NCBI GenBank assembly: GCA_021736985.1
Contig: JAIPEW010000007.1
Location: 1 to 64,000, forward strand
Reading direction: 5' to 3'
Source: Clostridiales bacterium
GTDB lineage: Bacteria > Bacillota > Desulfotomaculia > Desulfotomaculales > VENG01
DNA: 64,000 nucleotides
Shown here: positions 1-64,000 of the stretch, one piece after another
Position numbering within the stretch: position 1 is the first letter of the stretch
Layout: each line of letters begins with the position of its first letter
The notes under the pieces: generated by a model
What the model saw: only the letters and a program-made list of their open reading frames with translations
What the model was told of the DNA's origin: nothing
The model's database searches: none
Position numbers and translations under genes: made by a program

Positions 1-290
1 GTTTCCTCCAGTCCGGCACTCAGTGCGCTTCTTAAAAAATTATTCTATAAGTAGTATATTTTTACTTCTGGCTTTTCTGCATTAGAGATGGGCTGAGTGC
101 CGGACGTATTTTTACTGGGAGCATAGAGTATGTTTTAGAAACCCGCTTAATGATAGTGCATATCAAGTTTTTTACGCCCTTAGCAGCCGGGGTATCGGGA
201 TTTGACGGGCTACGCAGCGCACCCAGACTCCGCTACCTTCCGGAAATCCCCCGGCCCTGGCCATAGTTTTCAGGAAGTTTTCTATTTAAA
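1..290. repeat. Tandem repeat copy 1 (left-truncated by window)
   Basis: First of three head-to-tail copies of a ~271-bp unit. The window starts inside its left internal inverted repeat (the gtttcctcca part). Unlike copies 2 and 3, this copy carries a 95-bp insert at 11-105 in place of a 9-bp stretch (ggagactcc in copy 3). From 106 onward it matches the other copies closely. The ORF spanning copies 2 and 3 is disrupted here, so I do not treat it as a gene. Confidence 0.9.
11..105. mobile_element. 95-bp MITE-like insert with 13-bp terminal inverted repeats
   Basis: The segment starts with gtccggcactcag (11-23) and ends with its exact reverse complement ctgagtgccggac (93-105). The interior is AT-rich and has no ORF. 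It sits inside a repeat copy whose sister copies lack it, so it is a polymorphic block within the array. No target-site duplication is visible. Instead a 9-bp stretch is missing relative to the sister copies, so replacement or imprecise insertion is as likely as simple transposition. Confidence 0.7.
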
Positions 291-561
291 CCCCCACGAG
301 CTTAGAGCTCACAACAGAGGATGAAAACTCTTCTGACAGTTGGGTGGAGGGCCGGTGGTTTCCTCCAGGAGACTTCGTATTTTTACCGGGAGCATAGAGT
401 ATGTTTTAGATACCCGCTCTATGATACTACACAGCAAGTTTTTTACGCCCTTAGCAGCCGGGGTATCGGGATTTGACGGGCTATGCAGCGCACCCAGACT
501 CCGCTACCTTCCGGAAATCCCCCGGCCCTGGCCATAATTTTCAGGGAGTTTTCTGATTAAC
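291..561. repeat. Tandem repeat copy 2
   Basis: Complete unit beginning cccccacgag. In order it holds a cacgagc/gctcac imperfect hairpin, a left arm gggccggtggtttcc, a ~170-nt interior, a right arm ggaaatcccccggccc (inverted relative to the left arm), and a ccatag...gaagttttct tail. It is nearly identical to copy 3 at a 271-bp period. The 65-codon ORF inside is conserved only because the DNA is; it has no convincing ribosome site. Confidence 0.9.
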
Positions 562-830
562 CCCCCACGAGCCTGGGGCTCACAACGGAAAATGAAAACT
601 CTTCTGATAGTTGGGTGGAGGGCCGGTGGTTTCCTCCAGGAGACTCCGTATTTTTACTGGGAGCATAAAGTATGTTTTAGATACCCGCTCAATGATAGTG
701 CATATCAAGTTTTTTACGCCCTTAGTAGCCGGGGTATCGGGATTTGACGGGCTATGCAGCGCACCCAGACTCCGCTACCTTCCGGAAATCCACCGGCCCT
801 GGCCATAGTTTTCAGGAAGTTTTCTATTTA
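562..830. repeat. Tandem repeat copy 3
   Basis: Third unit, with the same order of parts as copy 2. The right arm reads ggaaatccaccggccc and pairs slightly better with the left arm. The array ends about 100 bp before ubiX. Diverged single copies of the same family lie at 26846-26955, 43320-43500 and 52835-52965. Confidence 0.9.
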
Positions 831-934
831 AAGGCATTACGGATAATCTTTTGTATTCAGCAGCTTTTGTTGTTTTTAATCAAGATGTTATAATTCTTTT
901 AAGAACTAAATGAACTTTAACAGGAAGGTTATAT

Positions 935-1495
935 ATGAAAATTCTAATTGGAATTTCAGGAGCCAGCGGGGCTATATACGGAATCAGGCTTCTTCAAGTT
1001 TTACAAGAAGCCGGCCATCACACGGAATTAATTGTAAGCCCCTGGGCAGAAAAGATAATTGCGCAAGAAACTGATTATACTCCGGAAAAAGTTAAAACAC
1101 TTGCCAGTGCAGTTCATGACTATCACGACATGTCTGCTCCCCCGGCAAGCGGTTCCAACAAGCTGGACGCTGCAGCAATTGTACCCTGCAGCATGAAAAC
1201 CCTGGCATCTATTGCCCATGGTTACGTGGACAACCTTATGGGCAGAACTGCAGATGTTATGTTGAAGGAAAGAAAAAAAATTATAATAGTTCCAAGAGAG
1301 ACACCTTTAAATTTAATCCATATAGAGAATATGCGGCATTTACTTTTAGCAGGAGCAGTCTTGCTACCTCCCATGCCGTCTTTTTATCATTACCCGGAAA
1401 ATATTGATGACATTATAAACCACACGGTAGGTAAAATACTGGATGTTTTAAACATCGAACATGAACTTTTCTTACGCTGGAGAGGATTGAATTGA
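935..1495 (+). CDS. ubiX: UbiX-family flavin prenyltransferase
   Basis: Predicted to attach a dimethylallyl group to FMN, making the prenylated flavin used by UbiD-type decarboxylases. At 186 residues it has the usual family length. Visible motifs are the N-terminal Rossmann-type GISGASGAIYGIRLL (6-20), VPCSMKT (83-89), RETPLN (121-126) and PPMPSFY (145-151). The ATG lies behind an aggaagg site. The stop overlaps the TTG start of the next gene by four bases, so the two are translationally coupled. No UbiD decarboxylase is in the window; the partner must be elsewhere. Confidence 0.93.
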   Translation: MKILIGISGASGAIYGIRLLQVLQEAGHHTELIVSPWAEKIIAQETDYTPEKVKTLASAVHDYHDMSAPPASGSNKLDAAAIVPCSMKTLASIAHGYVDNLMGRTADVMLKERKKIIIVPRETPLNLIHIENMRHLLLAGAVLLPPMPSFYHYPENIDDIINHTVGKILDVLNIEHELFLRWRGLN

Positions 1496-1863
1496 GCAGT
1501 TATCAAGTTACCGCAGGTGAGGGCCCGGAAAAATTATACTGTGAAGTAGTTTTTATGGGTGAAGATATAACAATTATGGTACACGGGGGAAAATCTCATA
1601 CAGGAAGTATTGCAGTAGCAGTCCCACGCCCCAGTTTAGACAACCCGGAAGAAATAAGTGCTACCACTTCCGTTTTTAACTTGCCCGGGCACAAAGACGA
1701 ACATATAGCACAACCGCTAGCGCATAATATCTCTTCACATACAGGAAGAGTTGTTACAGTAGCAGCAGGCTTTCATCTCGACAATATAAGCCAGGAACAA
1801 ATAAAAAAAGTGCTGAATAACCTGGATATATTACAAAAAAAAATATACAAGCTCGTTAAATAA
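1492..1863 (+). CDS. LpdD-like prenylated-flavin chaperone / YclD-type small subunit
   Basis: A 123-residue protein resembling the small third component found beside UbiX/UbiD-type hydroxyarylic acid decarboxylases, recently described as a prenyl-FMN chaperone (LpdD/YclD type). It starts with TTG inside the ubiX stop (ttga overlap), which supports joint translation. The sequence is soluble, with a histidine-rich middle (residues ~65-90) and a charged C-terminal helix. The family call rests on recognition of the whole sequence plus context. The catalytic UbiD subunit is missing next door, which is unusual. Confidence 0.7.
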   Translation: MSSYQVTAGEGPEKLYCEVVFMGEDITIMVHGGKSHTGSIAVAVPRPSLDNPEEISATTSVFNLPGHKDEHIAQPLAHNISSHTGRVVTVAAGFHLDNISQEQIKKVLNNLDILQKKIYKLVK

Positions 1864-1900
1864 AAAATTCGTTTACATAAAGTAAACGAATTTTTTATTT
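1863..1900. terminator. Bidirectional intrinsic terminator
   Basis: Perfect stem aaattcgtttac / gtaaacgaattt with A- and T-tracts on both sides, lying between the convergent ubiX-lpdD and yedE-tusA units. Confidence 0.9.
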
Positions 1901-1905
1901 TTGTG

Positions 1906-2121
1906 CTATTTAGAAGCTCTTAAAGTAAATTCCGGGCCCTCTCCTTCTACTTCTACTTTCCAGCCCTTGCTTTCACATAATCTCGTTACATTTTCTTTAG
2001 CAGCCCGGTTATCTACTAAAATTTCCAGAGTCCCACTTTTCATTTTATCTATAACTTTTTTCGTACGCAGCACCGGCTCCGGACAAAGTAACCCTCTAGC
2101 ATCAACTGCTTCGCTCAACAT
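1906..2121 (-). CDS. TusA/SirA-family sulfurtransferase-like protein
   Basis: A 71-residue TusA-fold protein. The conserved CPEP motif places the sulfur-carrying cysteine at residue 13 (RGLLCPEPV). Such proteins relay persulfide sulfur, or in selenium-linked YedF forms possibly selenium. It overlaps the end of the yedE-like gene by 20 bp, a tight coupling seen in many YedE/TusA pairs. It lacks the extra C-terminal DsrE-like domain of full YedF, so I keep the name general. Confidence 0.88.
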   Translation of the reverse strand: MLSEAVDARGLLCPEPVLRTKKVIDKMKSGTLEILVDNRAAKENVTRLCESKGWKVEVEGEGPEFTLRASK

Positions 2122-3196
2122 TTACCCCTCCTTTTCCGGGTACAACCACCCGGGAACCTATATATCCTATACCTAATATAAACAGCAACCCGATTACAGT
2201 CGCCCATTGTCCAGCTATCGGAACACCCTTGGGACTGGCAGCAAGACCAAAGTTATGAGCAAAAGCTGCACCAGCAAGAAAACCCAGCACAGTTACTACG
2301 CAATCAGTATTTCCCTCACCGGCAGCTATCAACTGTCTCAATGGACAACCTCCCAGTAATGTCAAAGAAATTCCTGCAACTGCCATGCCCAGGAAATTCC
2401 ACAAACCATCTGCATGTGCTACCGGCTGGTCAATAAATCCTGGACTAACTGCACCGGTAAACAAATTGCCAATAAAAGCTACAACTAAAAATGAAAAAAA
2501 GCCTATAAGCAAATAAGTATCTCTAAATAAAATAAAATCCCTTATGCCACCTATCATACAAAAACTAGAACGCTGGGCTAAAAAGCCCACTATTAATCCT
2601 GCTGCCAGCGATAGAATAACCGGGGCAAACATAGTACCCGGTCCTTTAGGACTGGCATAAAAAATATTACTGCTAAATAAAACCAATAAAGTAATAATCA
2701 GAGCTAAACCAGGAAAAACATAACCATTAATATTATTCTGTGGATACGCTCTACCCATTGTAAAACCATTACTTAAAAAATACACTCCTATCCATATACC
2801 TACAACTAAACCTATAAGACCTATAACAGCATTCAAATCTCCACCTGCCAAACGCAGCACTGCACGCACCGGGCAGCCCAAAAAGACAAGCATACCAATC
2901 ATTCCTACAAAAGCTAAAAAGAACCTGGTAACAGGACTGGATCCTCCAACTGTTTTATACTGTCTGAAAATTACAGCTGCAGCAAATCCACCTAACACAA
3001 GCCCTAAAATTTCCGGCCTTACATTCTGGACAGGGGCTGCCTGGTGAAAACCCAATCCTCCGCTGATATCCCTTAAAAAACATGCAATACAAAACCCCAT
3101 ATTTGGAGGATTACCGTACTTAACTAACAGTACAGCCAGTACACCGAAAATACCTCCAGTAACACCTACCAGTATTTTTTTACTTTTACTATGCAT
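2102..3196 (-). CDS. YedE-family membrane transporter (sulfur/selenium)
   Basis: A 364-residue polytopic membrane protein of the YeeE/YedE family, predicted to import thiosulfate-like sulfur or selenium species. It shows two related halves, each with a conserved cysteine context: GFCIACFLR and FLGCPVR in the first, SSFCMIGGIRD and LGGCPLRQL in the second. About ten hydrophobic segments are visible. An ATG at 3196 follows a caggagg site. It overlaps the downstream TusA-like gene. The leader holds two terminator-like hairpins (3215-3254 and 3357-3387), so expression may be attenuated. Whether selenium or sulfur is the substrate cannot be told from sequence. Confidence 0.88.
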   Translation of the reverse strand: MHSKSKKILVGVTGGIFGVLAVLLVKYGNPPNMGFCIACFLRDISGGLGFHQAAPVQNVRPEILGLVLGGFAAAVIFRQYKTVGGSSPVTRFFLAFVGMIGMLVFLGCPVRAVLRLAGGDLNAVIGLIGLVVGIWIGVYFLSNGFTMGRAYPQNNINGYVFPGLALIITLLVLFSSNIFYASPKGPGTMFAPVILSLAAGLIVGFLAQRSSFCMIGGIRDFILFRDTYLLIGFFSFLVVAFIGNLFTGAVSPGFIDQPVAHADGLWNFLGMAVAGISLTLLGGCPLRQLIAAGEGNTDCVVTVLGFLAGAAFAHNFGLAASPKGVPIAGQWATVIGLLFILGIGYIGSRVVVPGKGGVNVERSS

Positions 3197-3214
3197 ACAT
3201 CAACCTCCTGGGAA

Positions 3215-3254
3215 AAAATAAAATAGAAAAACGGTCAAAACTAACGCCCGTTTT
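3215..3254 (-). terminator. Terminator-like hairpin just upstream of yedE
   Basis: On the minus strand, AAAACGG pairs with CCGTTTT around a 13-nt loop, followed by a T-rich tract ending only ~10 nt before the yedE ribosome site. An intrinsic terminator this close to a start codon usually means attenuation; no aptamer is recognised. Confidence 0.55.
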
Positions 3255-3356
3255 ATGCCATCTTAATTTTATTCTATGCAGTACATATATTTCCTTTATG
3301 ATAGTTATTTAATATTTTTATGAACACTTGTGTTTATTTAATTTTTTCTTATAACT

Positions 3357-3387
3357 AAAAAAAAATAGGACTTTTAATTGTCCTATT
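3357..3387 (-). terminator. Intrinsic terminator upstream of yedE leader
   Basis: The minus strand reads AATAGGAC-loop-GTCCTATT followed by nine T residues. It lies ~165 bp upstream of yedE and there is no gene just upstream on that strand for it to serve. It may terminate readthrough from the insertion-sequence remnant or form part of a yedE leader. Confidence 0.6.
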
Positions 3388-3514
3388 CCCGTCCAATCTT
3401 TGTATGTCAGCCTGTATACAGCATTTTAATTTATGAAAAAGTAATGAAAATTATTGGTAATTCAAATATATTAAATTAAAACTTGTGTAAATAATAAACC
3501 AAAGGAGGTTTCTA

Positions 3515-3595
3515 TTGAAATTAGACAGGTTTACTAAGGGGTTGTTATTCTCCCTCATTGACGGTAACTTCGGAACCGCCAATGTCGTAGGTTAA
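3515..3595 (+). CDS. Possible 26-residue peptide with strong ribosome site
   Basis: A TTG codon follows aaaggagg at a good distance and opens a 26-codon frame beginning MKLDRFTKGLL. Its last third overlaps the 5' arm of a strong intrinsic terminator. The N-terminus resembles small single-pass membrane proteins of Firmicutes, but the hydrophobic stretch is short. It could be a real small protein, a leader peptide for attenuation, or the stump of a truncated gene. Function unknown. Confidence 0.4.
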   Translation: MKLDRFTKGLLFSLIDGNFGTANVVG

Positions 3596-3632
3596 AACAA
3601 TTATTCGACGTTAATATCGGTTCCTTTTTTTT
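3572..3632 (+). terminator. Intrinsic terminator after the small ORF
   Basis: GGAACCG (3572-3578) pairs with CGGTTCC (3618-3624), an inner AATGTCG/CGACGTT helix extends it, and eight T residues follow. The stem begins inside the 26-codon ORF. Confidence 0.8.
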
Positions 3633-3651
3633 CGCTGCTTTGAGTGCGGTG

Positions 3652-3683
3652 TATCAGGCCTGCTTAAAAAAACAGGCCTGATA
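3652..3683. other. 11-bp perfect hairpin at edge of IS remnant
   Basis: TATCAGGCCTG (3652-3662) and CAGGCCTGATA (3673-3683) form a perfect inverted repeat around an A-rich loop, ~50 bp downstream of the ATPase remnant. It may be that unit's terminator or part of the old element's end. Confidence 0.6.
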
Positions 3684-3733
3684 GCTTGCAAACGTCTAAA
3701 ATTAAAGAATCCCCGAGCAATTGCCGTCTATCC

Positions 3734-4198
3734 TTAATGCCCTTGAAATTCAGTTAAAATCTTTTGTACATGAACGGCATCAACCAGCTTTTCTTTACGC
3801 AGTACTGCATCCAAAAGACAAGCAGTACAGACATTGTTAATTTCACGACTAATTCCCCTGGTATAGGTATAGATTGCATTTACCGCTTCATCGGTAAAAA
3901 CAGGGTGCGTACTGCCAACCATTTCAAGATGGTGCTCAATGTAATCCTTTACCCCTTGTAAATCTAAACTCTCCAGGTGATACCGAACATTCATCCGTTG
4001 GGTAATTGGCTTAAATACACGTAACCGCAGGGTTGCCTGCAATTCAGGTTGTCCAACTAAAAGCAGCGCCAACGGTAATACCGAATCCAGCTGGAAATTA
4101 GTCAAGAAACGAACTTCCTGCAGCATATCACCTTTTAACAAATGTGCTTCGTCAATCACCACCGCCCGCCTTAAATATATGGTTATGACCCGTTCCAT
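3734..4198 (-). pseudogene. ExeA/TniB-like transposition ATPase, 5'-truncated
   Basis: The 154 residues match the C-terminal half of the AAA+ ATPase that partners certain DDE transposases (ExeA/TniB-like). Walker B is clear (VVIDEAHLL, residues 13-21), followed by sensor-like VGQPEL and an arginine-rich C-terminal domain. Walker A and the whole N-terminal half are missing. The start runs straight into the end of the transposase frame, with a 16-bp overlap. This points to an internal deletion that fused the two genes. Almost certainly inactive. Confidence 0.82.
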
Positions 4199-4791
4199 TG
4201 GCTGCGTAACCGGTGAAATTGCTGCACTCTGGCCCCGGCCAGAACTGTATTCACCTCAAATGCTTGCCCGAAAAGAGATATGCAGCCGGTTTTATCCACT
4301 TTACGGGTTTCTTCTAACAAGAACACATCCACCAATTCATGCGGCGGCATTGTTCTAATCGGGTGGTCATCTTTCTGGTAACGGTCTGCCGGTCGCTGCT
4401 TGAAAGTGTTGTGCACTTTTTGGTGATAGGCGACTTCCAGCCAGGCGGTAAAGAACCGGTTCAAATCTGTAAGGTTTTGAATTTTCCCCTGCTGGATAAG
4501 ATCATAAGCCTCGGGTACAAAGCTTAAATCCACAAACCGAAAGAACTTTTCCTGCTTACCACGCCCCTGAGGCCGTCCTGGCCTGGTATGTTTAAGCTGG
4601 GTACCCAGACGCCCGCAAATCCTCTGGAAGTGGTGGGAGGAGTAGATAGAACCGTTATCAACATAGATGACTTCAGGAATGCCAAACTTGAGAATAGCTT
4701 TTTTCAGGCAGTCTTCCAGTCGCGGCACCCGTTCTTCAAAGTAAAATTGTCCGTGTACCACATAACGAGAATAATCATCAATGAATATCAT
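4183..4791 (-). pseudogene. DDE integrase-type transposase, truncated at both ends
   Basis: A 202-residue fragment of an rve/DDE transposase of the type paired with ExeA-like ATPases in Clostridia. It keeps FIDDYSRYVVHG (D5 or D6), YVDNGSIY (D45) and GRGKQEKFF (E near 79), so all three catalytic acids are present. The N-terminal helix-turn-helix and zinc regions are gone; a stop codon precedes the first ATG. The C-terminal barrel ends prematurely where the ATPase remnant begins. The left edge also forms the last codons of the neighbouring secreted-protein gene. Confidence 0.85.
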
Positions 4792-5500
4792 TTACATATT
4801 TAGCAACACGCGCAGGTATACTTGCGTTTTGCTTGAAATCTAAATCATATATTTTATTTGAACTACCACCAACTTCATTGTTGTTTTTTTGCCTTAACAA
4901 ATTTTTTTTCTTCTGGTTAAGTACTTTTTTCAACATATCTGAAGGTATAATAGTTTTTTCCTTCAAACCAATACTTACATCGTTATAGTAAGGTGTATAA
5001 CCAATTACTTTGTCTTTCTTCTTAGCTATTACAAAGGTTTTTCCTGCATATCTTAAAATGTGGTTATCGTTTAAGGGAATCCCTTCTTTTTTAGATTTAT
5101 CATAAATAATTTTACTTAAATGACCACCAATATCAACAACTTGCCAATTACCATCAACGAGAACAACGGTGAAATCAGTTATAACATTTTCACCCACCAT
5201 CACTGGAAAAACATAAAAAGGGTATTTTTTTTCTTGCTCAAGTATGCCTTTACTTGAATCATATTTTTTTACATTTATAGTATAATTTTTTATAGGGTCG
5301 CCTAAATGTGATTTCATTACCTTATCTTGGGAAGAATAATGAAAATCTTCATAATTAGGCTCAATCATTTTTAAGTACGGTTTAAGATTCTCTTTAGCAA
5401 ATATTTTTGCTTGCACATCCGGTGAAACTGCATAACTAACACCGCTAGCTAACAATATGCTTAGCATTAAAAAAATTAATGTTACTAGAAATTTTTTCAA
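4778..5500 (-). CDS. Secreted protein of unknown function, C-terminus altered by IS junction
   Basis: About 240 residues with a clear signal peptide: KKF, then a ~20-residue hydrophobic core ending SGVSYA. I start at the TTG at 5500, which sits ~6 nt after ggaggtg, rather than at the upstream ATG that overlaps that site. The mature part is hydrophilic and lysine-rich, with no recognised domain. The last residues overlap the transposase remnant by 14 bp, so the natural C-terminus may have been replaced by insertion. It follows the protease fragments by ~15 bp; they probably formed one secreted-protein operon. Confidence 0.6.
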   Translation of the reverse strand: MKKFLVTLIFLMLSILLASGVSYAVSPDVQAKIFAKENLKPYLKMIEPNYEDFHYSSQDKVMKSHLGDPIKNYTINVKKYDSSKGILEQEKKYPFYVFPVMVGENVITDFTVVLVDGNWQVVDIGGHLSKIIYDKSKKEGIPLNDNHILRYAGKTFVIAKKKDKVIGYTPYYNDVSIGLKEKTIIPSDMLKKVLNQKKKNLLRQKNNNEVGGSSNKIYDLDFKQNASIPARVAKYVNDIH

Positions 5501-5517
5501 ATAAAGCACCTCCATTT

Positions 5518-6070
5518 TTAGTCACAATCAAATATACTACCATTCCATTCATAATAATTTCCGTCCGAATGAATCCCATCACAATAACTTGAATATACTT
5601 GCCCATGATAATCACCATCCCCAGGATCTATATACAAAACGAAATCTGTACTTGTGTCATAACCTCTAATAACATTTGCATGACTAGCAACAAACCCGCC
5701 ACCATTTTGTAATCTAACCCATATTGGATGATTATGGTCTATTTGCCATTGCACTCCGTTATAAGTTAGTTCTTCATACTTAATTGATGTAATTACATTC
5801 CAGTGATTTAAGGCTTGCCCAGATTCTTCCATGGTAGCACCATCATCTCCACCTGGAATATAGTTTACAATAGTCTGTAAACTATATTCCAGGTGGAGAT
5901 GAGCCTTCGCAAAAATCTATAATAGACTTATCTGCTGAAGCCCAACACCAACCGTCTTTTTCCTGAGAAAATGCAGGAACATCTAAAACATTTCTAGCTG
6001 CTAATGCGTTTGGAACAATTGTTATGTTAAGTAATAATAAAAAAATACCAACGATAAATCCTTTTTTCAC
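5518..6070 (-). pseudogene. Secreted C39/papain-like cysteine peptidase, split by inverted repeat
   Basis: Two frames together make one peptidase. The 5' part (5882-6070) has a signal peptide (MKKGFIVGIFLLLL...NALA) and the catalytic cysteine context KDGWCWASADKSIIDF. The 3' part (5518-5832) has the catalytic histidine context SHANVIRGYDTSTDF and IDPGDG, typical of C39-like peptidases. Between them lies a perfect 25-bp inverted repeat (5844-5901) that brings an in-frame TAG and a frame change. The ribosome site and signal peptide look intact, so a short secreted peptide may still be made, but the enzyme should be dead. Confidence 0.75.
5844..5901. repeat. Perfect 25-bp inverted repeat with 8-nt loop inside the peptidase gene
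   Basis: The arm 5844-5868 (starting catctccacctgg) is the exact reverse complement of 5877-5901, with loop aatagtct. Both arms contain coding sequence, so one arm looks like a templated copy of the other, as in quasi-palindrome (strand-switch) mutations. Confidence 0.92.
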
Positions 6071-6372
6071 GCTTTTTCCCCCTAATAATTTTTAAGGTGC
6101 GCACCTTAAATTAATAGTATCATTCAACTTAAATTTGAACAATAAACATATGACCAAAAAAATCTTTGATTATAGATAATTTTGTCAATTTTATAAATAA
6201 GAAACAGATCTAGAAATCTCCATAAACCAAAAAATTGGTTTCTTCTGCATTTTTACAAACTTTTACAATCATATGGTTGATAAACTTTCTCATCCTGTTC
6301 TGAAACGCCTGGGACCATCACACAGCGGCACCCAATTGTTATACATGTGGTTCAAGTGTCCAAAATTATTCT

Positions 6373-6558
6373 TTAAATTTCCTGCCATCTAGCTAGCAAC
6401 ATTTTAGTCTTGAAATCTTGACTTTCACCGCCAGGCGAACCACCTGTATCAATAACTGACATTTCAACATCATTTCGCTTGTTTACTGCTTCTTTAAAAC
6501 TACTGTAATCAACCGGGTCCTCATTGAATGTATATTTACCGAACTGTAGGTTCTTCAT
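6373..6558 (-). CDS. Small hypothetical protein (61 residues)
   Basis: A 61-residue hydrophilic protein with a good ribosome site (aaaggagaggg) ~7 nt before the ATG. No domain, signal or cysteine motif recognised. A terminator-like hairpin (6578-6602) lies just upstream on the same strand, so it may have its own promoter. It lies in a gene-poor, decayed stretch and could be a leftover of mobile DNA. Confidence 0.4.
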   Translation of the reverse strand: MKNLQFGKYTFNEDPVDYSSFKEAVNKRNDVEMSVIDTGGSPGGESQDFKTKMLLARWQEI

Positions 6559-6577
6559 CAGCCCTCTCCTTTAATAT

Positions 6578-6602
6578 AAAAAACCCCAGGTTCGGCGGGG
6601 AG
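6578..6602 (-). terminator. Intrinsic terminator (minus strand)
   Basis: On the minus strand CCCC-gccgaacct-GGGG is followed by a run of T. It directly follows the stop of the orphan reading-frame remnant at 6611. Confidence 0.55.
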
Positions 6603-6610
6603 TTTGGTGT

Positions 6611-6783
6611 TCAGCCATTGCCAATAACCCCGAAGTAGTGAGTGTACCGAGGCATATAGGGATAATAGTTTTTAAACCAATCATCAACTATGTCTTCCGG
6701 TGTAAAATCTACACCAGAATTGTACTGGGGATTGTGAATTCCTGGTGCTTCATGGCAGCCGTGCGGTAGTAATAGTCGTGCTT
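6611..6783 (-). pseudogene. Reading-frame remnant without start codon
   Basis: An open stretch of ~55 codons on the minus strand has no ATG, GTG or TTG in a sensible place and ends at 6611. Its translation has a protein-like composition (for example DFTPEDIVDDWFKNYYPYM) and is followed by a terminator, so it looks like the 3' end of a lost gene. Family not recognised. Confidence 0.35.
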
Positions 6784-6910
6784 ATGCATGGCCCTATTAC
6801 AATTAGGACAACACATATGAATATTGGGCCGGGATTTTTTATATATAAACTCAAATAATCCTTGCAAGTTCGTCCCAGAGGTAGTATTCTAATCATAAGG
6901 TTTTGCTGAA

Positions 6911-6960
6911 TGCCCTCGGAGTCTCGCGCCAACAAGGATCCGAGGGCATTTTCCTTTTTT
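6911..6960 (+). terminator. Strong intrinsic terminator without an obvious gene
   Basis: TGCCCTCGGA (6911-6920) pairs perfectly with TCCGAGGGCA (6939-6948), then a T-rich tract follows. No plus-strand gene precedes it, so it may end a deleted gene or a small RNA. Confidence 0.65.
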
Positions 6961-7087
6961 AATAAAGAATAGCCTAAATTACCGCCATTGTACAGAAGTA
7001 ATTAGGCTATTGTCGTTGATTTGTATTTAATTTGGCCGTTAGTTAATGGGGTGAATTCCTGGGGTTTTACCGACGTTAAAGTTGGTG

Positions 7088-7372
7088 GTGAACACTAAAG
7101 GGTTTATTGGAAGAGCTATTGCTGGAATTATAATGGTAATATCAAATTACCTACTATTTTTGACAGGTTCTAATAATGTTAGATCTCTGGACTAGTCGTC
7201 AATCTTAATTTATGGCAGCAGACCTAACACAGCTGTAAAAGCTCTTTTAGCTGAAATAGGACACATCTTTTTTGCAGGATTACTGGGCATTATTTTTGTT
7301 TACTTAATTTCGAATTTAATTACAAGCAGCAGCCTTTATATAAAATCCTCAGTTTTTGACTTTTTTAGATAA
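7088..7372 (+). pseudogene. Small membrane-protein ORF interrupted by an in-frame TAG
   Basis: From a GTG at 7088 the frame encodes a hydrophobic helix (IAGIIMVISNYLLFLTG), then meets TAG at 7193. It continues in the same frame through a second hydrophobic segment (IFFAGLLGIIFVYLISNLI) to TAA at 7370. The 94-codon product would be a small two-helix membrane protein. The start has no strong ribosome site. Most simply this is a nonsense-mutated pseudogene; family not recognised. Confidence 0.4.
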
Positions 7373-7404
7373 AGTCACTTTTGGTTCTGCTATTTCAAAT
7401 TTAC

Positions 7405-7427
7405 TCGAGGCTTTAACTTAGCCTCGA
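7405..7427. other. 8-bp perfect hairpin after the interrupted ORF
   Basis: TCGAGGCT / AGCCTCGA around ttaactt, lying 33 bp past the stop of the interrupted ORF. There is no T-run, so it is only a weak terminator candidate. Confidence 0.45.
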
Positions 7428-7639
7428 ACCTGAATTATTTGTTTGTAAAGACAAAAATTACCGAGGATTAATAATTATCAGGCACTAGTGTAATACAGGT
7501 ACCTGAATTATTATAGCTTTTAATTATTAACCGGTTAACTTATAAATTTTTCTAAAATTATTTATACTGAATTTATAATTGCATTGTATCATAATACAAT
7601 AATCACAATTGACTTGCAAAAAACATAGGGGAGGATTTT

Positions 7640-8818
7640 ATGGCCAACAAGAAAAAGTTTGTGATTTTATTTATTTTATTTATGTCTGTTGTATTTGCAT
7701 GCACTGCCTGGGCAGCAGAAGGAGTTATTAACTTGGAACATCCCCTAAACGATGACTTTTACGCTGCAGACAGAAAAGTAAATGTAGATGACTTTTACGC
7801 TACAGGCAGAACAGTAAATGTAAGTGAGAGTATAGGCGGAGATCTAATGGCTACTGCTGAAAGTATAAGCAGTACGGGAACAATAGAAGGAGACATACTT
7901 GCGGCAGGCCGATCAATAGATATCAAAGGCAGCATAGGAGGAGATGTCAGGACTGCTGGACAAATTATAAATTTAGATGCTGATATTAACCGGGCAGTTA
8001 CTGTATTTGGACAGCGAATAAACATTGCTAAAGAAACCAGTATTGGTAAAAACGTTATCTTAGGAGGAAAACAGTTAGAGCTCGCAGGTGATATTGAAGG
8101 TAACGTACGTACATGGGGTGAAACAACCTCTGTTTCTGCTAATATTGGTGGTGACCTGATAGTTGAAGCAAATAAGTTAAAACTGCTTCCGGGAGCGGTT
8201 GTCAACGGCAATATTCAATACAAAGGACCTAATCAACCTGAAATCAGCGAAGAAGCAGAAGTTAAGGGAGAAATTAATTATACGCAGGCCCGAGTTGAAG
8301 AAGAACCAGGCACTCAGCAAGTTATATGGAACAAATTCCTGTCTTTATTTAAGCTCCTGGGCTTAGCATTATTGCTAGCTTTACTGGCAGCACCTTTTTT
8401 GCGGGCAGAGCTAGAAATATTTAGAAATAAGCCGTGGCTGAGCCTGGGCACAGGTTTTAGCTGGCTGCTTCTGGGCCCTGTATTAATATTTTTGCTTGCC
8501 GTAATAATCATTGGGCAAAAGGTTGCCTGGATATTTTCTGTATCTTACGTAGGATTTTTTATCACCGCACTATTTCTTTTTAAACCGCTAGCAGGTACTA
8601 TATTAGGCAAATGGGTTTTAGATAAATGGGGAGGAAGCCGCGAATACTCCCTTGTATGGGCTGTTTTATTAGGAACAACATTATTATGGATTGTAGGACT
8701 TATTCCTGTAGTCGGCTTTTTAGTCACGGCTGTTGGTACAGTATTTATTTTGGGCAGCTGGCTGGTTTTAATAGCCCGTTACGGTCTTTCTTTACCTAAC
8801 AGGAACAAGAACTCCTAA
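7640..8818 (+). CDS. Bactofilin-like (polymer-forming) protein with membrane C-terminus
   Basis: A 392-residue protein with a signal peptide (residues ~1-25). It then has ~170 residues of short repeating beta-strands rich in GGD, SIGG, GDI and AAG motifs, as in bactofilin right-handed beta-helices. The last ~160 residues hold about five hydrophobic helices. Such proteins are predicted to form envelope-anchored polymers, with the beta-helix on the outer face here. The ATG follows ggggagg at ~6 nt. A second gene follows 17 bp later. Confidence 0.75.
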   Translation: MANKKKFVILFILFMSVVFACTAWAAEGVINLEHPLNDDFYAADRKVNVDDFYATGRTVNVSESIGGDLMATAESISSTGTIEGDILAAGRSIDIKGSIGGDVRTAGQIINLDADINRAVTVFGQRINIAKETSIGKNVILGGKQLELAGDIEGNVRTWGETTSVSANIGGDLIVEANKLKLLPGAVVNGNIQYKGPNQPEISEEAEVKGEINYTQARVEEEPGTQQVIWNKFLSLFKLLGLALLLALLAAPFLRAELEIFRNKPWLSLGTGFSWLLLGPVLIFLLAVIIIGQKVAWIFSVSYVGFFITALFLFKPLAGTILGKWVLDKWGGSREYSLVWAVLLGTTLLWIVGLIPVVGFLVTAVGTVFILGSWLVLIARYGLSLPNRNKNS

Positions 8819-8835
8819 CGGAGAAGTAAGGTAAG

Positions 8836-9627
8836 TTGGTAATATGCACCATTCTTGCAAGATATGTTAAGGAGGTTAATAAAATAAAACACCGAAACTG
8901 GCAAATAATGTTTGCCTTATGCTTATTATTTTTATCAGCAGCTTTTTATCTTCTTCATTACTGGATATTTAGAGACGCTCACCATATATTTGTTTTTCTA
9001 GTTGAGGACATTGCTTTCGTTTTTATCGAAGTACTGCTGGTTAGTTTAATCATACATAGAATTATAAGCTACAAAGAAAGGCAATCCCAATTAGAAAAGT
9101 TGAAAATGATTATTGGCGTATTTTTCAGCGAGATGGGAACTAAGTTGCTTTTACACATTTCATCTTTAGATTCTAACCTGGACAAGATGAAAAACGAACT
9201 TATGATAAATTATAAATGGTCTAACCAGCATTTTATTAATGCAAAAAAGGCTATTAAAGAACACAATTACCAGTTAGATTTAAAAAGCGAAGACTTATAC
9301 CAATTAAAAACTTTTATTTTAGAAAAAAGGCATCACTTGATAAGAATTTTAGAAAATCCCATATTGTTGGAACACGAGTGCTTTACAGACCTCCTTCAAG
9401 CAGTATTACACTTAGCAGAAGAACTGGGTGCCAGGGATGAACTCCACAATCTACCAGATACAGACTTTTCTCATCTTGTAAATGACATTGGCAGAATATA
9501 CATCCTACTCACCCTGGAATGGTTAGACTACATGTTCTACCTAAAGGGAAATTACCCCTATATATATGATTTTTCCCTGCGTATAAACCCCTTTGATCAA
9601 AATCATTCACCCGTAATAAAGAAATAA
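8836..9627 (+). CDS. Two-helix membrane protein of unknown function
   Basis: About 250 residues. Two transmembrane helices near the N-terminus (from residue ~28) are followed by a long charged, helical cytoplasmic part with several tryptophans and histidines. No enzyme motif is recognised. The start is uncertain: the TTG at 8836 opens the frame but lacks a clear ribosome site, while taaggagg at ~8868-8875 is followed in frame only by non-standard codons and later by an ATG at 8908. It closely follows the bactofilin-like gene and probably shares its transcript. Confidence 0.6.
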   Translation: MVICTILARYVKEVNKIKHRNWQIMFALCLLFLSAAFYLLHYWIFRDAHHIFVFLVEDIAFVFIEVLLVSLIIHRIISYKERQSQLEKLKMIIGVFFSEMGTKLLLHISSLDSNLDKMKNELMINYKWSNQHFINAKKAIKEHNYQLDLKSEDLYQLKTFILEKRHHLIRILENPILLEHECFTDLLQAVLHLAEELGARDELHNLPDTDFSHLVNDIGRIYILLTLEWLDYMFYLKGNYPYIYDFSLRINPFDQNHSPVIKK

Positions 9628-9628
9628 A

Positions 9629-9661
9629 GCAAAAAGTTGGTGGCTGTCACCAACTTTTTGC
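9629..9661. terminator. Bidirectional terminator with dispersed GTTGGTG stem
   Basis: A perfect 14-bp stem GCAAAAAGTTGGTG / CACCAACTTTTTGC lies between convergent genes. The same stem core recurs at 10648-10678 and 13709-13742. Confidence 0.88.
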
Positions 9662-10537
9662 TTACCCCGAATAATACCTTGCCGGGCCCTTAAATACCTC
9701 TCGTACATGCCAATCAACGAATGAATCTCTTGGTTGATATTCATAACAAACAGGAGCACGTAATTCTTTTCCATGATAACACATTAACCATTCTTCAAAT
9801 CCATTGGTTCCATGCGCCCCTTCAGCTACAAGAATTCTACCTGAATTGGATATAGTAAAAGCGCCCCTGTCAAATAGCTTATGATGCATAGCACATAATG
9901 CAACACCATTCTCTTCCATATCAGGGCCCCCTGCCTGGTGCCACTTGATATGCGCTGCTTCTACTGCAATTAAATTATTCCCCAGCCTAACGTTAAAACC
10001 ACACACTGCACAGCTGTATTCATATGCATGTAAAATTCTTTTTCGGAACTCAGGGTCTCTGAATTTAATAGTTCTCGAATCAAAATCAAGGCCTACTGCG
10101 TGTGAAATATCATCATGAATAGACTCCGGGAAATGGTTGTGCAATACAATATCAGCAACTTCACGTATTAGTGTTTCATTACCCTTTAACAAAGAATATA
10201 CACTTTCTGTAAACCCGCCCGCTACTTGATGAACTAACAACCAATTATCCTTTATCTCATTCTTACTATAAATTGAAGTATTCAGTTCCCATATGCCGTC
10301 TTTAACTAGTCGAACAAAAGGCTGTTCAGGGTGATATGTTCTTCTATTAGGACCAAATTCAATAAGTAAATCCTTTAATGATTGCCTTACCTCTTCATAA
10401 TGTAAAATACGCTTATTTTTATTTTGCAATTGCCCGAGAGCCAATAAAATAAGCAAAGGCTTATGCGGTGCTCTTTGATCTCCCCGTTTCCATATGCTCA
10501 AGTTATTAACTCGTTCTTTCAATTCAAACGAGTCCAC
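9662..10537 (-). CDS. Phosphorothioate-dependent HNH restriction endonuclease (ScoMcrA type)
   Basis: A 291-residue protein with an N-terminal sulfur-binding-domain-like region (RAPHKPLLILLALGQ near 23-37, EFGPNRRTYHPEQPF near 75-90). Its C-terminal HNH nuclease shows SCAVCGF, AAHIKWH, ENGVALCAMHHKLFDRG. Related type IV enzymes cut DNA whose backbone carries phosphorothioate made by Dnd systems. No dnd genes are nearby, so this looks like a stand-alone defence gene against modified DNA. Its stop lies directly against the convergent terminator. The natural target is inferred from family only. Confidence 0.82.
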   Translation of the reverse strand: MDSFELKERVNNLSIWKRGDQRAPHKPLLILLALGQLQNKNKRILHYEEVRQSLKDLLIEFGPNRRTYHPEQPFVRLVKDGIWELNTSIYSKNEIKDNWLLVHQVAGGFTESVYSLLKGNETLIREVADIVLHNHFPESIHDDISHAVGLDFDSRTIKFRDPEFRKRILHAYEYSCAVCGFNVRLGNNLIAVEAAHIKWHQAGGPDMEENGVALCAMHHKLFDRGAFTISNSGRILVAEGAHGTNGFEEWLMCYHGKELRAPVCYEYQPRDSFVDWHVREVFKGPARYYSG

Positions 10538-10647
10538 AAAACCACCTACTAAAAATCAGGTATAAAACTTTATTATTTCACTCCCTTAAATTTCGTCTTC
10601 TTCTTACTTTTCCCTTGACCTAATATTCGACAAAATTTAAGAACATT

Positions 10648-10678
10648 GAAAAAGTTGGTGACAGGAACCAACTTTTTC
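10648..10678. repeat. Dispersed GTTGGTG hairpin, copy 2
   Basis: GAAAAAGTTGGT (10648-10659) and ACCAACTTTTTC (10667-10678) form a 12-bp perfect stem. It lies between the restriction gene's upstream region and the PAS-HD gene, not behind a stop codon, so it is more than a plain terminator. Confidence 0.8.
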
Positions 10679-10746
10679 TTTACAAAATGTAATGAAATAT
10701 TGCAAAATAACTGTAGTAAACTATGTAAGGAGTTGAATATTTTTAA

Positions 10747-11820
10747 ATGGTAGACAACCAGGAACTGCAGGCATACATAAATAACTTATCTGTCTTTGAG
10801 GCAATGGTAAATATAGGGATTATTATTTTTAAAAAAGACATGACAATTCACTATACAAATCCTGCAATTCAAAAAATGTTAGGTTGCACCGCAAATGAGA
10901 TTCATGACTGCAAGTTAGAAGATGTTTTTGTTGATTTTTTCGCTTCTTCTAAAGAAGAATATATCAGTACTTCCCCGACAGTAAAAATAATACAAAATAA
11001 TATTAATTCTATGTATACAGAGAGGGAAGCACAGGACGGGAGAATATTTCAATGTTGTTACTCTCGTATTTTCGATAATAATAGCAACGAAAAAACTGAC
11101 TTTTTCTTATGTACTTTTTCTGAAATTACCAATCAGAAGAAAATAGAACAAGCCCATGAACAAGTAAAAGAAGAACTTGATCAAGCTTTTGCTTTAACTC
11201 TTCCCAATTCAAAAGTAGAAAGAAAATTAAAATCTACACCGGAATACAGAGACAATTATAATCCAGACACTGGAGAAATAATAATAACGGAAGTAATTGA
11301 AGATGGAACGTACCGGCATGTAATAAACGCTTTAAAAATCCTGGCAGATCTAAAGATAAAAGGAGTAACAGATATTATTGGTTTAGATAAAGATTTACTT
11401 GTAAATGTTATAGTCTTTCATGATTTAGGAAAGGTACAGCCAGCACTTAAAGAAGGAGATACAGTTATTCCTTCAGATGTTTTTGAAAATGGCAAATTAC
11501 ATGCTGATAGAAGTGCAATGATAGCTAAAGATTTTTATGGACATAACGATGAAGCAATAACTTTAATAAAGTATCACCATCATCAAGAAAATGAACTGCC
11601 AGCGGAATTCCCACGCAAACTTTTACCCATGTTCAGATTGTTCAAAATAATTGATGGTTTGTCTGCTGCTCTTACACGCAGAGAAGCTTCTGTGAGATTC
11701 GAAGTAAAAGGAGAAAACATTCTAATATTCGAGAAAAATTCACATCAAGATTATAATAAAAACAGGCTAGTTAACTTATTTACTGGCATAGAAAAAGAAC
11801 AAGACAGAAATGGTATATGA
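10747..11820 (+). CDS. PAS domain plus HD-domain phosphohydrolase
   Basis: A 357-residue soluble protein. Residues ~15-130 read as a PAS sensor (IIIFKKDMTIHYTNPAI at its start), then a short coiled linker. Residues ~185-320 form an HD domain with H191 (TYRHV), H225-D226 (VFHDLGK), a HADRSA histidine and KYHHHQE. Such proteins hydrolyse nucleotide signals or other phosphoesters under PAS control; the substrate is unknown. It overlaps the extended upstream frame of the Nudix gene and is probably co-transcribed with it. Confidence 0.75.
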   Translation: MVDNQELQAYINNLSVFEAMVNIGIIIFKKDMTIHYTNPAIQKMLGCTANEIHDCKLEDVFVDFFASSKEEYISTSPTVKIIQNNINSMYTEREAQDGRIFQCCYSRIFDNNSNEKTDFFLCTFSEITNQKKIEQAHEQVKEELDQAFALTLPNSKVERKLKSTPEYRDNYNPDTGEIIITEVIEDGTYRHVINALKILADLKIKGVTDIIGLDKDLLVNVIVFHDLGKVQPALKEGDTVIPSDVFENGKLHADRSAMIAKDFYGHNDEAITLIKYHHHQENELPAEFPRKLLPMFRLFKIIDGLSAALTRREASVRFEVKGENILIFEKNSHQDYNKNRLVNLFTGIEKEQDRNGI

Positions 11821-11869
11821 TGTTATAATCTCTTTAAAACTACCTGCAATAAACAGGAGACACACTCAT

Positions 11870-12256
11870 ATGATCAAGGTTACAGCAGCACTGTTAATTA
11901 AAGAAGATAAAATATTAATTGCCAGGCGTAACAAAAGAGACAAACTAGCTTACAAGTGGGAATTTCCCGGGGGCAAAATAGAAAACGGGGAAACTCCAGA
12001 GGAATGTTTAAAAAGGGAGATGTACGAAGAATTCCAGATAGATATTTCTGTCGGAGAATACTTTGGAGATAGTATATATTCCTACGAACACGTAACCATA
12101 AAACTTTTAGCTTACTGGGCCCGGTGGGACAACGGTAATTTAACGCCGAAAGTTCATGATGAATTTAAGTGGGTCTCCTTAAACAAGTTAAAGTATTTCG
12201 ATTTTGCCCCTGCCGATATACCTTTAATAAAAAAGTTAAGTGAATATCCTATCTAA
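11870..12256 (+). CDS. Nudix hydrolase, MutT/8-oxo-dGTP type
   Basis: 128 residues, predicted to sanitise oxidised or unwanted nucleotides. The Nudix box is nearly complete: GGKIENGETPEECLKREMYE, then EFQI. The usual glycine near its end is replaced by glutamine. I start at the ATG at 11870, behind aggaga, rather than at the upstream in-frame ATG at 11810 that lies inside the PAS-HD gene. The WEFPGG approach to the box is typical of MutT. Confidence 0.88.
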   Translation: MIKVTAALLIKEDKILIARRNKRDKLAYKWEFPGGKIENGETPEECLKREMYEEFQIDISVGEYFGDSIYSYEHVTIKLLAYWARWDNGNLTPKVHDEFKWVSLNKLKYFDFAPADIPLIKKLSEYPI

Positions 12257-12453
12257 ACTTACAATTGCAATTTTTTTGCCCAAAGCTTATGCTTTGGATT
12301 ATTTATATTTAGGATATTTTACTAAAGAAGTATTCCTATCAAACCATAAACCATTTGACTGGTTTAAAAAAATAACAGTCCCGGCAGTAAAACTCATTAT
12401 TATACAGCACCTCAATTTTATATTTTACTAAGAAATTAAAATTACTTATTTTT

Positions 12454-13419
12454 CTACATCGGTACTACGTTTAGCCATCCTTTCATTTTTCCGAATTTCA
12501 GGAGTTTATCAAATATGTTTATCTCAGTTTTTAATAAATCTGTAAAAACACTTTTTAACTTATCATTTCTCACAGTATCAATTACGGCCCTAAAATGCAG
12601 TTCTAATGTTGTCTGTATACCGCTAAAAATCATTCTGTAAATAAATTCATCTTCCAGCATTTCGGGGTCATTACTGATTTTTTGCACTGCAGGTGGTCTT
12701 GCAGGCAGTGGAATATCATATTTTAGTGCAAGATCTTCAAGCATTTTTATTTGTTTTTCTAGAACAGAAAGACCTTCACTTAGTATTAAGTTAAACTCCT
12801 TGTCATGTATTATTTGTTGGTACACCATGGTAAGCTGTATCTGATCATATCTCGTATTTAAATGATCCCATATATGATTAGCTTCACTGGTAGCAAGAGG
12901 TTCTCTTTCAACTGCCGCTGCAGTCTTATAAGAAGGTTCCACATCAACCCAAGCTTTTACTTTGCCGTATTTGTAAAACCGAGTAAAGATACTGGAATGA
13001 GCAAAGAAAAAATTAACAATATTTTTTCTTAAGCTATCATTAGTAGTAGAATTACGATAAGCACGTTCCAATGTAAAAAGTTCAGCTAGAAGATCATTAA
13101 ATATTATTCTAAAAATCATCTTGTCTGTTATATCTTCGATCTGTTCAGTTACTTTTATTTCCCGGGGAGGGCGTCTAGGAGTTTTTACCTTATACTCTTT
13201 TGCTAAGTCTTCAAGAACAGCAACCTGTTTTTTAAATTCGTTCAGATGTAAATTAAAAAGCATTAATAAATCACGGTCATGTATAAAATTTTTATGAAGT
13301 TGATGTGTTTCTATACTATTATATCTTGCTCTCAACAAATTCCATATATTAAATACTTCTATTGAATCAACTTCTTCAACTGCTGTTTTCCGATTCTTGA
13401 AAATTGATATATACGGCAT
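12454..13419 (-). CDS. Duplicated helical-domain protein, DUF3231/coat-like
   Basis: 321 residues built from two homologous ~150-residue halves. Each begins near IW..L..RY, has HD(R/K)...L, then LEDLA.(E/K)Y, PPRPP-like prolines, MIFRIIF / MIFSGI and ends K(V/M)K(A/G)W(V/L)(D/N)V.P. Each half should fold as a four-helix, ferritin-like bundle. This layout matches DUF3231-type proteins of spore-formers, some spore-associated. No metal-binding EXXH pattern is obvious. It is a single gene with a clear ggaggt ribosome site. Confidence 0.6.
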   Translation of the reverse strand: MPYISIFKNRKTAVEEVDSIEVFNIWNLLRARYNSIETHQLHKNFIHDRDLLMLFNLHLNEFKKQVAVLEDLAKEYKVKTPRRPPREIKVTEQIEDITDKMIFRIIFNDLLAELFTLERAYRNSTTNDSLRKNIVNFFFAHSSIFTRFYKYGKVKAWVDVEPSYKTAAAVEREPLATSEANHIWDHLNTRYDQIQLTMVYQQIIHDKEFNLILSEGLSVLEKQIKMLEDLALKYDIPLPARPPAVQKISNDPEMLEDEFIYRMIFSGIQTTLELHFRAVIDTVRNDKLKSVFTDLLKTEINIFDKLLKFGKMKGWLNVVPM

Positions 13420-13435
13420 ATTTTACCTCCTGGTT

Positions 13436-13742
13436 CAGGTAGTTATTGGGCTATAGTTTAAACTATTAGAAAGCAACTTATTACAATATCCCCTAAAATA
13501 GTGTGCCGTAATTGGAAAAAACCCTACAAGACTAATTTAGAAAGAGAAAAAACAGGTTACCGAGAATTACATTGAATACGACATTTGTGCAAAAAGCGTG
13601 ACAAAGAATAAGTATCTTTATTCTGAGCCTGGAGACAACAATGCTGCAGAACACAAAAAAATCTCTTTTATTGAAGAGCCACCATATTTACATGAAAAGA
13701 TTACAGAGGTAAAAAAGTTGGTGCCAGGCACCAACTTTTTAC
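13436..13742. other. Gene-poor stretch with a startless open frame and a hairpin
   Basis: A plus-strand frame open from about 13527 to the stop at 13757-13759 has no start and runs through the GTTGGTG hairpin into the radical SAM gene's 3' end. Its composition is partly protein-like (EYDICAKSVTKNKYLYSEPG), so it may be debris of a lost gene. Otherwise I see nothing here. Confidence 0.35.
13709..13742. repeat. Dispersed GTTGGTG hairpin, copy 3 / terminator
   Basis: AAAAAGTTGGTGCC (13712-13725) and GGCACCAACTTTTT (13727-13740) form a near-perfect palindrome with a GGTGCCAGGCACC core. It lies directly at the 3' end of the radical SAM gene and would also serve as its terminator. Confidence 0.85.
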
Positions 13743-15116
13743 TTACAAACGTTGAATAGTGTAAAGGTACGTTGGGAGTCGGCTTAGACGCTTTATTTGA
13801 TTAAAGTAAAAAAGCATACTCCTAGAAGGCATTGTTGAAAAAAATGGAGAAATATAAATAGTACCCTTATTTTGTGGGTGATCAAGGCCCTCACGAGCTA
13901 ATTGAAAAAAAGTAGAGTAATGTTCAGGGGGTAATTCATCTCCCAAAATAAAATTAGCAGTAATCTCTATATTGTTAAATTCTTGATTAATATACATCAT
14001 CCGCTTAAAACTTTCGATTACTTGTTTTGCAGATATTGGTTTGCCAATATAATCAAGTGTTGCCTGGTCAGCAGACTCTAACCCCAGATTAATATAAGTT
14101 CGGCAACCTATTTTTTCAAGTTGTTGAAAAAATGAATCATTACTAGCTAAAAACGAATCCACACTTCCAAAGAGGTAAAGACTACAGCCATGCATACATG
14201 AGTTACGCAATCCAAACTGCTTAATAGCTTTCTCTGCGTTTTCGATGATAAAATCTTTATTTGAATTAAGAGCGTCATGATCGCCTAAAAAAATAGCATT
14301 GTAATTAAGCAAATTATGTCCGTAAAGTTGTTTTAGTTGCTCTATTTGTTTTTCGACTTCACTTGCCGTCCGGGTTGAAAAGGGGCGATTGTTTTTTACC
14401 TCACAAAAAGCACATTTATAGATGCAGCCCTCGGAGAGCGAAAGAGGAATTACATTATAATCAACGTGCCGAGTATCCGGTGGCAAGACCGAAGGACGTG
14501 AACCTATAATATTAAATAATTTATTAGCTCTATCCTGGAGAATTTGCGGTGTTATTTTTAGTACTTCATTGATAAAACTAGCAAATGGTTCTGGAAAATC
14601 GCATGAAGGTTGCAGTGATGTATTTAAAATATCGTACCAAGAGCTAATCAGATTTTGTACTGATGTTTCATTAAAGGGATCGACTCCTAAAACTGAATTG
14701 GAAATATAAGAAAAGTTCGGTACGTAATATTCTCCTATAGCTTTATATATCTCATTATAAGGACTGGGAATTTTGAAATGAATCGGTTCAGTAAGAAAAT
14801 CCTTCCCAAAACTTTCATAAGTCCCGCTGTAACCACCTGTTGAATAATAAACCCAATCATTACCAGTAGTTCGTTTTAGCCATTCCAGGGAACTCGGCCA
14901 ATTATCCTGTTGCCCCTGCATGCCTACAATCTCATTATTTAAATTAAATTGAAAAACAGCTTCAGGTGTTTCAATTTCTGAGTAACATCCGTATTTGACC
15001 GGATGACGACTCTTTACATATATATCTTCACCTTTTTTGTTTAAAGTAATACGAATTCCGCGTCGAAAGCAGGTGTCTTCTTGTCTATTCATATATTCTT
15101 TCTGCGGCATATTCAT
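13743..15116 (-). CDS. Radical SAM protein of unknown specificity
   Basis: 457 residues. The cluster-binding CxxxCxxC is at 231-238 (GCIYKCAFCEV), preceded by an unusual ~220-residue N-terminal extension without recognised domain. It continues with a TIM-barrel-like region (AIFLGDHDALN, YINLGLESADQATLDYIGKP), the glycine-rich and 'LGLES' style motifs of the elongator-protein/B12-radical SAM branch. The stop is at the hairpin at 13742. Its start lies 20 bp downstream of the M24 gene, so the two form an operon. The substrate is unknown; the pairing suggests a shared small-molecule pathway. Confidence 0.75.
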   Translation of the reverse strand: MNMPQKEYMNRQEDTCFRRGIRITLNKKGEDIYVKSRHPVKYGCYSEIETPEAVFQFNLNNEIVGMQGQQDNWPSSLEWLKRTTGNDWVYYSTGGYSGTYESFGKDFLTEPIHFKIPSPYNEIYKAIGEYYVPNFSYISNSVLGVDPFNETSVQNLISSWYDILNTSLQPSCDFPEPFASFINEVLKITPQILQDRANKLFNIIGSRPSVLPPDTRHVDYNVIPLSLSEGCIYKCAFCEVKNNRPFSTRTASEVEKQIEQLKQLYGHNLLNYNAIFLGDHDALNSNKDFIIENAEKAIKQFGLRNSCMHGCSLYLFGSVDSFLASNDSFFQQLEKIGCRTYINLGLESADQATLDYIGKPISAKQVIESFKRMMYINQEFNNIEITANFILGDELPPEHYSTFFQLAREGLDHPQNKGTIYISPFFSTMPSRSMLFYFNQIKRLSRLPTYLYTIQRL

Positions 15117-15136
15117 TACAATTCTCCTTTGGCTTG

Positions 15137-16396
15137 TTATCGTAGCAGATCTTCTTCATACGGATAATTCGACAAAAGTTCTGTACCGTGTTCAGTAATT
15201 AACAATTGCTCTTCTAGTTTCACACCTTCACGGCCACCATCTTCACCAATATATGATTCCACACAAATCGTCATATTAGGGAGAATAATACCATCATATC
15301 CTGCATCCGGAAAATCTGCATGATGATAGAGATAGGGATATTCTCCGGTCATTCCAACTCCATGGGCAGAGAGATAGTATCGATTGGCATGATATTTATC
15401 AGGTATATTCCATGCTTTGTCAGCATATTCACGAAAGCTCATACCTGGTTTTAAAATATCTATATTGTGTTGTATTTGCTCATAAGCTAACTTATAGATA
15501 GTCTTCTGTTCTTCCGTAGGTTGGTCTGGTCCGGAGTGAAAAGTTCGGGAAAAATCAGTATAGTAACCATGACAACCGACAACATCAGTATCGAATCCAA
15601 TCAACTCATTTTCACCTATTGTCTTGTGAGATGATTCCTGAAACCATGGATTAGTTCTTTCCCCTGAATTCAGCAACCGGGTTTCCACATAATCACCGTT
15701 TAGAGCTATAATCTGCTGGTGAAGAATGGACCACAATTCATTTTCTGTAATTCCCGGTTGAATATTCTCACGCAATGTACCAACTGCTGTCTCAGTTGCT
15801 TGAAGTGAAGCCATCATACATTTAAGCTCTTCATCTGATTTTATACTTCGAGCCATTTCAACCGGTTCTTGCGCATCAACAACTCGAACACCTAGAGCCG
15901 CCAATTCAATAGCAACTCCAGCATTCATCCGCTCCAAACCAACTGTCAACTGACGTTCACCGACAAGTTGGGTAATAGTCGATAATATCTCACGTGCCCA
16001 ATTTTTTTCTCGATCGACAATATGGGGACCAGCAGCTACAAACCCAGCAGTTTTAGCCGGTCGAACTTCATCAATAGTTTCAAATCCATCAGCCAAATGC
16101 ATACACCCGGTAAACTCATACAGAATTGTCTTATGTTCTGTTACTAAAAGGTAGCGAGACGGGGTATTTCGTGCTGAAAAAACTTGCATATTTCGAGTAC
16201 CACTAGTATAACGAATATTCACAGGATCCGAGAGGATAAGAGCTGAAATGTCTCTTTCTTTCATTTCTTTTCGAACCCGCTCTAATCTATATAAGCGAAC
16301 ACTCCGTAAATCTATACCGATATCCTCAGGTGCCTTTTCATTAATATCTACCCCTACTTGACCATCATTTTCAGAATGCCATTCAATTACTGCCAT
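15137..16396 (-). CDS. M24-family metalloenzyme resembling DddP (DMSP lyase-like)
   Basis: 419 residues with a creatinase-like N-terminal domain and a pita-bread M24 domain. Candidate metal ligands D269, D271, D281, H345, E380 and E395 have the same spacing I recall for DddP, the M24-type DMSP lyase. Other DddP-like stretches are DPVNIRYTSGTRNMQ, VETRLLNSGERTNPWFQES and KLEEQLLITEHG. However, the position of the DddP catalytic aspartate six residues after the histidine is G351 here, with E352 next. So lyase activity is doubtful, and it may be a related hydrolase or lyase of a betaine-like compound. It forms an operon with the radical SAM gene. Confidence 0.7.
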   Translation of the reverse strand: MAVIEWHSENDGQVGVDINEKAPEDIGIDLRSVRLYRLERVRKEMKERDISALILSDPVNIRYTSGTRNMQVFSARNTPSRYLLVTEHKTILYEFTGCMHLADGFETIDEVRPAKTAGFVAAGPHIVDREKNWAREILSTITQLVGERQLTVGLERMNAGVAIELAALGVRVVDAQEPVEMARSIKSDEELKCMMASLQATETAVGTLRENIQPGITENELWSILHQQIIALNGDYVETRLLNSGERTNPWFQESSHKTIGENELIGFDTDVVGCHGYYTDFSRTFHSGPDQPTEEQKTIYKLAYEQIQHNIDILKPGMSFREYADKAWNIPDKYHANRYYLSAHGVGMTGEYPYLYHHADFPDAGYDGIILPNMTICVESYIGEDGGREGVKLEEQLLITEHGTELLSNYPYEEDLLR

Positions 16397-16604
16397 TAAC
16401 TACACTCCATTCTATAAAAATAAATAATGCGATCAATCTTAACACTACACTAAAACCTGTTGCAGGTAACTTACATAAAATATTATTTTACTTTTAACTA
16501 ATAATTTTTCTTCTAAAGCAATTAGCCTGCTGCTAGACATGTATTATCTGTTGCTTTAAACTGTATTTAAAAACTTTTGCAATATGAAAAAGAAGAATTT
16601 TTAC

Positions 16605-16651
16605 AATAAAAAAGCCTACCTTCTATATGTAATTGCCAAGCGAAGGCGGGC
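16605..16651 (-). terminator. Terminator of the isochorismatase-like unit
   Basis: Minus strand: GCCCGCCTTC ... GAAGGTAGGC with one mismatch and an 18-nt loop, followed by a T-run. Confidence 0.6.
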
Positions 16652-16669
16652 TTAAAATGTTAAAATTGA

Positions 16670-17343
16670 TTAATCATCTAATAATGCATACATAGATTCA
16701 ACTGTATCAAGCTCATAATCAAAGGTAGCAGGTTTTTTAAATTCCCATACATTGTAATTCTTGCCTTTAACAGTTTTTGCCAGTTCACCAGCATTTAAGA
16801 TTCTGCCACCAAATAACCAGTTTGCCATATCCAAAACCACTACTTTATGCATAGTGTTGGTTAAGCTGCCGCAGGCATCCTTTACCAAGGTGATTCTATA
16901 ATCTCTCCAAATAGCATCCCAAACCGTGGTTTCAAGACATGCCTCGGTCCAAACTCCAAAGATAATAAGATTTTTTCTATACCCATGCTGCTTAACATTA
17001 CATCCAATTTGGAACCATACCATGCCGTAAATTTCTGTTTCCTGAAGACTATATCCCCTTCCTCAGGCGCTATTTCATCACAAAATTCAGTTTCTATCTC
17101 TCCTGCAACACTGTGAATAAGTTTTCCATCACTTTCCCGGGGCTCAAATTTCATAGCGTCAAGTCCCCGGGGATCCAGGTAATGTATGGCATAAATAATG
17201 GGAATACCGGCATCGCGGCAAGATTTAATAGTTGTTTTAGCATATCCCAATACATGGTCCAGATCCTTTACCGGCCATGATTTTCCTCCGGGAATTGACT
17301 TTTGTATATCAATTATAAGTACTGCGGTGTTCCTAGGATCATA
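16670..17343 (-). pseudogene. Isochorismatase-family cysteine hydrolase, frameshifted and startless
   Basis: Two overlapping frames reconstruct one ~220-residue cysteine hydrolase. The N-terminal part reads AVLIIDIQKSIPGGKSW (catalytic Asp region) and KFTAWYGSKLDVML (Lys region). The C-terminal part reads IFGVWTEACLETTVWDA with the nucleophile cysteine. The frames meet at a run of six T (16971-16976; A on the coding strand); one extra base would restore the frame. Upstream, TAA and TAG sit where a start should be, just before YDPRNTAVL. Family members cleave amides such as nicotinamide or N-carbamoyl compounds. It lies downstream of the betaine-binding protein gene, which suggests an osmolyte or amide role. 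Confidence 0.8.
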
Positions 17344-17384
17344 CTATTAGGTCATTATAATTACCTTTAATAATAAATTGATTT

Positions 17385-18326
17385 TTATTTAAACCACTTG
17401 TTAACCACATCTCTATTGTTCTCAATCCACTTTTTAGCCCCTACAACAGGTTTACCTTCCTTTTTAATTGTTGCCATCAAGCTGCCAAGGGTTTGGTCGT
17501 TCATTTTCCAATTTTTAAAGTAGGAAACAACCTGGGGGAACTCCTCGTCAAAATCATTATGTGTGATAAGGTATATATCGTCGGCTTTTCCATAAGCATT
17601 TTGGGGATCTTTAAGATATTTCAAATTATATTTAGCGAAAACCCAGTGGGGATTCCAAAGAGTTACCAGAATAGGATCCTTATTATCTATTGCTGTTTTT
17701 AAAGATGCCACCATACTCGGCCCGGAACTGCTTAACAATTTATAACCCAGGTCATATTCTTTTATACAATCCTCTGTTAACTTCATTAAATTTGCACCGG
17801 CATCAATACCAACGATGGATGTTTTTTTGTTTACAATAAACTTGTCCTTGTTAACATTTAACTCTTTTATGCTATCAACATCCACATACTCGGGAACCAC
17901 AAGGCCCAATTTAGCTTTTTCATACCAAGGACCATACTTATCCAACTTGTCTTTATATCTTTCCCATGATGGCTTATCTGCTTTTGGCAGCCATACCTCA
18001 AGTGAAATATCCAAATCCTGGCTTGCTACGCCTGAATATACTACTGTATTCCCACCGGTAACAACCTTTACATCATAACCCTTTTCTTCTAATAAGATTT
18101 TCCACATATTTGACACAGCTTCATTTTCTGCCCAGTTGTTTGCACCTATGCGAATTGTTTTATCTTTATTTTGTTTGGAAATATCTTTATTTTCATCATT
18201 TCCACTACTACCATTACTACAGCCACATACTGCTAATGATAAAACTAAAACCATCACCATAAAGAACAGTGCTTTTCTCTGAAAAACTTTAATAATTACC
18301 CCTCCTATATTTCTTATACTTAACAC
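17385..18326 (-). CDS. Glycine betaine/choline-type ABC substrate-binding lipoprotein (OpuAC-like)
   Basis: 313 residues with a signal peptide and lipobox-like LAVCGC near residue 35. The mature OpuAC-type domain starts IRIGANNWAENEAVSNMW and contains LEVWLPKADKPSWERY and TLWNPHWVFAKYNLKYL, the tryptophan-rich motifs that form the aromatic cage for quaternary amines. No permease or ATPase gene lies nearby, so the protein must serve a transporter encoded elsewhere. A GbsR-type regulator gene lies upstream. It is paralogous to the binding protein at 23010. Ligand could be glycine betaine, DMSP or a related compound. Confidence 0.85.
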   Translation of the reverse strand: MLSIRNIGGVIIKVFQRKALFFMVMVLVLSLAVCGCSNGSSGNDENKDISKQNKDKTIRIGANNWAENEAVSNMWKILLEEKGYDVKVVTGGNTVVYSGVASQDLDISLEVWLPKADKPSWERYKDKLDKYGPWYEKAKLGLVVPEYVDVDSIKELNVNKDKFIVNKKTSIVGIDAGANLMKLTEDCIKEYDLGYKLLSSSGPSMVASLKTAIDNKDPILVTLWNPHWVFAKYNLKYLKDPQNAYGKADDIYLITHNDFDEEFPQVVSYFKNWKMNDQTLGSLMATIKKEGKPVVGAKKWIENNRDVVNKWFK

Positions 18327-18676
18327 AAAAACAACTTCAAATACCTCCTCTTCGTTTTATCTACATCAAATATTATTTAAAATTATAATAATATAATAGT
18401 ACTAAATATAATTAAATTCAAATATATTTAACTAACCTCAATACTCATACCTGTTATTTGACTTACTATTTTTAATAAATGCTTATATTATTTTATTTTT
18501 AATGCATAATCTAATTATATTTTTTTATATAAACTAAAACATTAAAGCAGTTAATTAGTTATATTTAATTTTAACATTTAACACAAATAAAATAATGCAT
18601 ATAAATAATTTAAACATAAAAGCACACAATAAACATATAAAGCATACAGTTTTTTTTGCATATTCGAAACAAAAAA
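18327..18676. other. AT-rich intergenic region
   Basis: About 350 bp with very high A+T, containing the upstream region of the binding-protein gene and the terminator of the gbsR-like gene. No coding frame or recognised RNA. Confidence 0.6.
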
Positions 18677-18705
18677 CCCCGGAACCTGTAAGGTTAATCC
18701 CGGGG
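18671..18705 (-). terminator. Terminator overlapping the end of gbsR-like gene 1
   Basis: CCCCGG/CCGGGG outer stem with inner AACCT/AGGTT, then six T on the minus strand. The gene's stop codon is inside the stem. Confidence 0.85.
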
Positions 18706-19230
18706 TACAAAATCAAATATCTCTCCGTTCTCAAATACATTTTTCAATTTGTCCAACCATCTAAAATATTTTTTGACCTCAATTAATTTATCAAGATCTT
18801 TTTGGGATTGCTCTATTACCTCCTGCTCTTCACTCTCTAATAATCTCTTATAAATAGGCTCAACTACTTCTATGGCCTGTATACTCATATCTATCTCCCG
18901 GCGCAGAGTATTGCAGAAAAAAGAAGTAAAATTTTTAAAAAAATCAGGGGATGCTTGGTATAAATCCTTTCTATTCCCTTTTTCCCAGACTCTTTCCATC
19001 ATTTTTATGTCCGTCAAATTCCGGGCTCGGGCGCTCATACTGGTTTTACTCATTTCCATGGCTTCAGCCATTTCATCCAAAGTCATAGGATCTTCGTTAA
19101 AGTACATAGTAGCAAACAGTCTTCCCGTAGAAGGGGTTACTCCGTACAAATCCATGGTTTCTCCTATAGCGTTAATTACAATCTGCCGGGCTTTATCTAA
19201 TTCTTGCCTTGTAAAATTACCATTATCCAA
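18694..19230 (-). CDS. GbsR/OpcR-type winged-helix regulator, paralogue 1
   Basis: 178 residues of the GbsR branch of the MarR superfamily, which in Bacillus senses choline or betaine and represses uptake or synthesis genes. Conserved parts are INAIGETMDLYGVTPSTGRL at the N-terminus, the winged helix (MTLDEMAEAMEMSKTSMSAR), and a helical C-terminus. It lies upstream of the first betaine-binding protein on the same strand. A 16-bp palindrome (19376-19391) lies upstream and could be its operator. Paralogue 2 at 24801 is about half identical by eye. Confidence 0.85.
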   Translation of the reverse strand: MDNGNFTRQELDKARQIVINAIGETMDLYGVTPSTGRLFATMYFNEDPMTLDEMAEAMEMSKTSMSARARNLTDIKMMERVWEKGNRKDLYQASPDFFKNFTSFFCNTLRREIDMSIQAIEVVEPIYKRLLESEEQEVIEQSQKDLDKLIEVKKYFRWLDKLKNVFENGEIFDFVPRD

Positions 19231-19375
19231 AGGCGCTACTCCCCCCTTTTACACTTATTATAAGTTGTTTCTTTGCGTTTAACTAAATTTCCTTCATTAT
19301 TATAAAAGCTCATTATTATTTATTCCAATAAACGAAATAAATAATATAAACAGGCGGTGATAATCATCACTAGAA

Positions 19376-19391
19376 TTAGTATATATACTAA
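19376..19391. promoter_or_regulatory. 16-bp palindrome, possible GbsR-type operator
   Basis: TTAGTATATATACTAA is a perfect palindrome ~145 bp upstream of gbsR-like gene 1. It shares the TA-T...A-TA outline of the palindrome before the second binding-protein gene. It also touches the integrase remnant, so the link is tentative. Confidence 0.4.
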
Positions 19392-19399
19392 AGTTACAT

Positions 19400-19645
19400 G
19401 GAGAACTTGAAAACAAGCATAAATTCAAGGGACTGCGCTTCCATGACCTTCGCCATACTCATGCTACAATCCTACTGGCCCAGGGAGTGCACCCTAAAAT
19501 TGTTCAGGAAAGGTTGGGGCACGAGAGCATAACTATAACTATGGACACATATTCCCATATACTTCCCGGACTGCAGGAAGAAGCCATGAAAAAATTTGAC
19601 GAGGCATTTAGCGTTAAAAATTCAAAGCAGAACAATCCTGTATAA
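19400..19645 (+). pseudogene. Tyrosine recombinase (phage/ICE integrase) 3' remnant
   Basis: About 80 codons encode the C-terminal catalytic end of a tyrosine integrase: GLRFHDLRHTHATILLAQG (Arg and His of the RHR set), RLGHESITITMDTYSH (His and the tyrosine nucleophile), then the stop. The rest of the gene is gone. It ends ~100 bp from the 3' end of a tRNA-Leu gene, the typical position of an integrase next to its attachment site. This marks an old integrated element. Confidence 0.88.
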
Positions 19646-19742
19646 TACAGTATTAATAATTATGGCAACGGTTTGGCAACGGTAAGCAAAAATGACCACC
19701 TGATGGTAGTCATTGTAAACTGCTAAAGCCTTGATATTCCTG

Positions 19743-19826
19743 TGGTGCGGGCGGTGGGATTTGAACCCACACGGGATATCCCACTAGATCCTAAGTCTAG
19801 CGCGTCTGCCTTTCCGCCACGCCCGC
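19743..19826 (-). tRNA. tRNA-Leu (anticodon TAG)
   Basis: Acceptor stem gcgggcg/cgcccgc, anticodon loop cttagga in a ctaga/tctag stem, long variable arm, T-loop gttcaaat, and an encoded 3' CCA. The integrase remnant is on its 3' side. Confidence 0.95.
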
Positions 19827-20080
19827 ATTAATTTTTTAAATAAACTGTATAGCTTATAGTAGCATAATTAGGTTACACCGTCAATATCCAGTCAATTCTT
19901 CTTTATCTTACACAAGAAAATTGGCATTATTTTACATTATGAGATAATTCACTATCTATCTACATTATTTATATTGATTTGATTATAAAAAACGACACGT
20001 ATTTTATGTACTATACCTTATAATATGTTGAGATTATGAAAAATATTACATATTTTCCTGAGGAGGGGGAGTGGTATAAA

Positions 20081-20923
20081 ATGACCGCGCAAAGGCAGCA
20101 AAAGATTAAGAATATTTGGGTGCTATTAAATTTAATGCCAATAATATACATCCTTGCCATTTTTGCATATATATTTTTTGCAAGTAAAAATTATATCTTA
20201 CCTGGTTACAATATACAATTAATGATTAGTACACTAGTTTTTATCAGTTTACTAATTATAATACAAAATATGTTTATGTATTATAAATTAAAAGGCATTA
20301 TAAAATTAGAAAAAGAAGATACCGAAGCTAAAATAAACCATGATTTATGTGAAAAAAATTTGCGTTTATTAAGATGCCAGAGGCACGATTTTATGAATCA
20401 TTTACAAGTTATCCTAGGTTATTTGCAAGTAAAAAGAACAATTAAAGCAATTGATTACATTAAGAATATTAATACCAACTTTGAAGAAATCAGGACAATA
20501 AATAATTTAAGCATGCCCGAGATATCAGTATTATTAATCAATAAAAGGCATGAAGCTGAAAAATACAATATAAAATTCAACTACAATCTAAAGTCAGATT
20601 TATCCAATACACAAGTAAAAGAACACGACATTGTAAAAATTCTTTCTAACCTTATAGATAGCACCATATATGAAATAAAAAATAATAATATACCTTATAA
20701 AAAAATTCATATATTAATCGAAAAATCTTCAGATAAATTATTTATGGAAGTATCAAATAATGATGTCATCATTGATAGACCACTTAAACAAGTCAGCCAG
20801 ACTAAATCCTTATTAACATACAATTTGCATAATATAATAAAATTGGTAGAAGACAAATATAAGGGGAAAATAGAAATTAAAAGCAAGAAAAATCTTGGAA
20901 CTATGTTTAGGATTGCGATTTAA
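20081..20923 (+). CDS. Membrane sensor histidine kinase, Spo0B/DcuS-like
   Basis: 280 residues: two transmembrane helices (~12-34 and ~46-66), then a dimerisation domain with RHDFMNHLQVILGYLQ, the Spo0B-type phosphorylation motif (H102), and a C-terminal ATPase-like domain with KILSNLIDSTIYE as a degenerate N-box. The glycine boxes are weak, so it may act as a phosphotransferase. I start at the ATG at 20081 behind gaggaggggg rather than the ATG at 20036, which has no ribosome site. No response regulator is adjacent. Confidence 0.78.
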   Translation: MTAQRQQKIKNIWVLLNLMPIIYILAIFAYIFFASKNYILPGYNIQLMISTLVFISLLIIIQNMFMYYKLKGIIKLEKEDTEAKINHDLCEKNLRLLRCQRHDFMNHLQVILGYLQVKRTIKAIDYIKNINTNFEEIRTINNLSMPEISVLLINKRHEAEKYNIKFNYNLKSDLSNTQVKEHDIVKILSNLIDSTIYEIKNNNIPYKKIHILIEKSSDKLFMEVSNNDVIIDRPLKQVSQTKSLLTYNLHNIIKLVEDKYKGKIEIKSKKNLGTMFRIAI

Positions 20924-20963
20924 AATAAAAACTTGATTCTGAAAGATACATAAAACTTCGTAT

Positions 20964-21011
20964 AAGTCATAAAAAAACCGGCTTTTTCCTAAGCCGGTTT
21001 TTTTATGACTT
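20964..21011. terminator. Bidirectional terminator, 48-bp near-perfect palindrome
   Basis: aagtcataaaaaaaccggctt pairs with aagccggtttttttatgactt, between the convergent kinase and Fe-S protein genes. Confidence 0.92.
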
Positions 21012-21013
21012 AT

Positions 21014-22243
21014 TTATTTATCAAATACAAGAGCGTTACTTACTAAGTGATGTATATGTTTTATTTCTACACCCAATTTATAATGCTTATTTATATCACT
21101 TAACTGGTCAAAACAATTGTGGCAGGGGCTAGCAACAATCTTGGCCCCGGTTTCTTTAATCTGATCGGCCTTTAACTTGCCCTTGGCCATACGGTAAGGT
21201 TGTATATCGCTGCCCATGGACAACAGGCCACCGCCTCCACCACAGCAGATATTCCATTTCCCGTTGGGCCACATTTCACGGAAATCAGCACAAGCGTTAT
21301 TCAAGCATATCCTGGGCTCTTCTTCAATTCCTTCTTTACGTACTGCGTTACATGGATCATGCAGGGTTACCGGATCTGGATTATTACTCGGGTCTACTTT
21401 TATAATACCTTTTTGAATCCAATAAGCCTCCATTTGTGGAAGCCAGTATACAGGATAATTACCGTCTGTCTTAGGATCCAACCAAACTTTACGTCCCCAA
21501 CTCTGAGCACGCATAGCATGACCACATTCTGTAACTACTACATACTTGGGTTTTAACCTTTGAACCTCTTCTGAGATTCTCTTAAGCATCGTAGCAGAGT
21601 CCTGATCATCCCCGTTAAACAATCCATAGTGAGTAGCATCCCACCAGTTACTGGGACTGGTCCAACTTGCACCCGCAGCATGCATAATCATGGCAATACT
21701 TTGTATATCCAATGGATAGTATTTTATTTCCCGCGGGTCCCAGAGAAACATGATATCAGCGCCTTCTTCATCAATAGGAATTCTAAGGCTGGTATCATCA
21801 ATTTCCATTTGGGTTTCTTCTTCCATCCACTCCAGAGTATCCAGATAATCTTCCTTGCTTACTTCCATCTGGTTACCGGTATTTACCTGGGAATCAACTA
21901 TATCCTGAAGAAAACCCGGAGCCCTGAGTCCGAAATTACCCCGGATAGTACGTACTAACCCGGCAATATCAACATTCATGGGACACTGCATAGTACAACG
22001 ACCGCACTGGGTACATGCCCAGATAAACCAGTCATTTAACACTTCTTCCTTCATACCCAGCATAACTTTACGAATAAGTTTACGCGGGTCAGCATTATCG
22101 TGTACACCGTTAAAAGGACACCCTGCCGTGCACATACCACAGGTAAGACAATTATACAAATCCGACGGGTCATTCTCCGTGGCAAACGCGTTAATAACTT
22201 CATCCCTAAAATTAGGATCTAATTTTTTAGCTTCTATTGTCAC
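21014..22243 (-). CDS. HdrD/DsrK/TmcB-like iron-sulfur electron-transfer protein
   Basis: 409 residues. Two [4Fe-4S] motifs lie near the N-terminus: CLTCGMCTAGCP (~32-43) and CTQCGRCTMQCP (~76-87). The C-terminal half has a cysteine-rich CCG-type site: DPCNAVR, NICCGGGGGLLSM and SPCHNCFDQL. The first CCG repeat seems degenerate (VVTECGHAMRAQ). Such proteins pass electrons to disulfide-type acceptors in methanogens, sulfate reducers and acetogens. No cytochrome or HdrABC partner is adjacent, so it is an orphan subunit. A GGGGGG ribosome site precedes the start. Confidence 0.82.
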   Translation of the reverse strand: MTIEAKKLDPNFRDEVINAFATENDPSDLYNCLTCGMCTAGCPFNGVHDNADPRKLIRKVMLGMKEEVLNDWFIWACTQCGRCTMQCPMNVDIAGLVRTIRGNFGLRAPGFLQDIVDSQVNTGNQMEVSKEDYLDTLEWMEEETQMEIDDTSLRIPIDEEGADIMFLWDPREIKYYPLDIQSIAMIMHAAGASWTSPSNWWDATHYGLFNGDDQDSATMLKRISEEVQRLKPKYVVVTECGHAMRAQSWGRKVWLDPKTDGNYPVYWLPQMEAYWIQKGIIKVDPSNNPDPVTLHDPCNAVRKEGIEEEPRICLNNACADFREMWPNGKWNICCGGGGGLLSMGSDIQPYRMAKGKLKADQIKETGAKIVASPCHNCFDQLSDINKHYKLGVEIKHIHHLVSNALVFDK

Positions 22244-22435
22244 TTTTGTCCCCCCCTCTTGGTTTCATACTTATATATATATGAGCTTTATATCTTTATT
22301 CTGCTTATAATTTTAAATTCCTACCTGGAATATAAAGAATTTTTAAAAAAAGTTGTAAAATTTAAATATTTCACACTCATAAACAAAACAAGGATCTCGG
22401 CGCTCAAAAACACCGTGACCCTTGTTACATAATAG

Positions 22436-22511
22436 TGGTGAGCCATCCAGGGCTCGAACCTGGGACACCCTGATTAAAAGTCAGGTGCTCTGCCAACTGA
22501 GCTAATGGCTC
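22436..22511 (-). tRNA. tRNA-Lys (anticodon TTT)
   Basis: Seven-base acceptor stem gagccat, anticodon loop cttttaa in a cctga/tcagg stem, T-arm gttcgag, 3' CCA encoded. 76 nt. Confidence 0.96.
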
Positions 22512-22577
22512 TTATATTAATCTAAACACGTAGATCTTTTTATTAAAAAAACAAGACTAAGTCAACATAATTAAAAC

Positions 22578-22652
22578 TGGCTGGGGCGGCAGGGTTCGAA
22601 CCTGCGCATGCCAGGACCAAAACCTGGTGCCTTACCACTTGGCTACGCCCCA
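22578..22652 (-). tRNA. tRNA-Gln (anticodon TTG)
   Basis: Acceptor tggggcg, anticodon loop ttttggt in a ccagg/cctgg stem, T-loop gttcgaa, discriminator G, encoded CCA. 75 nt. Confidence 0.96.
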
Positions 22653-22663
22653 TTTGTACTTAC

Positions 22664-22741
<78 letters not shown>

Positions 22742-22962
22742 ATATTAATTATGCAGGTCAAAACCTGTATTAAGTATACTATCAAATTATTTAACCTGTG
22801 TCAAGAAAAAAACAGGCTGCGTAATTTTAGATTATCCAACCCCAAAAAGGTTTAAAAAATACACATATTTATATACTTTCACGTTAAACCTTGATAATAA
22901 TTTAATTTAATTCGATTTTTAATATTTGTCTAGCGCATATATAACGTGTTAGATTCTAAATA

Positions 22963-22978
22963 TACTGCATATGCAGTA
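22963..22978. promoter_or_regulatory. 16-bp palindromic operator candidate for GbsR-type regulator
   Basis: TACTGCATATGCAGTA is a perfect palindrome ~30 bp before the start of the binding-protein gene at 23010. The first ten bases (tactgcatat) recur at 25379-25388 upstream of gbsR-like gene 2. This suggests one regulator acting on both, including itself. Confidence 0.6.
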
Positions 22979-23009
22979 CGAACTTTATAATTATTAAGGA
23001 GGTTGTAAT

Positions 23010-23906
23010 TTGTTACAAAAAAAAGGTAAACTATTAGTTTTTATGTTAACTACATTATTCGCTGTAAGTTTTCTTATAAGCGGGTGTGCAGGTAATCAGC
23101 AATCCAGTAAAGACACCCCTGAAAAGAAAAAAGAGCTTCATATAGGCACGGTGGAATGGGCTTCTGCTATTGCAGCTTCAAACGTGGCAAAAGAAGTCCT
23201 GGAAAATAAGATGGGATACGAAAATATTAAGCTTACATCACTTCAAAATGGAGCCCTCTGGACCGCGGTAGCTGAAGGTGATGTAGACGCAGAAGTTTGT
23301 GCATGGCTGCCGAAAACAGATAAAAAATATTACGATCAATACAAGGATAATGTGAACGACCTGGGCCCCAACCTAGAAAACGCAAAAATAGGTTTAACCG
23401 TACCGGGTTATGTAGACATCAATAACATAGACGAGCTTAATCAACACAAAGAAAAATTTAAAGGAGAAATAATAGGCATTGACCCCGGCGCAGGAGAAAT
23501 GCTTATCACTGAAGACGTTATAGATCAATACGGCCTTGACTTCAAGCTTATTGAAGGCAGCGGATCTACCATGACAGCAGCACTGTCAAGGGCAATTAAA
23601 AATAAAGAATGGGTAGTCGTTACTGGTTGGACTCCACACTGGAAATTTGTAAAATGGGACCTTAAATTCCTGGAAGATCCCCAAAATCTATACGGCAATG
23701 CAGAAACTATTCACACGCTGGCCCGCCATGGATTAAAAGATGATATGCCCACAGCATACAAGTTCTTAGACAATTTCAAGTGGACACCAAACCAAAACGC
23801 ACAGGTAATGTATAAAATACAAAAAGGTATGAAACCTGAAAAAGCTGCCCAGGAATGGATAAATGACCATACCGACATAGTAAATCAATGGATTCCGGAG
23901 GAATAA
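23010..23906 (+). CDS. Glycine betaine/choline-type ABC substrate-binding lipoprotein, paralogue 2
   Basis: 298 residues with signal peptide and lipobox ISGC (Cys ~26). OpuAC-type features are TVEWASAIAASNV, EVCAWLPKTDKKYYDQY and VVTGWTPHWKFVKWDLKFL, giving the tryptophans of the quaternary-amine cage. TTG start 7 nt after aaggaggt. A nitrilase-like gene follows 6 bp after the stop, so the two are co-translated. As with paralogue 1, no permease or ATPase is nearby. The palindrome at 22963 should control it. Confidence 0.87.
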   Translation: MLQKKGKLLVFMLTTLFAVSFLISGCAGNQQSSKDTPEKKKELHIGTVEWASAIAASNVAKEVLENKMGYENIKLTSLQNGALWTAVAEGDVDAEVCAWLPKTDKKYYDQYKDNVNDLGPNLENAKIGLTVPGYVDINNIDELNQHKEKFKGEIIGIDPGAGEMLITEDVIDQYGLDFKLIEGSGSTMTAALSRAIKNKEWVVVTGWTPHWKFVKWDLKFLEDPQNLYGNAETIHTLARHGLKDDMPTAYKFLDNFKWTPNQNAQVMYKIQKGMKPEKAAQEWINDHTDIVNQWIPEE

Positions 23907-23912
23907 ATAAAT

Positions 23913-24767
23913 ATGCACAGCTTTTTGAATTTAGCTATAATACAAATGCCGTTAAGCCCAAAAGTCAAAGAGAATATACAATACCTGGAACAGAAAATAG
24001 ACAAGCTTTTTATAGACAGGCGCCGTCCTGATCTTATAGTAGGAGTAGAATTTGGTATTGCTCCCCGGAGTCCAGAACCTGCCGGTGGAGAAATAATAAA
24101 TAAGCTGGCCAGTATTGCATCCAAATATAATATATACTTCATACCTGGAACCATGAAATTAGATGATGGAAAAGGTGGTTTTTATAACGCAGCACCTATA
24201 TTTAACCCGCGGGGGAAATTGATAGATACGTATGCTAAAATGGTTCCGTGGGACAGCCAGCTAGAAGAAGGGACTATCCCGGGAGAAAAATATTCTGTTT
24301 TTGAAATACCGGAAAAAGACACTCGTGTTGGAGTGCAAATATGTTTTGACGCTGATTTTCCTGAAATATCCAGAACTCAAACACTTTTAGGTGCCGAAAT
24401 ACTTATCCAACTTTCCATGGACCCGGACAGCATTCCCCTGTATTATAATACAGTAAAAAATGCACGCGCTATAGAAAATCAAGCTTATTATGTTTATACT
24501 AATGGGGTTGGAGACTATGATAACATGCACCTGCGGGGCCATTCTTCAGTATTTAGTCCCGAAGGAAAAACTTTATACGAAGCCGGAGAAAATCCAACTT
24601 CTCCAATAATAACATTAAACTTAGATGAAGTAAGAACATGCAGGAAACACGGCAGCTGGCACCAAGTACGCACGCTAAAAAACCTTTATAAATACCGGCC
24701 TAAACAACCATATGCAGGCTGCGAAGAAGAAAGTCCATTATTCAAACAATACTTTAGAACTGAATAA
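23913..24767 (+). CDS. Carbon-nitrogen hydrolase (nitrilase/aliphatic amidase superfamily)
   Basis: 284 residues with the full Glu-Lys-Cys triad: VGVEFGI (E ~46), YAKMVPWDS (K ~107) and VQICFDADFPE (C ~142). Members cleave amides or nitriles to acids and ammonia. The closest feel is formamidase or aliphatic amidase. The tight link to a betaine-type binding protein suggests the transported substrate is an amide or quaternary amine derivative, for example a carnitine- or betaine-amide; this is inference. It ends at a bidirectional terminator. Confidence 0.83.
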   Translation: MHSFLNLAIIQMPLSPKVKENIQYLEQKIDKLFIDRRRPDLIVGVEFGIAPRSPEPAGGEIINKLASIASKYNIYFIPGTMKLDDGKGGFYNAAPIFNPRGKLIDTYAKMVPWDSQLEEGTIPGEKYSVFEIPEKDTRVGVQICFDADFPEISRTQTLLGAEILIQLSMDPDSIPLYYNTVKNARAIENQAYYVYTNGVGDYDNMHLRGHSSVFSPEGKTLYEAGENPTSPIITLNLDEVRTCRKHGSWHQVRTLKNLYKYRPKQPYAGCEEESPLFKQYFRTE

Positions 24768-24770
24768 CTT

Positions 24771-24802
24771 AAAATCCTGGAATAAAGATTCCAGGATTTT
24801 TT
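24771..24802. terminator. Bidirectional intrinsic terminator
   Basis: AAAATCCTGGAA / TTCCAGGATTTT, a 12-bp perfect stem between the convergent nitrilase and gbsR-like genes. Confidence 0.92.
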
Positions 24803-25346
24803 ATTCCAGGGGAACATACTTAAAAATTTCCCCGCTTTCAAAAAAATCAATTATTTTATCCAGCCAACAAAAATATTTCCTGGCTTCGTTTAATTTTTCC
24901 CAATCACCACGGGCCTGTTCTTTAATATCCTTATTCTCACTCTCCATAAGCTCTTTATATACTGGCTCTACCTCTTTTATGGCCTGCATACTTAAATCTC
25001 GCTCCCGGCGCCAGCTTCTACAAAAAAAATAAATAAAATTATCTGTAAAATCCTGGCGGGCACGGTATAGATCTTTGCGGCTCCCCTTTTGCCACACTTT
25101 TTCTACCATCTTTATATCCAGCAAAGCCCGGGCCGTAGTACTCATCCTGGTCTTGCTCATTCCCATGTAGCGAGCCATCTCATCTAAAGACATGGGCTCT
25201 TCATAAAAATACATAGTAGCAAAAAGCCTTCCCGTAGAAGGGGTTACCCCATAAAGATCCATTGTCTCTCCTATTGCATTAATAACAGTCTCCCGAACCC
25301 CGTTCAACTTATCCTGGTGAAAAATACTACCTTCTTTTTCTTCCAA
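24801..25346 (-). CDS. GbsR/OpcR-type winged-helix regulator, paralogue 2
   Basis: 181 residues, paralogous to 18694-19230 over the whole length. It shares VINAIGETMDLYGVTPSTGR and a winged helix (MSLDEMARYMGMSKTRMSTT). Probably a repressor responding to a quaternary amine, acting on the binding-protein/nitrilase unit that converges on it. A half-palindrome (tactgcatat) in its own upstream region suggests autoregulation. Confidence 0.86.
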   Translation of the reverse strand: MEEKEGSIFHQDKLNGVRETVINAIGETMDLYGVTPSTGRLFATMYFYEEPMSLDEMARYMGMSKTRMSTTARALLDIKMVEKVWQKGSRKDLYRARQDFTDNFIYFFCRSWRRERDLSMQAIKEVEPVYKELMESENKDIKEQARGDWEKLNEARKYFCWLDKIIDFFESGEIFKYVPLE

Positions 25347-25538
25347 AAAATACTACCCCTTTCAGCGCATAAAAAATATACTGCATATACTACATATTTT
25401 AACCCATTAACTTAAAATAAAAAATAGTCTTAAACAAACAATAAGACTGTATAAAATAAATATTTTAAAAATATATTAACAAAAGTACTTTCTGTTATAT
25501 ACATTATAAACAAACACTTAAAAAGGAGTAGATTTTGA

Positions 25539-26207
25539 ATGGATTATAGTAAACGTCCCATAGCTCCCGGAACTCATCAACTGCCTCCTCTACCGTACCT
25601 GTACAATGCCCTGGAACCTGTTATCAGCAGCAGCACCCTGCAAATTCACCATGACCGTCACCATAAATCTTATGTAGATGGGCTTAATAAAGCTGAAACA
25701 GCACTGGTTCAAGCAAGACAGCAAAATAATTTTTCTTTTATTAAATACTGGGAAAGAGAGCTAGCTTTTAACGGTTCCGGGCACATACTACACTGTATCT
25801 ACTGGACCATAATGACAGCAAAAAGTCCAGGTTCCCCCGGACCGGAAACTACTCGCTGCATAAACAATTATTTTGGCAGCTACAATGCATTCCAGGAACA
25901 ATTTATATCTGCAGCTATAAAGATAGAAGGCTCCGGGTGGGCAGTACTTATCTGGCAACCAGCATGGGGAAGATTAGAAATATTAACAGCTGAAAAGCAC
26001 CAGGATTTAACCCAGTGGGGAGGCATTCCCATACTCGTACTCGACGTCTGGGAACATGCTTATTACCTGGACTATCAAAACAGGCGCAATGAATATGTTA
26101 AATCATGGATACAGTTAATAAATTGGTATGAAGTTGAAAATCGCCTTCGAGCAGCTCAGCAGGGACAACTGCCACTTATTTCCATGTCATACGAGATGCC
26201 CGTGTAA
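25539..26207 (+). CDS. Fe/Mn superoxide dismutase
   Basis: 222 residues of the iron/manganese family. Metal ligands: H in QIHHDRHHKSYVDGLN (first), H in GHILHCIYW (second), and DVWEHAYYLDYQNRRNEYV (Asp and His). The N-terminus PPLPYLYNALEPVIS is typical. It detoxifies superoxide, here for an anaerobe or its spores. The short C-terminal tail differs from most homologues. It is monocistronic and starts with ATG behind aaaggag. Metal choice (Fe or Mn) cannot be told. Confidence 0.92.
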   Translation: MDYSKRPIAPGTHQLPPLPYLYNALEPVISSSTLQIHHDRHHKSYVDGLNKAETALVQARQQNNFSFIKYWERELAFNGSGHILHCIYWTIMTAKSPGSPGPETTRCINNYFGSYNAFQEQFISAAIKIEGSGWAVLIWQPAWGRLEILTAEKHQDLTQWGGIPILVLDVWEHAYYLDYQNRRNEYVKSWIQLINWYEVENRLRAAQQGQLPLISMSYEMPV

Positions 26208-26242
26208 GAACAAAAAATGTTGGCCTGTAAGGTTAACAGGCA

Positions 26243-26425
26243 TTATCCTTCTTCTACCAGGTTATCAACCTGTACTTCTTGTACACTTCCTATACCATGG
26301 AGCGGCTTGACTACAGCAGTTTCATTATCAGATATCAAGCTTTCAATCCAGACAGGCCGTTCTTGATAAAATACTTCAATATTTTTATCAGAATTTATTA
26401 TTTGCTGTGCCCTTTCAAATTTCAT
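26243..26425 (-). CDS. sspH: H-type small acid-soluble spore protein
   Basis: 60 residues, the usual length of SspH. The sequence KFERAQQIINSDKNIEVFY, PVWIESL and ETAVVKPL follows the family. I choose the ATG at 26425, nine bases after aaggag, rather than the TTG at 26431. SspH is made in the forespore, so this gene is direct evidence of an endospore-former. Its 3' end converges on the superoxide dismutase gene. Confidence 0.88.
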   Translation of the reverse strand: MKFERAQQIINSDKNIEVFYQERPVWIESLISDNETAVVKPLHGIGSVQEVQVDNLVEEG

Positions 26426-26599
26426 TATCAATAACTCCTTTTAAATTATTTCTTATATTATTTTCCCGGGCTCTTAATAATAAACATTCAATTTTATTTT
26501 TAAAAGTTCAGCAGCTAAAAAATGTTATATTAATAATACATTTATTTACACGTCTTTTTAATTTTATACCGGACAAACTAAAGCCGGGAGGTGTATGAA

Positions 26600-26803
26600 A
26601 TGTTTCAAAAATCATATGCAAAATATCCTAAACACCCTTATGTCATAACTACCGGTCCTTTTTGTTCTCAGTTTGTTTTTGAAGGTGCACACCCTGATGA
26701 AATTGGCCATGAAAACTCGGTATGGTGTGATAATTGCGAAAAGATGTATAAAGAAGCAAGGTCAGATAAATCAATAAATGAAAACACAGTAAAACCTGAA
26801 TAG
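26600..26803 (+). CDS. Small cysteine-containing protein (67 residues)
   Basis: A 67-residue soluble protein with GPFCSQF in the middle and VWCDNCEKMY further on. The three cysteines, including a CxxC knuckle, could bind a metal or form a thiol site. The ATG at 26600 follows gggaggtg at ~7 nt and a strong terminator follows, so it is a real single gene. Family not recognised. Confidence 0.65.
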   Translation: MFQKSYAKYPKHPYVITTGPFCSQFVFEGAHPDEIGHENSVWCDNCEKMYKEARSDKSINENTVKPE

Positions 26804-26807
26804 AATA

Positions 26808-26834
26808 TAAAGCCCGGGATTTTTCCCGGGCTTT
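26808..26834 (+). terminator. Intrinsic terminator
   Basis: AAAGCCCGGGA / TCCCGGGCTTT with flanking A and T residues, directly after the small cysteine protein gene. Confidence 0.9.
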
Positions 26835-26845
26835 ATATTAAAAAT

Positions 26846-26955
26846 TTTCAATTAAACTTCCATGAGCTTCTTACTCACAACGGAGTGGCCCTTTCAATTT
26901 GTAGATTGTTATCTGCGTTTAAGACCATAGCCTTTTAGGAAGTTTTCTTATTAAA
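26846..26955. repeat. Internally deleted copy of the dispersed repeat family
   Basis: Starts with catgagcttcttactcacaac (the family's cacgagc...gctcacaac hairpin), then jumps from 'cggag' to 'tggccctttcaatttgtag' and on to ccatag...gaagttttct. The tail matches the minus-strand copy at 52835-52965. It lies against the stop of the LUD gene, in the position of a terminator region. Confidence 0.8.
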
Positions 26956-26956
26956 T

Positions 26957-27604
26957 TTACAGCCCCATATCTTCATTGACAACCAGCACGTGAAAATCTG
27001 TCTGCCAGGGCCTGCGGTCAATAATTGTTGTTACGCGGCAGATACGGTTAGGAGAATTGCATTCCTGGCAAAAACCTGTCTTAGAACAGGGCGTTTCAAT
27101 ACCCAACCGTTTTGCATTTGGAGGTGCTGCATTTCTTTTTATCCTTTTTATAGCCTCGTGCTTATCGTAAACCAACTTATTGCGCCCTGCTACTATAATT
27201 ACCTTCCTGGGCCCGAAAAACATAGAAGCAACCCGGTTACCGTTTGCATCAATATTTACCAAGGAACCATCAATAGTAAGAGCGTTAGTTCCTGCAAGAA
27301 ACAAGTCGCTGGTTAGCTCGCGGCGCATTGTAGCTAATTTTTCTTCCGGTGATAAGTTAGGCTTGCCGTGATTAAGCAGTTCTTTACCTTTTTCCCCGAG
27401 TTTATCCTCTACTCCAAGACTTGCTATCGAAGCAGAACCGCCAAACCCCACGCTTTTAGCTTCTTCTGCTTGTCCAATAATGTATTCAAATGCATCTTTC
27501 TTAGTAGGACAATAAACTGCTGTAAAATTATTTTTCTCTAATGCCTCTACTGTTTTTTTACATTTTTGCTCATAACTCCAATTAACTAGTTCATTAGTAT
27601 TCAT
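26957..27604 (-). CDS. LUD-domain (LutC/YkgG-like) protein
   Basis: 215 residues of the LUD (DUF162) family, linked to lactate or thiol-linked oxidation in LutABC. Typical regions are VGFGGSASI, FLAGTNALTIDGSLVNIDANGNRVA and VIIVAGRNKLV. A C-terminal cysteine set (TPCSKTGFCQECNSPNRIC) resembles that of stand-alone LUD proteins in anaerobes. LutA and LutB are absent. ATG behind gggggatg. Physiological role unknown. Confidence 0.85.
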   Translation of the reverse strand: MNTNELVNWSYEQKCKKTVEALEKNNFTAVYCPTKKDAFEYIIGQAEEAKSVGFGGSASIASLGVEDKLGEKGKELLNHGKPNLSPEEKLATMRRELTSDLFLAGTNALTIDGSLVNIDANGNRVASMFFGPRKVIIVAGRNKLVYDKHEAIKRIKRNAAPPNAKRLGIETPCSKTGFCQECNSPNRICRVTTIIDRRPWQTDFHVLVVNEDMGL

Positions 27605-27659
27605 ATGTTTTACATCCCCCTTTTTGCTAATATAACCATAAATGATGTAAGAAACATTG

Positions 27660-28063
27660 TCAAAGCGTTCTTGCCTCTAACTCTAACAACATTTTTTCCA
27701 TTCTGTTCCTGCGCCAACCCCCCCCCTGAAGAACCATCACTTTTTATTACCCGGTGGCAAGGTACCAGGTACAGCGCACAATTTGCATTCAGCGCATTCC
27801 CTACGGCTCTGCATGCCCCGGCAGTTCCACACATCTTTGCTACCTGCTTGTAAGAGACGGTTTTACCATAAGGAATCTCCTTTACAGCTTTTAAAACCCG
27901 GGCCCGGTGAATATATATCTATTTCCTTAAAAACTTTTCCCGTACGCTTTTGCAGCTCTTCAAGGACAGCAATAAAACTCCTGCAGGGTATTGTAACTGC
28001 AAAAACTCCTAATTCAGACCAGGCACACCCTACATACCCATAGTGATCTCTACCCCCAGGCAT
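27660..28063 (-). pseudogene. ogt: Methylated-DNA-protein cysteine methyltransferase (Ogt), two frameshifts
   Basis: Three frames join to a normal Ogt. The 5' part runs from the ATG at 28063 (DHYGYVGCAWSELGVFAV). After a shift near gggcccgggtttt (~27885-27905) comes VKEIPYGKTVSYKQVAK, ARAVGNA-like CRAVGNA and the active site LVPCHRVIKSDGSSGGG. A second shift in a run of nine C (27718-27726) would restore WRRNRMEKMLLELEARTL and a stop at 27660. As written, repair of O6-methylguanine would be lost. Both lesions sit in or next to homopolymers, so sequencing error or slip-strand variation should be excluded before calling it dead. Confidence 0.85.
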
Positions 28064-28068
28064 TTATA

Positions 28069-28959
28069 TTATTCACTTTCAACAACATTTCCTCCCGAGG
28101 AAACCGTAAAGATAATTAGCCCGAGTATAGTAATACCTGCCCCGGCAACCTGCAAAAAGGTTGGCACCTGGTGAAAAATAAAATATGCCAGGATCGTAGC
28201 TCCTACAGGCTCTCCTAAAATACCTACCGATATTATTGCAGCCTTAACATAACGCAGCGCCCAGTTAAGTACCGTATGACCGGCTATAGTAGGCAAGACT
28301 GCCAGAATACCCAGGTATATCCAGGTAAGCTTAGAATACCCTCCCAGGGGTAAATCCAATACAAAAACCCATGCCAACAATACCAGCACAGACATACCGT
28401 AAACCATAAGCGTATAATGAATTAGTGGCAAGCGTGCTCTCAGCCCCCTACCTATCAATACATAACCTGATATCATTGCAGCACCTGTAAACGCCAGTAT
28501 ATCCCCGTAAACAGCATCTCCCCCGGCATGTAAATCACTTACTCCTATTAAAACACATCCTAAAATAGCCAGTCCTGCCCCCAAAAAACTTTGGAAAGTT
28601 ATTTTCTCCTTGAAAAAAAGATACCCACCGCCTATCACAAACACAGGCTGCATAGTTACCAACACCGTAGAGCTGGTTACCGAGGTGTAGTCAAGAGAAG
28701 CAATCCAGGCTGTAAAGTGAAGCGCCAGCATAATTCCGGCAAGACAAGCCATTATGATATCTTTTTTTCTAAAACTGCTGCATCCCTGCCTCCCTTTAAT
28801 AAACATAAAGGGCATTAATATTAAGACAGTAAATCCCAGCCGGTAAAAAGCAATAATAACTGGTGCAGCCTGGGCTAGCTTGGTAAATATAGCTGAAGTA
28901 GAAATAGCCATAACACCCAAAAATACTGCCAGGTAAGGATTTATAACTAGTTTATGCAT
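28069..28959 (-). CDS. EamA-family (DMT) transporter
   Basis: 296 residues with ten hydrophobic helices in two five-helix halves, each an EamA repeat (AISTSAIFTKLAQAAPVIIAF early; GYVLIGRGLRARLP and LPTIAGHTVLNWALRYV late). Such carriers export amino acids or other metabolites; the substrate cannot be predicted. Its stop lies five bases before the ogt start, so the two formed an operon. Confidence 0.88.
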   Translation of the reverse strand: MHKLVINPYLAVFLGVMAISTSAIFTKLAQAAPVIIAFYRLGFTVLILMPFMFIKGRQGCSSFRKKDIIMACLAGIMLALHFTAWIASLDYTSVTSSTVLVTMQPVFVIGGGYLFFKEKITFQSFLGAGLAILGCVLIGVSDLHAGGDAVYGDILAFTGAAMISGYVLIGRGLRARLPLIHYTLMVYGMSVLVLLAWVFVLDLPLGGYSKLTWIYLGILAVLPTIAGHTVLNWALRYVKAAIISVGILGEPVGATILAYFIFHQVPTFLQVAGAGITILGLIIFTVSSGGNVVESE

Positions 28960-29102
28960 TTACTGTTTAACTCCTGTAACTAAAAATAAACTTCTTTAAT
29001 AACTTATCATTTAGAAAAGTTAAAGTACATAAAAATTATTTGAAATATAAGAACACTGGCAGGTCTCCTTGAATATACAATCATCCTTAGAAATACAAAG
29101 AA

Positions 29103-29130
29103 AAGACGGCTATAAAGCCGCCCTTTCTCA
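29103..29130 (-). terminator. Probable terminator of the oxidoreductase/acyl-CoA synthetase operon
   Basis: Minus strand: GGCGGCTTTATAGCCGTC hairpin followed by ttttctttg. It lies ~125 bp past the last gene of the long operon. A second plus-oriented hairpin with eight T (29221-29260) lies between it and the gene. Confidence 0.5.
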
Positions 29131-29255
29131 TTAACCCTTGTTTCTCAAAAAGTCTAAAAATTCATTGTCTTTTCATAATCAGCTTGATATACTAACATTA
29201 ACTATATAATTCTAATTTTTCAGCCGGCTTTATTATATTTTTTAGCCGGTTTTTT

Positions 29256-29921
29256 TTAGCTGCATTTTATTAATCCATCTACGGCAAGCACACTTTTACC
29301 TTTTTCATATACAAACAATGGATTAATATCTAGCTCTTCAATGTGAGGGTAACGCTCAACAATCTCGGAAAGCTTTACCAGGACATTTGCAAGTTCATCA
29401 ATGTCTGATTCCTTACTGCCCCTTACACCTTCTAAAACTTTAAAACCCTTTAATTCTCTGATCATTTTCACAGCCTCAGTTTTATCAACAGGTACAAGCC
29501 TTAATGCAACATCTTTTAGCACTTCAACAAATATCCCCCCCAGCCCGCAAAGTATAACATGTCCAAATTGTGAATCTTTTTTTATACCTGCAATAACCTC
29601 ATTACCTTTTTCAGCCATTTTTTGCAGCAATATACCTCGAATTTCAATGTTATCACCCTGGTTCTGAGCATTTTGCATAATATTTTCCCAGGACTTTTCC
29701 AAATCATTATCGCTTGCAACATTAAGCACAACGCATCCAGCATCAGTTTTATGCAATATATCCGGGGAAACAATTTTCATTACCAGCGGGTACCCTAATT
29801 TAGCTGCTTCTGCTTTAGCCTGTTCTTTATTCTCACATGAACTGTACTCAGATACTTTAATATCTTTTTCTTCTAAGATTTTATATACTTCTGTTTCTGT
29901 TAAATATTTCTGATCGCTCAA
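29256..29921 (-). CDS. ADP-forming acyl-CoA synthetase, beta (ATP-grasp) subunit
   Basis: 221 residues of an ATP-grasp domain: GYPLVMKIVSPDILHKTDAG (the histidine of the second phospho-transfer), LCGLGGIFVEVLKDVALRLVP and ELDINPLFV. With the alpha subunit next door it converts acyl-CoA, ADP and phosphate to free acid, CoA and ATP. This is substrate-level phosphorylation. It is last in the operon, 16 bp after the alpha gene. Acyl specificity is unknown. Confidence 0.9.
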   Translation of the reverse strand: MSDQKYLTETEVYKILEEKDIKVSEYSSCENKEQAKAEAAKLGYPLVMKIVSPDILHKTDAGCVVLNVASDNDLEKSWENIMQNAQNQGDNIEIRGILLQKMAEKGNEVIAGIKKDSQFGHVILCGLGGIFVEVLKDVALRLVPVDKTEAVKMIRELKGFKVLEGVRGSKESDIDELANVLVKLSEIVERYPHIEELDINPLFVYEKGKSVLAVDGLIKCS

Positions 29922-29937
29922 TATTATGCCCCCTTTC

Positions 29938-31374
29938 CTACTTGTTTAACTTTTTGAACTCAGAATACCTGATTAAATTCGCAGCAGCCTTTACTGCTCT
30001 ATCAGGTGTCTCAAAAGTTGGAATACCTGCTTCTTCTACAATTGTTCGAGCCTTATCAACCACATTTCCTGACATGATTACTACAAAAAGTGGTTTATTT
30101 TTATTATCATTACAAAGCTTAACTATCTCATCTCCCAGCTCATCCTGGGGTATAAAAGGAGTTAGAACCGAGATTAAAAAGCCCCCTTCTACTTCGGGCC
30201 CGTTAAACAAAATCCGTATCCCTTCAACATGCTGCTCAACATTGGCCGAAGCACTTATATCATTATAGCCTTCCGGGCTGCACACATTAGCCATCGGGGG
30301 TAAAAGTTCTTTCAATTTCTTCTTGGTCTCTTCACTGATCATTGGAGTCTCAAAAATATTTTCATTGCTCATAGTATCCATGCAAAAAATTCCGGGTCCT
30401 CCAGCCTGGCTTGTAAGAAAAAACTTGTTACCCTGGGGAAGCGATAACTGATCAAAAGCTCTTAGAGTATCAATCATCTCATCAATTGAATTTACCCTGA
30501 TAATACCGTACTGGCGAAACGCACTATCGTATATCTTGTCCTCTCCTGCCAGAGACCCGGTATGAGAACTTGCTGCTGTTGCTCCTTTTTCAGAGCGGCC
30601 GACCTTCAGTACTACAATGGGTTTTTTAGACGCTATACACCCCATAGTATCAATAAGTTTTCGTCCTTCGGGGTATCCTTCCATATACATTCCTATCACT
30701 CTAGTTGATTCATCATCCTCAAAATGTTCCAGCAGCTCTATAAAATCGACATCAGACATATTGCCAATCGAAACAAACTTGTTAAATTTCATTGGTGACA
30801 ATAATGAAGCGCCTCGCATTAATACCGATGCAGCCAGTGCCCCGCTCTGTGATATAAAGCTTATCCCACCGGCAATACCACGATTTTCCTCCGGTGTCAG
30901 GGTCTCAACAAAAGTGGTATCTACTCTTTTTTCATTGTCAACTACACCAATACAGTTAGGACCTATAACTCGTATATTATATTTTTTTGCAGTATCAGTT
31001 AACACTTTTTGCCTGTGTTTTCCTTCCGGCGTATCTAATTCTGCATAACCTGCTGCGGCACATACTATGGCTTTAATATCTCCCTTTTCCTGCATTCTTT
31101 TTTCTAAATCCTGCATTACCGGTTCTATCACGCTTGAAGGGGTGATTAGTATCAACATTTCTATACTATCTTCTATTTCGCTTAGAGTATTATAAGCCGG
31201 CAAACCAAGTATATTATCTTCTTTACGGTTAATTGGAAATATTTTTTTAGGATATTTAATCTTTAATAAATTGTTAGTTATTACATAACCAGCTTTCAAA
31301 GGATTATTCGAGGCACCCATTACAGCTATATTGTGAGGATCAAAAAAGCTGGTAAGAGAACTATTGTTCATCAT
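29938..31374 (-). CDS. ADP-forming acyl-CoA synthetase, alpha (CoA-binding/ligase) subunit
   Basis: About 478 residues: CoA-binding Rossmann domain (FFDPHNIAVMGASNNPLKAG), then two ligase domains. The phospho-histidine loop is ASSHTGSLAGEDKIYDSAFR. I start at the ATG at 31374 behind gggagg instead of 31392. The start overlaps the stop of the preceding oxidoreductase beta gene. Alpha and beta as separate genes is the arrangement of archaeal and some bacterial ACD enzymes, used to harvest ATP from acyl-CoA made by 2-oxoacid oxidoreductases, as the two clusters upstream suggest. Confidence 0.9.
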   Translation of the reverse strand: MMNNSSLTSFFDPHNIAVMGASNNPLKAGYVITNNLLKIKYPKKIFPINRKEDNILGLPAYNTLSEIEDSIEMLILITPSSVIEPVMQDLEKRMQEKGDIKAIVCAAAGYAELDTPEGKHRQKVLTDTAKKYNIRVIGPNCIGVVDNEKRVDTTFVETLTPEENRGIAGGISFISQSGALAASVLMRGASLLSPMKFNKFVSIGNMSDVDFIELLEHFEDDESTRVIGMYMEGYPEGRKLIDTMGCIASKKPIVVLKVGRSEKGATAASSHTGSLAGEDKIYDSAFRQYGIIRVNSIDEMIDTLRAFDQLSLPQGNKFFLTSQAGGPGIFCMDTMSNENIFETPMISEETKKKLKELLPPMANVCSPEGYNDISASANVEQHVEGIRILFNGPEVEGGFLISVLTPFIPQDELGDEIVKLCNDNKNKPLFVVIMSGNVVDKARTIVEEAGIPTFETPDRAVKAAANLIRYSEFKKLNK

Positions 31375-32287
31375 TTCGGCCTCCCTCAACACATGACATT
31401 TTTAGCTTATTCCATTTTTTATCTACATAATTTTGAATTTCTTCAATATCATCTTTTGATAAATGAGAAAACTTTTTAATTTTATTAATATATTGTTCAA
31501 CTGGCTTAGGTTTTTTAATATCTACTGTAAGTTTAAAATCACCATTTACTACTTCGTACAAAGGAAAGAACCTTGTCTGTACTGACAGCCTGCTGACCTC
31601 TATACTTTCATTAGGCTTAATCCCCCAGCCTGTCAAGCAGGGATTCAAAACATGAATATATGCTAATCCTTCTTTAACTTCCATGGCTTTTTTAACTTTA
31701 TTAACCAGGTCGGGTATATACGCTGGAGAAGCAGTTGCCATGTACGGAATATCATGCATTGCCATGATCATTGGAAAATCTTTTTTATGTTGTTTCTTTC
31801 CGCCCACTTTTTCTTTGCTTACTGGTGTAGTAGAGGTCCAAGCACCCCTGGTCGTAGAAGCACTTCTTTGATAACCAGTATTCATATACCCCTCATTGTC
31901 GTAGCAAATATAAATAATATTATCATTTCTTTCAGCGGCACCTGATAAACTCTGAAACCCGCAGTCAACAGAAGCACCGTCTCCTGCAAAAGCAACAACA
32001 TTTATGTCTCTACCTATCTTTTTATAATAAGCCTTTATACCCGCAAGCATAGAAGCTGTATTATCAAGCAAAGGGAAGAATACAGGAACATTTGCACCGG
32101 ATTTTTTATTCCAGCCCACTACTCCTACACCGCCCATGCAGCCAGGTGGAATAGCAATTATAGTATTTGGTCCCAGTACACGCATAACCGTTCTCAACGT
32201 TAATTCAACATTGCAGCCAACACATGCAGATATACCAGGGGAAATTAATTCTTTATTGTTAGATAGAGTTTCTATTGTTTCTCTCAA
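31361..32287 (-). CDS. 2-oxoacid:ferredoxin oxidoreductase, beta subunit (set 2)
   Basis: About 308 residues with the TPP-binding region FAGDGASVDCGFQSLSGA and CYDNEGYMNTGYQRSAST. The cluster cysteines CVGCNVEL are near the N-terminus. I start at the TTG at 32287, eight bases after ggagg. It ends 14 bp inside the next gene. Set 2 is the second copy of a four-subunit enzyme that decarboxylates a 2-oxoacid to acyl-CoA and reduces ferredoxin. It differs from set 1 in the residues around the TPP pocket, consistent with another substrate. Confidence 0.92.
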   Translation of the reverse strand: MRETIETLSNNKELISPGISACVGCNVELTLRTVMRVLGPNTIIAIPPGCMGGVGVVGWNKKSGANVPVFFPLLDNTASMLAGIKAYYKKIGRDINVVAFAGDGASVDCGFQSLSGAAERNDNIIYICYDNEGYMNTGYQRSASTTRGAWTSTTPVSKEKVGGKKQHKKDFPMIMAMHDIPYMATASPAYIPDLVNKVKKAMEVKEGLAYIHVLNPCLTGWGIKPNESIEVSRLSVQTRFFPLYEVVNGDFKLTVDIKKPKPVEQYINKIKKFSHLSKDDIEEIQNYVDKKWNKLKMSCVEGGRNDEQ

Positions 32288-32301
32288 TTTCTTCACCTCC
32301 C

Positions 32302-33477
32302 TTAGTTTTTTAACCAGACAGTTTGTGGATTATTTTCATTTTGATAAGCCTCATGTATCTTTACTATTGCATCCTCAAAATGTTCAATTGTTATATCTTC
32401 TCCGCCGAGTCCGCCGATAAACGGTACAGAAGGCATATAGCACTTGCTGTCATATAAAGCTGACTTTACTTCCTGGTATATAATTCCTGTGTCCCAGCCG
32501 AAAGAAACATTTCTATCAACTACACCAAAAGCTTTTTTACCAGATATAATTTCCATAACTTTTTGTTTTGGGAAAGGTCTTAATGCCCTTATTTTTAGAA
32601 GCCCGACCTTCAACCCCTCGTTCCTTTTGTGATCAACAGCTTCTCTGCAGGCTCCGGTCATAGACCCCATGGTTACTATCACATAATCTGCATCATCACA
32701 CTTGTAATTCTCAACCAGGCCGCCGTAACTTCTACCGGTAATGCCTTCATATAAAGAATCTACTTCTTCTATTAATTTAAGTGCTTCTTGTTGAGCTTTT
32801 AAATGTTTTTCACGGTACTCCATCAATAAATATCCACTTGTTAACGGATCAACAGCCATGGGTTTTTCAGAATCTAAGATAATATGCTCGGGATTGTATT
32901 CAGGCAAAAACCTGTCAATGTCCTGCTTGTCTGGGATTTCTACTTTTTCTGTCATGTGCGTCAAATAAAAACCATCAAAACATACATTTATAGGCAGTAA
33001 AACTTTTTTATCTTCAGCTATTCTGTATGCCTGAATTATTGTATCAAGTATCTCCTGGTTATCTTCCACGTATATCTGCAACCAGCCGGCATCTCTAACT
33101 GACAGTGAGTCCTGGGGCCCCCCCCAAACAGTTTGAGGTGAAATCATTTCCCTGTTTGTAACTGCCATGACTACCGGCAATCTCAGTGTTGAGGCCCTGA
33201 AATATGGCTCGTACATTAACGAAAGCCCCTGTGATGCAGTAGCTGTAAAAGTTCTTCCTCCTGACAAAGATGCACCTGTAAGCACACTCATAGCAGAATG
33301 TTCGGATTCAACTTCACTCATATAACTATCTATATCATTATTAATTACAAACTGCGTTAAATACTCAACAATTGAACTTTGAGGTGTAATAGGATATGCT
33401 GCAATCACATCAGGTTCTACCAGCGAGACAGCAACTGCAGCTGCTTTATTACCATTTATAACGTCAGTTTTTGGCAT
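32302..33477 (-). CDS. 2-oxoacid:ferredoxin oxidoreductase, alpha subunit (set 2)
   Basis: 391 residues with the alpha-subunit signature YPITPQSSIVEYLTQF, SGGRTFTATASQGLSLMYEP and DGFYLTH. It forms the catalytic core with beta. The operon order gamma-delta-alpha-beta matches pyruvate/ketoisovalerate:ferredoxin oxidoreductases. It overlaps the delta gene by 14 bp. Similarity to the set 1 alpha is high over the whole length. Confidence 0.92.
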   Translation of the reverse strand: MPKTDVINGNKAAAVAVSLVEPDVIAAYPITPQSSIVEYLTQFVINNDIDSYMSEVESEHSAMSVLTGASLSGGRTFTATASQGLSLMYEPYFRASTLRLPVVMAVTNREMISPQTVWGGPQDSLSVRDAGWLQIYVEDNQEILDTIIQAYRIAEDKKVLLPINVCFDGFYLTHMTEKVEIPDKQDIDRFLPEYNPEHIILDSEKPMAVDPLTSGYLLMEYREKHLKAQQEALKLIEEVDSLYEGITGRSYGGLVENYKCDDADYVIVTMGSMTGACREAVDHKRNEGLKVGLLKIRALRPFPKQKVMEIISGKKAFGVVDRNVSFGWDTGIIYQEVKSALYDSKCYMPSVPFIGGLGGEDITIEHFEDAIVKIHEAYQNENNPQTVWLKN

Positions 33478-33754
33478 AGCTACTACTCCCTTTTTCTACC
33501 ATTTTTATAGCACCAGACTTGCATTCTCTTGCACAAATACCGCAACCTTTACAGTAATCGTAATTTATCTCATAATAATCATCTTTCTTTTCTATACAAA
33601 AAACAGGGCAGTACAGAAAGCATAAACCGCATTTTTTACATTTTTCCTGGTCCAAAACAGGCTCATTAATTCTCCAATCACCTGTATTAATAGAATATAT
33701 ACCTTCACCTACTGACGTAATATATTCTTTTTCTTTACTTTCCATCATTTTCAC
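33464..33754 (-). CDS. 2-oxoacid:ferredoxin oxidoreductase, delta (2[4Fe-4S]) subunit (set 2)
   Basis: 96 residues with two ferredoxin motifs, CKKCGLCFLYCPVFC and CKGCGICARECKSGA. In the second motif the usual proline after the fourth cysteine is replaced by lysine. It passes electrons from the catalytic core to ferredoxin. Overlaps both neighbours (20 bp with gamma, 14 bp with alpha), which ensures balanced translation. Confidence 0.92.
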   Translation of the reverse strand: MKMMESKEKEYITSVGEGIYSINTGDWRINEPVLDQEKCKKCGLCFLYCPVFCIEKKDDYYEINYDYCKGCGICARECKSGAIKMVEKGSSSYAKN

Positions 33755-34292
33755 CTACCTCGTGCACTTCACATAATTCATAACCCTTTTCTGCTGCAGC
33801 CATATTTTTCTCGCCCCAGAGTTGCCCGGCGCGCTCACATACATATTTCAAATCTACCCAGTTAGTAGCCCTAACAAAAGCACCCAGCATAATAGTATTG
33901 GGAATCGGTCTACCAATAAACTCTAAAGACAGTGATGTAGCATCTAATATACCAACTTTAGTTATTTCTTCAGGTATATCAAGTTCATTTAAACTTTTAT
34001 TAGTGTTCATAACCATTATTGTATTATCACGTATACCCTCGAAAATATTTACTGCTTTTTGAATAGTCTCGTCCATAACAATTAAGCAATTGGGATGGTA
34101 TACCTGGTTTTTGGGCCTGATGGGTTTATCGTCTAATCTAACAAATGAAGTTACCGGAGCACCTTGCCTTTCAAAACCAAAAAACGGGATTGAATTACCG
34201 TAATTAGCACCTTTCACAGAAGCATATACCAGTACTTCACCTGCTTTAACGGTACCCATCCCTCCCCGTCCGTGCAATCTTATCTCTCTCAT
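33735..34292 (-). CDS. 2-oxoacid:ferredoxin oxidoreductase, gamma subunit (set 2)
   Basis: 185 residues starting REIRLHGRGGMGTVKAGEVL, the gamma signature, with PFFGFERQGAPVTSFVRLDD and the C-terminal NTIMLGAFVRATNWVDL. Second four-subunit set begins here, ~50 bp after the beta gene of set 1. The gamma subunit binds and positions CoA. Confidence 0.92.
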   Translation of the reverse strand: MREIRLHGRGGMGTVKAGEVLVYASVKGANYGNSIPFFGFERQGAPVTSFVRLDDKPIRPKNQVYHPNCLIVMDETIQKAVNIFEGIRDNTIMVMNTNKSLNELDIPEEITKVGILDATSLSLEFIGRPIPNTIMLGAFVRATNWVDLKYVCERAGQLWGEKNMAAAEKGYELCEVHEVGENDGK

Positions 34293-34343
34293 TTTTTCAG
34301 CTCCTTAAGTCTGCACTTCTAAAATAATTATTTATTAAGTTAA

Positions 34344-35249
34344 TTAATTTATATTTTCTCCTGCTAAATTTACGAGATTATTGTATTTTTCATCAACATG
34401 AGCCTGTATTTCTTCTATATCTTTTTCATCGAGATGCTTGAATTTCTTGGATAATTTTAAGAAATTAGAAACTGGCTCAGGGTTAGCTACTTTCTTTAAC
34501 TTAAAACTATTATTTTCATATTCATACAGCGGGAAAAAATTTGTTTTTACTGCTTTTCTAGCTACTTCAATAGATAAATCAGAATTAAATCTCCATCCAG
34601 TTGGACAGGGACTGCAAACATGTAAATAACTTAATCCTTCTTTTACACTCATTGCTTTTTTAAGCTTACTAACAAAATCTTTCATGTAAGCCGGATTTAA
34701 TGTAGCAACATATGCAGCATTATGCATGGCCATAATCATTGGCATATCTTTTTTATGCTGAGCTTTTCCTTTAATTAAAGATCCTACGGGAGTTGTACTG
34801 GTATGTGAACCTTTTGTTGTAGTCCCACTCCTCTGGAATCCGGTATTCATATACCCCTCGTTGTCGTAGCAGATATATATAATGTTATGGCCTCGTTCAG
34901 CAGCACCTGATAACGATTGAAAACCACAATCTGCAGTTGCGCCGTCTCCTGCAATAGCAACAACTTGTACATCCTCATCTAAATAATCATATAATTCTTT
35001 AACTCCTGCTAAAAATGATGCTGTGTTATCCAATAAAGTAATATGAACAGGAATTTTCAAGCCGTTATCATAATTCCAACCGACAACACCTGCACCTGCA
35101 AGACATCCCGGGGGTATAGCAACAACCGTGTTTTTCCCAAGCACTCTTAAAGCAGTCCTAAGGCACAATTCTGCCCCGCAACCTTGACATGCAGAGATTC
35201 CAGGAGATACCAGGTCTTCTTGCTCCATCAATATATCACGATACTTCAT
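34344..35249 (-). CDS. 2-oxoacid:ferredoxin oxidoreductase, beta subunit (set 1)
   Basis: 301 residues: cluster ligands CQGCGAEL, TPP site IAGDGATADCGFQSLSGA and CYDNEGYMNTGFQRSGTT. I start at the ATG at 35249 behind ggggga, which overlaps the alpha gene by 14 bp. The upstream in-frame ATG at 35303 lies deep inside alpha. Closely related to the set 2 beta subunit, indicating tandem duplication of the whole enzyme. Confidence 0.92.
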   Translation of the reverse strand: MKYRDILMEQEDLVSPGISACQGCGAELCLRTALRVLGKNTVVAIPPGCLAGAGVVGWNYDNGLKIPVHITLLDNTASFLAGVKELYDYLDEDVQVVAIAGDGATADCGFQSLSGAAERGHNIIYICYDNEGYMNTGFQRSGTTTKGSHTSTTPVGSLIKGKAQHKKDMPMIMAMHNAAYVATLNPAYMKDFVSKLKKAMSVKEGLSYLHVCSPCPTGWRFNSDLSIEVARKAVKTNFFPLYEYENNSFKLKKVANPEPVSNFLKLSKKFKHLDEKDIEEIQAHVDEKYNNLVNLAGENIN

Positions 35250-36432
35250 GTAACTCTCCCCCTTTTTTAAACCAGATACATTTATGATATTTCTTGTAGT
35301 CACTGGTCTTTTGTAAAAGATCTATACAATTTGTAAAATGATTAAGTGTAATATCTGCTCCACCCAGTCCTCCTATAACAGGAACCAATGATATGTCATC
35401 ACACCTGTTCAATGCCGCTTTAACTTCAACAAATAATGTACCTGTGTTCCATCCAAAACAAACATTTCTATCTACCACTGCCACGGCTTTTTTACCTTTT
35501 AATACTTCATTTACTTTAGTTTCAGGGAATGGTCTCATAGCTCTTATCTTTAATAACCCTGCTTTTATGCCCTGTTCTCTCTTTATATTAACTGCTTCTT
35601 TAGCTGTACCGGTCATAGACCCCATAGTAACTAAAACTATATCTGCATCATCACAAAGATATTCCTGTACTGCACCACCATAATATCTTCCAAAGCTATT
35701 TCCAAAATCATTATCAACATCATCTATAACTTCCAGGGCTTTATGTGCTGCTTTCAAATGATCTTCTCTATATTCCATCAATATATCCCCGGGAGTTAAA
35801 GGATCAACTGCCATTGGTTCAGAAGGGTTAAACTTCACATGCTGCGGGTTATATCCAGGCAAAAATTGATCTACTTTTTCCTGGGGCGGCACTTCTACTC
35901 TTTCCATGAGATGAGATAAGAAAAAGCCATCATAAATAATATTTATAGGTAATAATACTTTTTGATTTTCAGCAACTTTATAGCCCTGAATAATCATATC
36001 TAAAATCTCTTGATTATCTTCTACGTACATTTGCAGCCAGCCGGCATCTCGAACCGAAATTGAGTCTTGCTGGCTTCCCCATACTGTTTCCGGAGATGTC
36101 ATTTCCCGCCCGGCTATAGCCATAACCATTGGCAATCTTAAGGTTGACATGCGGAAATAAGGTTCGTACATCAAGGCCAATCCTTGAGCTGAAGTAGCAG
36201 TAAATGTTCTTGCTCCGCTCACAGCTGCTCCTTGAACTACACTCATAGCAGAATGTTCAGACTCTACCTCGACCATTTTAGAATTTAATTCACCGTTAGC
36301 AATCATACCGGCTAAATTTTCTACCACAGAAGATTGTGGTGTGATAGGATAAGCTGCAATAACTTGAGGTTTTGCCAGGGCAGCACCGATTGCTGCTGCA
36401 GTATTTCCAGTTGTTGCCATAACTTTACTCAT
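35236..36432 (-). CDS. 2-oxoacid:ferredoxin oxidoreductase, alpha subunit (set 1)
   Basis: 398 residues with YPITPQSSVVENLAGM, SGARTFTATSAQGLALMYEP, DGFFLSH and the conserved RVEVPPQEKVDQFLPGYNP region. It begins one base after the delta gene. Together with gamma, delta and beta it completes a four-subunit enzyme. The acyl specificity (branched, aromatic or pyruvate) cannot be read from sequence by eye. Confidence 0.92.
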   Translation of the reverse strand: MSKVMATTGNTAAAIGAALAKPQVIAAYPITPQSSVVENLAGMIANGELNSKMVEVESEHSAMSVVQGAAVSGARTFTATSAQGLALMYEPYFRMSTLRLPMVMAIAGREMTSPETVWGSQQDSISVRDAGWLQMYVEDNQEILDMIIQGYKVAENQKVLLPINIIYDGFFLSHLMERVEVPPQEKVDQFLPGYNPQHVKFNPSEPMAVDPLTPGDILMEYREDHLKAAHKALEVIDDVDNDFGNSFGRYYGGAVQEYLCDDADIVLVTMGSMTGTAKEAVNIKREQGIKAGLLKIRAMRPFPETKVNEVLKGKKAVAVVDRNVCFGWNTGTLFVEVKAALNRCDDISLVPVIGGLGGADITLNHFTNCIDLLQKTSDYKKYHKCIWFKKGGELHEVS

Positions 36433-36699
36433 TTACTTGCTGCCTCCTTCCAGAACCATATCTATAGCATTTTTAGGGCATTCCTGGGCACAAATACCGC
36501 ATCCCTTGCAATATTTTAAATCAATATAGAACTCTTCATCTTTTTTATATACTGAATTTACTGGACAATAATCATAACAAAATCCACAGTTAATACATTT
36601 TTCCTTATCTATAACCGGGTAAAAATTACGCCAGCTTGCAGTATCAATTACATACATACCTTCTTTGCCAATTGGACAAATATGCTGTTTTTCTGCCAA
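36433..36699 (-). CDS. 2-oxoacid:ferredoxin oxidoreductase, delta (2[4Fe-4S]) subunit (set 1)
   Basis: 88 residues with both ferredoxin motifs intact: CINCGFCYDYCPVN and CKGCGICAQECPKNA. It follows the gamma gene by 12 bp and abuts alpha. Electron outlet of the complex to ferredoxin. Confidence 0.93.
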   Translation of the reverse strand: MAEKQHICPIGKEGMYVIDTASWRNFYPVIDKEKCINCGFCYDYCPVNSVYKKDEEFYIDLKYCKGCGICAQECPKNAIDMVLEGGSK

Positions 36700-36711
36700 T
36701 CCATTTCCCTC

Positions 36712-37263
36712 CTAGCATTCGTAAATTTTAACTTCTTCGTATGCTTTTTGAGCAGCCCGGGCGTTTTCTTCTCCAAACTGCTTCAAAATATTGTTTTCCA
36801 CAGTTGATTTATCGACCCAGGATGTGACACTAACAAATGCACCCAACATTGTAGTATTTGGTATTCCTTTACCTATAACATTTAACGCTGTTTCAGTAGC
36901 ATCTATTATGCCTATTTTCATGCCGATATTTTGAGCACTTTCAGGTAAGTTTAACTCTTCTACTGATTTTCTGCTGTTTATTACTACATAGCTGTTGTTT
37001 CTCAAGCCCTCAAAAACATCAATCTGATCCAGCAAACTATCATCCATGATAACCAGGCAATCAGGCTCGTACACCTGTGACTTAATATCAATTGACTGGC
37101 TGTCAATTCTTGCAAAACCATAAACAGGTGAACCTTTTCTTTCTACACCAAAAAAGGGAATAAAATGAGCGTATTCACCAGTTTCAATAACGCTTTTTAC
37201 TAGTATCTGGGCAGATTTAACTACGCCTTGCCCTCCCCTGCCGTGAAATCTTATTTCTTTCAC
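36712..37263 (-). CDS. 2-oxoacid:ferredoxin oxidoreductase, gamma subunit (set 1)
   Basis: 183 residues with EIRFHGRGGQGVVKSAQILV at the start, FFGVERKGSPVYGFARID in the middle and NTTMLGAFVSVTSWVDK near the end. First gene of the set 1 enzyme, 33 bp after the TRAP permease gene, so transport and oxidation are on one transcript. Confidence 0.92.
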   Translation of the reverse strand: MKEIRFHGRGGQGVVKSAQILVKSVIETGEYAHFIPFFGVERKGSPVYGFARIDSQSIDIKSQVYEPDCLVIMDDSLLDQIDVFEGLRNNSYVVINSRKSVEELNLPESAQNIGMKIGIIDATETALNVIGKGIPNTTMLGAFVSVTSWVDKSTVENNILKQFGEENARAAQKAYEEVKIYEC

Positions 37264-37296
37264 TGTTTTCAGCTCCTTTGTATGTTCAAATATTAT

Positions 37297-38586
37297 TTAT
37301 ACAACATTTGGCATTAATAATTCGGGCAGCCAAAGAGTTAAAGAAGGGATATAGGTGGTTAGTAATAATATTACTAACAATGCTATTAAGAATGGAATTG
37401 CGTTTACACTTACATCTTCGACTTTTGTATCACTGATCATAGCACCCGTATAAAGGCACACTCCCAGTGGAGGTGTCAAATTACCAATACCCAGGTTCAA
37501 AATCATCATTATGCCAAAATGAATGGGACTCAGCCCCAATTGCTGCGCAACAGGTATTAATACAGGTGTGCATATAATCAATAAAGCAGCGGTTTCCATG
37601 AAAAAGCCTGCAAATAAAAGAGCTATATTTATTATTAAAAGAATTACAAATGTATTAGAAGATATACCCAATAGAATATTCAATATTGTTTGAGGTACCT
37701 GTTCTGCTGCTACAATCCAGCCAAAAATCGCTGCATTAGCTATAATAAACATAATTAACACCGAGGTCATGGTACCTTCTAAAATAGTCTTTATTAACTC
37801 CTTAAAACTCATTTCCCTGTATATAAACACGGAAACTAGTGCACCATAAACCACCGCGATAACAGCAGCTTCAGTTGGAGTAAATATTCCAGCCAATATA
37901 CCGCCTATCATAATTACAGGAGTTCCCAGTGCCCAAAACGCATCTTTAAAAGTCACTAAAAATTCTTTCCATGTATAAGAGACTTTTTTACCGGAATAAC
38001 CTCTTTTCTTAGCAACTAAATAGCATACTACTAGGAGGCTCAATGCCATTAAAATACCTATGGGGATCCCGGCTACAAAAAGAGCGCCTATTGATGTGCT
38101 GGAAATAGCTCCATATATAACCATGGACAAACTGGGCGGTATTATAACTCCCATTATACCTCCTGCAGCCGCAACACTGGCTGCATAAGACTTGTCATAT
38201 CCCCTTTGATTCATTTCCGGTACCATAATTCCACCAACTGCTGCCGTAGTAGCAACGTTTGATCCTGATATAGCTGAAAAAAACATTGCGGAAAGTATGG
38301 TAACCATGCTTAAGCCGCCGGTTAATCTTGCAATTAATATTTCACATAAACTTACTAATCTTTTAGCTAAACCGCCTTTGCTCATAACAGAACCGGCAAT
38401 TATAAACGCAGGGATTGCTGCTAAAATAATTGAATCTGTTTGAGTAAACATTCTCTGAGCAACAGCAATTATTGGTATTCCTTCATAAATAACGCAAATT
38501 ACTGATGCAAGCCCAACTGATACTGCGATAGGTACTCCTAAAAGCATAAATACTATTAAGGTGCCAAATAACAACAAAACTGTCAT
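37297..38586 (-). CDS. TRAP transporter large permease (DctM-like)
   Basis: 429 residues, twelve or more hydrophobic helices. It shows the large-subunit pattern GVPIAVSVGLASV, AIPAFIIAGSVMSKGG, GSNVATTAAVGGIMVPEM and NLTPPLGVCLYTGAMI. Sodium-driven import of organic acids together with the DctQ and DctP proteins encoded upstream. It begins two bases after the DctQ gene stop. Confidence 0.93.
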   Translation of the reverse strand: MTVLLLFGTLIVFMLLGVPIAVSVGLASVICVIYEGIPIIAVAQRMFTQTDSIILAAIPAFIIAGSVMSKGGLAKRLVSLCEILIARLTGGLSMVTILSAMFFSAISGSNVATTAAVGGIMVPEMNQRGYDKSYAASVAAAGGIMGVIIPPSLSMVIYGAISSTSIGALFVAGIPIGILMALSLLVVCYLVAKKRGYSGKKVSYTWKEFLVTFKDAFWALGTPVIMIGGILAGIFTPTEAAVIAVVYGALVSVFIYREMSFKELIKTILEGTMTSVLIMFIIANAAIFGWIVAAEQVPQTILNILLGISSNTFVILLIINIALLFAGFFMETAALLIICTPVLIPVAQQLGLSPIHFGIMMILNLGIGNLTPPLGVCLYTGAMISDTKVEDVSVNAIPFLIALLVILLLTTYIPSLTLWLPELLMPNVV

Positions 38587-38588
38587 TT

Positions 38589-39095
38589 TTAATTCCCCTC
38601 TAAATTATTATTTTTAGAGATGATTTCTTTTATGATGTAAGCTATATCGTTAATCAGATTTAAGAATATAACCAGCGCAGAAACCGGCACTGCTGCATAA
38701 AACCAGGCCATAGACATGGGAATAGCAGAAGATATCTGTGGGATTACAAGCTTCACTGTTTTTATGCCGGATACAAACACAACTATAATTAAAGTCATGA
38801 AACATAATCTGCTTAATAAAATAAATATATTTTTTGTTCTAGCAGGGAACCTGTCGCGAACAAATGTTAATGCAATATGACTCCTGGATTTTACAGCAAC
38901 AGCCGCCCCTAGAAAAGAGGTCCAAACCAGCATGTACCTGGCTAAACCATCGGCCCAGGATAAAGCAAAATCAAATACATATCTAAGAATGACCTGTACT
39001 GTCATTGATACTATTAAGACTATAATAAAAGTAGTTACCAGGACTTTGCATACTTGATTGATCTTGTCAGTAACCTTGTTTAACGTACTTAACAT
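38589..39095 (-). CDS. TRAP transporter small permease (DctQ-like)
   Basis: 168 residues with four transmembrane helices and the family signature LRYVFDFALSWADGLARYMLVW (shown in part: RYVFDFALSWADGL). Lies between the PanE-like gene and the large permease. Confidence 0.92.
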   Translation of the reverse strand: MLSTLNKVTDKINQVCKVLVTTFIIVLIVSMTVQVILRYVFDFALSWADGLARYMLVWTSFLGAAVAVKSRSHIALTFVRDRFPARTKNIFILLSRLCFMTLIIVVFVSGIKTVKLVIPQISSAIPMSMAWFYAAVPVSALVIFLNLINDIAYIIKEIISKNNNLEGN

Positions 39096-39112
39096 AGTTA
39101 AGTCCTCCTACT

Positions 39113-40048
39113 TTAAAACAATTGATAAGAATAAGTATTTTCCATTACCTTAATAAGGTTCAGTAATACTGTATTTACAGGTACTGGAATATTGTGCTTT
39201 TTTGCTTCCCTTACAATTGCCCCGTTAATCATTTCAATTTCGGTTTTCCTCTTATTCTTAAAATCAAATACCATTGAGGGATAATGACCATAATTTTCAT
39301 AAGCTACTTTTTTTAGATGCTCAAATGATGTTTCATAATCCATTTCTATACCCTTAGCATTGGCGACATCGACAATCTCTTTTGTAACAGAACTCAGTAA
39401 AAATTCCGAACCTTCCTGGTCTGCAAAATGACCGCAATTAAGCCTGGTAATAGCAGTAATAGTATTCAACGAGCAATTGACAATTAGTTTATTCCATATA
39501 TCTCTTTCTACTTCATAAGAAATATTAAGGTTAATACCTGCTTTTTGGAAAGTGTCCACGATATTTAAGATTTCATCATTCACTTCAGCTTTAAGGGGTT
39601 TAACCGGCGTATTACCTTTAGTTGTGCAAGTAAATTCAATATGGCCGGGCCCTTTTAAATCACATGACAAGGTAGTCATACCAAAAAGTATTTTTTCTTC
39701 ATCTACAAATCTTGAAATAACATCTGTATTTCCTATACCGTTTTGTACCGTCAAAATATAAGTATTATCGTTAATCATCGGTGCAGCATTCTTTAATGCA
39801 ATCTCAGTATGCAGTCCTTTAACAAAAACAATTATTAAATCTACATAACCGGCCTTTTCCGGGGTATCTGTAGCATTAACTTTAATAACCTCTTCTTTGT
39901 CCCCTGTATCTACCATTAAACCATTTTCATTTATTTTTTCTATATGTTCTTTCCAAACATCAATAAGCCAAACCTCTTCACCTGATTTAGACAACAGCCC
40001 GCCAAAAAGACTTCCCATTGATCCTGCGCCTATAACTCCAATTTTCAT
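39113..40048 (-). CDS. PanE/ApbA-family 2-oxoacid/2-hydroxyacid dehydrogenase
   Basis: 311 residues of the ketopantoate reductase family: nucleotide motif IGAGSMGSLFGGLLSKSG at the N-terminus, VQNGIGN, DIWNKLIVNCSLN with the catalytic lysine, and an EIEMINGAIVREAKK helix. Being inside a TRAP/oxidoreductase operon argues against pantothenate synthesis. Some members are D-2-hydroxyacid dehydrogenases (for example mandelate type). I infer interconversion of an imported 2-hydroxyacid and the 2-oxoacid fed to the downstream oxidoreductases. Confidence 0.85.
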   Translation of the reverse strand: MKIGVIGAGSMGSLFGGLLSKSGEEVWLIDVWKEHIEKINENGLMVDTGDKEEVIKVNATDTPEKAGYVDLIIVFVKGLHTEIALKNAAPMINDNTYILTVQNGIGNTDVISRFVDEEKILFGMTTLSCDLKGPGHIEFTCTTKGNTPVKPLKAEVNDEILNIVDTFQKAGINLNISYEVERDIWNKLIVNCSLNTITAITRLNCGHFADQEGSEFLLSSVTKEIVDVANAKGIEMDYETSFEHLKKVAYENYGHYPSMVFDFKNKRKTEIEMINGAIVREAKKHNIPVPVNTVLLNLIKVMENTYSYQLF

Positions 40049-40079
40049 ATCTACCCTTCCCTCTTTTATATATTGATGT

Positions 40080-40119
40080 TGTAATTGTGAGGTTTATAAT
40101 TATAAACCTCACAATTACA
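40080..40119. promoter_or_regulatory. Perfect 40-bp palindrome between dctP and panE-like genes
   Basis: Bases 40080-40099 (tgtaattgtgaggtttataa) are the exact reverse complement of 40100-40119. In RNA this is a 20-bp hairpin just after the binding-protein gene. Such hairpins often protect or terminate part of the message, giving more binding protein than permease. Confidence 0.9.
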
Positions 40120-40129
40120 GAAATATATA

Positions 40130-41140
40130 TTATTGAAGATCTAAAATACCATTAACCCATTTTTCTCCGTGTTCTTCAGAAAATTCCTTATACAGCGGAG
40201 AAACTTTTTCCTGAAATGGCTCTTTATTTACTTCTGTTACTTTCATTCCGTATTCATTTTCTAATTTTTCTCTAAGAACTTTCTCATCTTTTTGTACATT
40301 TTTCATTTCGTCATAAGTAGCTTCTTCACCAACCTCTTGTATAATTTGCTTATATTCATCTGGCAATTTATTAAGAGTTATTTTGCTTCCCAATAAGTTA
40401 GTGAAACTGAATGTATGTCCTGTTAAAGACAAGTATTCCTGTACTTCATATACTTTTTGAGAATTTATAACTGTCAGAGGATTTTCTTGTCCATCAATAG
40501 TACCTTGCTGCAAAGAAGTATAAACTTCACCCCAGGACATTGGTACTGCAGATGCTCCAAGGGTATTAAAAGTCTTAATGTATACCGGACTCTGCATAAC
40601 CCTGATTTTCAGTCCTTCTATATCTGCCGGAGTTTTTACAGGCTTAACAGAATTAGTTAAATTTCTGAAGCCTTGAGATAAAAAGCCTAAATGTTCTAAA
40701 TTCCTTGAATCCAATTTAGAAGCTAAATCTTCAGCAATTTCTGAATTTCTAAATTCAAAACCTTGATCCCAGCTGCTAAATATGAAAGGAAGGTCCAGTA
40801 CGCCTATTTCAGGAACAAATTGAGCCAGCGGGCCATTTGTTACAAAAGCCAGATCAACTGTGCCTGCTTGAAGTCCTTCAATTAAATCCCTATCATTTCC
40901 CAACTGCCCGCCGTAGTATATTTCCACTTTCACCTTGCCATCTGTACGTTCTTCAACTTTTTTCTTGAAATCTTCTGAAGCTGCTTGCCATGGATGAGTT
41001 TGTGAAGCCTGGTGAGCTATCTTTAAAGTATACACTTTATCCTTGGATGCATCACCAGATTTATCACCATTACCTCCACACCCAACTGCACAAACGCTAA
41101 CCGCCAACAGAACCACAAGAGCGATAAATAATTTTTTCAT
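40130..41140 (-). CDS. TRAP transporter solute-binding lipoprotein (DctP family)
   Basis: 336 residues: signal peptide with lipobox AVGC (Cys 21), then a DctP domain with LKIAHQASQTHPWQAASEDF, AGTVDLAFVTNGPLAQFVPE, LGFLSQGFRNLTNSVKP and the ligand-carboxylate arginine region IEGLKIRVMQSPVYIKTF. First gene of the operon, divergent from the Lrp-type regulator across ~590 bp. It captures an organic acid, by context a 2-hydroxy- or 2-oxoacid. Confidence 0.93.
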   Translation of the reverse strand: MKKLFIALVVLLAVSVCAVGCGGNGDKSGDASKDKVYTLKIAHQASQTHPWQAASEDFKKKVEERTDGKVKVEIYYGGQLGNDRDLIEGLQAGTVDLAFVTNGPLAQFVPEIGVLDLPFIFSSWDQGFEFRNSEIAEDLASKLDSRNLEHLGFLSQGFRNLTNSVKPVKTPADIEGLKIRVMQSPVYIKTFNTLGASAVPMSWGEVYTSLQQGTIDGQENPLTVINSQKVYEVQEYLSLTGHTFSFTNLLGSKITLNKLPDEYKQIIQEVGEEATYDEMKNVQKDEKVLREKLENEYGMKVTEVNKEPFQEKVSPLYKEFSEEHGEKWVNGILDLQ

Positions 41141-41727
41141 ATTTTCCCTCCATCCCCTTTATAGTTTTTAAAACCCAACCCCTGAGACGACTTTGTCAAA
41201 AACTACAATTACATTAAATAAACTAGATATCACCTCCATTAGAAATTAAACTCTTTTTAACAATTTAAATACAATCTCACATATCATTGAACAGTTTTTT
41301 ATTTTTATAGTAATACATTCGTAATAATCTAAACTTTAACCTCTTTACATCTAATGTTTTTTGCGTAATATTGCATGCAGGTTGCATTTTTTCCAAGTTC
41401 AAATTTCTCAAATGTTTTTGTTTTTTAAAAAATCACAAAATTGATAACATTGAGAGCATTGTTTATTCTTTATATTTGTTATATAAATAGCACTTTCAGT
41501 TGTAAACCGTCATATTATGTTATATTTTGTTTTAAAAAGAATATTATGTTATTGGTGATAATACAAAAAAGATTACTTTACCTGATTGATAACATTTTAC
41601 TAATATCTTTTTTTTGCTATAATAAGATATAGATAAGTAGACAATCAATTATGGCAATATTTTGTTTTTTACATTTATCGAATTTGTTTGTATATTAAAC
41701 CACGACAAAAAAACGGAGGTATATATT
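41141..41727. promoter_or_regulatory. Divergent control region between dctP and lrp-like genes
   Basis: A very AT-rich 590-bp region without a gene. It must hold the promoters for both directions, probably with Lrp-type sites, but I find no strict palindrome. A plus-strand open frame here (41441-41632) lacks a ribosome site. Confidence 0.5.
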
Positions 41728-42225
41728 TTGAGTGATGTTAAAGACATGTACCCCAAAATAGAAGATGTAGATCAGAATATAATGGATGATATAGATATAA
41801 AAATACTAAACTTGCTATCTTTTAATGGAAGAATGAGTTATGCAGAAATATCACGACATGTTAACATTTCCAGGATGGCTGTAAGAGACAGGGTAATAAA
41901 CCTGGAGGAAAAAGGGATAATTCAGAAGTTTTCCGTATTAGTAGACGCTCGTAAAATTGGCTATAATGTTTCTGTTTTTCTATTGATTAAGGTAAAACCC
42001 AAATTACTTGAAAGAGTTGCTCAAATAGTTTCTAAACTTCCCAATATAGTTGTTGTCTATTCTTCTACAGGATTAAATGCTTTACACGTACATGGTTTCG
42101 TGGAAGATACTGTTGCTCTGGAGCAATTTATACAAAATGAAATATATTCAATAGAAGGTGTAATTGAAGTAGAATCAAACTTATTGTTAAAAAGATATAA
42201 AAGTGAAAGAATGATTTTAATATAA
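41728..42225 (+). CDS. Lrp/AsnC-family transcriptional regulator
   Basis: 165 residues from the TTG at 41728, eight bases after ggaggt. The upstream ATG at 41662 has no ribosome site. The helix-turn-helix (DIDIKILNLLSFNGRMSYAE, HVNISRMAVRDRVINLEEKG) is followed by a RAM ligand domain. Divergent from the TRAP-oxidoreductase operon and so very likely its regulator, sensing an amino or oxo acid. Ends at a strong convergent terminator. Confidence 0.9.
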   Translation: MSDVKDMYPKIEDVDQNIMDDIDIKILNLLSFNGRMSYAEISRHVNISRMAVRDRVINLEEKGIIQKFSVLVDARKIGYNVSVFLLIKVKPKLLERVAQIVSKLPNIVVVYSSTGLNALHVHGFVEDTVALEQFIQNEIYSIEGVIEVESNLLLKRYKSERMILI

Positions 42226-42240
42226 ACTAGTATAAAAAAC

Positions 42241-42279
42241 AAAAAAATAAGCTGGGAAGTTCACCAGCTTATTTTTTAA
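42241..42279. terminator. Bidirectional terminator
   Basis: AAAAATAAGCTGG / CCAGCTTATTTTTT between lrp-like and cysK genes. Confidence 0.92.
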
Positions 42280-42311
42280 TTAAATAGATATTTAATTTTA
42301 TCTAAAATACA

Positions 42312-43226
42312 TTACTTAAATAATGAAGCAGAAAGATACCTTTCACCTGTATCAGTAAATATTACTGCTGCCAGCTTGCCTTTATTTTCTTCTCTAGTTG
42401 CTATTTTTAATGCAGCCCACATTGCTGCACCTGAAGAAATACCCACTAAAATACCTTCTTCCCGGGCCAGTTTGCGGGAAGTTTCTGCTGCATCATCACC
42501 CTTAACCGGTATAATTTCATCAAGGATTGTCCTATCCAAAATTTCTGGAACAAAACCAGCACCTATACCTTGAATTGAATGCGGGCCCGCCTCACCCCCT
42601 GAAAGTACTGCAGACTCTGCAGGTTCAACTCCTATTACTTGCACTGAAGATTTTTTTTCTTTTAAATAACTGCCTGTTCCGGTAATTGTACCACCGGTAC
42701 CGATTCCACAAACAATTATATCCACTTCTCCCCCGGTTTCTTCCCAAATTTCGGGCCCGGTAGTCTCCCTGTGCGCGCGGGGATTGGATGGATTAGTAAA
42801 TTGCCCGGGAATAAAAGAACCGGGAATCTCCGCGGCAATTTCTTCTGCTTTTTCTACTGCCCCTTTTACCCCCTCACCTGCAGGAGTCAATACAATCTCG
42901 GCCCCGTAAGCTTTTAAAAGCTGCTGCCTTTCTTTGCTCATGTTTTCTGGAATAGTAATTATACAGCGGTATCCCCGGACTGTGCAAACCATGGCAAGCC
43001 CGATCCCTGTGTTTCCACTTGTAGGCTCAATTACTGTGCCGCCCGGTTTTAATTTTCCGCTGTTTTCTGCTTCTTCTACCATTGCCAGTGCAGCACGGTC
43101 TTTTGTACTTCCACAGGGATTAAAAAATTCTAATTTAGCTGCAATATTTCCCGGTAAATCCCTTGTTATTTTGTTTAATTTTAAAAGGGGAGTACTCCCA
43201 ATTGTATCTGTCAAGTTATAATACAA
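42312..43226 (-). CDS. cysK: Cysteine synthase (O-acetylserine sulfhydrylase)
   Basis: 304 residues of a fold-type II PLP enzyme. The PLP lysine is in NPCGSTKDRAAL (a T where many have V), with the substrate loop PTSGNTGIGLA and the phosphate loop CGIGTGGTITGTG. SSGAAMWA closes the active site. It makes L-cysteine from O-acetylserine and sulfide. TTG start behind ggtga. It is monocistronic, with a TATAAT-like -10 upstream. No serine acetyltransferase gene is nearby. Confidence 0.92.
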   Translation of the reverse strand: MYYNLTDTIGSTPLLKLNKITRDLPGNIAAKLEFFNPCGSTKDRAALAMVEEAENSGKLKPGGTVIEPTSGNTGIGLAMVCTVRGYRCIITIPENMSKERQQLLKAYGAEIVLTPAGEGVKGAVEKAEEIAAEIPGSFIPGQFTNPSNPRAHRETTGPEIWEETGGEVDIIVCGIGTGGTITGTGSYLKEKKSSVQVIGVEPAESAVLSGGEAGPHSIQGIGAGFVPEILDRTILDEIIPVKGDDAAETSRKLAREEGILVGISSGAAMWAALKIATREENKGKLAAVIFTDTGERYLSASLFK

Positions 43227-43319
43227 ATAATATCACCAGCCTTAAAATATTTAAATTTTACCTTAAAAATATAGATACAGCAATATTATACCATTAGCTG
43301 CCTTTTTAAGGCGAACCCC

Positions 43320-43500
43320 CCCAACTTCTTGCCCGGCCGGTTGCCAGAAAAGTTATGAGCAAAAAGCTCGTGGGCATTTAATTTGAAAACTCTGGTTTAA
43401 AACGCAAAAACACTAACTTAGGAGGGGCAGAGGTTTTCCGGGAAATCTCCCGACAGAAAACACCGGCCTCACCAACAACCTGGAAAGCTTTTATGTTTTC
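43320..43500 (-). repeat. Diverged copy of the dispersed repeat family
   Basis: On the minus strand it reads GGCCGGTGTTTTC, a 17-nt interior, GAAAACCTCTGCCCC, then ccagagttttc and the cccacgagctttttgctcataac hairpin. Parts and order match the tandem array at 1-830, but the interior is far shorter. It lies between cysK and the molybdate transporter terminator. Confidence 0.75.
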
Positions 43501-43527
43501 TTGTAGATAAAAAAGATTATAATAAAA

Positions 43528-43562
43528 GCCCGTATCCCTGCTTGTAAGCAGAAGATACGGGC
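43528..43562 (-). terminator. Terminator of the molybdate/tungstate transporter operon
   Basis: Minus strand: GCCCGTATC ... GGATACGGGC then TTTTATT, 11 bp past the modC-like stop. Confidence 0.88.
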
Positions 43563-43572
43563 CCGTAAAAAT

Positions 43573-44622
43573 TTACACTGCGCATTTCTCTATTAAATGA
43601 ACTGAAGAACTCTTAAAGCCAACCCATAAATTATCACCAACTGAAATAGACATTTCATGTACAGCCTGTGAATTTAAGCTGCATATTAAGGGAACTCCTA
43701 TATCAATAATTAACTTATAAATAACTCCATGGTTTATAACATCTAACACTTTTCCTTCAAATTTATTTTGAAATTTACCGTCAATCAGGTCCTTAGAAAC
43801 AACAACCTCTTCAGGGCGGACAACAACTTTAACCTTCCCTTTACTCCTAGCAGAAGCAAGCAAACTCACACCTTCAGCCAGGCTTACTTCATCTTCGTTT
43901 ACATGTCCTTCAAAAATGTTTTCTATACCTACAAACTTCGCTACAAAATCTGTTTGCGGCCTGTAGAATATCTCCTCCGGCGTACCTACCTGTATGAGTT
44001 TTCCATCATACATCACACCTATACGGTCTGCCAGATACATTGCCTCATTAAAATCATGAGTTACATGAACTGTTGTTGTCTTTAATGTCTGGTGTATTTT
44101 TTTTAATTCCTGCTGAAATTTTTCTTTTGAGCGCGGGTCCAGGGCACTTAACGGTTCGTCCAGCAAAAGAATTTTTGGTGAGACAATTAAAGCCCTTGCC
44201 AGTGCAGTTCTCTGCTGCTCCCCACCACTCAGCGTACTCGGGTAACGGTTTAGCAATTGTTCAATACCTAGCAATTGAATCATTTGCTCAAGCTTGCTTT
44301 GAATCTCATTTACAGGAATTTTTTTTATCTTAGCCCCGAAAACTATATTTTCCTTAACCGTTAAATGTGGAAAAAGAGCATAGTCCTGATAAACAAAGCC
44401 TATTTCCCTGTGCTCTGGATATAGAGAAAGCAAATTATGGTCTTTAAATAAAATTCTCCCCTGTTCCGGGTAATACATGCCTGCAATTGTCTCTAAAACA
44501 ACTGTTTTGCCAGTACCCGTAGGGCCTAAAATTACAAAGTATTCTCCGTTATTAATCTCTAAACTTAAATTTTTTAATTGAAAATCACCAAGCTGTTTAT
44601 ATACTTTCTCCATCTTCAGCAA
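43573..44622 (-). CDS. Molybdate/tungstate ABC transporter ATPase (ModC/WtpC-like)
   Basis: 349 residues: Walker A LGPTGTGKT (~34-42), Q-loop YQDYALFPHLTV, signature LSGGEQQRTALARAL, Walker B ILLLDEPLSALD, then a C-terminal TOBE-type oxyanion domain. TTG start nine bases after aggagg. With the ModB-type permease and two ModA-type binding proteins it completes the importer. Context with moeA, mogA, fdhD and Moco riboswitches supports molybdate or tungstate as substrate. Confidence 0.9.
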   Translation of the reverse strand: MLKMEKVYKQLGDFQLKNLSLEINNGEYFVILGPTGTGKTVVLETIAGMYYPEQGRILFKDHNLLSLYPEHREIGFVYQDYALFPHLTVKENIVFGAKIKKIPVNEIQSKLEQMIQLLGIEQLLNRYPSTLSGGEQQRTALARALIVSPKILLLDEPLSALDPRSKEKFQQELKKIHQTLKTTTVHVTHDFNEAMYLADRIGVMYDGKLIQVGTPEEIFYRPQTDFVAKFVGIENIFEGHVNEDEVSLAEGVSLLASARSKGKVKVVVRPEEVVVSKDLIDGKFQNKFEGKVLDVINHGVIYKLIIDIGVPLICSLNSQAVHEMSISVGDNLWVGFKSSSVHLIEKCAV

Positions 44623-44652
44623 AGCTGAAAACCTCCTCTAGAAATACCCGTA

Positions 44653-45471
44653 TCAATAAACTGGTTTAAAACCATGTTTTTTATAAATTTTTTCTCCTTC
44701 TTCATTAGTGACAAAATCAACAAATTTCTTTGCAAGCTCTTTTTTATCAGACCCCGAAACTACACAGGCAGGAATTGTCTTTATTTTATTTTTTTCTTTA
44801 TCAATATTTACAAAGTTAACTTTTTTAACCCCTGCAACATTCTCTCTCCAGACAATTGATGCATCAGCTTGTTTCATCGTTAGATATACAACCAGTTCAT
44901 TTACAGTAGGACTTTCTGCAATTACATTTTTACTAACTTCTTTCTGAATATTGTTTTCTTTGAGAATTTTTTGAGCTAATTTCCCAACAGCACATGCTGA
45001 TTCATCACCTAAAACGATTTTTACTCCATCTTTGGCCAGGTCTTCCAGGCTGTCTATGTTTGCAGGATTTCCCTCAGAAACTCCTATTACTGGAATATGA
45101 TAGGCTACATCTTTGCCGTATTCTACTAAGTCCTTATCAACTGCTTCCTGGTAATAATATTTTGCCCCGGAGACATAAACATCACCTTCTCCGCTTATTT
45201 CAAGCTGGCTCAGGTTTTGTGCTGATCCTGCATATGAATAATCTATTCTAACTCCGTACTTTTCTTCAAACAATTTTCCTATATCATCCATCGGTTTTCT
45301 CAATCCTGCACCACTGTAAACATGCAGAGATTCTTTTACTTCATTCTTACTTTGATCACTTTTCTCTTCAGCATTGTCACTTGAATTATTACTGCCAGCA
45401 CCACAACCTGCCAGTATTATACAAATTGCTGCTATCAGGGAAATTAGAATAAATAACCTTTTACCAAACAT
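44653..45471 (-). CDS. ModA-type molybdate/tungstate-binding lipoprotein, paralogue 2
   Basis: 272 residues; lipobox LAGC, then a hydrophilic linker and a type II periplasmic-binding fold: SLHVYSGAGLRKPMDDIGKL, DYSYAGSAQ-like RIDYSYAGSAQNL, GDVYVSGAKYYY, GDESACAVGKLAQKIL and VYLTMKQADASIVWREN. Paralogous to 46333-47142, with the permease gene between them. Two binding proteins for one permease may separate molybdate from tungstate. Confidence 0.88.
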   Translation of the reverse strand: MFGKRLFILISLIAAICIILAGCGAGSNNSSDNAEEKSDQSKNEVKESLHVYSGAGLRKPMDDIGKLFEEKYGVRIDYSYAGSAQNLSQLEISGEGDVYVSGAKYYYQEAVDKDLVEYGKDVAYHIPVIGVSEGNPANIDSLEDLAKDGVKIVLGDESACAVGKLAQKILKENNIQKEVSKNVIAESPTVNELVVYLTMKQADASIVWRENVAGVKKVNFVNIDKEKNKIKTIPACVVSGSDKKELAKKFVDFVTNEEGEKIYKKHGFKPVY

Positions 45472-45495
45472 TACAACACCTTCTTAATTTATAAA

Positions 45496-46308
45496 CTATA
45501 TCCCGGTACGTGAATGCTCCGTACCTCCTCCGAAATACTGAAAAACAAACAGAGATACCAGGGATATGATTATTAATATAGTTGCTGACGCCATGGCAAG
45601 TTCAAGATCACCTGTAGACATATTTAAAAATAACGATATTGGAAGAGTTTCAGTTCTCATCCGGGTAGCACCTGCCAGCATAAGGGCAGCACCAAATTCT
45701 CCGATAGCACGGGCCCAGGTTATAATTATTCCTGCCACCAGCCCGTTTTTAGCCAGCGGAAGCGTGACTTTAAAAAAAGACTGAACTTTATTGCATCCCA
45801 GGGTACGGGCAACAAACTCAAGCCTCGGATCAATGTTTTCTATAGTTGTTTTCAGGACTCTCAACATATATGGTACATTCACAAAAAATTGGGCCAAAAT
45901 AATCCCGTTTATTGTAAAGACAAAATCCAGTCCAATGCCTGATAAGAAATTACCAAAACAAGAATTTCCGAAGAGAATCAATAATGCAACCCCTGCCACA
46001 ATAGGCGGCAGAGCCATGGGAATTTCCAGGATAGAATTTACCAATTTTTGACCCGGAAAACTTAAACGCGCCATTCCATACGCAATAGGAAGAGACAAAA
46101 TTATACATAATAATGTGGAGACTACAGAAGTATAAAGGCTTAGTTTTATAGCAAATTGGATTTCTTTAATCTGGATACTGGTAGCAAAACTAGGTATCCC
46201 TTTTATTAATACCATGGAAATAGTACCAACAATAAACGCTGTAAGCAGCGCTATACAAACAGAAACAACTGCAGTAAAAACTGCATTCATGCTGTTATTA
46301 TTCTTCAT
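45496..46308 (-). CDS. Molybdate/tungstate ABC transporter permease (ModB/WtpB-like)
   Basis: 270 residues with six transmembrane helices and the EAA-type loop EFVARTLGCNKVQSFFKVTLP followed by ARAIGEFGAALMLAG, a molybdate/sulfate permease signature. The last residues diverge, which is usual. It lies between the two binding-protein genes in a single transcriptional direction. Confidence 0.9.
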   Translation of the reverse strand: MKNNNSMNAVFTAVVSVCIALLTAFIVGTISMVLIKGIPSFATSIQIKEIQFAIKLSLYTSVVSTLLCIILSLPIAYGMARLSFPGQKLVNSILEIPMALPPIVAGVALLILFGNSCFGNFLSGIGLDFVFTINGIILAQFFVNVPYMLRVLKTTIENIDPRLEFVARTLGCNKVQSFFKVTLPLAKNGLVAGIIITWARAIGEFGAALMLAGATRMRTETLPISLFLNMSTGDLELAMASATILIIISLVSLFVFQYFGGGTEHSRTGI

Positions 46309-46332
46309 ATCCCGGCAACACTTCCTTTATAT

Positions 46333-47142
46333 CTATTGAACTGGTTTAAAGCCGTGTTTTTCGTAAATCTGTTTTCCTTCTTTAGATGCTACAAAATCAA
46401 CAAACTTTCTGGCCATTTCCTTATTATCAGATTTTACAGCCGCACATGCTGGAATAGTTTTAATCTTATTCTTTTCTTCAGCTATCTCTACAATTTCCAC
46501 ATCTTCCACGTTTGCAATATTATCTTCCCATACCAGTGAAGCTTCTCCCTGCTTCATGGTCAAATATACAACCAGTTCATTTACAGTTGCAGCCTTGGCA
46601 ACAACATTTTTAGCAACATCTTCCTGTATATTATTATCCTTTAGTATTTTCTGGGCTAACCTACCTATAGCACATGCAGATTCATCCCCCAGAACTACTT
46701 TTACTCCATCTTTTGTTAGGTCTTCTAAACTCTGAATACCTGCCGGGTTACCCTCGGGCACTCCTATTACAGGTATATGGTAAGCAACGTTTTTCTCATA
46801 ATCAACAAGCCCGTCTTCCTTAGCTTTTTCAAAATAATATTTTGCACCAGGCACATATACATCACCCTTGCTGCTCAGTTTCAGCTGGTTCAAGCACTGG
46901 GCAGAACCGGCATAAGAAAATTCGATTTTCACCCCGTACTTCTCTTCAAAAAGTGCTCCTATATCATCCATCGGTTTTCTGAGCCCGGCTCCGCTGAATA
47001 CATGCAGTGATTTAACTTCACCCTGCCCCTGTTCTTTATCGCTGCTTCCTGAATCTTCGCTGCCGCTTGTACCACACCCGGTCAAAATTAAAAGACTTGA
47101 TAGCATAATCACCAATAAAACTACAACTCTTTTTCTTAACAT
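46333..47142 (-). CDS. ModA-type molybdate/tungstate-binding lipoprotein, paralogue 1
   Basis: 269 residues: signal peptide and lipobox LTGC, serine/glycine linker, then SLHVFSGAGLRKPMDDIGAL, FSYAGSAQCLNQL, GDESACAIGRLAQKIL and the C-terminal motif YEKHGFKPV. Over the whole length it resembles paralogue 2. The oxyanion pocket residues (SGAG, SYAGS) are the same in both, so specificity is not decided by eye. Confidence 0.88.
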   Translation of the reverse strand: MLRKRVVVLLVIMLSSLLILTGCGTSGSEDSGSSDKEQGQGEVKSLHVFSGAGLRKPMDDIGALFEEKYGVKIEFSYAGSAQCLNQLKLSSKGDVYVPGAKYYFEKAKEDGLVDYEKNVAYHIPVIGVPEGNPAGIQSLEDLTKDGVKVVLGDESACAIGRLAQKILKDNNIQEDVAKNVVAKAATVNELVVYLTMKQGEASLVWEDNIANVEDVEIVEIAEEKNKIKTIPACAAVKSDNKEMARKFVDFVASKEGKQIYEKHGFKPVQ

Positions 47143-47222
47143 TAATATGACCCCTTTCCTACTAACTAACTAATAATAAAAAAGCATGTTAACCCGGCAG
47201 ACCGGTATTTTTAAGGGCTTCT

Positions 47223-47241
47223 CCGGGGCACTTAGCCCCGG
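47223..47241. other. GC-rich hairpin between DUF364 and modA genes
   Basis: CCGGGGC-acttagcc-type stem: ccggggc (47223-47229) pairs with gccccgg (47235-47241). On the minus-strand message it has no T-run, so it looks like a processing or stability hairpin within the operon. Confidence 0.45.
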
Positions 47242-47353
47242 CTTTATTTTCTGTTGAATCAACATCACAAATCCCGTAAATTAACCGGTCATAGAAAACA
47301 TAAAAACAAACCGGGAATAACTGGTTAATCAAGTTATCATGCTTTACCTAAAC

Positions 47354-48133
47354 TTAATGACCGCAATAGCAATATTGCCTGCAGCCGGTAAAAAAAGCAA
47401 TGCCAGACACTGTAACACCGTAAAAAACTACCGGCTTATCTTTAATCAAGGAGCGATATGTATTATTTACCATAGTACTTCCAGTAGCAAAAATAATATT
47501 GCTCCACTTAATAGCTTCTTCAGTGTTATCAGCGTGTTCAATTATAACACCATATTTTCTGCGCCCCAGGTTATCAGGATCAAGGTCTGTAACCCGGATA
47601 GAATAATTGCGGGCAAGATAATCAACCATGGCAGGCTGTAAACCTACAAAAGCAATACGTGGATCAGGACAAATATCAACTACGTACTTCACCAGGTTAC
47701 GTGCACATACTTCGGGTTCTTCATCCTTGCAGTGTACTGAACAATCTACCCATCCTAAGTGCCTTAATACAGCATTAATACAAGCGATAAATATTGCCCG
47801 TTCAAAATTATCTTTTAGTTCTAACCCTAATACGTCTCTAATTGTACCGTTAAAATCTCCCGGCATATCAGTAAATGCCTGCCCGATTGAATTAAGAAAA
47901 CGGGCTTCAATCATTACTTCTCTTCCTTTAACCAGGGGAAAATCTTTTCTTTCTGGATTACCAATAGATTCCTGCGGTGCAAGAGTGCGCGCTGAAATTA
48001 TATGTACCTCACGATCCAACAGCCCGTATTCGTCTGCAATTTGTTGAAGTGCTTCCTGCAAATTTTCATAGCTTAAATCTTCAAGCTTGATACTGCGATA
48101 ATATTTCTGTCCGTTACCAGGTATAAGTAACAC
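47354..48133 (-). CDS. DUF364-type (Rossmann-like, heavy-metal chelation-like) protein
   Basis: 259 residues. The C-terminal half shows a Rossmann-like DUF364 fold (RIAFVGLQPAMVDYLARNY, VTDLDPDNLG, IIFATGSTMVNNTYR, FYGVTVSG). The N-terminal half has the companion DUF4213-type region. Such proteins often lie beside molybdate or tungstate transport genes and are suspected to handle metal or metal-cofactor. The GTG start directly follows aaggag, so the exact start is uncertain. First gene after the two tandem riboswitches. Confidence 0.75.
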   Translation of the reverse strand: MLLIPGNGQKYYRSIKLEDLSYENLQEALQQIADEYGLLDREVHIISARTLAPQESIGNPERKDFPLVKGREVMIEARFLNSIGQAFTDMPGDFNGTIRDVLGLELKDNFERAIFIACINAVLRHLGWVDCSVHCKDEEPEVCARNLVKYVVDICPDPRIAFVGLQPAMVDYLARNYSIRVTDLDPDNLGRRKYGVIIEHADNTEEAIKWSNIIFATGSTMVNNTYRSLIKDKPVVFYGVTVSGIAFFTGCRQYCYCGH

Positions 48134-48244
48134 TCCTTTCTTATTTAACTTATAAACTCTTTTGTTTCAGGACTACCGACCCTCATCCGTTTACCTAAAA
48201 TTTTCATTCTCCGTTGTGGATCACAACCCCATAGGCATCTAATT

Positions 48245-48269
48245 AAAAAAACCGGAGTTTTAACTCCGG
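48245..48269 (-). terminator. Terminator of proximal Moco-type riboswitch
   Basis: CCGGAGTT/AACTCCGG stem followed by seven T on the minus strand, ~45 bp past the proximal aptamer. Confidence 0.9.
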
Positions 48270-48312
48270 CAGAAAAAAGCAACGGCTATACCGCTAACAG
48301 CAAGTAAAGCCT

Positions 48313-48404
48313 GCTCCTTTCCAACCGGGAGGCATAAAGGTTTCCCCGTATACCCTATCGTTCACGTACCATACTTAACAAGCTTAGGCAGCATGAATCG
48401 GAGC
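48313..48404 (-). ncRNA. Moco/Tuco-type riboswitch aptamer, proximal copy
   Basis: P1 GCTCC / GGAGC encloses the conserved blocks TGCCTAAG, GGGAAACC, ATGCCTCCCGGTTGGAAAGG. This follows the layout I know for the molybdenum/tungsten cofactor RNA motif. The compact interior suggests the form with fewer stems. A terminator follows, then the DUF364 and molybdate-transport genes. High cofactor should turn them off. Confidence 0.85.
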
Positions 48405-48429
48405 AAAATATTTTGTTTTACATAACAAT

Positions 48430-48473
48430 AAAAAAAACCGGGGCTACATGGCAAAAGCACGTAGGGCCTCCGG
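48430..48473 (-). terminator. Terminator of distal Moco-type riboswitch
   Basis: CCGGAGGCCCTACGTG ... CATGTAGCCCCGG hairpin followed by eight T on the minus strand, between the two aptamers. Confidence 0.88.
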
Positions 48474-48493
48474 TTTTCTGCCGGGATATTCCT

Positions 48494-48611
48494 ACTCCTT
48501 TCCACCACGGGGGGCAAGCCAGTTTCCCGACCGCCGTTTGCCAGGTTTTATAACACCCGGCGCGGCTGAACACCATAGATATTGTTTCCTTAGGCAGTAT
48601 CAGCTCGGAGC
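48494..48611 (-). ncRNA. Moco/Tuco-type riboswitch aptamer, distal copy
   Basis: P1 GCTCC / GGAGT, then CTGCCTAAGG, a GC-rich arm (GCCGGGT...ACCTGGC), GGGAAACTGG and GCCCCCCGTGGTGGAAAGGAG. Same consensus order as the proximal copy but with a longer inner arm. It has its own terminator at 48430-48473, so two complete riboswitches act in series. Confidence 0.85.
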
Positions 48612-48718
48612 GCATATTTTAATTTTGTAAAATTTAGCTTCTATAAAACTTATTAAATTCCTTTAAAAAGCACCAACTTTTTTCTTTCCACATATCCTGT
48701 AAAAAAGGAGGGAGTATT

Positions 48719-49039
48719 TTGCAGCTTTATTTATTTGGCTCCGTTGCCAGAAATACTCATAATACGGATAGTGATATTGATATTATTGCCTTTAATGCTT
48801 ATGGTATGCCTTTCAGGCAATTTGCAAAAAAACTCAGTAAGCATGCACTTGAAGCCGGGGGAAAACTGGATTTATTTGTGCCAGGCTTTAATAGGCTTAA
48901 TGCTGTATATGATCCCGGCAGGGTAATTTTTTTATCTTCCAAGAACTGGCCAAAAATAAAAAAAGAAATGAAACCGATTAAACTAGATGATTTAATTACA
49001 ATGCTGGAAAAAAAACAACAAAGTATAAATCATGCTTAA
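48719..49039 (+). CDS. Minimal nucleotidyltransferase-domain protein (MNT-like)
   Basis: 106 residues with the polymerase-beta-like motif GSVARNTHNTDSDIDIIAF (G9-S10 and D19, D21). Family members include antitoxin-like MntA of HEPN/MNT pairs. No HEPN toxin gene is adjacent, so role is unknown. TTG start 6 nt after aggaggg. The ORF is complete and followed by a strong terminator. Confidence 0.75.
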   Translation: MQLYLFGSVARNTHNTDSDIDIIAFNAYGMPFRQFAKKLSKHALEAGGKLDLFVPGFNRLNAVYDPGRVIFLSSKNWPKIKKEMKPIKLDDLITMLEKKQQSINHA

Positions 49040-49111
49040 AAGATTAGATTCCTTTATTTTCAGCTTTTTACGTACCGGCGTGTATCATCTTATAATCACA
49101 GCTGGTTTTTA

Positions 49112-49150
49112 CTAAAAAAAACCCCTGTTTTAGAAACAGGGGTTTTTTTA
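49112..49150. terminator. Bidirectional terminator
   Basis: AAAAAACCCCTGTTT / AAACAGGGGTTTTTTT between the nucleotidyltransferase gene and groEL. Confidence 0.94.
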
Positions 49151-49157
49151 GTACTTT

Positions 49158-50840
<1,683 letters not shown>

Positions 50841-50850
50841 TTATTTATTA

Positions 50851-51138
50851 TTAACCTTGAACAACGCCTAAGATATCTAACTCGCGCAGAATCAAGTAGT
50901 CTTCGTCATTAATTTTCACTTCATTACCAGCATATTTAGAGAATAAAATTTTATCCCCTTCGTTTAAGTCAATAGTTGCACGCTGCCCGTTATCCAGCAA
51001 CCTCCCAGGACCTACTGCTACAACCTCGGCCTCTTGCGGCTTTTCCTGGGCTGTATCCGGCAGTACGATTCCACCCCGGGTTTTTTCTTCCTTTTGTATA
51101 GGCTTAGCCACTACCCTATCAGATAAAGGTCTTATCAA
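50851..51138 (-). CDS. groES: Co-chaperonin GroES
   Basis: 95 residues with [12 protein letters not shown] at the start, the mobile loop [19 protein letters not shown] and the end domain [20 protein letters not shown]. Caps the GroEL chamber. Transcribed from a promoter controlled by HrcA at the CIRCE site upstream. Confidence 0.98.
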
Positions 51139-51174
51139 TTAATACCCCTCCTTTGTATTGTTAGTTCGTTATTG

Positions 51175-51201
51175 TTAGCACTCACTTAGATCGAGTGCTA
51201 A
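51175..51201. promoter_or_regulatory. CIRCE operator (HrcA site)
   Basis: TTAGCACTC-N9-GAGTGCTAA, a perfect CIRCE, 37 bp before groES. Marks heat-shock regulation by HrcA. Confidence 0.97.
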
Positions 51202-51391
51202 CATCTAGGTAATATAATATAGAAGGAAATAATTAAAAGCAAACAATTTCATGTCTAAAATTTGGCCATTTAACACAAATAAATCTCCTGTACTTCCAAT
51301 TATTCCTTCTATAGCATTATTAAACCCTTTAATACTCTAACAATATTTTTCCAAATTAATTTGTATTTTATACTATCATTACCATTTTTTT

Positions 51392-51880
51392 TTAACGTGC
51401 GCAATCGCCTCCCCTTCCTAACAATAATTCCATGCCATGAGGCAAGGCTTGCATAATAACTTCCAAACATTCTTGTACCCCTTTGGGACTTCCAGGGAGG
51501 TTTATTATCAATGTTTGGTGCCTTATACCCGACACTGCCCGGCTAAGCATAGCCCGGGGAGTTATTTTTAAGCTTTCTGCGCGCATAACCTCGGGCAATC
51601 CAGGCACTTCTCTCTCAATTATTGTCTTTGTAGCTTCAGGAGTATTATCTCTTGGTGCCATTCCTGTACCCCCGGTTGTAAACACCAGGTTCAGTTTTTC
51701 CTGGTCACTAAATTGAATCAAGGTTTCTTTTATAATAGAAAAGTCATCAGGTATAACTTGATAATTAACTACTTCCCAACCTTCGCTTTCCACTATTTCG
51801 CGGATTACCCGGGCGCTTTTGTCTTCCCGTTCCCCCCGGGCCCCCTTATCGCTAGTAGTAATTATACCAACTTTATACAT
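51392..51880 (-). CDS. Molybdopterin adenylyltransferase (MogA/MoaB family)
   Basis: 162 residues: YKVGIITTSDKGARGEREDK at the start, FTTGGTGMAPRDNTPEAT (substrate-binding loop) and INLPGSPKGVQECL. It adenylates molybdopterin before metal insertion by MoeA. It is transcribed alone, divergent from fdhD; the rest of the metal-insertion genes follow on the opposite side of fdhD. Confidence 0.9.
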   Translation of the reverse strand: MYKVGIITTSDKGARGEREDKSARVIREIVESEGWEVVNYQVIPDDFSIIKETLIQFSDQEKLNLVFTTGGTGMAPRDNTPEATKTIIEREVPGLPEVMRAESLKITPRAMLSRAVSGIRHQTLIINLPGSPKGVQECLEVIMQALPHGMELLLGRGGDCAR

Positions 51881-52044
51881 ATAATAACCTCCATTAACTT
51901 ATTACAGTACGCACATAAAAGATACTATCTCTAATATTACAAAAAATAAACGGCATTACAAGAATAATATAGATATTTATTTAAAATTTTCTTGAACATG
52001 GTTATAATCTAATATAAATCCAAAGATACCTGGAGGTAGGACAA

Positions 52045-52782
52045 GTGAATATACCACCCCGGCAAACACAACAAAAAAATATTATAAAAATAAAAAATAC
52101 CGGCCGCTATGAAGTTGATGACACTGTTATAACTGAAAAAACTTATAATTTGCACGTAAACAACCATAAAGTAACAACATTTACCTGTTCTCCTACCTAC
52201 ATGGAAGAACTGGTTGCAGGTTTTTTATGTAATGAAAAATTTATTTCTAAAACAGAAGAAATAACTGAACTTCAAATCAACCACAACAGGGGAGAAATTA
52301 GAGTAACGATTGCAAACCAGCAGCAGTTAAGAAAAAATTCCTGTCTTCAACAAGAAAATACTCTTCCTGAAAACATGGATTTATACATAAAAATACAGGA
52401 ACTGCAGTCCCTGGGAGAAAAGTTTCAAAACATGGCTAAGCTTTTCCAGAAAACAGGCGGAGCACACGGGGCGGCTCTTTGCTCCTCGGAAAAAATAATT
52501 GTTTTTTACGAGGATGTAAGCCGCCACAATACACTGGACAAGATTTACGGGCACTGTCTAATAAATAACATTTCCCGGCACAACAAGTTTATAATATTTA
52601 CAGGAAGAATATCATCAACAATTTTGCAGAAGACTGCCCGAATGAGTATCCCATTAATAGCTTCTCCGTCTGCGCCTACCAGCCTGGCATTAGATTTAGC
52701 CGGGCAACTTGGAATCACTGTAGCAGGGTTCATGAGAGGTACACGCATAAATATATATACATACCCCGAAAGATTAATATGA
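52045..52782 (+). CDS. fdhD: Formate dehydrogenase accessory sulfurtransferase FdhD
   Basis: 245 residues. Typical motifs are YMEELVAGFLCNE, KTGGAHGAALC, EDVSRHNTLDKIYG and PSAPTSLALDLAGQLGITVAGFMRG. FdhD moves sulfur from IscS-type desulfurase to the Mo/W cofactor of formate dehydrogenase. The canonical CxxC loop seems reduced to one cysteine (NSCLQQ). GTG start behind ggaggtagg. The presence of fdhD argues for a Mo/W formate dehydrogenase elsewhere in the genome. Confidence 0.9.
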   Translation: MNIPPRQTQQKNIIKIKNTGRYEVDDTVITEKTYNLHVNNHKVTTFTCSPTYMEELVAGFLCNEKFISKTEEITELQINHNRGEIRVTIANQQQLRKNSCLQQENTLPENMDLYIKIQELQSLGEKFQNMAKLFQKTGGAHGAALCSSEKIIVFYEDVSRHNTLDKIYGHCLINNISRHNKFIIFTGRISSTILQKTARMSIPLIASPSAPTSLALDLAGQLGITVAGFMRGTRINIYTYPERLI

Positions 52783-52834
52783 TTAAACAAATATTTATAA
52801 TTTATTTTCATTATTGGTTTAGCAAAGTGGTTAA

Positions 52835-52965
52835 ATCGAAAACGCCCTAAAAAGCTATGGTCTTAAACACAGGTAACAATCTGCAAATTGAAAGGGCCAG
52901 TGGATTTCCAGAAGGCAACGGAGTATTCTGAAGGAAACCACCGGCCCGGCAGAAAAAAGCTTAAC
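52835..52965 (-). repeat. Copy of the dispersed repeat family, short-interior form
   Basis: Minus strand: GGGCCGGTGGTTTCC, ~23-nt interior, GGAAATCCACTGGCCC, tttcaatttgcagattgtt, accatag and ggcgttttc. The arms form a strong hairpin. It lies just past the stop of the MoeA-PBP gene, where a terminator is expected. Confidence 0.82.
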
Positions 52966-54886
52966 TCGAACTCCACATTATTTTGCCGCAATCTCTTAAA
53001 TCATACCCGCCCATTCCTTCTACTGCTTTTTGAAATTCGGGCATCTGAATTACTTCTATCAACCTTTGAATATAAGGTGTATTATAAAAGTCGGCAGGTA
53101 TACACAGGTCATATCGCTCTTCTACCACAGGTATGAAATCCAAATCCAGCGCCTTAGCTGCGGCCAATATACCCATTCCTGCATCAGCAGTACTAGATGC
53201 TACTGCCGCCGCTACAGTCATGTGAGTGTATTCCTCTCTTTCATACCCCTGTACAGCAGCAGGATCAATATTGTTCTCCTTCAACTTATAATCAAAAAGA
53301 ACCCTGGTGCCTGCCCCTCTTTGCCTGTTAATATAGCTTATATCCTCCCTGGATAAATCTTTAACTCCTTGTATCTTTTTAGGGTTACCCCTGGCAACAA
53401 TAAAACCCTGCTGTCTGTAAACAAGGTTAACCAGTACAATTTCATCGTCTGGAATAATTTTTTTTATATAAGAAACATTGTAATCGCCAGTCTCTTCGTC
53501 CAAAAGATGAGTACCCCCCAGGTGAGCCTCTTTTCTCTTTAGCGCGTTAAGCCCTCCCAGGCTGCCCACGTGCGCAGAAGAAAGCGTAGCTTCCGGGTAT
53601 CTTTGCCGAAGGTAATTAGCAAGTACATCCAGCGCCATATCATGGCTGCCTATCGCTACCGTAGTTTCCTGTACCTCTTCCAACGGCCGCATCAATTCCA
53701 CTTCTATAGTATCTCCGGAGTTATATCCTTCTGAAAGCCTGGGGATTCTCAGCATACCGTCAGCACGCACCATAGAAGTAATTATCCCCGCGCCTCGTGC
53801 AATAGGAGTAGCAATAAATTTCTCCCCAACTTTGCCCATTTTTACACGAACAAATTCTTCTGTTCCCATGGAAGATACTATTTTTCTAGAAGCTTTCACT
53901 TGCTGCTTTACAGGTTCCGGGCAATAAGAAGCTAATTTATTGTAAATCACGGGCTTTACAAACAAGTTAGTATCTAAAAATGCAGAAACAGGATAGCCGG
54001 GAATACCCATTACAGGTTTCCCGTATATTTCTCCCAGCACTACCGGTTTACCAGGTTTTATTGCTACCCCGTGGGTAAGTACCGTTCCCATCTCTTCTAT
54101 TAATTGTGCAGTGTAATCTTCACGCCCGGCAGAAGAACCTGCATTTATAAGTACTATATCTGAATCTTCCAGGGCCCGTTCAAGCATACTTTTTATCGAT
54201 TCATATTTATCAGCTGTAATTTTCCACCTCACCGGTTCTGCTCCCCACTGCTGCAGCATATTCCCCAGCACCCTGGTATTATATTCCACTATACTGCCTG
54301 CACCAAGCTCCTGTCCGGGCTGCACCAGCTCAGTACCTGTTGGTAAAAGCCCTACCCTGGGCCTGGGATGCACTTGAATTTCAGTCACGCCCCCGGCTAA
54401 AATTGCTCCAATATCCACCGGGCGAAGCCGGTGATTAGCCGGCAGAATCATTTCAGTTGTCACCAGATCTTCTCCAATTACACGCACATGCTGCCAGGGT
54501 ACCGCCGGAGCAATAATTTCCAGCGTTTTTTCCCCGGTAAATTGCACGTCTTCGATCATAATTACCGCGTCACAGCCTTCGGGAAGCGGATCGCCAGTGT
54601 CAACTTCTTTAACATCATCTCCCATTTGCAGCTCTTCAGGATCTGCATCGGAAGCACCGAAAGTATTTGAAGATTTTACAGCAATCCCGTCCATGGATGC
54701 AGCATTATAATGTGGGGAAGACACTCTTGCATATATTGGAGCTGCAGTTACTCTGCCCAGAGCATTTTCAGCCAGAATTGTTTCAGTTTTTCCGGGAGTT
54801 AAAACTCCTTTCTGCTGCAAGTAATATATGTAATTTTGTAATGCTTCCTCCAGGGGCTGCTCGTTTAAATAAACATCTCTTTTCAT
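52961..54886 (-). CDS. MoeA-type molybdopterin molybdotransferase fused to PBP-like domain
   Basis: 641 residues. The first ~400 form a full MoeA: SPHYNAASMDGIAVKS, DPLPEGCDAVIMIEDVQ, LPTGTELVQPGQEL, INAGSSAGREDYTA and GIPGYPVSAFLDTN. The last ~230 form a periplasmic-binding-protein-like (LysR substrate) domain (GSHDMALDVLANYLRQRY, SSAHVGSLGGLNALK, GAGTRVLFDYKL). The fusion is common in anaerobes and is thought to sense or hold an oxyanion or cofactor. 37 bp after the second moeA. Two MoeAs may serve Mo and W separately. Confidence 0.9.
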   Translation of the reverse strand: MKRDVYLNEQPLEEALQNYIYYLQQKGVLTPGKTETILAENALGRVTAAPIYARVSSPHYNAASMDGIAVKSSNTFGASDADPEELQMGDDVKEVDTGDPLPEGCDAVIMIEDVQFTGEKTLEIIAPAVPWQHVRVIGEDLVTTEMILPANHRLRPVDIGAILAGGVTEIQVHPRPRVGLLPTGTELVQPGQELGAGSIVEYNTRVLGNMLQQWGAEPVRWKITADKYESIKSMLERALEDSDIVLINAGSSAGREDYTAQLIEEMGTVLTHGVAIKPGKPVVLGEIYGKPVMGIPGYPVSAFLDTNLFVKPVIYNKLASYCPEPVKQQVKASRKIVSSMGTEEFVRVKMGKVGEKFIATPIARGAGIITSMVRADGMLRIPRLSEGYNSGDTIEVELMRPLEEVQETTVAIGSHDMALDVLANYLRQRYPEATLSSAHVGSLGGLNALKRKEAHLGGTHLLDEETGDYNVSYIKKIIPDDEIVLVNLVYRQQGFIVARGNPKKIQGVKDLSREDISYINRQRGAGTRVLFDYKLKENNIDPAAVQGYEREEYTHMTVAAAVASSTADAGMGILAAAKALDLDFIPVVEERYDLCIPADFYNTPYIQRLIEVIQMPEFQKAVEGMGGYDLRDCGKIMWSSS

Positions 54887-54923
54887 AAAAGCACTCCTTT
54901 ACTACCTACCCGGTAACAGTTAA

Positions 54924-56153
54924 TTAAAACAGCTTCACTGCTGCGCGTTCTCCCTTTTCTAAACCTTCTTTGCCTGCAGGGATTTTGGCCAGACCGCTGG
55001 CTTTAACCATTGTATTTATTAACGCAGACTTTCGCAGCACCGGTTCAGCCAGGATATTATCATTATCCCTTTTTAAAATAACTCGTATATAATCTTCCCT
55101 GCCGGGCGAGGAACGAATGTTGCGGGTTATCTCAGCCTGTACAGGAAATTCCAGCGGTTCACTGCAATACTCCCCCCGGCGAACCAGCGGTTCAACCATC
55201 AGCTGAAAAACAACCATTGCCGAAACCGGGTGCCCGGGCAATCCAAATACCGGCTTGTTATTAATCACTGCTCCCACAGTAGGTTTTCCTGGTTTAATAG
55301 ATATACCGTGAAACAAAATTCCCGGAGAACCCAGTTCCTCTATTACTTTTGATGCTATATCACGTGTACCTACGGAACTTCCCCCGGAAAGCAGCACCAT
55401 ATCACATTCTTGTAAGGCTTTTTCCATCAAACCTTTCAATTCGCTAAAATTATCCCCGGCAATTCCATAAAGAACTGGTTCTCCTCCACATGCAAGCACC
55501 TGGCCGTACAATGTATACGAATTAACATCCCTCATCTGCCCCGGCCCGGGGATTTCTTCTGTTTGTATAATCTCATCACCTGTAGAAATAATTCCTACCC
55601 GGGCATACAGCTTTACCTCAACTTCAAATACCCCTACAGCCGAAAGTAATCCCAGGTCCTGGGGACGTATAATATGCCCGGAAGGCAATATCTGATCACC
55701 TTTTGCTGCATCTTCTCCACAACTGATCATATTTTCTCCCGGGCCCACAGGACGTGTAATACCTATCGTTTTATCATCCAGGATTTCTGTATGCTCCAGC
55801 ATCACAACTGCATCAGCCCCCGGGGGGAGCATACCACCTGTAGGTATTTTGCAAGCCTGTCCGGGCTTTAGCTCATCAGCAGCATTTTTCCCCATAAAAA
55901 CTTCCCCGGATACATTTACATATGCCGGCAAGCTTTCTGATGCGCCAAATGTATCCCTTGATTTTACCGCAAAACCATCCATGGTAGAACGATCAAAACC
56001 GGGCACATTTTCTTCAGCCCACACATCAACTGCCAGGCATTTTCCCAGGGAATTTTTTAAAGAAACTTTCACTGCTAATCTTTTTCCCTGCAAACTTGCA
56101 TCAATTAATTCCCTTGCATTATTAACAGTACTCGCTTGAAAAAGTTCTGTCAT
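54924..56153 (-). CDS. moeA: MoeA-type molybdopterin molybdotransferase
   Basis: 409 residues: NVPGFDRSTMDGFAVKS, GMLPPGADAVVMLEHTE, IISTGDEIIQ, LSGGSSVGTRDI and GLPGHPVSAMVVFQL. It inserts molybdate or tungstate into adenylated molybdopterin. It starts ~21 bp after the 58-residue gene behind ggagg. Regulated with it by the riboswitch at 56503-56648. Confidence 0.94.
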   Translation of the reverse strand: MTELFQASTVNNARELIDASLQGKRLAVKVSLKNSLGKCLAVDVWAEENVPGFDRSTMDGFAVKSRDTFGASESLPAYVNVSGEVFMGKNAADELKPGQACKIPTGGMLPPGADAVVMLEHTEILDDKTIGITRPVGPGENMISCGEDAAKGDQILPSGHIIRPQDLGLLSAVGVFEVEVKLYARVGIISTGDEIIQTEEIPGPGQMRDVNSYTLYGQVLACGGEPVLYGIAGDNFSELKGLMEKALQECDMVLLSGGSSVGTRDIASKVIEELGSPGILFHGISIKPGKPTVGAVINNKPVFGLPGHPVSAMVVFQLMVEPLVRRGEYCSEPLEFPVQAEITRNIRSSPGREDYIRVILKRDNDNILAEPVLRKSALINTMVKASGLAKIPAGKEGLEKGERAAVKLF

Positions 56154-56174
56154 GTCTACTCCTCCAGTATAATT

Positions 56175-56351
56175 CTAAAAACATCCTAACTCACAACTGT
56201 GAATTTTTAAACCGAGTTCATCGCATAATTTGCCCACTTCATTCATTGGCATACCCAACTCTTCAGCTGCCTTACGGGCAGAAGTACAACTAATCTTACC
56301 ATTAACGGATACTTCCTTTAGCTTTTGCTTAAATTTTTCCCTATCTGTCAA
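56175..56351 (-). CDS. Conserved-type 58-residue cysteine protein in moeA operon
   Basis: From the TTG at 56351 (ribosome site ggtgggg) the frame gives 58 residues: a charged N-terminus, SCTSARKAAEELGMPMNEVG, KLCDELGLKI and the end HSCELGCF. Four cysteines and a helix-turn-helix-like core. I recall similar small proteins beside moeA in Moorella/Desulfotomaculum types. It could bind a metal or deliver sulfur or molybdate; no function is established. It is too short for many automatic calls because of the TTG start. Confidence 0.75.
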   Translation of the reverse strand: MTDREKFKQKLKEVSVNGKISCTSARKAAEELGMPMNEVGKLCDELGLKIHSCELGCF

Positions 56352-56454
56352 TTCAACCCCACCTTTCTCTCAAATTATATTACAAGTTAAATGGCTACGA
56401 GCTTTTATTCATAACACAGCATAAAAATTATGTTTGCGTTATCCTGCTTTAAAA

Positions 56455-56480
56455 TAAAAAAACACCCTGAAAAGGGCGCA
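56455..56480 (-). terminator. Terminator of the moeA-operon riboswitch
   Basis: Minus strand: cgCCCTttttcAGGGtg followed by seven T. Short stem but in the right place, after the aptamer and before the 58-codon gene. Confidence 0.65.
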
Positions 56481-56502
56481 CGCAATATCTCAATCATTTT
56501 GA

Positions 56503-56648
56503 GTACTCCTTTCCAGTACGGGAGGCATGCCGGTTTCCCTTTTTAATTGCTAAAGTAAAGCAAAGGCATACCCTCAAGCTGGCAAACAGCTTTCGTTCAG
56601 CAGCCATAGCTATGGAAAAAACAGCCTTAGGCATACTAAATCGGAGAC
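56503..56648 (-). ncRNA. Moco/Tuco-type riboswitch aptamer of the moeA operon
   Basis: P1 GTCTCC / GGAGTAC encloses ATGCCTAAGGCTG, an inner helical region, GGGAAACCGGCATGCCTCCCG and ACTGGAAAGGAG. This is the same consensus as the two aptamers at 48313-48611, with longer inner arms. It stands before the 58-residue gene and both moeA genes, giving feedback by the finished cofactor. Confidence 0.87.
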
Positions 56649-56714
56649 CTTATATTTTATTATATAAACTATAATTAATTACTAAATATGATTTTCCTGC
56701 ATAACAGTAAAAAT

Positions 56715-57767
56715 TTATTCTTGCGGGAGCAGTACTCTTAGTGTAGTTCCTTTATTTAATTGGCTTTCTACTTTTAAGGTTCCACCGTGATTTTCGATAA
56801 TTTTCTTACTTATAAACATTCCCAGTCCCGTACTGTTCTCTTTTGTAGTATAAAAAGGGTCAAATATATTTTCTATAGTTTTTTTATCCATACCTGGTCC
56901 TGTATCTTTAATTATAATTTCAACATTTTCATCTTGCTCATCCCATGAAGTTTCTATTATGATATCTCCAGTTGAAGAAAAAGCTTCAAATGCATTTCTA
57001 ATAAAATTCAAAAGTACTTGTTTAAGCTGGTCCCTGTCAGCATAAATATCAGAAATATCTTGCCCTTCCTTTATGTAAATATTTACATTTCTTGAAGACG
57101 CCTCACTCTCCACCAGCATTAATACATCCTTGATTAACTTGTTCACGCAGCAACCATCGCGCCTGGAATAACCGGGTCTGGCCAGGTATAGAAATTCAGA
57201 TATTAACCTCTCAACATGCTTTAATTCATCAAACATAATATGCAGGTGCTCTTCCCGGCTAGTTCCTTGTAAATCTTTTTGCAGCAGCTGTAAAAAACCA
57301 CTTATAGTCGCAAGCGCATTTTTTATTTCATGCACAGTACTGGCAGCTAATTGACCTAATATAGCCAGTTTCTCTGCTTTTATTACGGCATTCTCTAATT
57401 CAATTTGTTTCTTGGCCGGCAATAAAACAGCAACTGCACCACTGAGCTGATTTTTTTCTACCAGTACAGGATATGTATTAACTATATAATCATTAGAAAT
57501 AAGTCCAGGAAAAACATCACGGGTTTTTAATTCACAATATTCTTCACATGTATAAAGAGTTTTTAGAAGTTTGTTTTGTTCCAGGCAAACACCTTTTAAT
57601 AAATCTCCAAAATAACACCCCAAGGTTTCTTTTTCATTAATGCCACTTAAATCAGAAAACAACCGATTAAACAATCTTACTCGACCATCTCTGTCAATAA
57701 ATAATAAACCTACTGGCAGAATATTTATTATAGTATCCAAATAACTTCCTGGGGTTTCTATTAACAT
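56715..57767 (-). CDS. PAS-containing soluble sensor histidine kinase
   Basis: 350 residues: PAS domain (~12-118; INILPVGLLFIDRDGRVRLF), HisKA with phospho-histidine H146 in ASTVHEIKNALATISGFLQL, and an ATPase domain with N-box LLNFIRNAFEAFS, DTGPGMD and STGLGMFISKKIIENHGG. No transmembrane helix, so it senses something inside the cell. It is the last gene of the KaiC-V4R operon. No response regulator is encoded in the window. Confidence 0.9.
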   Translation of the reverse strand: MLIETPGSYLDTIINILPVGLLFIDRDGRVRLFNRLFSDLSGINEKETLGCYFGDLLKGVCLEQNKLLKTLYTCEEYCELKTRDVFPGLISNDYIVNTYPVLVEKNQLSGAVAVLLPAKKQIELENAVIKAEKLAILGQLAASTVHEIKNALATISGFLQLLQKDLQGTSREEHLHIMFDELKHVERLISEFLYLARPGYSRRDGCCVNKLIKDVLMLVESEASSRNVNIYIKEGQDISDIYADRDQLKQVLLNFIRNAFEAFSSTGDIIIETSWDEQDENVEIIIKDTGPGMDKKTIENIFDPFYTTKENSTGLGMFISKKIIENHGGTLKVESQLNKGTTLRVLLPQE

Positions 57768-57802
57768 AAATACCTCCTACGTCAATACACACGGGTTATC
57801 AA

Positions 57803-58078
57803 TCAAGACCTTTCGTAAGTTTGAAAATATTTGTTTATTAAATTCCCGTTGCTCAGCTTATAGACAGTCATATCTTTACTGCCGCTTTTTTCTAATATAC
57901 CGAGCGCACTTAAGGCATTTAATGCCCCTTCTACCAGGTGTCGGGGACGGTATAATCGAAGGGCCAGGCCGGATGATGTATCCCGCGTATGCGGGTTAGC
58001 CTGAAAAAAGGCTAGCAGCTCTATACGTACAACGCTTTGTTGTATGCTGTCATTTTTTTCATTTACACCATTTTTCAT
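57803..58078 (-). CDS. Small winged-helix-like protein in KaiC operon
   Basis: 91 residues with a helical pattern like a winged helix: SVVRIELLAFFQANPHTRDT, LRLYRPRHLVEGALNALSAL, ILEKSGSKDMTVYKLS. May be a small transcription factor or protein-interaction module. It overlaps the V4R gene by 4 bp (ATGA), so it is translated with it. No close family recognised. Confidence 0.65.
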   Translation of the reverse strand: MKNGVNEKNDSIQQSVVRIELLAFFQANPHTRDTSSGLALRLYRPRHLVEGALNALSALGILEKSGSKDMTVYKLSNGNLINKYFQTYERS

Positions 58079-59085
58079 TTACTATCCCCCTTCTTCTCAT
58101 AACGGGGAACGGGGATAGCGATAAATTCACAGTAATTTCCTTGTACTGATTGACAGTGCAACTCCTCACATATAGTTTCCCTGTCAAGTAAAACACCCAG
58201 GTAAGCAGCAAAAATCCCCCTCAGCAAATCGCATATTACCTGGGGACTGCGATAAAGGTGACCGTACTCTTCCGCCGCTGCTACCTGGAAAGAATCATAG
58301 CAATGTATTTCTGCCCTGCCGCTAAGTTCATCAAAAGATATTAATTCCGGCCTGCCCATACCCTGGTACTCTATCTCACGCAGCAAAAACTGCAAGCATT
58401 CTTTATTATCATCATACATTTCTCTGGCCTTGCGAGCCAAATAAACTCCCGAACGGTAACCTGCATCATATAAAACATGTTTTAAAGCATGAGGTGCATG
58501 CTCATTTATCGATGTTAACAATGAAATATAAGTTTCTTGCGTAAGAAGAATTGCCCTTCTACCGGCAATCTTTAACTCATGACCTTCCCGGGTAACTATA
58601 TCTTCCCTGGGGCAGGATGAATAAAACAACTTGCCCTCGCAAATACCATTTTCCCAGTCAACATAAATCTGTGGAGTATATTCTTTAACAAGCACCTGGC
58701 GCAGCACTGCTTGAAAAGCAGCAAGGCGAATACAAGAAAAAGGCAGTCCTTCTTCTAAAACCTCCAGGCAATACTGGCGATACACACAACTCCTGTTGTC
58801 CACACGCACTATAACCCCGTCTTCTGTTCCTTCCAGGTAGTAATCATTAGCATCTATAAAACCCTTATCATCCAATAAATCCAGGTAAGCCCGGCAAATA
58901 TTTTCTGGTTTTTGAGAACTATTTTCTAATTCACTGCCGTAATCATCAAGTATACACTGCGATACGCCAAACATAAGCTGCTCCAACCAGTGCTGGCCGC
59001 TAAATGGAAGCTGTTCCATTGTCCTGCACATGCTTTTATACATGTAATTAACCATCTTACGGTATATGATTTTGCTATCTGTCAT
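58075..59085 (-). CDS. V4R-domain (4-vinyl reductase-like) sensor protein
   Basis: 336 residues. The C-terminal half is a V4R ligand-binding fold: DAGYRSGVYLARKAREMYDD, YDSFQVAAAEEYGH and the closing cysteine pattern CEELHCQSVQGNYCEFIAIP. The N-terminal half has no domain that I recognise. V4R domains bind small hydrophobic or tetrapyrrole-related ligands and are common in regulators. Overlaps both neighbours by 4 bp. Confidence 0.75.
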   Translation of the reverse strand: MTDSKIIYRKMVNYMYKSMCRTMEQLPFSGQHWLEQLMFGVSQCILDDYGSELENSSQKPENICRAYLDLLDDKGFIDANDYYLEGTEDGVIVRVDNRSCVYRQYCLEVLEEGLPFSCIRLAAFQAVLRQVLVKEYTPQIYVDWENGICEGKLFYSSCPREDIVTREGHELKIAGRRAILLTQETYISLLTSINEHAPHALKHVLYDAGYRSGVYLARKAREMYDDNKECLQFLLREIEYQGMGRPELISFDELSGRAEIHCYDSFQVAAAEEYGHLYRSPQVICDLLRGIFAAYLGVLLDRETICEELHCQSVQGNYCEFIAIPVPRYEKKGDSK

Positions 59086-59801
59086 TCTCCCACCCCCATC
59101 CGGGCAGTTAATAAAATCCCATATACAGGATTAATATCAAACATGTACCGCGAAGATACAAATTGCTGACTTTTTACTTTACCTATCTGCATAAATCGTG
59201 TACCATTATATTTTCCCCTGCCAAAATTCATTTTTAGTATAAAGTTGTAAAGGTGTCCGGTTACTGTCATGATCCTGGGCTCTAATACCCCATTTACAAA
59301 TATATCCATAACCAATACCCCGTTTCTCCGCAAATATTTTAACCGGGTACGGTGAAATTCCAAGACATCTGCAGTATCTACCATGGTAAATAAAGTACTC
59401 AGGCTGTCCACAACCAGCCTGATACTGTGCCCTTTAAAATTCCGAATAACTTCTGTTTCCAGGGCAAAATATTTGTCCAGCTGGCGCTGGTCACTGAGAG
59501 AATATTTTTCGCTGCTGCCGCTTTCTTCATAAGCATCTATAAAAACCAGTCTGTTTTTTTCTTCATAAACAGGTACACCAATTTTAAAGTTTAATAAATG
59601 CTGGCGCATTACTGACGGGGGTTCATCACAGGCAACATAAATACAGGTATCCCCACATCGCAGCCCTTCTTTTATAAATTCTCCCGCAAGTACGGTTTTA
59701 CCTACCCCGGAATCACCCTCTACCATTATTTGAGAACCGTAGGAAAAACCTTTATCCAAATTCTTATCTAAACCTTCTACTCCAAAAAATGCTCTACGCA
59801 A
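59082..59801 (-). CDS. KaiC/RadA-superfamily ATPase, single domain
   Basis: 239 residues of one RecA-like KaiC domain: VEGLDKNLDKGFSYGSQIMV, Walker A GDSGVGKT (29-36), ACDEPPSVM and Walker B IRLVVDSLSTLF. The C-terminal part lacks the usual 'E-E' pair after Walker A (DEPP instead). Five bases after the double-domain KaiC gene. Likely forms a regulatory ring that handles ATP as a signal or recruits the V4R partner. Confidence 0.82.
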   Translation of the reverse strand: MRRAFFGVEGLDKNLDKGFSYGSQIMVEGDSGVGKTVLAGEFIKEGLRCGDTCIYVACDEPPSVMRQHLLNFKIGVPVYEEKNRLVFIDAYEESGSSEKYSLSDQRQLDKYFALETEVIRNFKGHSIRLVVDSLSTLFTMVDTADVLEFHRTRLKYLRRNGVLVMDIFVNGVLEPRIMTVTGHLYNFILKMNFGRGKYNGTRFMQIGKVKSQQFVSSRYMFDINPVYGILLTARMGVGE

Positions 59802-59806
59802 TTAAA

Positions 59807-61192
59807 TCAACCTCCTACCCGGGGAAAAACTTGTAAACCTGAATTATTTATTTCTAGTAAATGGTTGCCCATGATATGGTCTACCCCGCGAAGTTTATAA
59901 ACTTCTAATTGCCTTTCCCGGCGCTTTTGTACTAAGGTTGATTTGAGCAGTATGGTCCCTTGGACTATGGAGTGTATTATTTCTATCCTACCGTTATCAG
60001 CAGTGTTCCAATCCGGGCTTATTAATAAAGTAGTACAATTAAGTTTGTTTAAGTAATTAACCAGGTAATAAAATTTTTCATGTAAGAGAGCAGCATTGTC
60101 TATGCGGGTTAGAAAACCATAAATAGAGTCCAAAACAAGCCGGCAAGCCCCAAAATTCGTTACTTGCTCGGACAACCAGATAATAGTTTCATTAATTTCC
60201 ATGTCGGAAAGAGGCTGGTACATTATCTTAACCATACCTTTTTCCTCCAGTTCCTTGAGTTCCCAGTTAAAACGACTGGCACATAACATTAACTGTGACA
60301 GGGGCTCTTCGAGGGATAAAAATATACCTTTTTCTCCATAATCACGGGCCCCACTAACCAGGTATTGGAGGCCCATCACCGTTTTCCCAGTTCCAGAACT
60401 ACCGGCCACAGCCATGGTTATACCCCGGGGAAGTCCTCCCTGCGTCAAGTAATCCAAACCGGGAATTCCAGTATGCACTAATTCATTTTCCTGTTCTACC
60501 CTACTGCATACATTCATCGCCTTTACCGGAGAAAATACTTTAACCCCTTCTTCTAAAATACGAAAAGAATGCTCACCGGCAACATGGTCCTGCCCCCTGG
60601 TTTTAGTTATTTCCAACACGCGATGCCTGTGCAGACCCGGCATTTCTTTATTCTTCAGGCGGATAACCGCATCAACTATGTATTCCTCAAAAGCATAACA
60701 CGCTTCTTCCTTGCTTTCCTGTTCCTTCACTAAAAGAGTTGTAAGACCAAGGCGCCGCAGCCCGTTACAAAAACTGTATACTGTTTTGCGTATAGATTGA
60801 TTGTCATTCGAAATATTCCGAAAATGACTGATACTGTCAATTAAGACTCGTTTTGCCCCTACCTCTTCCACTACTTGTTCAATTAAATTAGTTTCTGTAT
60901 CTGCAAGCACTTCCGGTGAAGTACATATAATACGCAGCTTATTTTCCATTTCCAACTTCCGCATGTCCCAGCCAAAATTGAGGGCATCCCTGTACATTGA
61001 TTCTGGAAATTCTTCAAAAGTAACTATTACTCCGGGCTCGTTAAAATCAATAATCCCCCGGCACACATATTCTATGCCGAAAGTAGTCTTTCCAGCGCCG
61101 GGAACACCTTCCATAAGAATCGAATTGCCCCTTAATATACCGCCGTACACCAGTTCATCAAAACCGCTTATTCCTGTAACTACCTTATCCAA
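59807..61192 (-). CDS. KaiC-like ATPase with two RecA domains
   Basis: About 461 residues in two KaiC domains. The first has Walker A GVPGAGKTT (~28-36), TFEEFPESMY and Walker B VLIDSISHF. The second has GSSGTGKTV (~258-266), LSLEEPLSQLM and LVLDSIYGFL. Both keep the paired glutamates used for hydrolysis. I start at the TTG at 61192 behind a long aaaggggg rather than the ATG at 61219 upstream of it. The S/T autophosphorylation motif of cyanobacterial KaiC is not evident. First gene of a five-gene operon. Confidence 0.83.
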   Translation of the reverse strand: MDKVVTGISGFDELVYGGILRGNSILMEGVPGAGKTTFGIEYVCRGIIDFNEPGVIVTFEEFPESMYRDALNFGWDMRKLEMENKLRIICTSPEVLADTETNLIEQVVEEVGAKRVLIDSISHFRNISNDNQSIRKTVYSFCNGLRRLGLTTLLVKEQESKEEACYAFEEYIVDAVIRLKNKEMPGLHRHRVLEITKTRGQDHVAGEHSFRILEEGVKVFSPVKAMNVCSRVEQENELVHTGIPGLDYLTQGGLPRGITMAVAGSSGTGKTVMGLQYLVSGARDYGEKGIFLSLEEPLSQLMLCASRFNWELKELEEKGMVKIMYQPLSDMEINETIIWLSEQVTNFGACRLVLDSIYGFLTRIDNAALLHEKFYYLVNYLNKLNCTTLLISPDWNTADNGRIEIIHSIVQGTILLKSTLVQKRRERQLEVYKLRGVDHIMGNHLLEINNSGLQVFPRVGG

Positions 61193-61444
61193 GTACCCCC
61201 CCCCTTTTTTTATAAACATTTGTAAGCTTTTTATTCTTATATCTTTTCAGTATGAAAAATACTTACATTTATTTTAAATCTATTGTTATTTTTCATATTT
61301 TAACACGTAAAGTTAATCCATAACAGTATTTTTATGTAAAAAAGGATAAATACCCTTAAAATTTTTTAATATTAAAACTCTTTACTTGATGCTTTTTGTG
61401 TTATTTAATATTAATAAGAAAAACAAAGTAAGGAGACTGAAAAT

Positions 61445-62944
61445 ATGCGCTACCTGAGCACCAGGGGTAAACACTACTGCTCTACATCAGCAGAGGCTAT
61501 AAAGATTGGAATTGCCCCGGACGGGGGGCTTTTTGTACCCGAAAACCCGGAACTAATTACACTGGAGCAACTGCAAAAGATAAGTTCATTATCTTTTAAC
61601 GACCAGGCGGCTTTTATACTGCAGCACTTTTTATCTGATTATACGGCTGAAGAAATTCGCAGCTGCGTTGACAAAGCCTACAACACACATGCATTTGATA
61701 CGCCAGAAATTACACCGCTTAAAAATATTTCCCCGGGGCTTTTTTCTCTGGAATTATGGCACGGTCCTACCTGTGCCTTTAAAGACATGGCACTCCAAAT
61801 ACTGCCGCATCTGTTGACCGGGGCTGCCGAAAAAACACAAGAAAGTGATGAAATAGTTATATTAGTAGCTACTTCAGGGGATACCGGCAAAGCTGCTTTA
61901 GAAGGATTTAAAAACGTTCCTGGCACCAGTATTATAGTTTTTTTCCCAGATAAAGGCATAAGCGAAATACAAAAAATGCAAATGGTAACTCAAGAGGGGA
62001 ACAACGTACACGTAATTGCTGTAGAAGGTAATTTCGATGATACACAGAGCGGGGTTAAAGCTATATTTGCAGATAATGAAACAAATATAGCACTAAATCA
62101 ATCCGGATACCGCTTTTCCTCCGCTAACTCTATAAATTGGGGCAGGCTAGTACCGCAGATAGTTTATTACTTTACTGCTTACACAACCCTGCTTAATAGA
62201 AAAGAGATCACACCGGGTGAAAAAATAAACTTTACAGTACCCACGGGCAATTTTGGCAATATACTGGCAGGCTACTACGCCCAAAAAATGGGCTTGCCTG
62301 TGAACAAATTAATATGTGCGGCAAATGAAAACAACGTTCTTACTGAATTTATCCGAACCGGAATGTATGACCGCAACCGAAAATTCCGAAAAACCCTGTC
62401 ACCTTCAATGGACATACTTATCTCCAGCAACTTGGAACGCCTTCTTTACGAAGCTACCAGCGGTAATACAGGGAAAATAAACCATTGGATGGATGAATTG
62501 AAAATAAAGGGGTATTATGAAGTTGATCCAGATACACGTAATTTTATAGATAACATATTCTGGTCTGAATATGCCAACGACCAAGAAACCATAAAAACAA
62601 TAAAGCAAACATATGACCAGTACAATTATCTTATGGATACTCATACTGCCGTAGGTAAAAATGTTTATGAAAAATACTTGATGGGCACGGGCGACAGTAC
62701 AAAAACAGTACTGGTATCTACTGCCAGTCCATTTAAATTCAATACCAGCGTAGCCCGGGCCATATTCAGCGAGACCGAGTTTTCCGGCAAGAGTGAGTTT
62801 GAGCTGTTAACATTGTTATCACAAACTACTGGTATGCCGATACCCCAAGGACTCAGTGATTTGGATAAAAAAAGTGTACTACATACGAACAGCATAGATA
62901 AAGAAAATATGCAGCAAGCAGTAAAACAAGCTTTAAAATTATAG
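61445..62944 (+). CDS. thrC: Threonine synthase
   Basis: 499 residues of the longer, fungal/enterobacterial-type ThrC. PLP lysine in LWHGPTCAFKDMALQILP (K ~115), ATSGDTGKAALEGF (phosphate loop), FPDKGISEIQKMQM and PTGNFGNILAGYYA. It makes threonine from O-phosphohomoserine. ATG after aaggaga. No other threonine gene is nearby. Ends ~110 bp before a strong bidirectional hairpin. Confidence 0.94.
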   Translation: MRYLSTRGKHYCSTSAEAIKIGIAPDGGLFVPENPELITLEQLQKISSLSFNDQAAFILQHFLSDYTAEEIRSCVDKAYNTHAFDTPEITPLKNISPGLFSLELWHGPTCAFKDMALQILPHLLTGAAEKTQESDEIVILVATSGDTGKAALEGFKNVPGTSIIVFFPDKGISEIQKMQMVTQEGNNVHVIAVEGNFDDTQSGVKAIFADNETNIALNQSGYRFSSANSINWGRLVPQIVYYFTAYTTLLNRKEITPGEKINFTVPTGNFGNILAGYYAQKMGLPVNKLICAANENNVLTEFIRTGMYDRNRKFRKTLSPSMDILISSNLERLLYEATSGNTGKINHWMDELKIKGYYEVDPDTRNFIDNIFWSEYANDQETIKTIKQTYDQYNYLMDTHTAVGKNVYEKYLMGTGDSTKTVLVSTASPFKFNTSVARAIFSETEFSGKSEFELLTLLSQTTGMPIPQGLSDLDKKSVLHTNSIDKENMQQAVKQALKL

Positions 62945-63055
62945 CTCAATAAAAAGAGAGCCTGTATTTTTCAAGGCCACTGAAAAGTTACACTTTTTCA
63001 TGGCAAGAAACCATTTATACAAAATTATGTAGACTCCCTGCACACACAAATATTA

Positions 63056-63115
63056 AAAAGGAACACGAGATATTTTCTTGAATTTGAAAATATCTCGTGT
63101 TCCTTTTCTCTTTTT
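63056..63115. terminator. 22-bp bidirectional hairpin terminator
   Basis: aaaaggaacacgagatattttc pairs perfectly with the reverse-complement arm at 63086-63107, then T-rich sequence follows. Lies between thrC and the convergent FlhG-like gene. Confidence 0.9.
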
Positions 63116-63258
63116 TTTATGTTTTTATTCAGTATTCTCCTTAAATTGGCGGTGAATATTGTTAATATACCGAGTTCATGGGCTAACGTAAATTTTTTCT
63201 CCGGCACCTTAAAATTTCTACTCCGAATATTTATATTTGTATTTAAAACTTGCTTATT

Positions 63259-64000
63259 TTACTTTAGACGCTTCAAAAATTCTTTCAACCCTGAGGATTT
63301 TTTCTTTTTAGTTTTATCCTCAATACCTATCAACCTTTTAGCAATATTTTTTACCCGGCGAGAATATTCAGCCCCGGGAGAAGATTCAATAATTGGCGAT
63401 TTTTTTTTAATGGAACGGCCAACCAGCGGAGTTTCCGGCAACCAATCCAGCCATAACGGCTCTATCCCTAAAAAATCCCGTGCAGCATGCTTGAACTTAT
63501 CAGCGCATTGCCTGGCTTCATTTGCAGACTCACAGCTGTTTATAATAAAGTTTACGTTTAAATTATGGTTTCTACGAGACAGTACTTTTAACAGAGCATA
63601 GCCGTCCATTAACGTATGCGGCTCGGGGTTAGTCAGCAGGATAATTTCATCTACGGCCTCCAGGAATTTAAGTACAGGCTCTGACATTCCCGCACCCGTA
63701 TCTAATATTAAAATGTCGCAGATGTCTTCCAATTTATCTAAACCTGCAATTATTCTATTAAATTGCAGAGCATTTAGCTCTGTCAAAGAAGCAATACCGC
63801 TGAAACCGGGTAATACATTAATTCCCCCGGGGCCCTTCTTTAATATTTCCGGAAGAGTACATTTTCCATCTATTACATCTGCAATATTGTAGTCACTGTA
63901 TAAGCCCAGCAGTACTTCTACGTTAGCCATACCTATATCTGCATCCAACAAGACGACGCGCTGCTGAAATTGACTCAGGGCAAGACTTAAATTTATGCAA
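63259..64000 (-). CDS. FlhG/MinD-type ParA ATPase (5' end outside window)
   Basis: At least 246 codons; the frame stays open to 64000 and the Walker A region lies beyond the window. Visible are VVLLDADIGMANVEVLLG (Walker A', partly outside), DILILDTGAGMSEPVL (Walker B) and TNPEPHTLMDGYALLK, as in FlhG (YlxH), which sets flagellar number or position. The C-terminal tail is rich in lysine. FlhG in Firmicutes usually follows flhF and flagellar genes, so a motility operon probably lies to the right of the window. Confidence 0.88.
   Translation of the reverse strand, partial: CINLSLALSQFQQRVVLLDADIGMANVEVLLGLYSDYNIADVIDGKCTLPEILKKGPGGINVLPGFSGIASLTELNALQFNRIIAGLDKLEDICDILILDTGAGMSEPVLKFLEAVDEIILLTNPEPHTLMDGYALLKVLSRRNHNLNVNFIINSCESANEARQCADKFKHAARDFLGIEPLWLDWLPETPLVGRSIKKKSPIIESSPGAEYSRRVKNIAKRLIGIEDKTKKKKSSGLKEFLKRLK

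Follow-up and report, generated by a model that had tools for sequence, protein, structure and literature searches.

KaiC proteins are common outside cyanobacteria, and their roles there are mostly unclear. This question is raised by a locus in a 64,000-nucleotide stretch of DNA from a Clostridiales bacterium of the class Desulfotomaculia (hereafter the window), where two KaiC-type ATPases are encoded together with a V4R protein, a winged-helix protein and a histidine kinase. What could such a set of proteins sense, and to which output would it be connected? The five genes constitute a strictly conserved unit, shared by relatives of Pelotomaculum and Desulfotomaculum that live anaerobically and form spores, and separate lines of evidence suggest that it has a role in deciding when sporulation starts.

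Organization of the operon

The initial annotation had placed five genes at 56715-61192, separated by 4-bp overlaps or short gaps. All of them were recovered on the minus strand, in the following arrangement:

61193..61444, minus strand: operon upstream region, divergent from threonine synthase
59807..61192, minus strand: K1, double-domain KaiC ATPase (CI and CII), TTG start
59082..59801, minus strand: K2, single-domain KaiC-type ATPase, TTG start
58075..59085, minus strand: V4R sensor protein, N-terminal helix/strand domain and C-terminal V4R domain
57803..58078, minus strand: wH, winged-helix protein of 91 amino acids
56715..57767, minus strand: HK, soluble PAS-HisKA-HATPase histidine kinase without an adjacent response regulator

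The most likely start of K1 is the TTG at 61190-61192, which follows AAAGGGGGGGGG, as already proposed, and the gene ends at 59807. K1 and K2 are 5 bp apart, K2 overlaps the V4R gene by 4 bp, the V4R gene overlaps wH by another 4 bp, and a gap of 35 bp separates wH from HK. The total of three RecA domains counted earlier is also borne out, with the Pfam KaiC domain found twice in K1 and once in K2.

A molybdenum/tungsten cofactor riboswitch (Rfam RF01055, 49 bits; window 56490-56658, minus strand), accompanied by a terminator-like hairpin at 56462-56479, separates HK from the moeA genes further downstream. This position fits a regulation of moeA and not of the KaiC module. At 52961-54886 (minus strand), MoeA is encoded as a fusion that carries a PBP-like domain (PF12727) at its C-terminus, and the gene adjoins a second moeA (54924-56153) and fdhD (52045-52782).

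Conservation of the module in relatives

The initial annotation had made its reading depend on the conservation of this neighbourhood in relatives, and we found the five genes in the same order in ~30 genomes. Relatives of the V4R protein are present in 22 of the 113 genomes of the class, and in nearly all of these the module is collinear, with all five genes on one strand; including a phylum-wide search, the order is kept in about 20 genomes of the class and about 10 outside it. The contig scan for module genomes worked with an alignment of K2, while a single V4R sequence used as query gave no match. Named carriers include Pelotomaculum propionicicum, Sporotomaculum syntrophicum, Desulfofundulus thermosubterraneus, Desulfocucumis palustris and Syntrophaceticus schinkii, to which MAGs of Desulfoscipio and one MAG of Thermacetogenium are added. 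Syntrophs and sulfate reducers are frequent among the carriers.

The 4-bp overlap between K2 and the V4R gene is kept throughout the class. Because this overlap and the gene order persist at 44-60% V4R identity, the module lies far beyond what chance would produce. The flanking genes vary: when the neighbouring ORFs are clustered, nothing beyond the five genes is shared. The most conserved member is K2, with 60-76% identity within the class. The distance matrices of the five proteins are correlated (0.72-0.91), and for the most part the tree groups the sequences by family, so that inheritance has been mainly vertical, with losses. Decay is seen in a copy that has lost K1 (L055), in another with one TAG in the V4R gene (L115) and in a second copy in one genome (G098; L052 1280-2414), where the V4R gene is intact, K2 is a remnant and transposase-like ORFs lie nearby. 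A second copy in another genome (G013; L029 3883-7253) has no kinase gene and adjoins a glyA-like gene. Finally, all five components are rearranged in two genomes of one family (G188 and G223; clusters L104 2075-6385 and L105 1219-5480), in the order hybrid kinase, wH, K1, K2 and V4R. There, the upstream hybrid is a PAS-kinase-receiver-Hpt protein and the V4R protein is fused to a domain that, by eye, resembles a substrate-binding protein. A search for SpoIVA in G188 gave no match.

The association of the components is an observation, and a single signalling unit is its best explanation. Our searches among open-licence papers found no report of a KaiC-V4R-kinase module.

A candidate sigma-H-type promoter precedes the operon in relatives

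Upstream of K1 in the relatives, we recognized the pattern AGGAWWW-N11/12-GNNGAAW, in which AGGA and GAAW are 17-18 nt apart. The sigma-H motif described in Sporomusa consists of AGGA and GAAT with a 17-18 nt spacer, and spo0A is a known example (PMC12456013). The strict pattern is found before K1 in 15 of 25 non-redundant loci versus 12 of ~316 other intergenic regions (about 4%; Fisher p about 1e-12), a comparison in which the background size is approximate and the p-value overstates independence because the foreground promoters share ancestry. The element is also present before wH, the first gene of the rearranged cluster in G188, and spo0A has it at a distance of 70-94 nt upstream in 19 of 20 genomes, including that of the window. 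In our best reading, the operon would be expressed at the transition phase. Given the AGGA block at a constant spacing of 17-18 nt, we did not retain the interpretation of the GTCGAA element as a Spo0A box alone; the two interpretations overlap, and Spo0A may bind there as well.

The upstream region of the window operon (61193..61444) contains no recognisable sigma-H site, with a best score of 7.5 (shuffle p=0.93), where most relatives reach 9-10. Elsewhere in the window, a sigma-H-like site, AGGAATTTAAAATTATAAGCAGAAT, is located upstream of the ORF at 22243. Moreover, sigma-H motifs are found at 16% of the start sites in Sporomusa, metabolic genes among them (PMC12456013), so the promoter is no proof of a role in sporulation.

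The specificity residues of the kinase resemble those of Spo0F-directed kinases

HK consists of PAS, HisKA and HATPase_c domains according to Pfam (PAS PF00989, 26.1 bits, above the cut-off), and its catalytic residues H146, E147, N254, N258, D288, G290, G292 and G314 are invariant. In agreement with the initial annotation, which had seen no response regulator in the operon, the kinase is an orphan, the genome-wide list holding no receiver domain near it (C23:57174). Sporulation kinases are likewise orphans and usually carry PAS domains, with the specificity residues TAGFQL in KinA, TVGFQL in KinB and TTGFQL in Dtox_1918 of Desulfotomaculum acetoxidans (Davidson et al. 2018, PMC6136694). Among the 21 module kinases of the class, 12 match TxGFQL exactly and the other 9 are one change away; the window kinase belongs to the latter, with P+5 changed to A (ATGFQL). 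Seven kinases from outside the class or from more distant named loci drift further (TAGFQI, SAGFQL, AAGYQL, SAGYQL, TTLSQL and TTMSQL). In the window genome, the kinases with a regulator nearby on the same contig carry TSGFET, TSGWET, TSGFEA, GSALQS and GITTQL, where the TSGFEA kinase is 5.6 kb from the nearest regulator and one paired kinase (C44) is left out of the comparison. The other orphan kinases of this genome carry TTGMQL, TTGMQI and SVGLQI.

A Spo0F/Spo0B phosphorelay has been shown in Desulfotomaculum acetoxidans (PMC6136694). In the window genome, spo0A is present, a Spo0F-like receiver adjoins fba (fructose-bisphosphate aldolase) and a Spo0B-like protein adjoins obg. With Spo0F and Spo0B assigned by sequence and neighbourhood only, the predicted phosphorelay looks complete. 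The presence of the sporulation markers spo0A and spoIVA and of the flagellar marker flhA does not separate genomes with the module from those without it, nearly all of both having the three genes. As spo0A and spoIVA also occur where the module is missing, sporulation does not depend on it.

A candidate input to the Spo0 phosphorelay

We therefore favour, at a rough probability of 55%, a transition-phase sensor of a ligand or of energy state that would be gated by KaiC and would feed the Spo0 phosphorelay. In such a scheme, the V4R protein would bind a small ligand or a metal, and the two KaiC ATPases, with their three RecA domains and probably as hexameric rings, would read the nucleotide state or bind partners. 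Together, the V4R and KaiC proteins would form a complex and set the activity of the PAS kinase through wH, which would either act directly or serve as an adaptor. When cells enter stationary phase, phosphate would then pass from HK to Spo0F, Spo0B and Spo0A. The module could thus serve as one input that controls entry into sporulation, or other decisions of the transition state, in spore-formers that are anaerobic and often syntrophic. The sporulation output is predicted from the relatives and from the specificity residues, and no other member of the module has diverged as far as the window copy, which sits on a long branch of the tree; for this reason, the arguments from promoter and specificity are weakest when transferred to the window organism. 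The initial annotation had proposed a signalling complex, which fits the anatomy of the operon, but it had missed the likely output to which the sigma-H-type promoter of the relatives and the Spo0F-type kinase residues point. More tentatively, the module may represent a new type of input to sporulation initiation: a pair of KaiC rings would gate a Spo0F-directed kinase in response to ATP or a ligand, and K1 might pass slowly through a phosphorylation cycle and so delay the commitment to sporulate.

Anaerobes of this kind are important in methanogenic digesters and the subsurface. If the favoured reading is true, they would possess a sporulation input that senses a ligand or energy. The fixed set of five genes, the predicted output (Spo0F) and the predicted expression window (sigma-H) make the function of a non-cyanobacterial KaiC directly testable.

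The V4R protein and a possible metabolic output

The V4R domain (PF02830) scores 32.5 bits in Pfam, just above the cut-off. The protein has profile matches to the phenol sensors DmpR and MopR and fold matches to PoxR and MopR (AlphaFold2 model, pLDDT 79). C285, E308, C311 and C319 are invariant and align with the metal-ligand positions of DmpR; this Cys/Glu/Cys/Cys set binds zinc in DmpR and MopR. The N-terminal half contains conserved cysteines at 100, 106, 118 and 149, and in the model its order of helices and strands equals that of the V4R half. A tandem duplication detectable in the sequence was considered but is not supported: the halves have a common predicted topology, but profile comparison gave a probability of 0.6%. 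A stand-alone homologue of the Cys-rich N-terminal domain alone, 161 amino acids long and without KaiC, is encoded at another locus (L106 4297-4782, minus strand), flanked by a peptidase-like and an argS-like gene.

Aromatic compounds are the signals sensed by V4R relatives, and the module might instead regulate catabolism or syntrophic metabolism at the transition phase, the V4R/KaiC sensor acting through the kinase on a non-Spo0 response regulator encoded elsewhere. Unpaired regulators exist in the window genome, the lifestyle of the carriers would suit such a role, and in related acetogens the genes under sigma-H control include metabolic ones (PMC12456013). We consider this output rather unlikely, as the specificity residues of HK match those of Spo0F-directed kinases and differ from those of the paired kinases of the genome. 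Moreover, the tryptophan that contacts phenol in the DmpR pocket is replaced at the aligned position by an invariant Cys262.

The winged-helix protein

Could wH itself be the output? The AlphaFold2 model of wH is a winged helix (pLDDT 85), Pfam gives sub-threshold winged-helix matches only, and the fold matches to ArsR/MarR-type DNA-binding proteins are weak. The KaiC/V4R complex might release wH or recruit it to DNA, with the kinase acting on the complex or feeding it, and no response regulator would be needed. The resemblance to DNA-binding winged helices agrees with this, as do the presence of wH in essentially every module and its position next to K1 in the rearranged clusters. However, the weakness of the fold and sequence matches and the retention of all phosphotransfer residues in the kinase make a direct wH output improbable, and the kinase-mediated input to Spo0F remains our preferred reading.

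The KaiC proteins and the question of a clock

K1 contains two KaiC domains (Pfam, 363 bits, E=5.5e-109), each with a Walker A motif and a catalytic EE pair, and its alignment to cyanobacterial KaiC spans the whole length. Numbered from the 470-amino-acid ORF starting at 61219, Ser417 occupies the position of KaiC Thr432 and His416 that of Ser431. The second phosphosite pair, in CII, is thus H-S, versus S-T in KaiC, and Ser417 is kept in at least 90%. K2 has one KaiC domain (PF06745, 95 bits, E=6e-27) with Walker A GDSGVGKT and catalytic DE; among solved sequences, it is closest to KaiC and to KaiC-like proteins of archaea. We found no further strong KaiC in the 2.84-Mb genome of the window, where the other PF06745 matches are weak, reaching about 60 bits at most, and resemble proteins of the RecA/RadA/DnaB type.

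KaiA and other clock genes are not among the genes of the operon, and KaiB (PF07689, E<=0.001) was found in none of the 22 module genomes, which extends the earlier remark on its absence from the locus. The ligand- and ATP-gated complex suggested in the initial annotation is compatible with these proteins and an energy sensor is plausible, whereas a clock, or the timer also suggested there, is unsupported in view of the missing KaiB and the H-S pair. A KaiC oscillator working without KaiA and KaiB would profit from a full two-domain K1 with catalytic Glu pairs and a serine at the Thr432 position, but the lack of KaiB, the histidine at position 431 and the absence of evident periodicity anywhere in the data make it highly improbable.

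Comparison with known systems

The V4R protein has the C-terminal fold and the four metal-ligand positions in common with the phenol-sensor domains of DmpR, MopR and PoxR. It differs from them by the Cys262 substitution, by an additional Cys-rich N-terminal domain and by having neither a sigma-54 AAA domain nor a DNA-binding domain.

The cyanobacterial KaiABC system with SasA resembles the module in its two-domain KaiC, which has similar catalytic motifs and aligns over its full length, and in a histidine kinase as the likely output. However, the module has no KaiB, no other clock genes in the operon and a different phosphosite pair; it has in addition a single-domain KaiC, V4R and winged-helix partners, and its kinase carries a PAS domain. 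Among non-cyanobacteria, Rhodobacter operons also place KaiC beside a histidine kinase; as cited in passages of PMC5520375, they encode KaiB, and V4R, single-domain KaiC and wH are unmentioned in those passages. The KaiC-family signalling hubs of archaea (Makarova, Galperin and Koonin 2017, as summarized in PMC5847659) combine KaiC-family ATPases with sensor and output domains as the module does. In that summary, their component sets vary, whereas the bacterial module is one operon with a fixed set of five genes.

Spo0F-directed orphan PAS kinases such as KinA and Dtox_1918 are like HK in their orphan status, PAS domain and the phosphorelay genes of their genomes (PMC6136694), and their TxGFQL residues are matched by the module kinases exactly or, as in the window, up to one change. 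Davidson et al. found no conserved neighbourhood for sporulation kinases (PMC6136694). No operon shared with regulatory ATPases is described for the known Spo0F-directed kinases, unlike HK, which is encoded in one operon with two KaiC-type proteins.
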